DNA of 44,387 nucleotides, taken from the NCBI GenBank assembly GCA_029261305.1, contig JAJDBO010000265.1:1-44387 (forward strand), written 5' to 3'. The stretch comes from Nitrospirales bacterium. GTDB taxonomy: Bacteria > Nitrospirota > Nitrospiria > Nitrospirales > UBA8639. This document shows positions 1 to 44,387 of this stretch, in pieces; the stretch's first letter is position 1, and the number at the start of each line of letters is the position of its first letter. The position numbers were made by a program, and so were the translations under genes. Below the pieces are notes generated by a model. That model did not search any database. It was not told where the DNA came from and saw only the letters and a program-made list of their open reading frames with translations.

Positions 1-422
1 ATTTGATCGAGATCAAATAGCTGGACTTCTAAACTTTCTTCCCCTGCCCCAAATTTCTTCTCTTTCATTTTTCCACGAAAGACCATGTAGACCTGACTGA
101 CGTGTGGAATGCTAAAGACCGTGTAGAGGCCGGTGAGAGCAACAGGAGTCTCGGCTTCTTCCTCGGTTTCACGGAGGGCAGCATCTTCAATGGTTTCATT
201 ATTTTCCATGAACCCGGCGGGGAAGGTCCATAATCCATATTGAGGCTCAATGGCTCGTTTGCACAGCAAAATCTGGTCTTGCCATTCCGGGATACACCCC
301 ACCACAACTTTTGGGTTTTGATAGTGGATGGTTTCGCAATGTTGGCACACGTATCGAGGCAACGTGTCGCCTTGAGGAATTTTAAGGGAGGTCAATGCTC
401 CACATTCGCCGCAATATTTCAT
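1..422 (-). CDS. NUDIX hydrolase with N-terminal zinc ribbon (partial)
   Basis: The frame opens at an ATG at 422 and runs off the left edge of the window, so only about 140 N-terminal residues are visible. Residues 4-27 form a zinc ribbon with two cysteine pairs (YCGEC and YVCQHC), as in NADH pyrophosphatase-like NUDIX proteins. Around residues 80-102 there is a full Nudix box: G, five residues, E, seven residues, RETEEE, then a small residue. It follows a GLWTFPAGF segment typical of the fold. Proteins of this family cleave nucleoside diphosphates linked to another moiety, using Mg2+ held by the box glutamates. The substrate cannot be read from the motif. It is divergent from the next gene, with about 250 bases between them. 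Confidence 0.88.
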   Translation of the reverse strand, partial: MKYCGECGALTSLKIPQGDTLPRYVCQHCETIHYQNPKVVVGCIPEWQDQILLCKRAIEPQYGLWTFPAGFMENNETIEDAALRETEEEAETPVALTGLYTVFSIPHVSQVYMVFRGKMKEKKFGAGEESLEVQLFDLDQ

Positions 423-670
423 TATGATCGTCCGATACTAAGCACAGGCTAGAGGGTGCCAGGAATAATAACGCTTTAGATGGTAGTCTCTGGTGTACCT
501 GGGTGACTTGCTCCTAAATATTCGGTGTGATTCAATACCCCTTCCTTTTTTTGCAGACTATGATACAACAAGCTCTGAGTTCAGTCGAATAATCCACCCA
601 CAATTGTTGGATGATGATTGTGGTCGTTCGAAAGATTGTTTTACCCATCGTAGCAGGAGTATAGGCATCC

Positions 671-1789
671 GTGAAGGTCCCAATATTAGATTTAAAAGCG
701 CAGTTTAAAGATATTCGTTCCGAGGTGCTTTCAGCCATAGAAGGCGTCTGCGAGGACCAGAGTTTTATTTTGGGGCAACGAGTCGCGGACCTTGAAGCGG
801 ATGTTGCCAACTATCTCGGGTGCAAATATGCCGTGGGTGTGGCTTCGGGTAGTGATGCGCTATTGCTATCCTTGATGGCCTTGGACCTTCAACCTGGCGA
901 TGAGGTCATCACCGTTCCCTTTACCTTCTTTTCGACCGCCGGGGTTGTCTCTCGGCTTCAGGCAACCCCAGTCTTTGTCGATATTCAGGCAGAAACGTTT
1001 AATATTGATCCTGAGCAGATTGAACAGAAAATTACTTCCAGGACTAAGGCGATCATTCCCGTCCACCTCTTTGGGCAATGCGCGGATATGACAAAGATTT
1101 TGGAAGTGGCGAATCGGCATGGGGTGAAAGTTATCGAAGATGCCTGCCAAGCCATTGGAGCCGGACAAAATGGTCAGAAGGCTGGGACGTTTGGATATAC
1201 CGGATGCTTTAGTTTCTTCCCGTCAAAAAACCTTGGCGGAGTCGGCGATGGTGGGCTTATTGCCACGAACGATGAGGCACTCCGAGAGTTGTTGTTGGCG
1301 TTACGTGTGCATGGTAGTCGTTCGGATTATCATCATGACCATATTGGTCTCAATAGTCGGCTTGATGCACTAGAGGCTGCGGTGTTGCGCGTGAAGTTGC
1401 AACGCCTGAATGGCTGGAATGAAAAACGGGCCCAAAACGCGGCGTACTATGAAACGCTGTTTGCCGATGCTGGTTTATTGGACCGCGTGACCTTGCCGCA
1501 TACCGTTCCAGGAAATGTGCATGTGTTTAATCAGTATACGATCCGTGCACCGAAGCGTGATCAGCTTATCGGCTACCTCAAAGAACAAGAGATTGGGCAC
1601 AAAGTGTATTATCCGGTGCCCCTCCACCTTCAAGAATGCTATCAACCCTTGGGCTATCAAAAAGGCGATTTGCCTGTCTCAGAGCAAATGGCTGCTGAGG
1701 TCCTTTCCTTACCGGTTTATCCTGAGCTGCCCCATTCACACATGGAATTGGTGGTGGGAGCTATCAAGGACTTCTACGAGAGTCATTAA
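671..1789 (+). CDS. DegT/DnrJ/EryC1 family sugar aminotransferase
   Basis: This 372-residue protein has the length of PLP-dependent sugar aminotransferases that make amino sugars for surface glycans or secondary products. It begins with the family-typical VPILDLKAQ, has GVASGSDAL near residue 60, EDACQAIGA around residue 157, and the PLP lysine K186 in the FFPSKNLGGVGDGG motif. The C-terminal HVFNQYTIR and YYPVPLHLQ segments are also standard. The start is a GTG with an AGGAG about 11 bases upstream. UDP- or dTDP-keto-sugars are the usual substrates, with glutamate as amino donor. It lies upstream of the phosphonate cassette but is separated from it by the opposite-strand queF, so it is probably not in the same transcript. 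Confidence 0.9.
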   Translation: MKVPILDLKAQFKDIRSEVLSAIEGVCEDQSFILGQRVADLEADVANYLGCKYAVGVASGSDALLLSLMALDLQPGDEVITVPFTFFSTAGVVSRLQATPVFVDIQAETFNIDPEQIEQKITSRTKAIIPVHLFGQCADMTKILEVANRHGVKVIEDACQAIGAGQNGQKAGTFGYTGCFSFFPSKNLGGVGDGGLIATNDEALRELLLALRVHGSRSDYHHDHIGLNSRLDALEAAVLRVKLQRLNGWNEKRAQNAAYYETLFADAGLLDRVTLPHTVPGNVHVFNQYTIRAPKRDQLIGYLKEQEIGHKVYYPVPLHLQECYQPLGYQKGDLPVSEQMAAEVLSLPVYPELPHSHMELVVGAIKDFYESH

Positions 1790-1874
1790 TCTTCAGTGTA
1801 GTTCTATTTAAATCTTGCGGTACACAATATTAGTTCGGGAGTGCGAAATTTGTATCGATCTAAGGGTGCTAAGG

Positions 1875-2276
1875 TTATTTCCGGTACTTGGCCTGAATGG
1901 TGCTGTTCAACCCGCCGCGCGCGGTGAAAATCCCTGTGACGACAGCCCATTTGGGTTTGCAGGATTTGACGAGATCTTGAAGTATCCGATTGACTGCGTT
2001 CTCGTAAAAAATACCGAGGTTGCGGTAGGCATGAATGTAGACTTTTAACGATTTGAGTTCCACGCAAGACTTGTTCGGCATATAGTGGATGTTGATGGTT
2101 CCAAAGTCTGGAAGCTCAGTTTTTGGACAGATGGCAGTATATTCTGGGATCTCGATCGTAATTTCATACCCAGAGAATTGGTTAGGCCAGGTTTCCAACT
2201 CGGGAAGTGGCGCGTTGATTCCGCTAGCCGCATGGACGTCTGTGTAGGCTTTGGCCGATGGTTTTCTGGATTTCAT
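1875..2276 (-). CDS. queF: NADPH-dependent 7-cyano-7-deazaguanine reductase QueF
   Basis: QueF reduces the nitrile of preQ0 to the aminomethyl group of preQ1 with two NADPH, in the cytoplasmic pathway to tRNA queuosine. The 133-residue product fits the short, single-domain QueF type. The nucleophile is Cys50 in the AICPKT motif and the paired acid is Asp57 in PDFGTI. The CVELKSLK segment and the FTARGG motif close to the C-terminus are family hallmarks. I chose the ATG at 2276 because GGAGG lies about 12 bases before it; a longer in-frame extension upstream has no family resemblance. The gene sits alone on the minus strand between two plus-strand units. No preQ1 riboswitch was evident upstream. 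Confidence 0.93.
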   Translation of the reverse strand: MKSRKPSAKAYTDVHAASGINAPLPELETWPNQFSGYEITIEIPEYTAICPKTELPDFGTINIHYMPNKSCVELKSLKVYIHAYRNLGIFYENAVNRILQDLVKSCKPKWAVVTGIFTARGGLNSTIQAKYRK

Positions 2277-2404
2277 GCCGTCAGAACTCCTCCATAATAA
2301 TATCCAATGACTGTCGCTGGTCGATGAAGTGAGCGAGTGTACACCGCAGGAATTCAGCCTGCAATCTCCCAAAGGCCTCCACACGGGCATTCTTTGTCAA
2401 TTTG

Positions 2405-2434
2405 TTGAGAACCTGAGAACCCGTTCGTTATAAT
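2405..2434 (+). promoter_or_regulatory. Possible sigma70-type promoter before the phosphonate cassette
   Basis: TTGAGA at 2405-2410 and a perfect TATAAT at 2429-2434 are separated by 18 bases. This would start transcription near 2441 and leave a leader of about 130 bases before the first decarboxylase gene. It is a motif match only. Confidence 0.4.
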
Positions 2435-2452
2435 CCCATTCGTTAGGCGGCT

Positions 2453-2485
2453 GGCCGGCCCGCGTGCTGGCCGTTTCCCTTTTTT
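2453..2485 (+). terminator. Leader hairpin with T-rich tail (possible attenuator)
   Basis: GGCCGGC (2453-2459) can pair with GCTGGCC (2466-2472), with one G-U wobble and a six-base loop. A T-rich stretch containing six Ts follows. It lies between the proposed promoter and the first decarboxylase gene, so it could act as a conditional terminator. The tail is interrupted by CCC, which weakens the call. Confidence 0.35.
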
Positions 2486-2572
2486 ACTGCTGGTGCGACC
2501 TTCACCACTAAGGGCCCTTCGAGTTCATGAACCCAAAAGAATTGAGAATAGACCGTTGAGGTATGCACTGGC

Positions 2573-3070
2573 ATGATTGAAAGTGATGACGTCGTTCGGG
2601 GCCTAGAAGGTATCGGGTGTGATTTCTTTACGGGCGTGCCTGACACAATTTTGGCCGGAATCATTGATGTGTTAGGAGAGCGTCATCTCTTTACCTCCGC
2701 GGTTCGTGAAGATGAAGCTCTGACCATGGCCGCTGGGGCCTTCCTTGGTGGAAAAATTCCGGTGGTGCTCATGGAAAATTCTGGGTTGGGGAAGGCGATG
2801 AATGTGCTGATGTCCCTCAACCTGATCTATACGATTCCGTGCGTGATGCTTATTTCTTGGAGAGGCTTTGAAGGAAAAGATACGTCGGAGCATCTCGTGA
2901 TGGGGCAGACGATGCCTCAATTGCTGGATATGATTCGAATTCCTCATCGAACCCTTTCCGAGCCCTCTTTGAATGATGACCTACAATGGACCGCCAAAAC
3001 CTTCATGGAACAACGCATTCCAGTGGCATTGTTTGTGAAGAAGGGCGTGGTCAAAACGCTTCAACCGTGA
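2573..3070 (+). CDS. Phosphonopyruvate decarboxylase, N-terminal (alpha) subunit
   Basis: This 165-residue protein corresponds to the pyrimidine-binding half of a thiamine-diphosphate decarboxylase. It has FFTGVPDTIL near residue 18, the VREDEALTMAAGA segment with the cofactor-activating glutamate, and VVLMENSGLG. Full-length phosphonopyruvate decarboxylases carry this half and the diphosphate-binding half in one chain; here they are separate genes, as in sulfopyruvate decarboxylase (ComDE). The neighbouring aminoethylphosphonate transaminase points to phosphonopyruvate as substrate, giving phosphonoacetaldehyde and CO2. Sequence alone does not exclude sulfopyruvate. It is the first gene of a same-strand run to about 8277. 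The ATG has a weak GAGG upstream. Confidence 0.82.
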   Translation: MIESDDVVRGLEGIGCDFFTGVPDTILAGIIDVLGERHLFTSAVREDEALTMAAGAFLGGKIPVVLMENSGLGKAMNVLMSLNLIYTIPCVMLISWRGFEGKDTSEHLVMGQTMPQLLDMIRIPHRTLSEPSLNDDLQWTAKTFMEQRIPVALFVKKGVVKTLQP

Positions 3071-3131
3071 TGCCAAAGGCGTTAAGAGCTTGGAGGGTGC
3101 GATTTAATTCTAATCGGAGAAACGCAACGAC

Positions 3132-3710
3132 ATGAGACCAGAAGAAGGCGTTATGCAAAGTCGAGCTCAAGCCTTACAGGCCTTGTTTGAGCAAGTGACT
3201 GACCAACCCATTATTTTCTGCAATGGGTTTCTGTCGCGTGAGGCCTATAAGCTGAATGATCGGCCACAAAATTTTTACATGATAGGGTCAGCAGGTGGTG
3301 CAGCCTCTATCGGGCTTGGATTGGCGCTCGCGCAACCAGAGAAAAAGATCATTGTCTTTGACGGTGATGGCAATGTGCTCATGGGGATGAGTTCGTTAGC
3401 CACGATTGGCGCTCTAAAGCCCAAAAATTTAATTCATGTGGTGTTTGATAATGAAGTGTATGGGAGTACCGGCAACCAACCCACTTACTCTCGAATGGTT
3501 CGATTAGATCACGTCGCCAAAGGAACGGGATATGTGAATATCGAGCGTGTGTGGGAACGTGAAGATATTATCTACGAGTTTAAAGATATGTTGACCCAAG
3601 AAGGTCCCAGTTTTCTGTTGATCAAAGTCAATGAGCAAATTGAAGATGTTGATCGTGTCGCGATGGAGCCTGCCGATATGACCAAGCGGTTTCGAGCTGC
3701 ACTCGGATAA
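3132..3710 (+). CDS. Phosphonopyruvate decarboxylase, C-terminal (beta) subunit
   Basis: This is the diphosphate-binding half of the thiamine-diphosphate enzyme (192 residues). It contains the GDG...N cofactor motif as FDGDGNVLMGM, followed by SLATIGALKP and VVFDNEVYGSTGNQPT, which closely follow phosphonopyruvate and sulfopyruvate decarboxylases. The MIGSAGGAASIGLGLALAQ stretch is also typical. It is expected to pair with the subunit encoded 60 bases upstream to decarboxylate phosphonopyruvate. An alternative ATG at 3153 (MQSRAQALQ) would give a more family-like N-terminus, so the exact start is uncertain. The transaminase gene follows 67 bases downstream. Confidence 0.85.
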   Translation: MRPEEGVMQSRAQALQALFEQVTDQPIIFCNGFLSREAYKLNDRPQNFYMIGSAGGAASIGLGLALAQPEKKIIVFDGDGNVLMGMSSLATIGALKPKNLIHVVFDNEVYGSTGNQPTYSRMVRLDHVAKGTGYVNIERVWEREDIIYEFKDMLTQEGPSFLLIKVNEQIEDVDRVAMEPADMTKRFRAALG

Positions 3711-3777
3711 TGTGTTGATGAAGCTTCGGGAATGATTTCCCGTGCGGCCCTGTTAAAGAAGGGAAAAAGGATTAACT

Positions 3778-4851
3778 ATGATTTTGCTTAACCCAGGACC
3801 GGTAAATGTCTCAGACCGGGTCAGAAATGCTCTGTCCATTCCGGATATGTGCCATCGAGAATCGGAATGTGATGAACTTCTCCAGAATATCCAACAGAAA
3901 TTGCTGAAAGCCTTTGTCCCTGGGGCAGAGTCCGAATATGTGGCCATCCTGTTGACCGGGTCGGGGACGGCCGCCGTCGAAGCGTCAATTCTTTCTTCCG
4001 TGCCGGTGGGAAAGCGTGTCTTTGTCGTGAATAATGGCGTGTATGGGCAACGGATGTCTGATATCGTGGCCAGCCAACGTCTGGGAATCCCTGAGCTAAA
4101 ATTAGATTGGGATACACCGCCGGATCTAGAAAAAATTCGTACAGCCCTCAAGCATCACCCCGAGGTGTCAACCCTGGCGGTCGTGCATCATGAAACGACC
4201 GTGGGCCTGGTGAATCCGGTCAATGAAATTGCAAAAATTGCAGATGAACTGAATCGGGTGTGCGTGGTGGATTCGGTGAGTGGATTGGGAGGGGAGTCCA
4301 TCGACGTGGCTGGGTCGCACATGTATGTGGTCGCGGGCACCGCCGGAAAATGTATTCAAGGATTTCCTGGAGTCTCCTTTGTGCTCATTCGGAAGGGCTT
4401 TATTGAGCGATCGGTGAAGTTTCCGAAGCGTTCGATGTATCTCAATCTCGCTAATTATTATGTTGCGATGGAGCAGGGACGTCTCCCATATACCCCAGCC
4501 GTCCAGGTCTGTTCGGCCTTAGACGAGGCGCTGAATGAATTGTTGGAAGAAGGGGTCGATAATCGTATTCAACGATATGCGAGTTGTGCAGCGTTGATTC
4601 GCGAAGGGCTGAGTGCGTTAGGGGTGAAAATGTTCCTGCCTGTTGAAAGACAGTCAAATTCATTAACGACGTTTTACCTGCCCGAGGGGATGGCCTATCA
4701 AGACTTGCATGATCGGTTAAAAGAACGTGGGTTTGTTATTTATGCGGGACAAGGTCATTTGAGCGAGAAGATCTTCCGCGTCGCGAATATGGGGGCTCTG
4801 AAGCAAGCAGATTTTGAATCCTTCGTGAAGGCGTTTAAGGAAATCGTGTAA
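3778..4851 (+). CDS. phnW: 2-aminoethylphosphonate:pyruvate aminotransferase-like enzyme
   Basis: This 357-residue class V PLP aminotransferase opens with ILLNPGPVNVS, the family start, and has the CHRES segment. LLTGSGTAAVEA lies near residue 62, VVHHETTVGLVNP near residue 138, and the VVDSVSGLGG aspartate near residue 162. The PLP lysine is K191 in AGKCIQGFPG. PhnW-type enzymes interconvert phosphonoacetaldehyde plus an amino donor with 2-aminoethylphosphonate. Placed after the decarboxylase subunits and before a nucleotidyltransferase, the biosynthetic direction is the simplest reading. An AAGGG upstream of the ATG supports the start. A degradative role is less likely because there is no phosphonatase gene beside it. 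Confidence 0.88.
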   Translation: MILLNPGPVNVSDRVRNALSIPDMCHRESECDELLQNIQQKLLKAFVPGAESEYVAILLTGSGTAAVEASILSSVPVGKRVFVVNNGVYGQRMSDIVASQRLGIPELKLDWDTPPDLEKIRTALKHHPEVSTLAVVHHETTVGLVNPVNEIAKIADELNRVCVVDSVSGLGGESIDVAGSHMYVVAGTAGKCIQGFPGVSFVLIRKGFIERSVKFPKRSMYLNLANYYVAMEQGRLPYTPAVQVCSALDEALNELLEEGVDNRIQRYASCAALIREGLSALGVKMFLPVERQSNSLTTFYLPEGMAYQDLHDRLKERGFVIYAGQGHLSEKIFRVANMGALKQADFESFVKAFKEIV

Positions 4852-4889
4852 TAGGCATGAGACTCAAACATCATGGGAATGCATAACTT

Positions 4890-5636
4890 ATGAACGCTGT
4901 CATACTGGCTGCGGGGGTCGGGCGGCGTCTTCATACGCTCACGCAACACCATCCGAAATGCCTGATTCCCATTGGAGAAAAGACGCTTCTCGTTCGGTAC
5001 CTAGATTCGCTCCAAAATCTTGGCCTATCTCTGGCCACGATCGTGGTTGGCTATAAACAGGAATTGATTCGAGAGGCTGTGGCTGCATGGTCGGGATCAA
5101 TGCCGGTCAAATTTTTGGTGAACGAAGATTTTGAACGTGGGAGCATTCTTTCCTTATGGGTCGCACGGCCAGCGTTGGATGACGACACGATCATTATGGA
5201 TGCGGATGTGTTATTTCACCCAACTATCCTTGAACGACTGGTGAAATCATCTCATCCCAATGCCTTGCTGATGGATGAAACCGTGGTGCAAGATCCCGAA
5301 ACACGCGAGGAATGTATGGTGGTGATTCGGCAAGGCCGTGTGATTGCGCTGACCAAGCAAATGCCGGACATCTATGATGAAGCTGGTGAAGGCGTCGGGT
5401 TTTTGAAGCTGAGCCGACAAGATGCCCCAAGTTTATTGAAATCAGTTGAACAGCGTATTAGTCAAGGCTTACTCGATATAGAATATGAAGATGCTCTGCG
5501 AGATTTTTTTCAGGCAATTCCTATGGGTATAGAGCACATTGGTGACCTGCCGTGGATTGAAATTGATTTTCCTGCAGATGTACTACGTGCGCAAAATGAC
5601 GTGTTGATGAAGTTGCCTGAACATGGTAGGGATTAA
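4890..5636 (+). CDS. Nucleotidyltransferase, probable CTP:2-aminoethylphosphonate cytidylyltransferase (PntC-like)
   Basis: The 248-residue protein has the sugar-nucleotidyltransferase fold: AVILAAGVGRRL at the N-terminus (nucleotide loop), HPKCLIPIGEKTLL with the usual lysine, VVGYK near residue 52 and MDADVLFHP with the metal-binding DAD near residue 99. PntC enzymes activate 2-aminoethylphosphonate with CTP to CMP-AEP, and their genes sit beside phnW-type genes. The position right after phnW and before a CDP-alcohol phosphatidyltransferase supports this role. From motifs alone it could equally activate another phospho-compound such as phosphocholine, since LicC-type enzymes look alike. It is 38 bases downstream of phnW and 48 bases upstream of the next gene, consistent with one operon. 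Confidence 0.78.
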   Translation: MNAVILAAGVGRRLHTLTQHHPKCLIPIGEKTLLVRYLDSLQNLGLSLATIVVGYKQELIREAVAAWSGSMPVKFLVNEDFERGSILSLWVARPALDDDTIIMDADVLFHPTILERLVKSSHPNALLMDETVVQDPETREECMVVIRQGRVIALTKQMPDIYDEAGEGVGFLKLSRQDAPSLLKSVEQRISQGLLDIEYEDALRDFFQAIPMGIEHIGDLPWIEIDFPADVLRAQNDVLMKLPEHGRD

Positions 5637-5684
5637 TACATCAAAATCACAATCCTTATGAGAAATATTATCTAGGTCGAACTG

Positions 5685-7154
5685 ATGGATGGCACGCTCA
5701 ATAAACCCGAAATTAGCACGGTAGACACCGCAATTCTTTTGGCATCGTCCGGCGTGTTTGATTTAACGCTGGCCTCCGGTCCAACCAAAGTTCATGCGAT
5801 GACCCGTATCGGTGGACTGACCCTATTTCAACGGACGGTGTTTACCCTGCAACGTGCTGGCATTTCGCAAATATTAGCTTTAGTGGGGGAGGATGAACCC
5901 CATCTTCGCTCATTGATTCATCAAGATGATCGAGTGCAGGCGGCCATTCGTTGGCTCCCCGTAAGAGAATTTCCCCCTACCGATCCTCAGACCTGGGAGA
6001 CCCTTGCGAATGAAGTGAAGGGTTCCTGTCTCATCCTGGGATGTCATATGGTCTTTGCGCCTTCCTTGGTGGAATCGCTCCGGGAAGGGGTTAAGGATGG
6101 TCGGGTCATGGTGGCTATTGGACGTCCAGGAGATGAGGGTTGGAAGGCCAACCCTGGTGTGGTGATGCGGGCGGATCCTCATCCAAGTGGGATGACCCAT
6201 CGCGTCGTGTTTCAAGATCAAACTACAGAATCCCCGACAGAAACTGAAGATGGCGAATTTCGTATTGCTCCCGCGGCTGACCTTGTTGTGTTGCCTTCGC
6301 GATTGCTGGGCATTTCAGGCGCGTGGAAAACTCCGGCAGTCGGACCTATTCGGTTGGCCCTGGAACAAGCCGCTGCCGAAGGCATTGTGAAAACGGTGTC
6401 GACCACGTCGCAGGATTTTCTTGATGCGCGTGGCCCCAAGGGGCTGGTCAGAGCCGAGCAAATGTTGTTTCGCTCGTTACAGACCGTCAAAGGGAGTTTA
6501 GATGGGTTTGTCGATCGGTATGTGAATCGAAAACTTTCTGGTGTGTTGACCCGGATGTTTATAAAACTGGGAATATCGCCCAATGCGATTACCATTATTT
6601 CCATGCTCATTGGTTTGCTTGGAGCCGCATGTTTTGCCTTCGGGTCTTACCAGTTAGGCATTATCGGGGCGTTGCTCTTTCAGTTTTCTGTGATTGTGGA
6701 TTGCTGTGATGGTGAAGTCGCGCGGATGACCTTCGCGGAGTCACCCTTTGGCCAAGAGTTAGATATCATTGCTGACAATGTCGTGCACATGGCGATATTT
6801 GCAGGCATTGCCTGTGGTGCCTATCTCGCAGGACCTTGGCAACTGAGTCTCTTGCCAATAGTGTTGGGGGCGATTGCCATTGTGGCGAATGTCTTTTCCT
6901 TTGTTTTTGTGAATCGTGTTCGGCATCTTAGGTCTCACCCCGCGGCTTGGCGGAAAATCAGCCCGGCACAACGAACACGGCTAGAGTTTATTTTGGGGAA
7001 TGTGGCCAATCGCGATTTTTCCGTGGTGGTCTTACTCTTTGCTTGTCTCGGGTTCCTACCATGGTTTTTATGGATGAGTGCTTTGGGTGGGACATTTTTT
7101 AGCCTGATGATGGGTTGGACCCTCCGCCGAGCGCTTCTTCCGCAATCTTCCTAG
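5685..7154 (+). CDS. Two-domain protein: degenerate nucleotidyltransferase plus CDP-alcohol phosphatidyltransferase
   Basis: The C-terminal half carries the complete CDP-alcohol phosphatidyltransferase signature D-x2-DG-x2-AR-x8-G-x3-D-x3-D at residues 339-364 (D339, D342, G343, A346, R347, G356, D360, D364), set among about six hydrophobic segments. The N-terminal 240 residues look like a nucleotidyltransferase fold (AILLASSGVFDL, then a TKVHAMTRIGGLTL segment) but lack a convincing glycine-rich nucleotide loop. The same architecture occurs in bifunctional inositol-phosphate cytidylyltransferase/DIPP synthases. In this operon the membrane domain would transfer phosphonoethylamine from CMP-AEP to a lipid or polyol acceptor. 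The acceptor is not shown by the sequence. The fusion with a possibly inactive head domain is noteworthy. Confidence 0.83.
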   Translation: MDGTLNKPEISTVDTAILLASSGVFDLTLASGPTKVHAMTRIGGLTLFQRTVFTLQRAGISQILALVGEDEPHLRSLIHQDDRVQAAIRWLPVREFPPTDPQTWETLANEVKGSCLILGCHMVFAPSLVESLREGVKDGRVMVAIGRPGDEGWKANPGVVMRADPHPSGMTHRVVFQDQTTESPTETEDGEFRIAPAADLVVLPSRLLGISGAWKTPAVGPIRLALEQAAAEGIVKTVSTTSQDFLDARGPKGLVRAEQMLFRSLQTVKGSLDGFVDRYVNRKLSGVLTRMFIKLGISPNAITIISMLIGLLGAACFAFGSYQLGIIGALLFQFSVIVDCCDGEVARMTFAESPFGQELDIIADNVVHMAIFAGIACGAYLAGPWQLSLLPIVLGAIAIVANVFSFVFVNRVRHLRSHPAAWRKISPAQRTRLEFILGNVANRDFSVVVLLFACLGFLPWFLWMSALGGTFFSLMMGWTLRRALLPQSS

Positions 7155-7284
7155 CCTAATTGTTTTCCAATCCTTTTCTAAGTAAAGCCCTATAAAGCGT
7201 AGCCAGTAAAGCGTGAAGTGATAAGATCTTTTCACGTATGACGCATTCCCATACAATCAATTTTATGCTCTCTGAGCTCATCAC

Positions 7285-8277
7285 ATGATTCGACTCATCT
7301 TTCTTGCCATTGGATTGGTTGCTTTGGGTGCCCTGGTGTGGCATGTCGGGCCTTCTCAGATTGCGGAGACGATCGAACATCTTGGTGTGGGGTCGATCAG
7401 CATTATCTTACTTCCCTTGATGGCTGTGTATCTTCTTGAAGCCTATGGATGGAAACTTACCTTGGGGCGTTGGGCAGATCGGGTAGGGTTTCTTCGCATA
7501 TTTTTTATCCGTACGGCAGGGGAGGCCATTAATGCCTCCACACCGACTGGTATGATAGGCGGCGAACCCATGAAAGCCTATTTGCTCAAACAATATGATG
7601 TGCCGATGGTTGAGGGATTGGCTTCCCTGGTGACAGCCAAGACGGCCATGGTGTTGGCGCAGATCCTTTTTATGCTGTTGGGGATATGCCTAATGGTGGG
7701 AATCCTAGGTGGGTCTGACCACAACGTGATGGCTGCAGCTGTTGGCGTGGGAATGCTGGCGTTCGGACTGATCATGTTGTTCATGATTCAACGCCATGGT
7801 ATCGGGATAGGGCTTCTAACTATTTTTCGAAAGATCCGTGTGCCCGTAAGGTTTTTGGAGTCTCGGCAAGCCGAGTTGCTGAACTTGGACAATACCATCA
7901 GAGAGTTTTATCGCGAACGCGGAGGAGTCTTCCAATTCACGGTCTTGATCTATTTTGTGGCTTGGGCGATTGAGACATTTGAGGTGTATGCCATTTTGTA
8001 TTTTCTTGGAATGGACGTCACCTGGTTGTCGGCATTTTCCATTGCCGCCATTTCAGTTCTCATTAAAGGCGCAGGGTTTTTCATCCCAGGCAGTCTGGGA
8101 GCTCAGGAGGGCGGGTACTTGGTATTACTTCTGACCTTTGGATATGACGAAGTTACCGGCATTACCTTTGCCTTAATCCGCCGAATGCGAGAAATTTTGT
8201 GGATTGTCATCGGCCTACTGGTGCTCGCGCTCCTGAAAGAAAAAACTCCCCTGCCCGCGATCCCCCCAGCATCCTAA
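7285..8277 (+). CDS. Flippase-like / lysylphosphatidylglycerol synthase transmembrane-domain protein
   Basis: This 330-residue integral membrane protein has about seven hydrophobic segments. Its motifs belong to the UPF0104/LPG-synthase transmembrane family: GWKLTLG near residue 55, GEAINASTPTGMIGGEP around residues 80-96, and IPGSLGAQEGGYLVLL around residues 270-286. Members are proposed to move or modify lipids and polyprenyl-linked compounds, and often sit beside lipid or glycan genes. No soluble catalytic domain is present, so lysyl transfer is not expected. It starts 130 bases after the CDP-alcohol phosphatidyltransferase and may handle that enzyme's product, which is inference from position. 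Confidence 0.8.
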   Translation: MIRLIFLAIGLVALGALVWHVGPSQIAETIEHLGVGSISIILLPLMAVYLLEAYGWKLTLGRWADRVGFLRIFFIRTAGEAINASTPTGMIGGEPMKAYLLKQYDVPMVEGLASLVTAKTAMVLAQILFMLLGICLMVGILGGSDHNVMAAAVGVGMLAFGLIMLFMIQRHGIGIGLLTIFRKIRVPVRFLESRQAELLNLDNTIREFYRERGGVFQFTVLIYFVAWAIETFEVYAILYFLGMDVTWLSAFSIAAISVLIKGAGFFIPGSLGAQEGGYLVLLLTFGYDEVTGITFALIRRMREILWIVIGLLVLALLKEKTPLPAIPPAS

Positions 8278-8362
8278 GAAATTCCCATTTTTCTCTTTTG
8301 GCCGATTACCGCAATTGAAGCTGCATTTTGTGAAAGGAAAATGTAGGAAGCGAGAAAGCGTA

Positions 8363-9409
8363 TTACCGGTCGCGATTGACCATATAGTCGGCGACAACGG
8401 TGAGGGCACGCTTGGCTGAGGAATCTTCGAAGGAGGTAAGTTTTAAGAGTGCGGCATCAATATATTCTTGAGACCGTTTAGTGGTGTATTCCAGGGAACC
8501 ATAGTGTTCCATCATGGTGGTGATTTTCCGGAGGTCATTGTCTCCAATAGTTTTGGCTTCAATTTTCTGCACCAAGTCTTGACGTTCATCAATGGAACAT
8601 GCCTGCAAGAGGTGGAGGAGAGGCATGGTGATCATCCCTTGCATCAAATCTTGCCCTAAGGTTTTGCCTAAGTCATCGCCATTGGCGGTGTAATCCAGGA
8701 GATCATCAGCCAGTTGAAACGCAATGCCCAAGTAGAGGCCAAATTGATAGAGGCCTTCTTGCTGTGCCGGCGAGGTGTTACCAATGATTGCTCCAACCTT
8801 GCAAGAAGAGGCGACTAGGGCTCCAGTCTTATATTCAACGATGCGAAGGTAGTCCGTTTCGTTCAGTAATGGCTGGCGATTCGCACATAACTGCAGAATC
8901 TCACCTTCCGCCATTTTCCGGCAGGCCACGGCCATGACATCATTCACATCATGGTTTTGGAACGCGGCGATTTGTTGCATGGCTCGAGAGTAGAGGTAAT
9001 CCCCCACCAAAATACTGGCGTGGTTTCCCCAGATGCGTCGAGCTGTTTGTTGCCCGCGACGAAGGTCGGCTTCGTCGAGTACATCGTCATGAAGGAGCGT
9101 CGCCGTGTGAATAAACTCGATCAGGCTGCCGAGCATTAAATCTTCTTTTGGAACATAGCCGCTAAGGCGAGCACAGAGGCTCAACAGGAGGGGGCGAATG
9201 CGCTTGCCACCACTGCTCAAAATATGGGCAGCAATCTCGTTTATCAGGGGAGCTTCGGAGTCGAGATTCCGACGAATGTGGCCTTCGATTTCTTCAAGGT
9301 CCTCACGATAAACCTCGAAGACGTCCTCCATGGATAGGGACGATGAAACAACTTGAGGGGGCCCATTAGCCATCCAGCGATAGTATGGTGAGGCTCTGGG
9401 GATTGTCAA
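8363..9409 (-). CDS. Polyprenyl (octaprenyl-type) diphosphate synthase
   Basis: The enzyme condenses isopentenyl diphosphate onto an allylic primer to make the long isoprenoid tail of quinones. Both aspartate-rich motifs are present: LLHDDVLDEADLRRG in the first third and QLADDLLDY in the second half, followed by GKTLGQDL. GGKRIRPLL lies near residue 70, as in IspB, GGPPS and HepT proteins. The frame reaches back to a TTG at 9409; an ATG at 9373 (MANGPPQ) is an alternative, and neither has a clear ribosome binding site. The gene converges on the flippase-like gene (85 bases apart) and is divergent from the FkbM gene. Length and the long-chain motif pattern favour quinone-tail synthesis, but chain length is not certain. 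Confidence 0.9.
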   Translation of the reverse strand: MTIPRASPYYRWMANGPPQVVSSSLSMEDVFEVYREDLEEIEGHIRRNLDSEAPLINEIAAHILSSGGKRIRPLLLSLCARLSGYVPKEDLMLGSLIEFIHTATLLHDDVLDEADLRRGQQTARRIWGNHASILVGDYLYSRAMQQIAAFQNHDVNDVMAVACRKMAEGEILQLCANRQPLLNETDYLRIVEYKTGALVASSCKVGAIIGNTSPAQQEGLYQFGLYLGIAFQLADDLLDYTANGDDLGKTLGQDLMQGMITMPLLHLLQACSIDERQDLVQKIEAKTIGDNDLRKITTMMEHYGSLEYTTKRSQEYIDAALLKLTSFEDSSAKRALTVVADYMVNRDR

Positions 9410-9586
9410 GGCAGGGAGCTGTGTTGCTTTTTGTGTAATGCAGCGGGAAACATTTCGACTCTGGTTGAACAGTGAAGCCTATCGAAGTGATGATGTGGGG
9501 GGGAATGTGAACATTTTGGAGGATGTTCTTGACAAAGAAACACTTTCCCCAACAAAGTCATTCTTATTGCTACAGTTGGAACAAGT

Positions 9587-10273
9587 ATGAGCATTCAAGC
9601 TGAAGACATCTTGCGTTCAGGCAGGAAACTCTATTCCCAAGGAAAGGAAGAGCTTATTATTCGCTCATTTTTCCGGGATCGAAAAAATGGGTTTTTTCTG
9701 GATATTGGGTGTGCCTCACCTGACGTGTTTAGTACGACCTATTATCTTGAAAAGCATCTCGAATGGTCGGGTATCGCCGTTGATGCCAATCTTACAGACT
9801 GGGATGGCTGGAAACGCCTTCGACCAAATACTCAGATGTTCAATTTTATTATGACTGATCATTTCGACACAATCGAAACGTTTTATAAGGCTGGATGGTT
9901 AGGCTCTACCCAAAAAGTCCGTATCATTGGAGATACGGTCATTGAGGGCACCGCGAGTCGTGTGCCAACGATGACGCTTACAAAGTTACTCGATGATCAG
10001 AGAATTCAAAAAGTACATTTCCTGTCCATGGACATCGAAGGGGCTGAGCCTCAAGCGTTGGCCGGATTTGATATTGCCCGTTTTCAGCCTGAGTTGGTGT
10101 GTATAGAGCAACAGCCTGTCCTCTCTGCGAAGGCGGAGGTGTTTACGTATTTTCAAAAACACGGCTACGAGTTAATTGATGAGTATCTCTCCTATGACAA
10201 AATAAACTGGTATTTTCGAGAAAAAGTGGAACCATCATCACTCTTGCATGCGGAAGCCACTTTTGTGTTTTAG
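9587..10273 (+). CDS. FkbM family SAM-dependent methyltransferase
   Basis: A 228-residue methyltransferase with the SAM-binding motif FFLDIGCASPD near residue 36, an acidic strand end at IAVDAN near residue 65, and the FkbM-typical FLSMDIEGAEPQAL segment around residues 146-159. Proteins of this family usually O-methylate sugars or polyketides and are frequent in polysaccharide loci. The neighbours on the right are a sulfotransferase/acyltransferase fusion and glycosyltransferases, which fits modification of a surface polymer. It appears to be monocistronic: the next gene is on the opposite strand, 227 bases away. Start ATG is preceded by a weak GGAAC. Confidence 0.85.
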   Translation: MSIQAEDILRSGRKLYSQGKEELIIRSFFRDRKNGFFLDIGCASPDVFSTTYYLEKHLEWSGIAVDANLTDWDGWKRLRPNTQMFNFIMTDHFDTIETFYKAGWLGSTQKVRIIGDTVIEGTASRVPTMTLTKLLDDQRIQKVHFLSMDIEGAEPQALAGFDIARFQPELVCIEQQPVLSAKAEVFTYFQKHGYELIDEYLSYDKINWYFREKVEPSSLLHAEATFVF

Positions 10274-10500
10274 GTGCCGGAATTGAATCAGACAGATGCG
10301 AACTCATAACTGATCGTGCAGCTGTTCTACTTTTTAGCCCCACTTTCATATTTACATAACGGTTAGGATAGAGGTGTCGAAAGGGTTGGCTGTTGTGAAG
10401 CCTAAGAGGGACGGTGAGTAAATGAGGGTGAATTTACGTAGGCGCGCTGTCTATCAGTTTGATTTCGACGTATTCCTACTTTTTGTGGTCTCAACAATGA

Positions 10501-12144
10501 TTAAGGCGATGGCTCTTCCAATCCGCGAGTCCAAGAGATTCTCTCCCGTATAATTTTGGCAGGAACCCCGACGGCCATGCAGTGTTCGGGAATGTCGTGG
10601 GTCACAGTCGCGCCTGCACCAATAACGGAGCCTTGCCCAATATGCACTCCTTTTAAGACTATACTGCGAAATCCTAGCCATATGTGATCGTCAATGATGA
10701 CATCACCCCCGGGATTCAATCGCTCCCCGGTATCCACATCACGTATGGCATGCATATCACTGACAACGATCCATACACCTGCGGAAATCATACAATCCCT
10801 GCCTATAATCAGCTTGTAAGGTTCCTGCAGGGAAAAGAATCCTTCAATGACGCTGGTGTGTTCTCCCAATTGGAAGGTCGCTCCATTCGTTTGAATGTGA
10901 AGATGAATATTTCCGCAGACGGAAGCAGCAATTGAAATCTGATTCTGGTTGCCTTCGATCTTTAAGATGGTTGATTCCAAAAAAGATACCTGAGACCCGA
11001 TCCGAACATGGTTATGGTTCCCGTGGATCACCCATTTACAATTGTTTTGGACTTCAAAGCCTGGTTCAATTGAAATCGTGTTGTGGTTCCCTTTAATGAC
11101 CAGAGGGAAGTGCTCATGAAATGTAAATGGCCCACCTTTAACTACATTTTTGTTTCCGTGATCCTGGATTTCTAATCCCATACCTCTATCCTTTTTCAAT
11201 TGAAGTGTCGCCCCTGACACTAGCCGTTCTCTTGTTGCCACGTGATGGACACTTTCTGAAAACCGTTTCCAGAATGTGCGAGATTTTCCAAAGGTTTCGA
11301 GAAACAAGGGAATTTCATTCCGTAATCTCTGGACAACATGGTCTAGGCCTTCGTCATCCCATTCCAATGGTGTATTAGTAAATCGTTTCCGAACCCCGAG
11401 TTTTTCTAGAAATTGATCCTGGATATCTAAGTCGAGTTTTTTCAATGCCTGCCCAGTTTCCGGGGACCAGATACAATTTCGCATATCTCGCAATTGAAGG
11501 GTGTCATAGAGCTTCAGGCTACCCGGATTAAGTTGTCGTTGTGAATTTGAAATTCGGATTGCTGGATCTACACCAAGAAACGTAAAACATTGCTTAAGAA
11601 CCATATCGGGTTTGGACTTCAGATCCTCCAAAAAAACGACCAGAATTTGATCGGAAGGCAGATGGTCTCGATAATTGCTAATACGAGTGAGAAAACAAGC
11701 GTCTTCAAGGAGTTGGGGTGCGGCTTCTATTGCCTTACCAAGTCCGAAGGGGGCTGACGTTCCATACTTTGGGCCACTGTGGTGAAACTCTCTATAAGAT
11801 GACTCAATGCGAGCAATAGGATCTCTCGCGATAAAAATCAATTTGATTTGGGGATAGAGCTTGATAATGCGCTTGCTAGCTTCCACGCCTCCGAGTACTT
11901 CAGAATAATTAGGACTTCCCTCCCCGAGCAAAGCGCCTGGATGAGCCGCTGAAAAGTGTTCTGCATAGTCGGACCATCGTTGGTCAAAATCGGATTTGTC
12001 GAAAAAACGAGGTTCTTTGCTTTTTCCTGTGGGCATGAAGAGCTGAGGGTGCTCAGCTAACAGATCGCACAGCGTTGTGGTCCCGCATTTGCTGAAGCCG
12101 GGAACCAGAAAGTGGAGAGGAATAGGGGGAGTTGATGGTTTCAT
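10501..12144 (-). CDS. Sulfotransferase fused to a left-handed beta-helix (hexapeptide) acyltransferase
   Basis: The N-terminal 300 residues are a PAPS-dependent sulfotransferase. The 5'-phosphosulfate loop is PGFSKCGTTTLCDLL (from about residue 15) and the 3'-phosphate site is IFIARDPIARIESSYR. Residues of roughly 350-430 form repeated strand segments rich in GNHN/GNQN that look like beta-helix turns. The last 110 residues are a hexapeptide-repeat acetyltransferase: VSDMHAIRD with the likely catalytic histidine, GDVIIDDHIWLGF, GSVIGAGATVT and a terminal AVGVPAKIIRE. One chain could therefore sulfate and acylate the same glycan. I prefer the ATG at 12144 (MKPSTPPIP), since the family begins shortly before the phosphate loop; an in-frame TTG lies at 12219. 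It stands alone on its strand. Confidence 0.85.
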   Translation of the reverse strand: MKPSTPPIPLHFLVPGFSKCGTTTLCDLLAEHPQLFMPTGKSKEPRFFDKSDFDQRWSDYAEHFSAAHPGALLGEGSPNYSEVLGGVEASKRIIKLYPQIKLIFIARDPIARIESSYREFHHSGPKYGTSAPFGLGKAIEAAPQLLEDACFLTRISNYRDHLPSDQILVVFLEDLKSKPDMVLKQCFTFLGVDPAIRISNSQRQLNPGSLKLYDTLQLRDMRNCIWSPETGQALKKLDLDIQDQFLEKLGVRKRFTNTPLEWDDEGLDHVVQRLRNEIPLFLETFGKSRTFWKRFSESVHHVATRERLVSGATLQLKKDRGMGLEIQDHGNKNVVKGGPFTFHEHFPLVIKGNHNTISIEPGFEVQNNCKWVIHGNHNHVRIGSQVSFLESTILKIEGNQNQISIAASVCGNIHLHIQTNGATFQLGEHTSVIEGFFSLQEPYKLIIGRDCMISAGVWIVVSDMHAIRDVDTGERLNPGGDVIIDDHIWLGFRSIVLKGVHIGQGSVIGAGATVTHDIPEHCMAVGVPAKIIRERISWTRGLEEPSP

Positions 12145-12282
12145 GTTGACGTATAGTCTAGCGAAATTGCTGCCAACGAAGTCAATTCGCGGATTGACGG
12201 TGTGGTTGGATTCCCACAAGGAAAGTTTAGTCTACCTGATGTAACTTAAATGTAATTTTTTTCTGGCCGTTTTTCCTATTTC

Positions 12283-12410
12283 CGGCATTCCAAGCAAAGC
12301 GAGGAATCTTTGCCCGAGCTTATGCCAAACGCGAGAGGATTATAACCATAGGCCAAAATTTCTCACGGAGCCTGCCCTGAGCGGAGTCGAAGGGTTCGAA
12401 ATGACAAGGC
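12283..12410. repeat. Decayed dispersed intergenic repeat, copy 1
   Basis: This noncoding stretch has GGCATTCCAAGCAAAGCGAGG, then AATCTTTGCCCGAGCTTATG. It ends with TTTCTCACGGAGCCTGCC, GAGCGGAGTCGAAGGG and TTCGAAATGACA. Such blocks are typical of dispersed, non-protein-coding repeats. Parts recur in the same order near 14970-15070. A short open frame on the minus strand here is a by-product of the repeat, not a gene. Confidence 0.65.
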
Positions 12411-12625
12411 TGAGTTGGACATAACGACCGTTGGCCGAAAATTCTTTCCCTCGGGCTTCTGGAAAAAGGTGGCTGTGGTTTTTTACGAACAGGATCATTT
12501 TCATCTTGTCTAAGATGTGGGCTGCATAGATTCACTAGGTAATCTACCCAATTGAAATTGAAAAGCAAAATCTGGCACCCTGCGCCCTACACCATTATGG
12601 TTGAACACAATTCTGAGAGCCAAAT

Positions 12626-14239
12626 ATGATTTCCAAACTTTTCGGTTACCGCCACAAAATGTTGTCTCTCACCCGCATCGCATTTGTGTGCTCCTTGGCC
12701 TTTGCGTTTGTGGGCACCACGGTTATTCCCGCCGATGCTGGCTGGTATAAGAAGAAGCATAAGATATCAAAATCCTTCTCAGCCGGTGCAGAATTTGAAA
12801 TCGGAAAACGCTGTTTTGCACCAATCAATAATGAATTTGATGACGTCATCAGTGACATGATTAATAAGGGGTATGAAGTCGAAATAGGGGAAATTGGGCT
12901 CTATAACGAAGAAACCTCGAATATTTACATTCCCTTTGCCTACGACAACACAGATTATCTTCATACTTATTTCCCCGCCACTGACGAGTCTTCTAGGAGA
13001 ATGGCCGGTGCAGATATTTTATTTTTTGAAATATGTACGCCTTCAGCCAATTGGTATTTTGGCTTTGAACACTATAATGCGGTTAGGGTTCTTGATCAGG
13101 ACAATCCCAACACGATCACGGATTCCACAGTCCTACAGGCGAGCCTGGGGGATCCTCTCAATCCAGCTAAATATAACACGCACAATGGGCCGAACGACCC
13201 TTTTACTGGCTCGTCATTGATTGCGGTCACTGGAGATGAAGTGTCCTGGAATGACCTGCAATCTTCACTTGCCGTGGCAGGTTTGGGTGACAAACCCATT
13301 AATCTTCAGGTTATCCCCCAAGCGTTGTTTATGAATGCTGAGAGTGAAAGTACGGTTCCGCGAGACAGGTTGTCGTATCTCATGCGATTCATGCAAACAC
13401 GTATGCCTCACCCTGATGGAGTGGAGATTGGTAGAGAAAATTTCTTTAATCTCACTCACCCATTATTCGTATTCCGCAAATTGGGCGTTGGTGTTGAACC
13501 GCGGCAACCTCTCTTTCAAGACGTCCTCGATCCTACCCCGCCATTTTCTCAGGTGCTGATCAAGAAAATCTTTCGACACAAATTTGATCGATTGGTTCGC
13601 ACAGTCGTTCGTGAGTTTGAGCGAAAGTATGACTTAGAATTTATTGGGAGTACACCGTTTGTTCCCGAAGGGGGCACGGTTGACGATGGAACGGTCGACG
13701 GGCAGGCTGCTAACATCTTTGACCATGGTGAGTTCTGTATTGAGAATCAAGTCGACTGCCAATTTGATAAGCGGGACTCCCACTATTCTTGGGATCAAGA
13801 ATCGCATACCCTTGGAGATGATGACTATTACCTGCTTATCGGGGTCGACCACACCAAATTAGGTATGGCTGAAGTGAGTCAGGCATCCACATGGTTTGTG
13901 AAAGATCCTGACAATGGAAACGTATTTAAAATCATTGATTCGCTTTCGGATAAAGAGCTTGAGGAGTATTCAATCTCGGATGTCGTCAAGATCAGACGAT
14001 GGTTCGAGAGATTTACCGCTCGGAAATCCTTTATGGTTCAAGTAACACGCCCATCTAATTGTATTGAGAATGTTGCATCCTTTGGCGGAACCAATTGCCT
14101 TGATACAGATACTCTCGCGAATAATGATCATTTTGTTTTCACTGGTGAATTGACGTTGAATCCCAAAACTGGGACCCGACCGGATGACGACCAAGTGATT
14201 CCATGGAGATTATTACATTTTAAGGTTTCGAACCCATGA
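12626..14239 (+). CDS. Secreted protein of unknown function, 537 residues
   Basis: I do not recognise this family. A Sec signal peptide is visible (hydrophobic run about residues 17-32, cleavage likely after ADA near residue 38), followed by a very basic WYKKKHK and then a mainly acidic, mixed alpha/beta mature protein. There are about seven cysteines, several as spaced pairs (for example EFCIENQVDCQF near residue 370), which would suit disulfides in the periplasm or outside. Asp/Asn-rich stretches such as NGPNDPFTG and GDDDYYLL could bind calcium, but no named motif fits. Its stop codon overlaps the start of the next gene by four bases, so the two are translationally coupled. An alternative ATG lies at 12659. 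Confidence 0.8.
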   Translation: MISKLFGYRHKMLSLTRIAFVCSLAFAFVGTTVIPADAGWYKKKHKISKSFSAGAEFEIGKRCFAPINNEFDDVISDMINKGYEVEIGEIGLYNEETSNIYIPFAYDNTDYLHTYFPATDESSRRMAGADILFFEICTPSANWYFGFEHYNAVRVLDQDNPNTITDSTVLQASLGDPLNPAKYNTHNGPNDPFTGSSLIAVTGDEVSWNDLQSSLAVAGLGDKPINLQVIPQALFMNAESESTVPRDRLSYLMRFMQTRMPHPDGVEIGRENFFNLTHPLFVFRKLGVGVEPRQPLFQDVLDPTPPFSQVLIKKIFRHKFDRLVRTVVREFERKYDLEFIGSTPFVPEGGTVDDGTVDGQAANIFDHGEFCIENQVDCQFDKRDSHYSWDQESHTLGDDDYYLLIGVDHTKLGMAEVSQASTWFVKDPDNGNVFKIIDSLSDKELEEYSISDVVKIRRWFERFTARKSFMVQVTRPSNCIENVASFGGTNCLDTDTLANNDHFVFTGELTLNPKTGTRPDDDQVIPWRLLHFKVSNP

Positions 14240-14538
14240 CACCGATACAGAACCCCAACACGCCAGGATTAAGCCGAAGAAAGATGCTCAAAACCTTGAC
14301 CTTAGGAGGCTTGGTGTTGGCAGCAGCCGGACCCCTCTCTCTGGCGAAGGCATGGGGTTGGCTGACCACAAGTCCTCAACAGGCCTTCACGGCGAATGCC
14401 TCAGGGCACGTGAATTTGAAACCAGGACGGTTTAGGAAAGGTCCGGGTATGGGCAAGGGGAAAGGAAAATTGGGTATGAATATGCGTCGTAATGCAGTTG
14501 CGAACAACCTGGGCCAACATCGAAAGGCAAGCGTGTAA
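14236..14538 (+). CDS. Small basic protein with twin-arginine (Tat) signal, unknown function
   Basis: The 100-residue product begins with a good Tat signal: SRRKMLKTLTLGG near residue 14, a hydrophobic stretch through residue 35, and a likely cleavage site at AKA near residue 39. The mature part of about 60 residues is rich in Gly, Lys, Arg, Met and Asn (for example KGPGMGKGKGKLGMNMRR) and has no cysteine or recognisable fold. Tat substrates are folded before export, often with a cofactor or a partner carried along. This peptide is too small for a cofactor enzyme. It overlaps the upstream gene (ATGA) and is two bases from the next, so the three form a tight operon. Confidence 0.75.
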   Translation: MTPIQNPNTPGLSRRKMLKTLTLGGLVLAAAGPLSLAKAWGWLTTSPQQAFTANASGHVNLKPGRFRKGPGMGKGKGKLGMNMRRNAVANNLGQHRKASV

Positions 14539-14540
14539 TC

Positions 14541-14870
14541 ATGGCAGGCGTTCCTTTTAATGTGAGTTATACGCAGGATGATGATGGCCAACCTGGCCGT
14601 ATTACGTTGAATGCTATCATCAAATCCGCCAGTGGTCGTTTAGATAAACAAGGTGATTTCGTGTTTGCCGATGGTTTTTCTGCGGAAGGATTTAATGTCA
14701 CCGTGGAATGTGTCCGGACATCCAAGAAGACCATGCAAATTCGTATTATATTTGTCTCTGGTTCGAATAATGCTCTGGAAGACGGCCAATGTTATGAAAT
14801 TCCTTGCACGGTTGTTGAAAAAGTTCTTGATGACGTGAAGATTGATTTTGATAATAGCCATAAATATTAG
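14541..14870 (+). CDS. Small protein of unknown function, third gene of the secreted cassette
   Basis: This 109-residue protein has no signal peptide. Its alternating hydrophobic pattern (FNVSYTQDDDG, GRITLNAIIKS, FNVTVECVR, MQIRIIFVSG) suggests a small all-beta domain. Three cysteines are present (VEC, GQC, IPC), the last two spaced CYEIPC. No family came to mind. It follows the Tat-signal gene by two bases, so the products probably act together; because the upstream partner has a Tat signal, piggyback export of this signal-less protein is possible. That is inference. Confidence 0.7.
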   Translation: MAGVPFNVSYTQDDDGQPGRITLNAIIKSASGRLDKQGDFVFADGFSAEGFNVTVECVRTSKKTMQIRIIFVSGSNNALEDGQCYEIPCTVVEKVLDDVKIDFDNSHKY

Positions 14871-14969
14871 CCTTTCCTTTACCCTCCTTTATTTCTTCCG
14901 TATTTCCTAAACCGAGCTTCAATACTTTCACCATAGGTGAGTCTATTCTCCTCTGGCTTTTGCCCCATT

Positions 14970-15070
14970 GTCATTTTGACCAGCGGGAGAAATCTTTGCC
15001 TGAGCTTATAGCCACCGCGCTTTAATTGAATGGAGACTTAGGATTTCTTACATTCGTTCGAAATGATAGA
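14970..15070. repeat. Decayed dispersed intergenic repeat, copy 2
   Basis: The block has GTCATTTTGACCAGCGGGAG, then AAATCTTTGCCTGAGCTTATAGCC and ATTTCTTACATTCGTTCGAAATGAT. These parts match, in the same order and orientation, the elements at 12283-12410 with many substitutions and a shorter middle. The two copies bracket the three-gene secreted cassette. The rest of the 294-base gap (14871-15164) shows nothing I recognise. Confidence 0.6.
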
Positions 15071-15164
15071 GAGGAAGTTAGAAATGACACAATTAGAATG
15101 GTATAAAGGTGTCGCATTAAGAATTGCACCACATCAGTTCTTCTAATTCCTAAGGCACCCCTTC

Positions 15165-16349
15165 ATGCTTCACTCAACTGCTTCCGGCTACATGGAGCTC
15201 CCCGAACCCTCCATCTGGTCTTTTTATGGGCTATACCGTTCGGATGTCCAGGTGCAGTTTTACGGAATGTTTCGGCGATGCGCCTCAATTGACAATGTGT
15301 GCACTCAGTTGGCTCATCAGCTTATAGCCCACTTGGATCACGTGGCTCTCCACAGTTATACCGGCCGACCCTTTTTTGACCATTCGCTCACTTCTTACGC
15401 CTATCTCAATAAAACCGCGCCTATTGCCATTTTTTACGGGACTCCGGACTTTGCTCCCCCGTTCTTTTTTGACCATGAGATCACCATTGGCGGGTTTGTG
15501 TGTGAGACCGATGAAATCCCGGAACGTTGGGTTCGAACATGCAATCGGTTCGATCTGATCTTGGTACCGTCACGGTTCTGCAAACAAGCCTTCGAGAGTT
15601 CAGGCGTGACCACTCCTATTGGTATTACGCCGCATGGGTTGGAGCCCGACTATCATCCCGTATCTGACAGAACGCGCAGTGATCCGTTTATTTTCTTTAA
15701 TACCGTCAATTCCCATGTGCCTGCGCGAAAAGGATTGAAAGAACTCTTACGGTGTTTCATCCGCGCATTTCCCAACCGGTCTGATGTGCAATTGCGCCTC
15801 CGGGTGAAGCGGAGTACCCCAGTAGATGAGATTCTTGAGGCTTACGATCTTTGTCCCCAAATTTGGATTGATGAGGTGGATAATTCATCGACGGCTGAAT
15901 TCGCCGCGATTTATTCAAGCGTCCATTGCACCGTGCATCCCTCCAAAGGCGAAGGTTTTGGATTGATCCCATTTCAATCCATCGCCTGCGAAACTCCAGT
16001 GATTGCCCCACAGAGCACAGGAATGGCTGATTATTTACATAAAGACAATGCCATGCTGTTACGAACAAAAGGTTTTACCGATGAGGCAGATGTGTACTAT
16101 AAGTGTGGATCATATGCGGTGATTGATGAGGACCACCTTGTGGAGCTTTTGCAATATGTGGAAGCGAATTGGGAAACAGAATGCGAAAAAGTCAGACGCA
16201 TTGCTCCGGCTTTCCGGGAAAAGTACCAATGGGACAAGGTGCTCCACAACACTGTCACACTCATAAAAGATCTTGCTGAATTAAAGAATCCCGTCGATCG
16301 GAAAGACCTCATTCGCCATCGCGTCCACGACCTGACTTCAGTAGAATAG
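15165..16349 (+). CDS. Glycosyltransferase, GT4-like (group 1)
   Basis: The 394-residue protein has the two-domain layout of GT-B glycosyltransferases. The C-terminal domain contains LILVPSRFCKQAF and GITPHGLEPDYHP near the domain boundary. The nucleotide-sugar segment HPSKGEGFGLIPFQSIACETPVIAP follows, with a closing GMADYL. In the usual EX7E motif the second glutamate is replaced by Gln (EGFGLIPFQ), a variation seen in some members. The donor and acceptor cannot be read from the sequence. The gene converges on a second glycosyltransferase 14 bases away. An in-frame ATG at 15195 (MELPEPS) is an alternative start. Confidence 0.85.
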   Translation: MLHSTASGYMELPEPSIWSFYGLYRSDVQVQFYGMFRRCASIDNVCTQLAHQLIAHLDHVALHSYTGRPFFDHSLTSYAYLNKTAPIAIFYGTPDFAPPFFFDHEITIGGFVCETDEIPERWVRTCNRFDLILVPSRFCKQAFESSGVTTPIGITPHGLEPDYHPVSDRTRSDPFIFFNTVNSHVPARKGLKELLRCFIRAFPNRSDVQLRLRVKRSTPVDEILEAYDLCPQIWIDEVDNSSTAEFAAIYSSVHCTVHPSKGEGFGLIPFQSIACETPVIAPQSTGMADYLHKDNAMLLRTKGFTDEADVYYKCGSYAVIDEDHLVELLQYVEANWETECEKVRRIAPAFREKYQWDKVLHNTVTLIKDLAELKNPVDRKDLIRHRVHDLTSVE

Positions 16350-16362
16350 TCAGCATGTAAGC

Positions 16363-17712
16363 TTACACATCTTCCGAATCAACTTCAGGCGTGAGCTCCT
16401 GCACCCTCGCTTCTAGGAAGTGTTGGAGTTTCCCTTCAAGCACTTCTCGAGAGCAAAACTTCCGAAGACTTTCGGTTGCGCATTTTGACATCTCTTGGTA
16501 TTCGGCAGGATCTTCTTTTACGACACGAAAGCTTTGTTTATAGGCTTCGAGCAAAGAATAGGCGTCAATACGATGTCGAGTCGTTCGTAATTTTTGACGG
16601 GGATCATGGGGCCATGCGGCTGGCTCTAAACTCGTCTGTACCAAAAATGCGTTCGATTCATCCAGGTAGTCTTCCATGCCGGTATGCTTTGGAGCGATCG
16701 CTGGAGTTCCGGCAGACATATATTCCATGAGTGGAATACATTGGCCTTCCGCGAGCGAGGCATTGACGACAAAGTTCGAATGTCGAGCCAGCGCTTGGTA
16801 CGCTTCATCCGATAAAAAACTTTCGATGAGGACTACCTGACAGGAGAAGGGGGAGAGCTTGCCTAGCTCACTGTGGAACGTTCTTCGAAACAAGGGCATG
16901 TGACGATGGACTAATTTCACTACGAGAATAGCCTCGGGTTCTTCACGAAAGGCAAGACAGAACATTCTTAGAATATCGAGCCAATTTTTCCTCCCATCGT
17001 CCGGGTTGAAAATGGTGGTGTACACCACACCATTCAGCTCAAGGGCCGTGGAAGAATTTTCCGCGAAAACTTTTGGACTGACTTCGCCAATCGGGGTGAG
17101 CTCCAAATCAAATGTGACTGATGAGGAATGGGATTCAGTGGACTCTCCCTTTTGTTCTTTCCCTACCCCCGGGCCATTGAAATGGATGGGGTTTCCTTCA
17201 ACACTCAGTTCGAATGGCGATTGTGCCGGCGTTTGGTCTTTTACTTGGCTTAAGAGGAAGAACCGGTCCCATACCGGGGCCGGAATAGACACAATGGGGA
17301 AATTACCTCCCATGGTTTTCTTGACGGCATTGACAGAGAAGTCTGAATGAGTGATGGCCGCACCAAGTTTTTTTAAGGTATAGCGCCAATCGTCTCTCGG
17401 GGTTTTTCCCCAGGACTCGTCAGGTATGTCGTAGAACTCCCAGGCAAAGACCGAGAGGGTTGGACACTGAAAGTGTATCGGGGTGAGGTGCGGTGGCGAA
17501 AACGAGAGAAAGATGCATGGCTCGCCAAGATGCTGGCAAATCTGAAAGATGGCATCGACTTCGGGGTCTGGATTCTGGATCCGGACCACAATTCCGATAT
17601 GGTCCAACATTGGCAAAAATTCTTTCAGGACAAAATAATAGGAATATTCTGATTGCCCTAGATGCGCTTGAATCGTGGCGTCGTTAATGTCTGCGTGTAC
17701 AATGATGACCAT
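16363..17712 (-). CDS. Glycosyltransferase, GT4-like
   Basis: This protein of about 449 residues is a GT-B glycosyltransferase with its diagnostic motif in the last quarter: NASLAEGQCIPLMEYMSAGTPAIAP, with the EX7E pair intact (EGQCIPLME), then GMEDYLDESNAF. The N-terminal region begins MVIIVHADIND and includes SVFAWEFYDIP. It resembles the convergent gene next door in architecture and in the GM(A/E)DYL ending, so both may act on the same polymer. I chose the ATG at 17712; a TTG two codons upstream is possible. No ribosome binding site is obvious for either. The substrate is unknown. Confidence 0.85.
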   Translation of the reverse strand: MVIIVHADINDATIQAHLGQSEYSYYFVLKEFLPMLDHIGIVVRIQNPDPEVDAIFQICQHLGEPCIFLSFSPPHLTPIHFQCPTLSVFAWEFYDIPDESWGKTPRDDWRYTLKKLGAAITHSDFSVNAVKKTMGGNFPIVSIPAPVWDRFFLLSQVKDQTPAQSPFELSVEGNPIHFNGPGVGKEQKGESTESHSSSVTFDLELTPIGEVSPKVFAENSSTALELNGVVYTTIFNPDDGRKNWLDILRMFCLAFREEPEAILVVKLVHRHMPLFRRTFHSELGKLSPFSCQVVLIESFLSDEAYQALARHSNFVVNASLAEGQCIPLMEYMSAGTPAIAPKHTGMEDYLDESNAFLVQTSLEPAAWPHDPRQKLRTTRHRIDAYSLLEAYKQSFRVVKEDPAEYQEMSKCATESLRKFCSREVLEGKLQHFLEARVQELTPEVDSEDV

Positions 17713-17796
17713 GTGCAACCAATGGAGTTCAAGATATTTTCAAAAATATATTGCTGTGTTATTGCATTTCAAATGAACCACAGGCCTCAAAGTTTT

Positions 17797-18094
17797 CTAG
17801 CCTTGGAGATCTGTTGACTCAAGAAGTTCTGGAGCCCAGGTCGTACTTTCTCGAACGACTTTTGTGGGATTCCCTGCTGCCAAACATTGTGGGGGGAATG
17901 TTTTTGGTGACAACGGATCCCGTTGCAATGACAGACCCTCGATCGATGGTGACGCCATTCAACACCGTTGTTTTCACACCTATCCACCCGTGGTCTTGGA
18001 TCGTAATGTTAGCTCCTGGATTGAGTCGTTTCCTGGTTGGGCCACCGATCGCATTATGGGCATCGCTCACCATCATGTCATTATGTTGCCCAGG
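17797..18094 (-). pseudogene. Frameshifted C-terminal remnant of a hexapeptide acyltransferase
   Basis: Reading the minus strand, MMVSDAHNAI, KRLNPGANITIQDHGWIG, GVTIDRGSVIATGSVVT and KNIPP follow the C-terminal domain of the sulfotransferase fusion at 10501-12144. After a run of six C (17891-17896 as G on the plus strand) the frame is lost. Dropping one C restores QCLAAGNPTKVVRES, the normal family ending, up to a TAG at 17797. Upstream, an in-frame TAG near 18095 cuts off the rest of the domain. It is therefore an N-terminally truncated, frameshifted relic. A sequencing error could explain the frameshift but not the missing N-terminus. Confidence 0.75.
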
Positions 18095-18256
18095 CTAATC
18101 TGATTTATCCGTCTACCATAACATATTTTTTTTTAGGAACTTCTATATCCCGATTTAATACGTCATTTGACGAGGCTGTGTTTTCTGATTGAAAATATGC
18201 CTTCCTACGAATATGCATGTATTGAGTTTTTGTTGTTCTGAGGCCTTGAGGAGCCA

Positions 18257-18802
18257 ATGAAAAAAGGATCTGTTGTTTGGTTTACAGGGTTACCGTGTTC
18301 TGGAAAGAGCACCTTGGCTCATTTGCTCCATGAAAGTTTAGAAGGCCAAGGTGTGTCCTCTGAGATTTTTGACGGGGATATTGTTCGTCAACGTTTGACT
18401 AAGGGCCTAGGATTTTCAAAAAAAGATCGCTTGGAAAATGTTCGAAGGATTGCGTTTGTGGCACATCTCTTGGCTCGGTATGGAGTGATTTCTATCGTCG
18501 CGGCCATTTCTCCTTATCAAGAAGCCCGTGCCGAGATCAGAAAAGAGTTTGAAACGTATATCGAGATCTTCGTGGATTGTCCCTTGGAGGTTTGTCAAGA
18601 ACGAGATGTCAAAGGTATGTATAAAAAAGCCCGCGATGGAGAAATCCAACATTTCACCGGTGTGTCCGATCCCTACGAAATCCCAACCCACCCCGATTTG
18701 GTATTGAAAACTTCCCTCGAACCCCAGACCGAGAGCTTGGCTCGAATCCTCAGCTTTTTAGCCGAGAATGGCCATATCACTCGATCAGTGACCGCCAGGT
18801 AG
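18257..18802 (+). CDS. cysC: Adenylylsulfate kinase
   Basis: CysC phosphorylates adenosine 5'-phosphosulfate to PAPS, the sulfate donor. The 181-residue length fits a stand-alone APS kinase. The Walker A loop is GLPCSGKST at residues 11-19. FDGDIVRQRLTKGLGFSKKDR (residues 39-59) is the APS-binding signature, and IFVDCPLEVCQERDVKGMY lies near residue 115. No ATP sulfurylase or reductase genes are beside it, so PAPS is probably made for sulfate transfer rather than assimilation. This agrees with the sulfotransferase fusion about 6 kb upstream. The start has GAGGAG shortly before the ATG. Confidence 0.93.
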   Translation: MKKGSVVWFTGLPCSGKSTLAHLLHESLEGQGVSSEIFDGDIVRQRLTKGLGFSKKDRLENVRRIAFVAHLLARYGVISIVAAISPYQEARAEIRKEFETYIEIFVDCPLEVCQERDVKGMYKKARDGEIQHFTGVSDPYEIPTHPDLVLKTSLEPQTESLARILSFLAENGHITRSVTAR

Positions 18803-18937
18803 CCAGGAATCGAAAATCAACTCCTCAAAATTTGGTTGTGCGAGCCAGTTTGGGTTTTTGGTGATCGACGACTGGCCTTTCTTCCAGGACTGCTTTTCTG
18901 AAGATTTTTTGGATTTTCGGAACGTTCTCCTGTTGCC

Positions 18938-18967
18938 TTGACACCCTCCAAAGCCTTCAAGTAAATT
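18938..18967 (+). promoter_or_regulatory. Possible sigma70-type promoter for gltBD
   Basis: A perfect TTGACA (18938-18943) is followed after 18 bases by TAAATT (18962-18967), a four-of-six match to the -10 consensus. It would give a leader of roughly 130 bases before gltB. The rest of the 292-base gap shows no other element I recognise. Confidence 0.35.
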
Positions 18968-19094
18968 TCGTTTTTACGTGTTTTTCTCGCCGTTTTCCTT
19001 TTCTTTGAATAAGTTAGGGTGAATGCGTTTGCAGAGGACTTCTTTAAATTCTTTTCGAATGAGAAGGGTCTTCAGGAATTGCTGACGGATTTAT

Positions 19095-22000
19095 ATGGTG
19101 CAAGGACTTATGACGAATCAATCAAATTTTTATGGGATGCCGCCCAAACAAGGGCTCTACGATCCTCGTAATGAAAAGGACGGGTGTGGCATTGGGTTTG
19201 TGGCCAATATTAAAGGACACAAATCCCACGATATTGTTCAGCAAGGCCTTGAGGTTCTTAAGAATCTTCATCATCGAGGGGCTCAAGGCTGCGATCCGTG
19301 TACTGGGGATGGAGCGGGCATTCTCATGCAAATTTCGCATGAGTTTTTCAGCCGAGCGACCAAGGATATTGGGATTAGCCTTCCCGAGGCGGGTGGCTAT
19401 GGCGTGGGAATGGTGTTTCTCCCTCAGGATGAGCCGTTACGTCATCAATGCGAAGGGTTGTTCGAAACCATTATTCGTGAAGAAGGGGCAAGGTTTTTAG
19501 GGTGGCGTGATGTGCCGGTGAAGTTAGAGCACGTTGGAGATCAAGCCAAGCAGACTCTTCCGTATATTCGGCAGTTTTTCATTGCTCGCGATATTCTCAA
19601 TGAAGCCCAATTTGAGCGGAAGCTCTATGTTGTGCGGAAACGCATTGCGCGTGCCATTCGGGAGTCAGCTTTGGTCGAGCGTGGACGAGTGTATATCTGC
19701 AGTCTTTCGGCCAATACGATTGTGTTCAAAGGCATGCTCTTGCCTGAACAACTCGGACATTTTTTCTCTGACCTGGAAGATACCAGCATGGTGTCAGCGC
19801 TTGCCTTGGTCCATTCGAGGTTTAGCACAAACACGTTTCCGACCTGGACACTGGCACATCCCTACCGCTATACCGTTCACAATGGCGAGATCAATACGCT
19901 TCGTGGAAATGTGAATTGGATGCGGGCCAGGCAGGGTCGATTGGAATCTGACCTGTTTGGAGAGGATCTCGAAAAGCTGTATCCCATCGTCTATGAGAAT
20001 CAAAGTGATTCCGCGTGCTTAGACAATGCCGTTGAATTTTTAGTCATGGCTGGACGTTCTCTCCCTCATGCCATGATGATGCTGATTCCCGAACCTTGGG
20101 TCGGGAATCCGAGCATGAACCTAGACCGTCGCGGGTTTTATGAATACCACGCGTCGATGATGGAACCGTGGGACGGCCCCGCTGCCGTAGCATTTACCGA
20201 TGGCAAGCTGATTGGGGCGACGCTTGATCGTAATGGATTACGACCCTGTCGGTATCAAGTGACGACTGATGATCTTGTTGTTCTGGCCTCTGAAGCGGGG
20301 GTTCTTCCAACCGATGCGAAAAATATTCGCGAAAAGGGCCGACTCCAACCAGGCCGGATGTTTGTCGTCGATACAGTGCAAGGTCGAATCATCGACGACG
20401 AAGAAATCAAAGCCGATATTGCAGGACGGAAACCTTACCGGAACTGGCTGACGCAGCATCGTGTGTCCTTAGACGAACTTCCTGAACCATTGAGTGTTCC
20501 ACAGCCGGACCATCCTACGCTTCGGCAGCGTCAACAAGCCTTTGGTGTCACGATTGAAGAACTCAAAATGGTGCTCTCGCCTATGGGAATTAATGGCGAG
20601 GAACCGACCTCTTCCATGGGGACGGATACGCCGTTGGCTGTGCTTTCAAATAGGCCACAACTTCTTCCCAAGTACTTTAAGCAATTATTTGCCCAAGTCA
20701 CTAATCCACCGATTGATCCGATTCGTGAGCAGCTGGTCATGTCGTTGGTGACGAATATTGGTCCCAAGCCCAATCTTATTGCAGAAACGCCAGAAGCCTG
20801 TCGTCGTATTAAAATCCGACAGCCGATCTTGACGAATGCCGAGTTGCAGAAACTCCGTGAATTCGAAGACCCGCATTTTGTGAGTAAGACCCTCCCGATG
20901 TTGTTCCGTGTAAGCGACGGGCCTGATGGGTTAGGGGCCGCCGTAGATCAGTTATGCCTGGATGCGTCTAAAGCCATCAAAGAGGGCTACAAGTTTTTAA
21001 TTTTAAGCGATCGTGAAATCAATGAAGAATGGGCGCCTATTCCCAGCCTATTGGGAATAGCCGCGGTTCACCACCATTTAGTGCGTGAATCCACACGGAC
21101 CGAGGTTGGCTTGATCCTTGAAACTGGTGAACCGCGCGATGTGCATCATTTTGCGTGCCTCATTGGCTATGGTGCTGGCGTGATCAATCCTTATTTGGTG
21201 TTTGAAACCTATGTAGACTTGCAACGTGAGGGGTATTTGCCAGAAGGCGTTGATGCGGATACTGCTTCTGACAAATTTATTAAGGCAATCAATAAAGGAC
21301 TGCTAAAGATTTTTTCCAAGATGGGGATTTCCACGGTGCAGTCCTATTGTGGCGCACAAATTTTTGAGGCCATCGGCCTTTCACAGGAACTCGTAGATCG
21401 GTATTTCACCGGGACCCCTTCTCGGGTAGAAGGTATCGGCATGCGAGAGATTGGTGACGAAACCTTACGGCGGCATTCTGTGGCCTACGAACCTGCAGCG
21501 ATCCGGCAACTCGATTTCGGGAGCGAGATTCACTATCGCATCCAGGGGGAACATCATAATTGGAATCCTGAATCGATCTATAAGTTACAGCATGCCACCA
21601 AGACGAACGACCCGAAGACCTTTCAAGAATTTTCAGCCTTAATCAATGACGAGAGCAAACGTCGTTCAAATCTACGTGGCCTATTTGATTTTAAATTCGC
21701 CCCAGAGCCTGTGCCTATTGATGAGGTCGAGTCGGTGAAAGATATCGTCAAGCGGTTCACCACTGGGGCGATGTCCTATGGCGCGATTTCCAAGGAATCG
21801 CATGAAACGTTGGCGATTGCGATGAACCGCATTGGTGGAAAAAGCAATACCGGTGAAGGCGGGGAAGCCGCCGAGCGATTCGTACCACTACCGAATGGGG
21901 ATTCAAAAAATTCGTATATCAAGCAAGTGGCCTCTGGGCGATTTGGAGTAACGGCGAATTACTTGGTCCATGCAAAGGAATTGCAAATCAAAATGGCGCA

Positions 22001-23666
22001 AGGCGCCAAGCCCGGTGAGGGTGGACAACTTCCTGGGCATAAGGTTGACGAGACGATTGCGGGCATGCGGTTTTCCACCCCTGGTGTCGGGCTGATCTCG
22101 CCGCCTCCGCATCATGATATTTATTCCATCGAAGATCTGGCCCAGCTGATTTTTGATCTCAAGAATTCAAACCCCCAGGCAGATGTGTCGGTGAAGTTGG
22201 TATCTGAAATTGGTGTAGGCACGGTGGCGGCTGGGGTTTCTAAAGCTCATGCGGACAAGGTGTTGATTAGCGGCGATTCTGGTGGGACTGGAGCGTCACC
22301 GCTTTCGTCCATTAAATATGCAGGCATTCCCTGGGAACTTGGATTAGCTGAAACGCATCAGACCCTCGTGCTCAATGATTTACGTGGCCGGATTCGTGTC
22401 GAGACGGATGGGCAATTAAAAACAGGACGAGATGTCGTAGTTGCTACGCTGCTGGGAGCGGAGGAGTTTGGCTTCTCCACGGCACCGCTCATTGTGGAAG
22501 GGTGCATCATGATGCGGAAGTGTCATTTGAACACCTGCCCGGTTGGTGTCGCGACACAAGATCCTGAATTGCGCAAACGATTTACTGGCCAACCCGATCA
22601 CGTCGTGAACTTCTTCTTCTTTGTTGCCGAAGAAGTGCGCCAGCTCATGGCTCAACTTGGCTTTAGAAAATTCACCGACATGATTGGGCGAGTGGATAAA
22701 CTTAAAGTGCAAAAAGCCATGGATCATTGGAAAGCCAAAGGTTTAGATCTTTCTCCCTTGCTGTGGAAACCCGAAGTGGAATCTCATGTCAAAACCCATT
22801 GGGTTGATCTTCAAGACCATGGCCTTGAGCATGTGCTTGATAACAAGTTGGTTGATTTGTGCCAATCGGCCATTGATAGAGGTGAGAAGGTGGTCTGTGA
22901 TTTGCCGATTCGAAACACGAATCGCACGACCGGGACGATCTTATCTAGTCACATCGCCCGCAAATATGGTGAAGAAGGGCTACCGTCAGATACTATTACG
23001 ATTAATTTCAACGGGTCGGCTGGGCAATCATTTGGGGCGTTTGTTTCCCGTGGCATTACCTTAACGCTTGAAGGCGAGTCGAACGATTATCTTGGCAAAG
23101 GCTTGTCCGGCGGGAAGATTATCGTTACGCCGCCGAAGGGATGTACCTTTAAGCCCGAAGACACTATTTTAATTGGCAACACGTCACTCTATGGTGCGAC
23201 CAAAGGTGAATGTTATGTCTATGGCACCGCTGGCGAGCGTTTTGCGGTACGAAATAGTGGGGTCCGTACGGTTATTGAAGGCACTGGCGATCATTGCTGT
23301 GAATATATGACCGGAGGCGTTGTGGTGGTACTTGGAAGAACCGGAAGAAATTTTGCAGCAGGGATGTCTGGCGGGGAAGCCTATGTGCTGAACGAGGACG
23401 GAAAATTTGAAACACGATGCAATCTCGGGATGGTGGAATTAGAAAAGGTTAGGGATCCCGAAGATATGAACACCTTGAAAACATTGATCGAGGCGCACGC
23501 TAAATATACTGAAAGCCGAAAGGCGAAGATGATTATGGATTCTTGGCCAGCCATGGTGTCGAAATTCGTGAAAGTGATGCCGATGGATTATAAACGCGTG
23601 TTGGCCGAGCGGAAGGCTGCCGCCAAAAAAAGTGGACGGGAAAAACAGGGGGTTGGCCGTGGGTGA
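19095..23666 (+). CDS. gltB: Glutamate synthase, large (alpha) subunit
   Basis: GltB makes glutamate from glutamine and 2-oxoglutarate in ammonia assimilation, with electrons from GltD. The 1523-residue length is normal. The N-terminal amidotransferase has its nucleophile at Cys31 in KDGCGIGF, exposed after removal of a propeptide, and HHRGAQGCDPCTGDGAG follows. The FMN-binding synthase domain occupies about residues 850-1220 and includes GEGGEAAERF and SGDSGGTGASPLSS. The 3Fe-4S cysteines are C1137, C1143 and C1148 (C-x5-C-x4-C). The C-terminal glycine-rich beta-helix has GKGLSGGKI and AAGMSGGEAYV. An ATG at 19110 has a better ribosome binding site (AAGGA) than the one at 19095. The stop overlaps gltD. 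Confidence 0.97.
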   Translation: MVQGLMTNQSNFYGMPPKQGLYDPRNEKDGCGIGFVANIKGHKSHDIVQQGLEVLKNLHHRGAQGCDPCTGDGAGILMQISHEFFSRATKDIGISLPEAGGYGVGMVFLPQDEPLRHQCEGLFETIIREEGARFLGWRDVPVKLEHVGDQAKQTLPYIRQFFIARDILNEAQFERKLYVVRKRIARAIRESALVERGRVYICSLSANTIVFKGMLLPEQLGHFFSDLEDTSMVSALALVHSRFSTNTFPTWTLAHPYRYTVHNGEINTLRGNVNWMRARQGRLESDLFGEDLEKLYPIVYENQSDSACLDNAVEFLVMAGRSLPHAMMMLIPEPWVGNPSMNLDRRGFYEYHASMMEPWDGPAAVAFTDGKLIGATLDRNGLRPCRYQVTTDDLVVLASEAGVLPTDAKNIREKGRLQPGRMFVVDTVQGRIIDDEEIKADIAGRKPYRNWLTQHRVSLDELPEPLSVPQPDHPTLRQRQQAFGVTIEELKMVLSPMGINGEEPTSSMGTDTPLAVLSNRPQLLPKYFKQLFAQVTNPPIDPIREQLVMSLVTNIGPKPNLIAETPEACRRIKIRQPILTNAELQKLREFEDPHFVSKTLPMLFRVSDGPDGLGAAVDQLCLDASKAIKEGYKFLILSDREINEEWAPIPSLLGIAAVHHHLVRESTRTEVGLILETGEPRDVHHFACLIGYGAGVINPYLVFETYVDLQREGYLPEGVDADTASDKFIKAINKGLLKIFSKMGISTVQSYCGAQIFEAIGLSQELVDRYFTGTPSRVEGIGMREIGDETLRRHSVAYEPAAIRQLDFGSEIHYRIQGEHHNWNPESIYKLQHATKTNDPKTFQEFSALINDESKRRSNLRGLFDFKFAPEPVPIDEVESVKDIVKRFTTGAMSYGAISKESHETLAIAMNRIGGKSNTGEGGEAAERFVPLPNGDSKNSYIKQVASGRFGVTANYLVHAKELQIKMAQGAKPGEGGQLPGHKVDETIAGMRFSTPGVGLISPPPHHDIYSIEDLAQLIFDLKNSNPQADVSVKLVSEIGVGTVAAGVSKAHADKVLISGDSGGTGASPLSSIKYAGIPWELGLAETHQTLVLNDLRGRIRVETDGQLKTGRDVVVATLLGAEEFGFSTAPLIVEGCIMMRKCHLNTCPVGVATQDPELRKRFTGQPDHVVNFFFFVAEEVRQLMAQLGFRKFTDMIGRVDKLKVQKAMDHWKAKGLDLSPLLWKPEVESHVKTHWVDLQDHGLEHVLDNKLVDLCQSAIDRGEKVVCDLPIRNTNRTTGTILSSHIARKYGEEGLPSDTITINFNGSAGQSFGAFVSRGITLTLEGESNDYLGKGLSGGKIIVTPPKGCTFKPEDTILIGNTSLYGATKGECYVYGTAGERFAVRNSGVRTVIEGTGDHCCEYMTGGVVVVLGRTGRNFAAGMSGGEAYVLNEDGKFETRCNLGMVELEKVRDPEDMNTLKTLIEAHAKYTESRKAKMIMDSWPAMVSKFVKVMPMDYKRVLAERKAAAKKSGREKQGVGRG

Positions 23667-25092
23667 TCCTCGAGGATTTCTCAAGTTTGCTCGTGAAGGT
23701 CCAAAGCGTCGAAATGTCGAACTGCGCGTGCTGGATTGGAATGAGGTCTACGAGCCATTTCCTGAAGATAAGCTTCGCAATCAGGGTGGGCGATGCATGG
23801 ATTGCGGCGTGCCATTTTGTCAGTCCACCAATGGTTGTCCTGTCGTCAATTTGATTCCTGAATGGAATGATATGGTGCATCGTGGTCGATGGAAAGATGC
23901 ACTCAAAGCGCTTCATTCGACGAATAACTTTCCGGAGTTTACGGGGCGCCTGTGTCCAGCTCCGTGTGAATCTTCATGCGTGCTGGGGATCAATGCCGAT
24001 CCTGTGTCTATCCGAGTAGTCGAGTGGAATATTATCGACCGTGGTTTTGATGAAGGCTGGATCGAGCCGGTTCTGCCAGTAGTAAAAACAGGCAAGACCG
24101 TGGCAGTGGTGGGATCAGGACCTGCTGGCCTAGCGGCAGCTCAGCAATTAACTCGTGCTGGACATACTGTGACCGTTTACGAAAAGGCCGACAGGATCGG
24201 TGGCCTGCTTCGCTATGGCATTCCAGATTTTAAAATGGAGAAGTGGGTACTTGATCGACGGTTGGACCAAATGGTGGCTGAAGGGGTAAAGTTTGAAACG
24301 AGCGTGAACGTTGGGGTCGATGTCACAAGCGAAGCGTTGGCACAGAAGTTTGATGCTGTCTGCTTGACCCTTGGCGCTGAACAGGCCCGTGATTTGCCGG
24401 TGCCTGGGCGTGACTTAGATGGGGTCCACTTTGCGATGGAATATCTCACTCAACAAAATAAAACGAATGCCGGCGATAGCCTCGTTGGAAAAATTAGTGC
24501 AAAAGATAAACGCGTCGTGATTATTGGTGGCGGCGATACCGGGTCCGATTGTTTAGGAACTGCTCATCGTCAAGGGTGCAAGGAAGTTCACCAATTTGAA
24601 TTGTTGCCGCAGCCTCCTTCGGATCGTGCCGAGTCCACACCATGGCCAATGTGGCCCATGCAGTTGCGCACATCTCATGCCCATGAAGAAGGGTGTGATC
24701 GTCAATGGAGTGTGTCTACCACAAAGTTCACTGGTGAAAATGGACATGTCACCAAATTGCACGGGCACCAAGTTTCGTTTGACGCAGGAAAATTTGCACC
24801 GGTCCCGGGCACCGAGTTTGATATGGATGTAGATTTGGTATTGTTGGCCATGGGATTTACCGGTCCAGTGAAAAATGGTTTGCTAGATAATATTGGCGTG
24901 GACTATGGCCCACGAGGCAGTGTCTCGGTGGACGAGAATTTCATGACCAATAAAGACGGAATTTTTGCTGCAGGGGACACTAAACGAGGTGCCTCGCTTA
25001 TTGTTTGGGCCATTGCTGAAGGCCGTAAAGCTGCCTCAGGAGTTGAGGTTTATCTTAAAGCCGGACATAGTATGTCCAGTTCATCTCGGTAA
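23659..25092 (+). CDS. gltD: Glutamate synthase, small (beta) subunit
   Basis: GltD takes electrons from NADPH through FAD and iron-sulfur clusters to GltB. The N-terminal cluster domain has CMDCGVPFC, GCPVVNLIPEWN and LCPAPCESSC. FAD binds at VAVVGSGPAGLAAA and NADPH at VVIIGGGDTGSDC, and IFAAGDTKRGASLIVWAIAEGR at the C-terminus is the usual flavin-contacting end. The GTG at 23659 gives GDPRGFLKF, the standard family N-terminus, and overlaps the gltB stop by eight bases, so translation is coupled. The frame extends upstream to another GTG at 23632, but that would add non-family residues inside gltB. Length is 477 residues. Confidence 0.96.
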   Translation: MGDPRGFLKFAREGPKRRNVELRVLDWNEVYEPFPEDKLRNQGGRCMDCGVPFCQSTNGCPVVNLIPEWNDMVHRGRWKDALKALHSTNNFPEFTGRLCPAPCESSCVLGINADPVSIRVVEWNIIDRGFDEGWIEPVLPVVKTGKTVAVVGSGPAGLAAAQQLTRAGHTVTVYEKADRIGGLLRYGIPDFKMEKWVLDRRLDQMVAEGVKFETSVNVGVDVTSEALAQKFDAVCLTLGAEQARDLPVPGRDLDGVHFAMEYLTQQNKTNAGDSLVGKISAKDKRVVIIGGGDTGSDCLGTAHRQGCKEVHQFELLPQPPSDRAESTPWPMWPMQLRTSHAHEEGCDRQWSVSTTKFTGENGHVTKLHGHQVSFDAGKFAPVPGTEFDMDVDLVLLAMGFTGPVKNGLLDNIGVDYGPRGSVSVDENFMTNKDGIFAAGDTKRGASLIVWAIAEGRKAASGVEVYLKAGHSMSSSSR

Positions 25093-25194
25093 TTCTTTCG
25101 ACTGCATCTTTCTTCCTATATTTATTCAGCGCCATCGCTTTCCTTTTGTCACGGAAACTACTTCGTACTTCCTCTCACCTTTTTATCCTGAGCT

Positions 25195-26628
25195 ATGGCT
25201 GGATTTGACCAAGAGTTTCTTCGGCGGGTCTCTCAAATTTCCCATCATGGGTTAGGTTTGTCGGTTGATGTGTATACACCCAACGTATTCGAACTGTTGG
25301 ATGCATTTAACTTCAATAGCCTTACCTGCGGGTACTTAGAGATTTTTCAATCGCCAGAGCAGGTGCTTCAGGCTTTGAGGTCGCATATCCCTCAAGCATT
25401 ACTCGAATGCCATGCGGAAGGATTGTGGGTCACTCAACCCGATTGGTGTCAAACCTATCCTGTCGAAACATCAATCAATGAGACGGCGACTCATCTGCGT
25501 GCCTTGGGATGTTCGTGGTTTAACCAAGAATGTGCCAGCAAGCAAATAGCCGGGTATTCATTTGGGACGTATTTACCGCCCTTGTTTACCAAGCCAAGTG
25601 CTGGCGTGACGGCTAGCAATGCCATCCATCTTCAACGAGAGATGGATGCAAGGTTTTCGGATTCTTCTCAGGCTCCTCCACTGTTGTTATTAGAGACTCC
25701 GCCGCTCACGTATTTTGGTGTTGGCGATGTGGCTTATTCGGACTTTTTTGCCGAAATTACGAAACAAGCGCCGTGCGGCTTGGTCTTGGACATTGGGCAT
25801 GTGTGGACCGTGTATCGATATTCAGGTCGAGGGCGTATCCAAACGGTACAGGAGTTTTTGGAAGAGGTTCTAGCGAGCTTTCCTTTATTTCGCGTGGTGC
25901 AGATTCATATAGCTGGGTTAGCGAATCATCCAAATGATTGGGAGGGGAGCGATGACGTTGGCACCATCTTGCCTCTCTGGATTGATGATCATGGGGCAAA
26001 AATTCCGCAAGTGCTTTTTGACATGTTGGACCAAGTGTTAGCCCATCCTGGTTTAACCAATCTCAAAGGGGTGGCTATGGAAGTCGATACAAAACAAATT
26101 CCCTTGATTGTCGATGAATACCGGCGATTCCTAGAGAGGTATGGGTGGTGGGAGAGCCAGGAGAGGCGTGAAGTGAGGTTGGCTGTGGTAGAAAATCCTT
26201 CTTTGGCCAAAGAACGTTCTTCGGCGGGAATGGCTGCTAAGCCCTATCAGGTTTACGCGCAAGTGGCGAGTGGGAAGATTGATCGTCAAGCGTTGTCCTT
26301 GGTTGGGCAGCTGACAGATGATGAGGGAGGGTTGGAGCGCTATCAGAAACGATACCTTCCTGAAGAAATTTTTGTATGGGGCGGAGATCTTCGTAAGATG
26401 TTTCCCGAGACATGTGAACGTCTGGGTGATGTCGAGAAGGCATTTTCAGAATTTTTCACGTTTTGGTTCAACGAGCCACGAATCAATAAAATGCCTTTTG
26501 ACTATTTCTTGATAAAGATTCATTTGTTCGTCGAATTTATTGAAAGCCAATACCCAGAATTTCAGGATACGGTGCATCAAGAAGCCGATGTTCTTCGTGA
26601 AGGATATCAACTCGCGAATAGGCTGTGA
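25195..26628 (+). CDS. DUF692-like TIM-barrel protein (MbnB/TglH/ChrH-related) with C-terminal extension
   Basis: The first 320 or so residues follow the DUF692 barrel: GLGLSVDVY at the N-terminus, LLLETPP with E167, LVLDIGHVW with D199 and H202, VVQIHIAG with H238, and WIDDHG with D264, D265 and H266. In MbnB, TglH and ChrH, residues at such positions bind iron atoms that oxidise cysteines in ribosomal peptides. The usual first histidine after GLGL is not obvious, so the metal site may differ. Residues 330-477 form a mostly helical extension not found in short DUF692 proteins; it could serve as the partner protein normally encoded separately. No peptide precursor gene was seen nearby. It follows gltD by about 100 bases. 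Confidence 0.62.
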   Translation: MAGFDQEFLRRVSQISHHGLGLSVDVYTPNVFELLDAFNFNSLTCGYLEIFQSPEQVLQALRSHIPQALLECHAEGLWVTQPDWCQTYPVETSINETATHLRALGCSWFNQECASKQIAGYSFGTYLPPLFTKPSAGVTASNAIHLQREMDARFSDSSQAPPLLLLETPPLTYFGVGDVAYSDFFAEITKQAPCGLVLDIGHVWTVYRYSGRGRIQTVQEFLEEVLASFPLFRVVQIHIAGLANHPNDWEGSDDVGTILPLWIDDHGAKIPQVLFDMLDQVLAHPGLTNLKGVAMEVDTKQIPLIVDEYRRFLERYGWWESQERREVRLAVVENPSLAKERSSAGMAAKPYQVYAQVASGKIDRQALSLVGQLTDDEGGLERYQKRYLPEEIFVWGGDLRKMFPETCERLGDVEKAFSEFFTFWFNEPRINKMPFDYFLIKIHLFVEFIESQYPEFQDTVHQEADVLREGYQLANRL

Positions 26629-26662
26629 CACTCTGTAAGGAGAGGATGGGGGGCACTAAGGC

Positions 26663-27511
26663 TTATTGTTCCGCAGGGGGGCTCAATAACGTTTGAAGCA
26701 TTTCCTCGACGGCTCGAATCATTCTCAGCTCTAGGTCAGCTTTCTCATTGTCGCTTACCCCAAGAATCTTCCCGTCTTGCGAAATTTTTTCATACGTTGC
26801 GTTGACCCGTAAGGTGGTGGCATCTTGCCCGACTCCATTTAGCACGAGTAGATATTGGTTGCGAAAACCTGGTAATTCAAGGGAGGCCGAGGCCGAGGTT
26901 TTTCGGTCGGTGACGAACACGGCTTTTTGGTCAGTGGCCATTTTCGCTAAGATCGAATATCCATGTTGAAGCAAGGCCTGTTTGGTGGCTTCGATCATTG
27001 GAGAAAGACCGACGGAGAAGGTTTGGGCATTGGCTCCGGAGGTTTGACCGGAAATTGATTGACGAAAAAGATCACGTTGGCGGCGTAACCATTGGCTGTC
27101 ATTGGTGAGTTTTCGATTTTCCCTGGCAAGTTCAGTCATTTGCTGAGTGAGGGCTTGTCGTTCAGTAGCCAACCCTTGTCCGGTTTCTTGAGCGGATTTG
27201 AGTTTTTGATCTTGCTCCTTCTGTTCTTCCCGCAACTCTTGATTGAGTCGATCAATTTGCCCTTGTAAGACCCGATTGCCTTCTTGAAGGGTAATAATCA
27301 TTGATTCCTGTTTAGCCGCAAGCTTTTTAAGTTCCCCATTTTCTTCTTCCAAAAGAGGGGTCCTGTCTTGAGGGCAGCCTTGGAGAATGGGGAACAGGCA
27401 CACAAAGATCATCAACAGCAGAGATTGGGCTAAGCAATCTGTTCGAAAAGGGTTGTGCGCGGATAGAGGTGTAGCGGGGATGAGATTCTTGTTTTTATCC
27501 ACAGGAGGCAA
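26663..27511 (-). CDS. Coiled-coil lipoprotein of unknown function
   Basis: A lipoprotein signal is clear: the hydrophobic LLLMIFVCLF followed by the lipobox ILQGC, so the mature protein is probably anchored by a lipidated cysteine near residue 46. Residues of about 55-145 are a long coiled coil rich in Glu, Gln, Lys and Leu. A C-terminal globular region of some 120 residues (SPMIEATKQALLQHGYSIL through ATTLRVNATYEKI) has no family I can name; its wording resembles small envelope-stress domains. The frame begins at a TTG at 27511 with no clear ribosome binding site, so the start is uncertain. The gene converges on the DUF692-like gene, 34 bases apart. Confidence 0.75.
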   Translation of the reverse strand: MPPVDKNKNLIPATPLSAHNPFRTDCLAQSLLLMIFVCLFPILQGCPQDRTPLLEEENGELKKLAAKQESMIITLQEGNRVLQGQIDRLNQELREEQKEQDQKLKSAQETGQGLATERQALTQQMTELARENRKLTNDSQWLRRQRDLFRQSISGQTSGANAQTFSVGLSPMIEATKQALLQHGYSILAKMATDQKAVFVTDRKTSASASLELPGFRNQYLLVLNGVGQDATTLRVNATYEKISQDGKILGVSDNEKADLELRMIRAVEEMLQTLLSPPAEQ

Positions 27512-27678
27512 TTAAAAAGAATGTTTAAGAATGAGGAGAGGTTGAAAATACCGTCTACTGTAGAATTGTAGGCTGGTTCGTCTTTTTATGCAAATGGGAA
27601 TTCTCAATTAGAGATGGGTTGACCCTCTCACCGAGGAGAGCTACGCTCTGATTTTCCGATTTTTAGAAAGGGAAATTC

Positions 27679-28317
27679 ATGGCTGAAATGATTCGAAAAA
27701 CCTTTGCCGTTCCACCACTCGGATGCAATTGTTCGATCCTTGGGGATCCAGAAACCAAGCAAGCGATTGTCGTTGATCCTGGCGGTGATGCCTCACGGAT
27801 TTTAGATGAGGTCGCGCGACTGGGTCTGACGATCGTTGGGGTATACCATACGCACGCGCATTTTGATCACTTTTTGGCTTCAGGAGAAATCCGAGCAGCG
27901 ACACAGGCTCCCTTAGGCATACATGAGGCTGATCTCGAACTCTGGAAAATTCTAGAAGTGCAATGTCGCATGTTTGGAGTCCCGTATGTGCAAGCTCCAG
28001 ATCCCGATCATTGTATGAGGGATGAAGAGGTGCTGTCGTTTGGTTCCATCAAGGGGCAAGTGCTTCATACGCCAGGTCATACCCCTGGATCGATGTGCTT
28101 CCATTTCCCTCAAGACCAATTGCTCCTATCGGGGGATACTCTTTTTCGAGGTGGAGTTGGTCGAACCGATTTATGGGGTGGTGATCCTCAGGCTATCCAA
28201 GAGTCGATTCGTGAACGGTTGTATTCCCTCGATGAAATGACAATCGTCATTACCGGTCATGGATCAGAGACGCAAATAGGGTTTGAACAGCAGTGCAATC
28301 CATTTGTATCGGCTTGA
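27679..28317 (+). CDS. Metallo-beta-lactamase-fold hydrolase (glyoxalase II-like)
   Basis: The 212-residue protein has all zinc-binding motifs of the fold: HAHFDH at residues 59-64, HTPGHTPGS near residue 130, LLLSGDTLF with the bridging aspartate near residue 154, and the final VITGHGSET. The length matches short glyoxalase II-like hydrolases, which cleave thioesters such as S-lactoylglutathione or persulfide-type substrates; specificity is not predictable. An AAGGG sits before the ATG. The gene stands alone, between a divergent lipoprotein gene and a convergent gene on the right. A GC-rich run followed by seven Ts near 28349-28369 may end transcription, but its stem is poor. Confidence 0.88.
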   Translation: MAEMIRKTFAVPPLGCNCSILGDPETKQAIVVDPGGDASRILDEVARLGLTIVGVYHTHAHFDHFLASGEIRAATQAPLGIHEADLELWKILEVQCRMFGVPYVQAPDPDHCMRDEEVLSFGSIKGQVLHTPGHTPGSMCFHFPQDQLLLSGDTLFRGGVGRTDLWGGDPQAIQESIRERLYSLDEMTIVITGHGSETQIGFEQQCNPFVSA

Positions 28318-28374
28318 GTGCCTCTATATTCCTCAGGAGAAATGAAATGCCGGCGGCGGGCCTTTTTTTCTTGC

Positions 28375-29397
28375 CTATGGCGTCACAATGATATCTTGGT
28401 AGGCGGGTTGGCTATCTGCTCCTTGGGCATCGGTTACGCGTAGTTTAAATCTAAATAGCTGTTCTTTGTGAACGAACGGTGCTAGAAATCTTGCTTTTCC
28501 TGAGTACGGGTCGAGGAGAGAGATTTTACTGCCTCGGACTTGAGACCACCGGTATTGGAGCGATTCGCCCTCGGGATCGTAGCTTGAAAGCCCGTTGAGA
28601 AGAACCGGGTCGCTTGAATAAACCCATTGCATTTTTCCTGGATTTGACACAGGAGGCCTATTGGTTTTACTACGCACTTCCACTTGAATATCTAGAGTGG
28701 CTTCTTGAACTCTATTTTTCACGGTCAAGGTGGTATGGCCATTGCCTACTAGGCGTAACATCCCTTCCTCATCAATACTCGCAACGCTTTCATCTTTGAT
28801 TATATAGGTTGTTCCGGTGCTTTTCCTCCGTAAGGATCGAGTCGTACCATCTGAGAATCGTCCAATGATGGACAGTGGGATAATTTTCCCTAGAAAATCC
28901 ACTTGCTCATATACTCGTGCCGAAGCCGCGCTTCCAAATCGAAGAGGCTTTTCATTCTCAAAGTCTATTTCTTGTAGCAGAGCATTTGGTTCAACTTGGA
29001 TAAGGATTTCATCAAAAACCGCCCACTTTTCAGTATCCACTTGCCCTGCCTCTAATTGTGCCACAGCTAAGAGGCGATAAGTACCTACAGCAGATCTTGG
29101 AACCCGAATGATCCCACCAAATGGCGGTTGATGGTTTGGGCCTGATGTCAGCGCGAGTTTTTCCGCAATTAACTCTTCAAGCATGTCCTCATCTTCGCCA
29201 TACCAGAAATAATGGACCGCAGTGACTCCGGCGACTTCGCCAATATCGAGATGAATGGAAATTTTTTCACCAGATTCATAGGTGCGAGCAGGTAGGGGTT
29301 CCACTAGAGAAAAGGAAAATGCCGTGCTGGTGAAAATCCAGAAGTTGCAAATGGCAGATAACCATAAAATATTGGAAAAACTTGAATATTTTTTCAT
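28375..29397 (-). CDS. Secreted protein with Ig-like and PKD-like domains
   Basis: A Sec signal peptide covers about residues 1-29 (cleavage near TAFSFS). The mature 310-residue protein is all-beta in appearance. A middle region resembles bacterial Ig-like group 2 repeats: IIGRFSDGTTRSL, then DESVASIDEEGMLRLVGNGHTTLTV. The C-terminal domain, residues about 245-340, resembles PKD or related repeats: DPVLLNGLSSYDPEGESLQYRWSQ followed by FRFKLRVTDAQGADS. Such domains mediate adhesion or act as spacers at the cell surface. No catalytic motif is visible. It is a single gene, convergent with the hydrolase on its left. Confidence 0.75.
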   Translation of the reverse strand: MKKYSSFSNILWLSAICNFWIFTSTAFSFSLVEPLPARTYESGEKISIHLDIGEVAGVTAVHYFWYGEDEDMLEELIAEKLALTSGPNHQPPFGGIIRVPRSAVGTYRLLAVAQLEAGQVDTEKWAVFDEILIQVEPNALLQEIDFENEKPLRFGSAASARVYEQVDFLGKIIPLSIIGRFSDGTTRSLRRKSTGTTYIIKDESVASIDEEGMLRLVGNGHTTLTVKNRVQEATLDIQVEVRSKTNRPPVSNPGKMQWVYSSDPVLLNGLSSYDPEGESLQYRWSQVRGSKISLLDPYSGKARFLAPFVHKEQLFRFKLRVTDAQGADSQPAYQDIIVTP

Positions 29398-29699
29398 CAG
29401 AAATGCCTTTAACTCTGGATGATCTAAGGAATTCTGATACTACTCGTGCCCTCAGACCCTCTGCAACATGAATACTCGATGAACAGAAAGGCCAAAAAGC
29501 GGCTCCCATCACATTTCATTGAAATTCTTGATAGAGAAGTTTGAGAAACCATCTTGCGTCATGGAGTCGCTTGTGCTATAACGGACCTTCCCTATGGCAA
29601 GCCTTGTCGTAGGCGGGCTTTGTGAATTATGAAATGGCCTTGAGGTTCTTTAACAGTTGCTCTTTTATTACTAACGTTCCTTTTATGGGGAGGTAGGCA
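29398..29699. other. Intergenic region without a gene
   Basis: These 302 bases lie between two divergent secreted-protein genes, so both promoters should be here. I see no convincing -35/-10 pair. A short hairpin (AAGCC at 29599-29603 with GGCTT at 29616-29620) lies upstream of the right-hand gene; it lacks a T-tail. A GGGAGG stands directly before the 29700 start. Confidence 0.5.
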
Positions 29700-30197
29700 A
29701 TGCACAAGGTGCTTCTATCCGTCCTTTTAAGTTTCATCATTGTTGCGGCAGGGTCCTCTGTCGCGTTTGCGTTGCAGTCCGGTGGTGTCGAAATCGGTGA
29801 TTTGGCAACCGGATCTGTCGTGGGTCAACCATTTAAAACCCTGGATGTTGACCTGACTTTTACCGCTATGTTGATTGGTGGCAAAAAGGTTTGGTATCCA
29901 CCGACCGCCATTCTGAGTTTGGTTAATACGGGGACTGGAGGGCGACCTTTAAGCCCAGTTCTCTTAAAGGTAACCAATAATTTGGATGGCGAGCATGGCT
30001 TTGATCTTAATGCAGATTCGGCCTTTGCTGCCCCGACTTCCATGCATGTGAAGATTACCTTGAAGCCAGGCGAAACCAAGTACATTGGGATTCCTATTAG
30101 TGATCTCACGTATGTGACTGCCAATGCTTTGCTAAACTATAAATGCCAGTTGCACGCTGCGCATTTAGGTGGTCAAATGTTGGTTCTTACGAAGTAA
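29700..30197 (+). CDS. Secreted cupredoxin-like protein resembling nitrosocyanin
   Basis: A 165-residue protein with a Sec signal peptide (cleavage near AFA at residue 25) and a single cupredoxin-like domain. Near the C-terminus is YKCQLHAAHLGGQMLVL with C149, H152, H155 and M160, the cysteine-histidine loop of a mononuclear copper site. Upstream, GEHGFDL supplies E98 and H99, and a KPGETKYIGI strand lies between. This pattern recalls nitrosocyanin, a red copper protein of ammonia oxidisers whose site uses one Glu, one Cys and two His, with a CQLH loop; I compare from memory. A type 1 site with Met is the alternative. The gene has its own GGGAGG and ends in a strong terminator. Confidence 0.68.
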   Translation: MHKVLLSVLLSFIIVAAGSSVAFALQSGGVEIGDLATGSVVGQPFKTLDVDLTFTAMLIGGKKVWYPPTAILSLVNTGTGGRPLSPVLLKVTNNLDGEHGFDLNADSAFAAPTSMHVKITLKPGETKYIGIPISDLTYVTANALLNYKCQLHAAHLGGQMLVLTK

Positions 30198-30214
30198 ATA
30201 GTCTGAATTCGAAT

Positions 30215-30257
30215 AAAAAAGCCCCATTTCCTGTCAGAGGGAAATGGGGCTTTTTTT
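30215..30257. terminator. Bidirectional rho-independent terminator
   Basis: GCCCCATTTCC (30221-30231) pairs with GGAAATGGGGC across a loop of about eight bases. It is flanked by an A-run on the left and a T-run on the right, so it can stop transcription from both converging genes (29700-30197 and 30281-30619). Confidence 0.88.
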
Positions 30258-30280
30258 ATATGAATTTGGTTGTAATGCTC

Positions 30281-30619
30281 TTAGATTTCAGTATCTTTAC
30301 CGCAATCAACAGTGGAACCCAGGGGGATTTTCTGGGCAGCCATCACTTCACCGTTCAGGATAAGAAGTAAAAAACGATTTTCAATCTGGTTGTCGCCGCG
30401 GCCTTTTTTTGTCACAAAGGTATTAATGTCTATGATCATTTCATCGGCAGCTTCTTTTTGGGCATTGTTTACGACCCAATGATAGTGGCTGTTTGGAAAT
30501 ATTTTTGCCACAAATTGGTTGATGGCCGAGGGAATGCTTGGAGGTGCAGCTTGAATTGGGCTGGCCAGGAGGGTGGTCAAAGTCAGAAAAGAAAGTGCGG
30601 AGAATAATCGGTGTTTCAT
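30281..30619 (-). CDS. Small secreted protein of unknown function
   Basis: The 112-residue product has a clean Sec signal peptide ending near IQAAPP at residue 24. The mature 88 residues contain NSHYHWVVNNAQKEAADEMIIDI and FLLLILNGEVMAAQKIP and look like a small alpha/beta domain; only one cysteine is present. I recognise no family. An AGGAGG lies about nine bases before the ATG, a strong start. It converges on the cupredoxin gene and shares the terminator between them. It may be periplasmic, but nothing ties it functionally to its neighbours. Confidence 0.72.
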   Translation of the reverse strand: MKHRLFSALSFLTLTTLLASPIQAAPPSIPSAINQFVAKIFPNSHYHWVVNNAQKEAADEMIIDINTFVTKKGRGDNQIENRFLLLILNGEVMAAQKIPLGSTVDCGKDTEI

Positions 30620-30860
30620 GATGGAGCCTCCTGTCCTCTAATGAGGGATGAGATGGTAAGGGGCTATGTGTTGACACCTAAGATGCTTATCGGCCACTCT
30701 CTGACGAAATTTGAGTCTTTATCTTACCATGAAAGATAGAAAAAGGGGCAGGAAAACCAGTAGGAATGGTGCGTAGTGGAACAATTTCTCTCGGAAAAAT
30801 TTAGGAGAAATTGGTTGTTGCTGTGACGAGAATCTATTTTCTATTGGCATATACAATTTT

Positions 30861-31349
30861 ATGCGTGCCAAACGAGAGAAACCCCTCAATAAAAAACGGA
30901 TTATTTTTCTTGCATTGATGGCTTTGATGTTGATTTCTGGGGCAATGTTATTTAATACCCCCAAGCAATCGGAGGTCATTGAGGTGCGTTTTCCCTCTGG
31001 AGCCAAGCTTCAGGCAGAGGTGGCCGATACCCCAGAAAAATTACTCTTTGGGTTGGCCTTCAGGGAAAGTCTCCCCGAGGATGGGGGCATGATATTTTTG
31101 TTTGAAAAGTCAGGCCTTCATAAAGTCTGGACCAAGGGATTTCAGTTTCCGGTGGATGTGATTTGGGTTGATGAAAGCAAGCAAATCATCCATGTAAAAG
31201 AAGCGGCTCAGCCTTGCATTACAGATCCGTGTGTGTGGCATGGACCTCCACCAGAAAATGCTCGATATGTCATTGAGGCAAACGTGGGCTTTGCTGAAAG
31301 GGCTGAGGCTATAGTAGGCACAGAATTAATCTTTGCCCTACGCATGTAA
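30861..31349 (+). CDS. DUF192 family protein, membrane-anchored or exported
   Basis: After a positively charged N-terminus and one hydrophobic segment (residues about 14-32) comes a DUF192 domain. FPSGAKLQAEVADTPEKLLFGLAFR is followed by GMIFLFEKSG, the hallmark core GMxFxF, then WTKGFQFPVDVIWVD and AEAIVGTELIF. DUF192 proteins are small periplasmic or anchored beta-barrel proteins with no agreed function. The CITDPC pair near residue 115 could form a disulfide. It begins a same-strand run with the Rieske, chagasin-like and aminotransferase genes; the next gene starts 76 bases downstream. Confidence 0.85.
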   Translation: MRAKREKPLNKKRIIFLALMALMLISGAMLFNTPKQSEVIEVRFPSGAKLQAEVADTPEKLLFGLAFRESLPEDGGMIFLFEKSGLHKVWTKGFQFPVDVIWVDESKQIIHVKEAAQPCITDPCVWHGPPPENARYVIEANVGFAERAEAIVGTELIFALRM

Positions 31350-31425
31350 TGGGGTACAGTATAAATGGCGTGTAGGCTGGTGATCTGTGGAGTATAGACT
31401 GCTTAAAAAGGTGTAGGCGTTTCTC

Positions 31426-31761
31426 ATGAATTCAAAATCCTTAGAAGACTTTATCGCCGTTGGCAAGGTGGAAGATATTCCTGATGGTACTTCGCGTTTG
31501 GTAAAAGCCGGGGGGAAAAATATTGCCTTATTTAATGTATCTGGGAAGTTTTTTGCGATCAATAATATCTGTCCCCATGAAGGTGGCCCTTTGGTGAAAG
31601 GGAAACTCAAAGGGTTTGTGGTCGGATGTCCGTGGCATGATCTCAAATTCGATGTTCGAAGTGGTTTTGGTACCGACGGCGGTGGGTATTGTGTGGCCAG
31701 TTACGATGTGCAAATTAAAGATGACGAGGTCTTTGTCAGTTCGCGATGCCGTGATTTTTGA
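31426..31761 (+). CDS. Rieske-type [2Fe-2S] ferredoxin
   Basis: This 111-residue soluble protein has a complete Rieske cluster site: C49 and H51 in CPHEGGPL, C68 and H71 in CPWHDLKFD. Such small proteins act as electron carriers to oxygenases or other redox enzymes, like the NirD and BphF types. The short form lacks the disulfide cysteines of cytochrome bc1 Rieske proteins, and no signal peptide is present, so it should act in the cytoplasm. No oxygenase gene lies nearby, so its partner is unknown. The start ATG at 31426 follows TTTCTC with a weak ribosome binding site. Confidence 0.92.
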   Translation: MNSKSLEDFIAVGKVEDIPDGTSRLVKAGGKNIALFNVSGKFFAINNICPHEGGPLVKGKLKGFVVGCPWHDLKFDVRSGFGTDGGGYCVASYDVQIKDDEVFVSSRCRDF

Positions 31762-31877
31762 TGTCGGTGGCATGACAAATGATTGCATGGACAAGCAATC
31801 ATTGTTTTATTGCCTAAGCGAAATAATCTCACTTCCCACAAAGGCAATATCTCATACTCAAATGTAGGACATAACTA

Positions 31878-32192
31878 ATGGTTGAAGAAGGATCTGATCT
31901 CAAAACAATCGTCGCCAAGCAAGGACATCCCTTTACCATTAATTTGTGGGAAGATCGGACACGGGGAGAACAATGGGTCCCGTCGTATGATTCATCTGAG
32001 TTTGTCATGACCGGAGACGATTTTCTGCGCACGACAAGCAATAATGCGGTGGATTCCGGTAGGCGACAGTTTGAATTTGAGGCGCTGCAATCAGGGCCTC
32101 ATCGTTTGGAGTTTCATAAGCGAATGGCATGGAAATTTACGGCTGAAGCCCGACGAATATTTCTTGTTGAGGTTCAAGAGGCCCAATCTTAG
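31878..32192 (+). CDS. Chagasin-like (I42) protease-inhibitor-fold protein
   Basis: The 104-residue protein follows the chagasin layout. PFTINLWEDRTRGEQW stands where the first loop (NPTTGY.W) would be. The DSGRRQFEFEALQSGPHRLEF section matches the central G-x-x-G...F.F.A segment, and KRMAWKFTAEARRIFLVEV resembles the RPW loop and last strand. Chagasins inhibit papain-like cysteine proteases through three loops. Here the key NPTTG and RPW loops are altered (DRTRG and MAW), so inhibition is doubtful. It has no signal peptide. It sits 14 bases before the class IV aminotransferase and is probably co-transcribed. Confidence 0.6.
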   Translation: MVEEGSDLKTIVAKQGHPFTINLWEDRTRGEQWVPSYDSSEFVMTGDDFLRTTSNNAVDSGRRQFEFEALQSGPHRLEFHKRMAWKFTAEARRIFLVEVQEAQS

Positions 32193-32206
32193 CTTGTCCT
32201 ATTGCT

Positions 32207-33055
32207 ATGCCGAATATCGCCTATGTGAACGGACGCTTCCTTCCTCTTGACGAAGCCACGGTTTCGATTGAAGATCGCGGTTTCCAGTTTGGCGATGGGG
32301 TCTATGAAGTTGTTCGCGTCTATGGCGGAAGCCCCTTTCAACTTACTGAACATCTTTCCCGCCTTTTTCAAAGTATGGAGGCCGTATCTATCTCCCCTGC
32401 CCTAGCTCGTTCAGAGTGGGATGCGATTATTGGTGAAGGGCTTCAGCGGAGTGGTTATTCTGAAGGTAAGGTTTATATCCAAGTAACCCGTGGAGTGGCT
32501 CCGCGAGACCATCTGTTCCCAGACGTTTCACGTCCTACCATTGTAATGACATTCCGAGAGATGGCGGATCTCCCCCTGCATCTCGTGCAGGAAGGTGTTG
32601 CCGTTGTCACCCTCCCTGACCTTCGTTGGGCACGATGTTCGATTAAAAGTTTAAATCTCCTTCCCAATCTCTTAGCCAAGCAAGAGGCGAATCAGGCTGG
32701 GGCCTTTGAAGCCATTTTGATTAAGGATGGATTGGTGACGGAGGGCACTTCGAGTAATGTGGTCTTGGTTAAGGGAGGCGCATTATTGACTCCACCCCTC
32801 AGTGATCAATTATTGGCCGGAGTGACGAGGAAAGCCGTGCTTGAGTTAGCCAAGAGCAATGGAATAGTGGTGGAAGAAAGAACAGTTCGTGAAGAAGAAT
32901 TAGAGCAGGCTGATGAATTGTTTTTGATTGGAACAACCATTGAGGTTTTGCCAGTTTCTACCCTCAATGGAAAATGTGTCGGAGTGAAAGCCCCAGGGGA
33001 ACGGACGATCTGGCTCCGTGAAAAATTTCATGATTTGGTTCATCGCAAGGACTAA
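32207..33055 (+). CDS. Class IV PLP aminotransferase (D-amino acid / branched-chain type)
   Basis: A 282-residue fold-type IV aminotransferase. It opens with YVNGRFLPLDEATVSIEDRGFQFGDGVYE, as in D-alanine aminotransferases, and has VYIQVTRGVAPRDH near residue 93. The PLP lysine lies in the RCSIKSLNLLPNLLAKQ segment, and VTEGTSSNVVLVKGG and LLAGVTRKAV follow. This pattern, especially RGVAPRDH and SLNLLPN, fits D-amino-acid transaminase, which interconverts D-alanine and 2-oxoglutarate with pyruvate and D-glutamate for wall synthesis. Branched-chain activity cannot be excluded from sequence. It closes the 30861-33055 run. No terminator with a T-tail is obvious downstream. Confidence 0.85.
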   Translation: MPNIAYVNGRFLPLDEATVSIEDRGFQFGDGVYEVVRVYGGSPFQLTEHLSRLFQSMEAVSISPALARSEWDAIIGEGLQRSGYSEGKVYIQVTRGVAPRDHLFPDVSRPTIVMTFREMADLPLHLVQEGVAVVTLPDLRWARCSIKSLNLLPNLLAKQEANQAGAFEAILIKDGLVTEGTSSNVVLVKGGALLTPPLSDQLLAGVTRKAVLELAKSNGIVVEERTVREEELEQADELFLIGTTIEVLPVSTLNGKCVGVKAPGERTIWLREKFHDLVHRKD

Positions 33056-33142
33056 TTTGAGCTCAGTATGAGGAGAAAATCCACAAATTCTTTGGTTTGT
33101 CCAATGAATTCTCTTAAAGGTCAATTCTAGGGCCAAGAACTC

Positions 33143-33171
33143 TTGACACTTCCAGGTAGTTTTCAGTAATT
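33143..33171 (+). promoter_or_regulatory. Possible promoter for the multicopper oxidase gene
   Basis: A perfect TTGACA at 33143-33148 lies about 130 bases before the start codon; the -10 region 16-17 bases on (AGTAAT or GTAATT) is a weak match. It is the only good -35 in the gap between the aminotransferase and the oxidase. Confidence 0.3.
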
Positions 33172-33276
33172 TTTCGATCTCCCAATTTACGGGTGTTGTA
33201 CGGCTATGTTCTGTTGATGACTCTACAATATATCTTCGTCTGCGTAGATTGTGTTTATTTTTAAGGAGGCCGGTCC

Positions 33277-36200
33277 ATGTTTCAATTCAAACGTCATTCT
33301 ATGAAGCGACGTGCGTCCCTTACTTTGGGAAGCATGCTTGCCCTGTCGTTCCTCTTTCTTCCCTTAACTGGAGTTTTTGCGGAAACCCCAGAGTCCGAGG
33401 GTATGGTTCACAAAACGGGTATGAATCATCAAACTCCTGAATGGGCCGAGCGCCTCAAAGGGCAAACGATTGTCGAAAATTTCCATGAAGGTCGGGCTGA
33501 ACGTTCTGCGCTTGTTGAAAAACAGCATGAACGTTTGATGGAGCAAATGAAAAAAGAATCTTCTGGGTCAGATGACGGTGGTTTTAACAGTATGTCCATG
33601 ATGCATCAATATGGAGCGGGCAAAGGAAATTACCTGCTTCAATCTGATGGTGACATCGAACCGGTTTCAATGGGCGGTGGTGGAAAATGTCCAGCGACGG
33701 CTTCGGTGAAACATTACGACGTATCTGCCATCAATGTGGAAATTACATTGAACCAATGGCTGGATTACTATCCCGGCTACATGTATGTGCTCACCGACAA
33801 TATTGAAAAGGTCCGTGAGGAAGAAGCCAAGAACGCGGACGCCCGAGAAGTGGAAGGTCACAATGATCCAGGTGGTGTAAAAAACGGGATTCAAGGCCAA
33901 TACATCCAACCATTAGTGATTCGCGCCAACCAAGGGGATTGCGTGAAAGTGACTCTTCGCAATGCATTGGAGTTTGGTGAAGATGTCAGTCTGCACATCA
34001 ATGGTTCTAGCATGGTGGTGAGCAATACCGGCCAACCAGCGACCACCACCAATCCTGATGCCATTGCCTATGGAGCTGACGAAGAATGTGAAGAAAATTG
34101 TGAAACCAAACCTATTGAATTGGAATGGTATATTCACCCTTCCACACAAGAAGGTGGACGCCAATTCCACAGCTATAGTAATGACCGTGAGTTGACGGTC
34201 ATGGGGTTATTTGGGGTGTTTGTGGTGGAACCTGCTGGTTCCAACTATCTTGATCCTTTAGGACTTGGTCCCGCCACAGATATGCCTAGTGGTTGGCAAG
34301 CCATGATTCAAAATGGCATGGGCCCAGATTTTCGTGAGTTTGTTCTGATTTATCACGAAGTCGGTGATGAAGCCTTCCGTCCGGTGAACAAGCACGGAGA
34401 CTTCCTTCCACAACGTGATCCATTGACAGACGCCTATCGACCAGGTGCCAGGGCGCTAAACTACCGAAGCGAACCATTCGGCATCAACAATATGCACGTG
34501 CAACATGAGTACTTTGGATTCGAGGACGAATCCATGGCCTATAGCTCGTACACCTTCGGTGATGCGGGTCCAACCATTCCCCGAAGTTATTTAGGTGATC
34601 CAGCCAAGTTCCGTTTGGTGCATGGTGGTTCCGAGGTGTTCCATTCTCATCATCCACATGGTGGTTCGATTCGGTGGACTCGAAGCCCGCGGGCGGTTGA
34701 TGAAATGCCTATGTGGCATAAAGGGCAAAATGGTCCTTTAAAGTACCCATTGATTCGTGCAAAAACGGACCGCGTTGACGTTGAAGTCATTGGCCCGTCA
34801 GAGGCCTTGGACCTTGAAACGGAATGTGGTTCTGGTCTGTGTCAATATCTCGCTGGAGACTTCCTTTTCCATTGTCATGTCGCGCATCATTATGTGGCAG
34901 GGATGTGGGGATATTGGCGTGTGTACAACACAATCCAAGTTCCTGGAGTGGCCAATGATGTGATGGCTCCGCTCCGTGAGTTGCCAGATCGTTTAGGGCG
35001 TATCCCAAAACCTGTGACGTCTGATCAGTTAGTTGGAAAGACTGTCGATTGGTTTGGGAAAAAGTTCAACATTGTTCCAAAGGGAACGAAATCAGTGTGG
35101 GATACAAATCCTGCGACGATCAATATTCATGACTGGGTTGAAATGCAATTGCCGACTCGTGGTCTTCCTGGCCATACGGAAGATGAAATCGGTCAGTTGA
35201 AATCCTATGACGCAACCGTCGTGGATTGGACCTGGGATGGCAATCGTGCCATGAGTGAAAAAGAAGGCACGACTGATAATCCAAAATATCATCCTGAATG
35301 GCAGGGCTACGAAAAAGGAAAGCGGCGGTCCATTTGGTTTGAGCCAACAACTGGAAAAGTGGCTTGGCCGTGGTTGACCCCACATTTTGGAAAGAGAAAT
35401 CCATTTGCTCCTGATCGCAATCCAGCTCCGTGGTTGGAAATGATTCATAGGGACGAAGATGGTGGTTCGTCTGTTGAACCAGCCAAACCTGGTGAAAACG
35501 GTCGTTGGAGCCTGTGCCCAGATCGTGCTGGTTCCGAAAAGTATAATATCCACTTCATTAAGCTTCCGATCGAGTTGTCCGCAGCCCAAGGTGATCAACC
35601 AGCGGTGGTTGACCCGAACGGATTGTTGTATGTCTCTCATGATGAAGAAGAAGCCATTCGAGCCAATAATGACTTGAGAGTGCCGTTGGTGTTTCGTTCG
35701 AATATTTATGATTGCATGGACTGGATTTTGACCAGCGAATGGCTTGACGATGACGTGACGAATTTTCAATCGTCAAAGATCAACACGCACTTCCACTTTG
35801 TGCAATTTGATAATCAAGCCTCTGATGGTGTGATTTCAGGTTTCTCCTATGACCAATCGATGCGGCCCTTTACACAATTTGATAAGAAATCTGACAAAGG
35901 GTTGCCAGTTCCTATGAATGCCAAGTTGACGAAGCCTTCCCGCAAGGGTGACCGAACCATTCATGTGACGAATTCCGGTCAATACCATGTCGGAACCGTT
36001 TTGTTGGTTGGTGCGGATAACGTCAAAGGCAACGAAGTGATGCGAATTGTGTCCATTGATGGTGCTGGAGATGCCGGGGGTGCCGCCGCTGCTGCTCCTT
36101 CTAGTGCCGGTGGAGATTATGTGGTTCGACCTGGAGACACTCTGGGAGAGATCGCGACTTCTCATGGAACGTCCGTGGAAGCCTTGCAATCAATCAACGG

Positions 36201-38436
36201 TCTTTCAAATGCTGATTTGATTCATGTTGGACAAAAACTCCAAATCCCTGGCTCCGGTGGCAGTGGCCATGGCGAACCCGTGGCAGCCGTTGGTGGCCCT
36301 GGAACGCTTACCTTTAAAAAACCATTGAAACATGACCATCCAGTTGGCGATATCGTCACGGTGGAATTTGTTCGCCAGCGTTTCTGGGTGGATGCAGACG
36401 TGGGGTCAGTCTTTTGTCATGACCATGCGTTTGGTGGAACCACGTGGCCACATGGTGCGGTGTGTTCCTTCTTGATCGAGCCCTTTGGTTCAACTTGGCA
36501 TGATCCTATTACCGGTGAAGCCAAACGAACTGGTCCGGTGATGGATATTCATACGATTGAACCAGTTGGATATGGCGTGAGCGGAAGTTTCCGTGAATTG
36601 ATGGTCCAAATCATGGATACCGTTCCTCATACGGTTAACGTGGTGACGGCCGGGAATCCTCCTGGTCAGCCAATTGAAGTGGCGTTGGAAGCCGGACGTA
36701 CCGTGTCATTCCAAATGCCGCCGAACGAATCGATTAAAATGACGCCAATGCCGTTCCTTAACGGTGGTACACATACGACGGGTGGCGCCCTGAATTTCCG
36801 GGCCGAACCTTTCGCGCAACGGTTAGCCAATAATCCAGAGACTTCGCAGGTTTTCAGCAGCACAACTCATGGTGATCCGAGCACGATTACCCTGCGAGCA
36901 TACCTGGGGGATTCAATTGTGTTCCGGCTGATTGATGTGACCATGAATGAAAGTAATGTCTTTACTGTTTCTGGTCATGCTTTCTTGACGGAACGATATG
37001 CGGGTGATGCCAATCGAAAGAATTCTATTCATATTGGTATCGCAGAACGATATGACCTGGTGGTGGCTCAGGCCGGCGGCCCGAGACTGCAACCTGGGGA
37101 TTACATGTATTTCAATGGTCGGAGTTCAAAACTGTCCGAGGGTTCCTGGGGAGTTATTCGGGTGCTGGAAAATGAAGTGTCCGATTTAAAGCCATTACCG
37201 AATGCCGGTTATGGTGCCCAAGGAATTAAGAAGCCTTTGCCGGTGTGTCCATCCGATGCTCCTGTGAAGAACTTTAATGTGGTGTCTATCGACTTCCCGC
37301 AAATGGCCTTTAATCCAAACGTGGAAGAAGCCATTGAAGTAGACTTTGAACGAAAAATTGAAGTGAAGAATCCAGATGCCAAGATTTATATTCTTGAAGA
37401 AGAAGCAGCGAAGGTCTCTGGAGATTTCCAACCTATGCCATTAACCATTCGGGCCAATGTTGGTGATTGCCTTAAAGTGAAGCTGACCAACAAGATGAAG
37501 GAAAGCCGTGCTTCCTTCTCAGCCTTTAGTTTGGCGTTTGATCCCAAGGATTCCCAAGGCGTGAACCTCGGAAACAATCCTGGAGATCAGACGATTGCAC
37601 CAGGTGAAAGCCGCACCTATACCTACTATGCGGATCCCTTCTTTGGTGAAACGCAATCGCTAGTGTGGGATTGGGGGAATGTGGCCATGAATCCGCGTAA
37701 TGGGTTGTTTGGTGGTATTGTCATCGGTCCAAAGGGTTCACAATATCGTGATCCTAAGACCGGTGCTGATATTTCATTAAAGAATAGCTGGGTCGCGGAT
37801 GTCATTGTGGATCGGACGGTACCTGGTCAAGCGCATCGTGCCAATTATCGTGATGTGGCCCTGTTCTTCCAGGACGAAGACAATATTATCGGGACCAGCT
37901 TTATGCCATATGTTCAAAATGTGGCCGGTCTCATTGGGGTGAATTACCGAAATGAACCCTACTTATATCGCGAAGAGCAAGGGTGCTCATTGGGTAAGAT
38001 GTTCCAACCATGTAATGTGGATGACCCTGCTGACCCAGCGACGCCATTGATTGAGGCCCATGCCGGTGATCCTGTTCGGATCCATGTGTTTGGTGCCAGC
38101 AATGAACAAAATGGTATGTTTACTCTAGAAAAACATGAATGGCCGATTGAGCCATTTATGGGTGGGGCTGACCAAATCAGCGTTGTGGAATTTGCAGGGT
38201 CTGAGGGGATTGATATCTTTGTCTCTTCAGCGGGTGGTCCGTATGCCATGAAGGGTGATTATGTGTATAGCAATGCGCGCTTGCCATATTCCCAATCGGG
38301 GCAATGGGGCTATTTCCGAGTTCTGTCCAAGAACGACCAAAGAATTCTTCCGCTTGGTGGGGCTGCTCCTGGAGTAAAAGAAGCACAGGTGCCCCAGTCT
38401 TCAGAGGGTAGCGTTCGGCCCATTTCGTTTAAATAA
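33277..38436 (+). CDS. Giant secreted multicopper oxidase with internal LysM domain
   Basis: The 1719-residue protein has a Sec signal peptide (cleavage near VFA-ET, residue 36) and several cupredoxin domains. Copper ligands are complete. H456-x2-H459-x-H461-G and H532-C533-H534-x3-H538-x4-M543 give the type 1 and half the trinuclear site; H838/H840 (HFHF) and H1048/H1050 (CHDH) give the rest. In laccases the two H-x-H pairs come first, so the order is permuted here. A LysM domain (about residues 947-992, between Ala/Ser/Gly linkers) is inserted between H840 and H1048. Two later copies of the type 1 module (about residues 1274-1296 and 1660-1682) have lost their ligands. AAGGAGG precedes the ATG. 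Metal oxidation (Mn, Fe or Cu) is inferred, not shown. Confidence 0.88.
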   Translation: MFQFKRHSMKRRASLTLGSMLALSFLFLPLTGVFAETPESEGMVHKTGMNHQTPEWAERLKGQTIVENFHEGRAERSALVEKQHERLMEQMKKESSGSDDGGFNSMSMMHQYGAGKGNYLLQSDGDIEPVSMGGGGKCPATASVKHYDVSAINVEITLNQWLDYYPGYMYVLTDNIEKVREEEAKNADAREVEGHNDPGGVKNGIQGQYIQPLVIRANQGDCVKVTLRNALEFGEDVSLHINGSSMVVSNTGQPATTTNPDAIAYGADEECEENCETKPIELEWYIHPSTQEGGRQFHSYSNDRELTVMGLFGVFVVEPAGSNYLDPLGLGPATDMPSGWQAMIQNGMGPDFREFVLIYHEVGDEAFRPVNKHGDFLPQRDPLTDAYRPGARALNYRSEPFGINNMHVQHEYFGFEDESMAYSSYTFGDAGPTIPRSYLGDPAKFRLVHGGSEVFHSHHPHGGSIRWTRSPRAVDEMPMWHKGQNGPLKYPLIRAKTDRVDVEVIGPSEALDLETECGSGLCQYLAGDFLFHCHVAHHYVAGMWGYWRVYNTIQVPGVANDVMAPLRELPDRLGRIPKPVTSDQLVGKTVDWFGKKFNIVPKGTKSVWDTNPATINIHDWVEMQLPTRGLPGHTEDEIGQLKSYDATVVDWTWDGNRAMSEKEGTTDNPKYHPEWQGYEKGKRRSIWFEPTTGKVAWPWLTPHFGKRNPFAPDRNPAPWLEMIHRDEDGGSSVEPAKPGENGRWSLCPDRAGSEKYNIHFIKLPIELSAAQGDQPAVVDPNGLLYVSHDEEEAIRANNDLRVPLVFRSNIYDCMDWILTSEWLDDDVTNFQSSKINTHFHFVQFDNQASDGVISGFSYDQSMRPFTQFDKKSDKGLPVPMNAKLTKPSRKGDRTIHVTNSGQYHVGTVLLVGADNVKGNEVMRIVSIDGAGDAGGAAAAAPSSAGGDYVVRPGDTLGEIATSHGTSVEALQSINGLSNADLIHVGQKLQIPGSGGSGHGEPVAAVGGPGTLTFKKPLKHDHPVGDIVTVEFVRQRFWVDADVGSVFCHDHAFGGTTWPHGAVCSFLIEPFGSTWHDPITGEAKRTGPVMDIHTIEPVGYGVSGSFRELMVQIMDTVPHTVNVVTAGNPPGQPIEVALEAGRTVSFQMPPNESIKMTPMPFLNGGTHTTGGALNFRAEPFAQRLANNPETSQVFSSTTHGDPSTITLRAYLGDSIVFRLIDVTMNESNVFTVSGHAFLTERYAGDANRKNSIHIGIAERYDLVVAQAGGPRLQPGDYMYFNGRSSKLSEGSWGVIRVLENEVSDLKPLPNAGYGAQGIKKPLPVCPSDAPVKNFNVVSIDFPQMAFNPNVEEAIEVDFERKIEVKNPDAKIYILEEEAAKVSGDFQPMPLTIRANVGDCLKVKLTNKMKESRASFSAFSLAFDPKDSQGVNLGNNPGDQTIAPGESRTYTYYADPFFGETQSLVWDWGNVAMNPRNGLFGGIVIGPKGSQYRDPKTGADISLKNSWVADVIVDRTVPGQAHRANYRDVALFFQDEDNIIGTSFMPYVQNVAGLIGVNYRNEPYLYREEQGCSLGKMFQPCNVDDPADPATPLIEAHAGDPVRIHVFGASNEQNGMFTLEKHEWPIEPFMGGADQISVVEFAGSEGIDIFVSSAGGPYAMKGDYVYSNARLPYSQSGQWGYFRVLSKNDQRILPLGGAAPGVKEAQVPQSSEGSVRPISFK

Positions 38437-38472
38437 CGTTTGGTTCGATAGGTTATCATCGAAAGCGAATGA

Positions 38473-38507
38473 CGGGGAAGCCGAGCTTCGGCTTCCCCGT
38501 TTTTTTT
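38473..38507 (+). terminator. Rho-independent terminator after the multicopper oxidase
   Basis: CGGGGAAGCCGA (38473-38484) pairs with TCGGCTTCCCCG, followed by eight Ts. The near-perfect stem begins about 36 bases after the oxidase stop, so the oxidase is probably transcribed alone and the cupredoxin genes downstream need their own promoter. Confidence 0.9.
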
Positions 38508-38602
38508 GAAGAGTATCTTTAGGCAATCGTTCCTCGTATATTCAATAAGAATATGGAATGAGAGACGAGCATCAAGCGACGAATTCGGAGAGGGAGGAAT
38601 TC

Positions 38603-39520
38603 ATGAAGCGTTGGACATTGGCGTTGGTGGCGGGCATGTGGGTGATTGGAATAGCCTTGCCAAGTTTTTCTTATGAGGAAGTGTCCGTCTCGAATGGAGG
38701 AACCATTCGTGGGAAAGTGACGATCACGGGAAACACGCCTAGGCCGATGGCATTCAATCTTGTGACGATTCCAGATGCGGTGTATTGCGGGAGAATCTCC
38801 ACCGGCACTGGTTGGCGAATTGTAGAAGATTTTATTATTGGCAAGGATGGGAGTCTCAAGGATGTCGTGATTATGTTAGACGGCATTAAAAAAGGGAAGT
38901 CGTTTGATTTGCCTAAAGTCAGAGTTGATGCGATTGATTGTGACTTTCTTCCTTTCATCAATGTCTTAAAAGACAAAGAAGAAATCACTGTTATCAACAT
39001 GGATCCTATTGAGCATGATATTCAAGGATATGAAACCGCTCGAGAACGGGGAGCCAGAATCTTGTTTAATCGGCCCTTACCGATGAACCCATTTCATAAG
39101 GTGCTTGGGATGATGAATAGTCATAAACATATGGCTGGAAAACCCATGGTGGAAAAGATTCGTCTTCGGAAAGGTCGAAATATTTTTGTGATGCAATGTG
39201 GATTTCATCCATATATGTTTTCCTGGGGAGTGGTGGTCAAAAATCCCTACTATGCGATTACCAAAGAAAATGGAGAGTTTGAAATATCTGATGTGCCTCC
39301 TGGACAATATATCTTAAAGGTCTGGCATGCGGGCATGAAACAATATCTTGAACGACCGGTTACTGTAACACCGAATGGAGCCCTTTCGGAAAATTTTGAA
39401 TATGTCTCAAACTCTGGTCGTCGGAGCGTCCATGAAATCGCTGATAATCCACGGTTTGGGATGGAGTTGCTTGGTGAAGGGGTTGAAATTGTTCCATCGC
39501 TTCGGCATCAAAAATTCTAG
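38603..39520 (+). CDS. Secreted cupredoxin with C-terminal carboxypeptidase-regulatory-like domain, copy 1
   Basis: The ATG at 38603 is chosen because GGGAGG lies just before it and it opens directly into a signal peptide (MKRWTLALVAG, cleavage near FSYEE); an in-frame ATG at 38558 would place 15 polar residues ahead. The 305-residue protein has the four ligands of a type 1 copper site: H138 in NMDPIEHDIQ, and C199, H202 and M205 in MQCGFHPYM. That C-x2-H-P-x-M loop is the short loop of amicyanin. Before the copper loop the chain has GKVTITG and YCGRISTGTGWR. After it, a small domain (GEFEISDVPPGQYILKVWHAGM) resembles carboxypeptidase regulatory-like domains. It is probably a periplasmic electron carrier. 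Confidence 0.75.
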   Translation: MKRWTLALVAGMWVIGIALPSFSYEEVSVSNGGTIRGKVTITGNTPRPMAFNLVTIPDAVYCGRISTGTGWRIVEDFIIGKDGSLKDVVIMLDGIKKGKSFDLPKVRVDAIDCDFLPFINVLKDKEEITVINMDPIEHDIQGYETARERGARILFNRPLPMNPFHKVLGMMNSHKHMAGKPMVEKIRLRKGRNIFVMQCGFHPYMFSWGVVVKNPYYAITKENGEFEISDVPPGQYILKVWHAGMKQYLERPVTVTPNGALSENFEYVSNSGRRSVHEIADNPRFGMELLGEGVEIVPSLRHQKF

Positions 39521-39545
39521 GTCCTGAGTTGTTCACGGATCGATA

Positions 39546-40451
39546 ATGCGTATTCTTGTATTCACTTTTCTTGTCAATTTCGTTCTGTTCCCTGGGCTGA
39601 TCTTGGCCTATGAAGTGGTGGAGGTCAAAGATGGTGGATCCATTCAGGGAACGGTGACCCTTTCTGGTGAGGTGCCAGATCCCAAGGCCTATAATTTGGT
39701 GACGTTCCCCGATCCGGAATATTGCGGGCGTATTTCGAATGGAAACGGGTGGCGGCTACTCCACGATTTTTTTGTGAATGAGCAGCAGCAAGTAAAAAAT
39801 GTGGTGGTGTTGTTAGAGGGTGTGAAGGCCGGAAAAGTGTTTTCTCTTTCGGTTCCGCGGATCGAAGCCCAGGACTGTCGATTCCTGCCATTCACGACTG
39901 TTGTGAGAAGCGGGCATGGCGTTGAAGTCGTCAACATGGACCCTGTCATGCATGATATTCAAGCCTACGAAACCTCCGTGGTCACTGGAACCAGAGTCCT
40001 TTTTAATTCGCCCTTGCCTTTTAATGAACGACATCATCGTGGGAATCTTCATGCCATGCATGATCACAATCCTGGCGAGTCCTTAGTTCGACAGTTTCAA
40101 TTGAGTAAAAAACGTCGAACATTTGTGATGCAATGCGGGTTTCATGCCTACATGGAAAGTTGGGCCATTTCCGTGGAAAATCCTTATTACGTGATGACTG
40201 ATGACCAAGGCCACTTTTCAATCGAGAATGTTCCCCCTGGAACGTATGACCTTCGTGCGTGGCATCCTGGCATTAAGCCAGTGATCAAGCAGCCGGTCAC
40301 CATTGGACCAAGCAAAGAATTAGTCGTGAATTTTACGTTGCCCTCTCCAGGTCGTAAAAAGACGGCGCTGACGGTTCGAACTCCTCCTCGATTTACTCCT
40401 GCCGCATTGGGCCGTGAATTTACCATTGAACCAATTCTAGAGCGACAATAA
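39546..40451 (+). CDS. Secreted cupredoxin with C-terminal carboxypeptidase-regulatory-like domain, copy 2
   Basis: A paralogue of the preceding gene, 25 bases downstream, with the same layout over 301 residues: signal peptide ending near ILAYEV, a GSIQGTVTLSG strand, the PDPEYCGRISNGNGWR segment, a cupredoxin half, and a C-terminal GHFSIENVPPGTYDLRAWHPGIK domain. Its type 1 copper ligands are also complete: H136 in NMDPVMHDIQ, C197, H200 and M203 in MQCGFHAYM. Copy 1 has Pro after the loop histidine and copy 2 has Ala, a change that could shift redox potential. Tandem duplication followed by divergence is the simplest history. The weak ribosome binding site and short gap suggest co-translation with copy 1. 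Confidence 0.75.
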   Translation: MRILVFTFLVNFVLFPGLILAYEVVEVKDGGSIQGTVTLSGEVPDPKAYNLVTFPDPEYCGRISNGNGWRLLHDFFVNEQQQVKNVVVLLEGVKAGKVFSLSVPRIEAQDCRFLPFTTVVRSGHGVEVVNMDPVMHDIQAYETSVVTGTRVLFNSPLPFNERHHRGNLHAMHDHNPGESLVRQFQLSKKRRTFVMQCGFHAYMESWAISVENPYYVMTDDQGHFSIENVPPGTYDLRAWHPGIKPVIKQPVTIGPSKELVVNFTLPSPGRKKTALTVRTPPRFTPAALGREFTIEPILERQ

Positions 40452-41123
40452 GTGATGGGTCTTGTGTGCCCCCGTAGAAAAACGACGGGGGGGGTATCCG
40501 TCCAATTGCTCCTATGTTTGGGCATAGTGTTTCTTGGTGGACATGTTGGATCGAATCATGCTTTCGCCGAAGTGCCTTTGGTCTCTGGCCCTTCCTCAGA
40601 CCTGGAGTTTTCAGCTCGACTGACGTGGCGGATGGGGAAACGTTCGTCGAAAGCCCAGTTATTTGTGAAGGGTGATCGTTATCGTATTGAACACCTTGCT
40701 GGAATAAAGACGGACCTGGGGTATGCCACCGTCACGATCGTCCGGCTAGATAAACAAAAGGTGTGGTATGTCCTCTCTCAGCGACGCTTAGTGGTGGCCG
40801 TTCCTCTGACTACAGATTATGTATTGCCCTTATCTGTTCGCCTTGATGGTGAAGTGTCTCGGTCGCTGATTGGCGATGCTAGAGTAGGCGAACAAGCGGC
40901 CACGTTGTATGATGTGGAGGTCAATCGCAATGGGCGCCAGGAACGGTATTATGAATGGGTCGATGAACCACGGCAGTTGTTGTTAAAATTAGTCAGTCAG
41001 GACCGAAATTGGTCAGTGGAATATGAACGGGTCGTCCAATCCAAGCAACCCGATTATTTTTTTGAAACCCCCTTGGGGTATAAAAAGTTTGAGACTACAG
41101 AGATTCAAGCGGAGAAAGGGTAA
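40452..41123 (+). CDS. Exported LolA/DUF4412-like protein
   Basis: The 223-residue protein begins immediately after copy 2 of the cupredoxin, at a GTG (40452) or an ATG three bases on. A signal peptide spans about residues 17-38, ending near AFAEVP. The mature part reads as a lipoprotein-sorting or DUF4412-type half-barrel: LEFSARLTWRMGKRSSKAQLFVKGDRYRIEH, KVWYVLSQRRLVVAVPLT, and a YYEWVDEPRQLLLKLVSQDR strand. Such proteins bind lipid or hydrophobic ligands in the periplasm, but this match is from pattern only. It has no cysteine and no metal motif. Position in the copper-protein run is its main clue. Confidence 0.65.
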   Translation: MMGLVCPRRKTTGGVSVQLLLCLGIVFLGGHVGSNHAFAEVPLVSGPSSDLEFSARLTWRMGKRSSKAQLFVKGDRYRIEHLAGIKTDLGYATVTIVRLDKQKVWYVLSQRRLVVAVPLTTDYVLPLSVRLDGEVSRSLIGDARVGEQAATLYDVEVNRNGRQERYYEWVDEPRQLLLKLVSQDRNWSVEYERVVQSKQPDYFFETPLGYKKFETTEIQAEKG

Positions 41124-41129
41124 GTGCGA

Positions 41130-42491
41130 ATGAAAGCTGTGAGGTTACTCGGCATAGTAGTGTTCTTCGCTCTTCAGACGACTTTTGGGGGCTGGCTTTC
41201 TCTAGCACAGGCTGAATTTACTCCGGCTCAATTATTAGAACAGGCGACCCTGGCCTTTACTCAAGGCGATTTCCCTAAAGCCCTGGAGTTGATGGAACCT
41301 CTGGTTGAGAAGTCGCCAGCCATGAGGGACGCCTCTCGTCTCAAAATGTTGAGCTTGGTTCGTATGGGGAAGACCAAAGAAGGGGTCGAGGCCTTTGATC
41401 AGTTTATCAAAACCGCTGGTCGCAATGATGAGCCTCTGCTTCGTGAGTTGGCCATTCAGAGCATATTGCTGTTCCGATCAGATATGCGTGAACAGGTCAG
41501 AGGGTCTGCGTATTCTGCCTTGAAAGAGATTCAATCTCCTGAAACCCTTCCCTATTTTAAGGATGGTTTGAGTGATGGATCGGGCATGATCCGCGTTTTG
41601 GTGGCTGAAGGCATGGGTAAATTTCCTGCTGGCCGAAAGATGGAAGCCTTTCGAGGGGCATTGAATGATCAAGCTGGATTAGTGCGTGTCACGGTGTTAA
41701 AAGCATTCGGGCGTTCGGGTGATACGTCCACCATTCCATTGATCACCCCATTTCTCACAGATAAACAAGAGGCGGTACAGGTTGCGGCAGCGGCAGCACT
41801 GTATCGCTTAGGACAAAAGGACCAATGGAAACGGGTGGAGCAGGCGACGAATGTGAAAGAAGGTTATGAGCGTGGATCAGCGCTGCGCATGGTTGGAGAG
41901 ATCGGGGAGCCGAAAGGTTTGCCTCTCCTCGAGTTGGGGTTGCGCGATAAACAACCATCGATTCGAGCGGCTGCTGTGGCATCGCTTGGAAAACTAGGGA
42001 TGCAGGAAGGTGTGCCATTGGTCATTCGAGCGTTATCGGAACCTGTCCCTGCTGTCCGGAGTGTGGCTGCTGTGACACTTGGTAAATTGAAGGCGGAGAA
42101 GGCTATTCCCGCGTTGACGATCGCGTTGCATGATAAAAACATGGGCGTCAAAGCTGCCGCGATTGCGGGTCTTCTCCAACTCAATAGTCCCTTTGGAATT
42201 GTGAGAGATACGGTTCGAGAATTAATTGGAGCGCAAAACCCTGGGGTCCGTTCATCGGCAGCCAAAGCTCTTTCACATGGACGAGTTCATGATGTGGGTG
42301 GGACGCTACGGTTGTTGCTGAATGATCCCGTGCCTAAGCCTCGGATCTCTGCCGCAAGATCTCTTGGCCGTGTAGCAGGGCGAGAAGTCATTCCTCATCT
42401 GAAAAATCTTTTAAAAGATCCAAACGAATCTCTCCGTGCTACCGCTGCTGGAGCGATCGCTCGAATTCTTTCAACTACGCCCCAGACGTAA
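41130..42491 (+). CDS. Exported HEAT-repeat protein
   Basis: The product of about 453 residues has a signal peptide (KAVRLLGIVVFFALQTTFGG, ending near AQA at residue 28) and a TPR-like start (ATLAFTQGDFPKALELMEPL). A long run of HEAT (PBS-lyase type) repeats follows to the end: each unit of about 31 residues reads VRxxAAxALGxLG, for example AAAVASLGKLGMQEGVPLVIRAL and SVAAVTLGKLKAEKAIPALTIAL. HEAT arrays are scaffolds for protein contacts. A GTG at 41124, directly after the upstream stop, is also possible; I prefer the ATG at 41130. It lies in a tight same-strand run, 23 bases before the DUF255 gene. Confidence 0.85.
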   Translation: MKAVRLLGIVVFFALQTTFGGWLSLAQAEFTPAQLLEQATLAFTQGDFPKALELMEPLVEKSPAMRDASRLKMLSLVRMGKTKEGVEAFDQFIKTAGRNDEPLLRELAIQSILLFRSDMREQVRGSAYSALKEIQSPETLPYFKDGLSDGSGMIRVLVAEGMGKFPAGRKMEAFRGALNDQAGLVRVTVLKAFGRSGDTSTIPLITPFLTDKQEAVQVAAAAALYRLGQKDQWKRVEQATNVKEGYERGSALRMVGEIGEPKGLPLLELGLRDKQPSIRAAAVASLGKLGMQEGVPLVIRALSEPVPAVRSVAAVTLGKLKAEKAIPALTIALHDKNMGVKAAAIAGLLQLNSPFGIVRDTVRELIGAQNPGVRSSAAKALSHGRVHDVGGTLRLLLNDPVPKPRISAARSLGRVAGREVIPHLKNLLKDPNESLRATAAGAIARILSTTPQT

Positions 42492-42514
42492 CTGCCTGCG
42501 AGAATCATGTGGCG

Positions 42515-44387
42515 ATGACACTATCAACGCTGTCAGTCTTTGATCGTCAAAGATCGGTCTGTCTGGCCGTTTGGGTGTTCACCCTAACTCTTCAAATTTC
42601 CCCAAACCTTCTTTTGGCTCACGAGACGCAGTCAATTTCTGATGTGACCATCACAGATGCCACGATTCAGTGGGTGGCCTGGGACGAGCAAGCATTTGAT
42701 CGTGCGAAGGACGAAGATAAATTAATCTTGTTGGATTTGACGGCGATTTGGTGCCATGCCTGCCATGTGATGGATGAGACGACCTATGTGAATACTCAAG
42801 TGGTGGAGTTATTGAATGCCGCGTTTATTCCCGTTCGAGTGGAAACCGACCAACGTCCGGATATCGAGGCTCGATATAAACAGGGGGGCTGGCCAACGAC
42901 GAGTATTCTTTTGCCATCAGGGGAAATTTTGTTTCAAGCCAATTCCTTATCCCCTGATGAACTGCTCGTCGCCTTGCAAGAAACTGAAGTGCTGTATCGA
43001 GAGAACAAACATGATTTTCTTGAGAGGGCGGCAGCCGTCTGGGACAAGGTGAATGCCGCAAAAAAATCACAGATTCGTGCCGAAGACCCGATTCGTCAGG
43101 AACAGGCAGATCATATGCTGCTAGTGATGAAACAAAGTTTTGATCAAGTGTATGGCGGGTTTCACAATGCGCCGAAATTCTTTGAACCGGAAGCGATTAC
43201 CTTTGCGTTGGAGATGAACTTTTGGAAACAAGATTCTGAGGCCAAGCACATGGCCTTGTTGACGTTGGATCAACAGGTAAAATTAATGGATCCCGTCTGG
43301 GGAGGATTCTATCGGTATGCGGAAGACGCCGATTGGACCTCTCCTCATTATGAGAAGATGCTGCCCGTGCAAGCTCAGAATTTGTTGAACTACCTTGAGG
43401 CCTACCAATTAACGAAGGCCCCGCGGTATCGAGAGTCGGCTCATCAGACCATTCAGTATGTGACTCGCTTTTTAGCTGACCGAGAACGAGGAGGATTTTT
43501 TGCCAGTCAAGATGCCGATGTCAGAGGAGAAGGCTCGCATGGCTTTGTTTCTGGAGAAAAATATTTTAAATTGCATGAAGCGCAACGTCTAGCGATTGGC
43601 CTTCCCTATCTCGATCGATCCATTTACACAGGATGGAATGGATTGATGGTTAAAAGTTTCTTGAAATCATCCCAAGTGTTTGGAATTCCTCAGCTTCGAG
43701 AATTTGCACTTAAAACCCTCATTCGGTTGTTTGATGAGCGGTATCGACCAGGGAAGGGCCTGGCTCACACGATGCAGGATGGAAGCCCCCAAGAATTCCT
43801 GCTCCTGGAAGATCAGGTCTGGTTTGCGGATGCGATGATTGAGGCGTACGTGACCACAGGATTGTCGGTGTACCGAGACAGAGCTGAGCGGATTATTCTT
43901 GATGTGATTGGCCAGCTTGAAGATCAGCAAGGTGGGGGATTTTTTGATCGATCCGAAAATTCTGCATCGCGTGGGCTATTAAAGTTTCCTTACAAGGACG
44001 TGAAAGCCAATGCGTCGCTAGCGCTGGTTTTATCTGATCTATTTTATGTCACGCAGAATGAGACATACCGGAACTTGGCAAAGCAGGTTTTGCAATATGT
44101 GTTGGGGCGATCGGGTTCATTACCTGTGGGGATTGTCGGCTTGGCGATCAATCGGCACCTCCAATATCCAGTGCATATTGTGGTGGTCGGAGAAAAAGGT
44201 GAACAGACAGCACTGAATCTTTTTCATCGAGCTCTCCAGCTCTATGCGCCTGGAAAGGTGGTCAGGTTTTTAGATCCACAGGTCGATCAACTGTCTATCG
44301 GTGAGGTGACTTTCCCGCGCACCAAGGTTTCTCAGGCCTATGTCTGCACTGATAGGCTCTGTTCAAGCCCAATTTCAAACCCTGAGG
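42515..44387 (+). CDS. Exported DUF255 / thioredoxin-fold protein (YyaL/SSP411-like), partial at right edge
   Basis: The frame opens at an ATG at 42515 and stays open to the end of the window, giving 624 residues without a stop. A hydrophobic segment at about residues 14-35 (CLAVWVFTLTLQ, LLLAHE) is a likely signal peptide or anchor. A DUF255 thioredoxin domain follows with the active-site motif W79-C80-H-A-C83-H-V-M, then VRVETDQRPDIEARY and GWPTTSILL. The rest is an alpha/alpha barrel region: DQVYGGFHNAPKF, GGFYRYAEDADW, EKMLPVQAQNLL, GFFASQDAD and YTGWNGLMVKSFL, all standard. Family members are usually cytosolic, so export is unusual. The CHAC pair could reduce or isomerise disulfides or help load copper. 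Its last residues lie outside the window. Confidence 0.9.
   Translation, partial: MTLSTLSVFDRQRSVCLAVWVFTLTLQISPNLLLAHETQSISDVTITDATIQWVAWDEQAFDRAKDEDKLILLDLTAIWCHACHVMDETTYVNTQVVELLNAAFIPVRVETDQRPDIEARYKQGGWPTTSILLPSGEILFQANSLSPDELLVALQETEVLYRENKHDFLERAAAVWDKVNAAKKSQIRAEDPIRQEQADHMLLVMKQSFDQVYGGFHNAPKFFEPEAITFALEMNFWKQDSEAKHMALLTLDQQVKLMDPVWGGFYRYAEDADWTSPHYEKMLPVQAQNLLNYLEAYQLTKAPRYRESAHQTIQYVTRFLADRERGGFFASQDADVRGEGSHGFVSGEKYFKLHEAQRLAIGLPYLDRSIYTGWNGLMVKSFLKSSQVFGIPQLREFALKTLIRLFDERYRPGKGLAHTMQDGSPQEFLLLEDQVWFADAMIEAYVTTGLSVYRDRAERIILDVIGQLEDQQGGGFFDRSENSASRGLLKFPYKDVKANASLALVLSDLFYVTQNETYRNLAKQVLQYVLGRSGSLPVGIVGLAINRHLQYPVHIVVVGEKGEQTALNLFHRALQLYAPGKVVRFLDPQVDQLSIGEVTFPRTKVSQAYVCTDRLCSSPISNPE

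Follow-up and report, generated by a model that had tools for sequence, protein, structure and literature searches.

The closest described systems to the oxidase reported here are the large MnxG-related copper oxidases of bacteria. MnxG has its motifs A and B towards the C-terminus and its motifs C and D towards the N-terminus, the opposite of the other oxidases compared and an order for which older work is cited (PMC3618234). All the bacterial six-domain oxidases analysed have their mononuclear site in domain 2 and their trinuclear site between domains 2 and 3, whereas the trinuclear site of ceruloplasmin lies between domains 1 and 6 (PMC3600357); ceruloplasmin uses the domain 1/6 seam of a six-cupredoxin ring and the bacterial enzymes use another ("seam" being our interpretation). 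The MnxG of Bacillus sp. PL-12 (PDB 9bxa, the Mnx H340A complex) operates with MnxE and MnxF. A periplasmic MnxG-like multicopper protein is common to the nitrite oxidizers Nitrospina gracilis and Ca. Nitrospira defluvii, with a suggested role in guarding against reactive oxygen species by means of Mn(III) (PMC3578206), mnxG is reported from two Nitrospirota MAGs (PMC10367259), and a putative MnxG, among others, from nitrifier MAGs (PMC11995701). An MnxG-like oxidase in nitrite oxidizers is already in print, and PMC11995701 itself states that the nitrifier families it covers have yet to be demonstrated to oxidize Mn.

The window analysed here is a 44,387-nucleotide stretch of DNA from a Nitrospirales bacterium, and its oxidase gene, signal sequence and copper motifs are as follows.

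33277..38436, plus strand: MnxG-like multicopper oxidase of 1719 amino acids (open reading frame).
33277..33381, plus strand: probable signal peptide, residues 1-35 (...LTGVFA, then E), from N-terminal hydrophobicity; the cleavage site is an interpretation.
34642..34659, plus strand: HSHHPH, residues 456-461, T1 ligand H456 and trinuclear ligands H459 and H461 (motif scan, alignments).
34870..34905, plus strand: HCHVAHHYVAGM, residues 532-543, trinuclear ligands H532 and H534, T1 ligands C533, H538 and M543 (motif scan, alignments).
35788..35796, plus strand: HFH, residues 838-840, trinuclear ligands of domain 3 (motif scan, alignments).
36418..36426, plus strand: HDH, residues 1048-1050, trinuclear ligands of domain 3 (motif scan, alignments).

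The T1 and trinuclear roles in this list follow established knowledge of multicopper oxidases. As the N-terminus is basic, the top hydrophobic peak of the whole protein falls at windows beginning at residues 13-17 and a plausible cleavage site follows, the oxidase is likely exported to the periplasm. The Nitrospina gracilis and Ca. Nitrospira defluvii protein is likewise described as periplasmic, and as conserved in nitrite oxidizers, and its gene sits in an NXR cluster (PMC3578206), whereas Pfam searches recognised no NXR gene among the 19 window open reading frames scanned besides the oxidase. Ahead of domain 1, residues 105-113 (window 33589-33615) form a Met/His-rich SMSMMHQYG, a possible copper-binding segment.

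Motif scanning found a single HxxHxH (456) and a single HCHxxxHxxxxM (532) in the oxidase, together with HxH at 456, 459, 532, 838, 1019 and 1048, of which that at 1019 lies inside an inserted domain and is rightly excluded from the copper motifs. The HCHxxxHxxxxM motif is not a chance occurrence, since it was present in 0 of 20000 shuffled versions of the protein. The motif span is exact, with the H456 codon beginning at 34642 and the H1050 codon finishing at 36426, and the positions given in the original prediction are correct to the residue, as is its claim that all eight trinuclear histidines and four T1 ligands are present. By its sequence, the protein has the complement of a multicopper oxidase: four copper motifs, eight trinuclear His and T1 Cys/His/His/Met. 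None of the twelve ligands varies in the query plus 120 close homologues (121/121), in a small set including five distant relatives (12/12) and in alignment A3 (112/112 rows), which combines the query and 35 close sequences with 76 retrieved by using a distant relative as the search seed, the latter 31-71% identical to the query and mostly (63/76) below 50%. A3 samples both the close set (120 listed of 1184 matches) and the distant-seeded set (120 of 329). In the alignment with MnxG, HSHHPH pairs with HVFHYH, and HCHVAHHYVAGM pairs with HCHLYPAFGIGM of 9bxa, itself the H340A mutant.

The resulting order, HxxHxH, HCH, HxH, HxH, is that of six-domain MnxG-like multicopper oxidases and does not fit the canonical order of laccases and ascorbate oxidase, in which the HxH pairs are N-terminal and HxxHxH and HCH are C-terminal. 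The original prediction called the order permuted, which holds against laccases and fails within the MnxG-type family, where the same order is normal; its suggestion that MnxG-type oxidases have an unusual motif order was correct, given the published order (PMC3618234) and the top solved-structure match of the oxidase, which is MnxG 9bxa both by sequence and by fold. The order is also kept in five distant relatives (L085-L089, read from genomes, with L086 ending at a contig edge), and the nearest homologues are not canonical-order laccases, so that one of the two outcomes named by the prediction as counting against it did not occur. A canonical laccase rearranged in this lineage alone, and hence a new site architecture, would explain an order unlike that of laccases, but with the MnxG order already published and the same ligands aligning in 112/112 rows of A3 this reading is scarcely credible, and the permutation as a new architecture was rejected. 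The reversed motif order is the family norm of large MnxG-related bacterial copper oxidases and is nothing new.

A predicted model covering residues 135-1085 superposes colinearly on residues 1-612 of MnxG, with 26% identity in the superposed part; the other adverse outcome that had been named, a model with the motifs far apart, was thus not encountered. This superposition supports a predicted copper site at the seam of domains 2 and 3. Mean pLDDT is 68-79, no more than moderate confidence, in the blocks that contain the four motif segments, and residues 467-499, which follow HxxHxH, are poorly modelled. The C-terminal part of the oxidase matches MnxG by sequence, and by structure only in a poor model. 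Against the NCBIfam MnxG equivalog NF041487, the oxidase scores 111 bits, below the curated cut-off of 3100; at E 1e-10 this model has matches in 4 of 21 relatives' genomes, 0 of them above the cut-off.

The oxidase departs from 9bxa between its two HxH motifs, which in MnxG are about 45 residues apart (counted in the alignment), hence without the beta insert and LysM domain that the oxidase carries in this region.

35911..36360, plus strand: insert of beta strands in domain 3 between the HxH motifs, covering roughly residues 879-929 and 1009-1028 (spacing, model strands; the limits are an interpretation).
36118..36249, plus strand: LysM domain, residues 948-991, nested in the beta insert (Pfam PF01476, E 1.4e-15).
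36415..36465, plus strand: C1047 and C1063 at the segment ends, a probable disulfide beside HDH (co-occurrence in A3).

The spacing between HxH motifs is 207 in the oxidase, 128-133 in six LysM-less relatives, 97-100 in L087-L089 and 68 in L085 and L086. Specificity of the beta insert to Nitrospirales, suggested by the five distant relatives, was rejected because many rows of the wider alignment A3 have a similar insert. The LysM domain scores 57.4 bits with PF01476 (cut-off 20.9) and is modelled as strand-helix-helix-strand in a block of pLDDT 73-90, flanked by two low-confidence linkers. It occurs in 24 of 121 close sequences, at one and the same position, and an assembly error was rejected on that basis. 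Among the matches listed, LysM-bearing sequences with a named source are Nitrospirae or Nitrospirales. The LysM Pfam label was found in 0 of 118 further proteins (P0132-P0249), in which the single hit of a pattern search is something other than a LysM domain. Presence of the domain tracks the tree yet has changed repeatedly, since it requires 8 parsimony changes, where 200 shuffles of the labels averaged 22.2 and never fell below 19. At least 19 genomes of the phylum have an unbroken full-length match resembling the query, and at least 10 of these also hold a second copy in which the match is interrupted where LysM would lie; at least 2 more have truncated second copies. As for the cysteines, both are present in 18 of 112 A3 rows and just one in none, and this joint occurrence suggests the C1047-C1063 disulfide. 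The pair does not track the presence of LysM, since LysM-less rows such as P0007 carry both cysteines.

Among the matches listed in literature on MnxG, multicopper oxidases, LysM and Nitrospir, no description of a natural LysM-bearing oxidase was found; an artificial laccase fused to a LysM anchor is on record (PMC2754439). The putative MnxG proteins of Nitrospirota and nitrifier MAGs come from the same phylum as the oxidase, and a LysM insertion is mentioned neither in the main text of PMC10367259 nor in the passages of PMC11995701 consulted; relatives L004, L005, L010 and L021 bear the OFTM naming of the latter study.

Downstream of the oxidase gene lie a terminator and two genes for blue-copper-like proteins.

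38471..38509, plus strand: intrinsic terminator directly 3' of the oxidase gene, 14-pair stem and T run.
38558..39520, plus strand: cupA, a blue-copper-like protein that includes a carboxypeptidase-regulatory-like domain (Pfam), with H153, C214, H217 and M220.
39546..40451, plus strand: cupB, a cupA paralogue with the same motif and 43% identity to cupA (alignment).

Wherever a locus could be assessed (27 of 27), cupA follows the oxidase gene within 500 bp, a count that leaves out the one miss among 28 loci, L010, whose contig ends within the oxidase gene, as well as L020 and L026, which also lack the 3' end of that gene. A terminator-like hairpin separates the two genes in 27 of 27 related loci, its arms being short in L014, L019 and L025, at 6 exact pairs, and of 8 pairs in L027, and because this strong, conserved terminator stands between them, a shared transcript is not assured. 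The stem is conserved in sequence: its exact pattern was found in 39 of the 89 loci fetched, among which some places appear twice, and in 11 of the 12 whole genomes searched (once in 9, twice in 2); in L021 and L028, changes to the stem are matched in both arms. C214, H217 and M220 are present in 59 of 59 aligned CupA, CupB and third-copy sequences, along with a carboxypeptidase-regulatory-like domain, and H153 in 48 of 59, the 11 sequences without it being a more distant third CupA copy. Eleven loci carry this third copy farther downstream, as at L001:21318-22199. With H153, the four residues form a T1-copper-like pattern, and a CupA profile searched against the PDB matched only carboxypeptidase-regulatory-like folds. 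Neither the conserved copper-protein neighbour nor the natural LysM variant was found described in the literature searched.

On balance, we favour an exported six-domain MnxG-type oxidase with its copper site at domains 2 and 3, most likely acting on Mn(II) and tethered to the wall by LysM. Once loaded with copper, the T1 site in domain 2 would accept single electrons from the substrate, and these would cross the HCH bridge to a trinuclear site to which domain 2 contributes two His pairs and domain 3 both HxH pairs, and at which O2 would be converted to water. The order would differ from that of laccases only because the site uses the domain 2/3 seam and not the seam of the first and last domains. 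The substrate would most likely be Mn(II), oxidized to Mn(III) or to Mn oxide, a reaction that might protect against reactive oxygen, and LysM, on two flexible linkers, would tether the oxidase to peptidoglycan. Against this overall reading stand the 26% identity to MnxG, the low NF041487 score, the statement on nitrifier families in PMC11995701 and the poor model of residues 467-499; in addition, Mnx needs both MnxE and MnxF, and no partner resembling either was recognised among the neighbours scanned, which covered part of the small open reading frames. A cuprous oxidase conferring periplasmic copper tolerance, oxidizing Cu(I) like CueO or PcoA, would suit the copper-protein-like neighbours and the Met/His-rich segment, whose M.M.H pattern is present in 102 of 131 close sequences (first 170 residues) against 11 of 118 others (first 260 residues). 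This is nonetheless unlikely, as matches to the CueO model (E 0.33) and the CopA model (E 0.0028) are very weak and the Met-rich stretch precedes domain 1, away from the T1 site.

Periplasmic oxidation of Fe(II) by a ceruloplasmin-like ferroxidase is more doubtful, given that MnxG is clearly nearer in sequence and fold and that Pfam recognised no iron permease among the ten neighbours scanned. The constant proximity of cupA and its T1-like residues would also fit an oxidase whose T1 site is fed by reduced CupA or CupB as a periplasmic electron sink, but the conserved terminator between the genes and the PDB profile matches of CupA, which may instead be a copper chaperone, make this quite improbable. 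Returning to the MnxG-type Mn(II) oxidase, a more specific and tentative proposal, which we hold to be possible though somewhat less than an even prospect, is a wall-tethered enzyme whose LysM anchor between the HxH pairs has been repeatedly gained or lost and which exists beside LysM-less copies within single genomes, so that nitrite oxidizers would hold one wall-bound and one free periplasmic oxidase, each with a blue-copper partner. The nested LysM offers a simple handle on whether the location of the oxidase in the envelope matters.

Relatives of the oxidase (E 1e-10) are widespread, being present in 164 of 395 genomes searched in a phylum that includes major nitrite oxidizers, and Mn(II) oxidation by this protein, if true, would tie nitrification to the manganese cycle. 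Of the genome relatives of the window that were found, L001, a Nitrospirae MAG, is the nearest, at 93% identity. Upstream, L001-L020 and L025, including the LysM-less L019 and L025, have some or all of the genes for a DUF192 protein, a Rieske protein, an I42 inhibitor and a class IV aminotransferase (Pfam); these genes were not found in L021-L024 or L026-L030, in several of which upstream DNA is scant or missing. Close homologues of the oxidase in L002, L014 and L021 are on contigs labelled Nitrospinota or Nitrosomonas, perhaps through mis-binning or gene transfer. Finally, a small protein at 29700-30197 of the window, with a signal-like start, no Pfam match and a C-x-L-H end that we interpret as cupredoxin-like, recurs upstream of the oxidase in most loci having upstream DNA.
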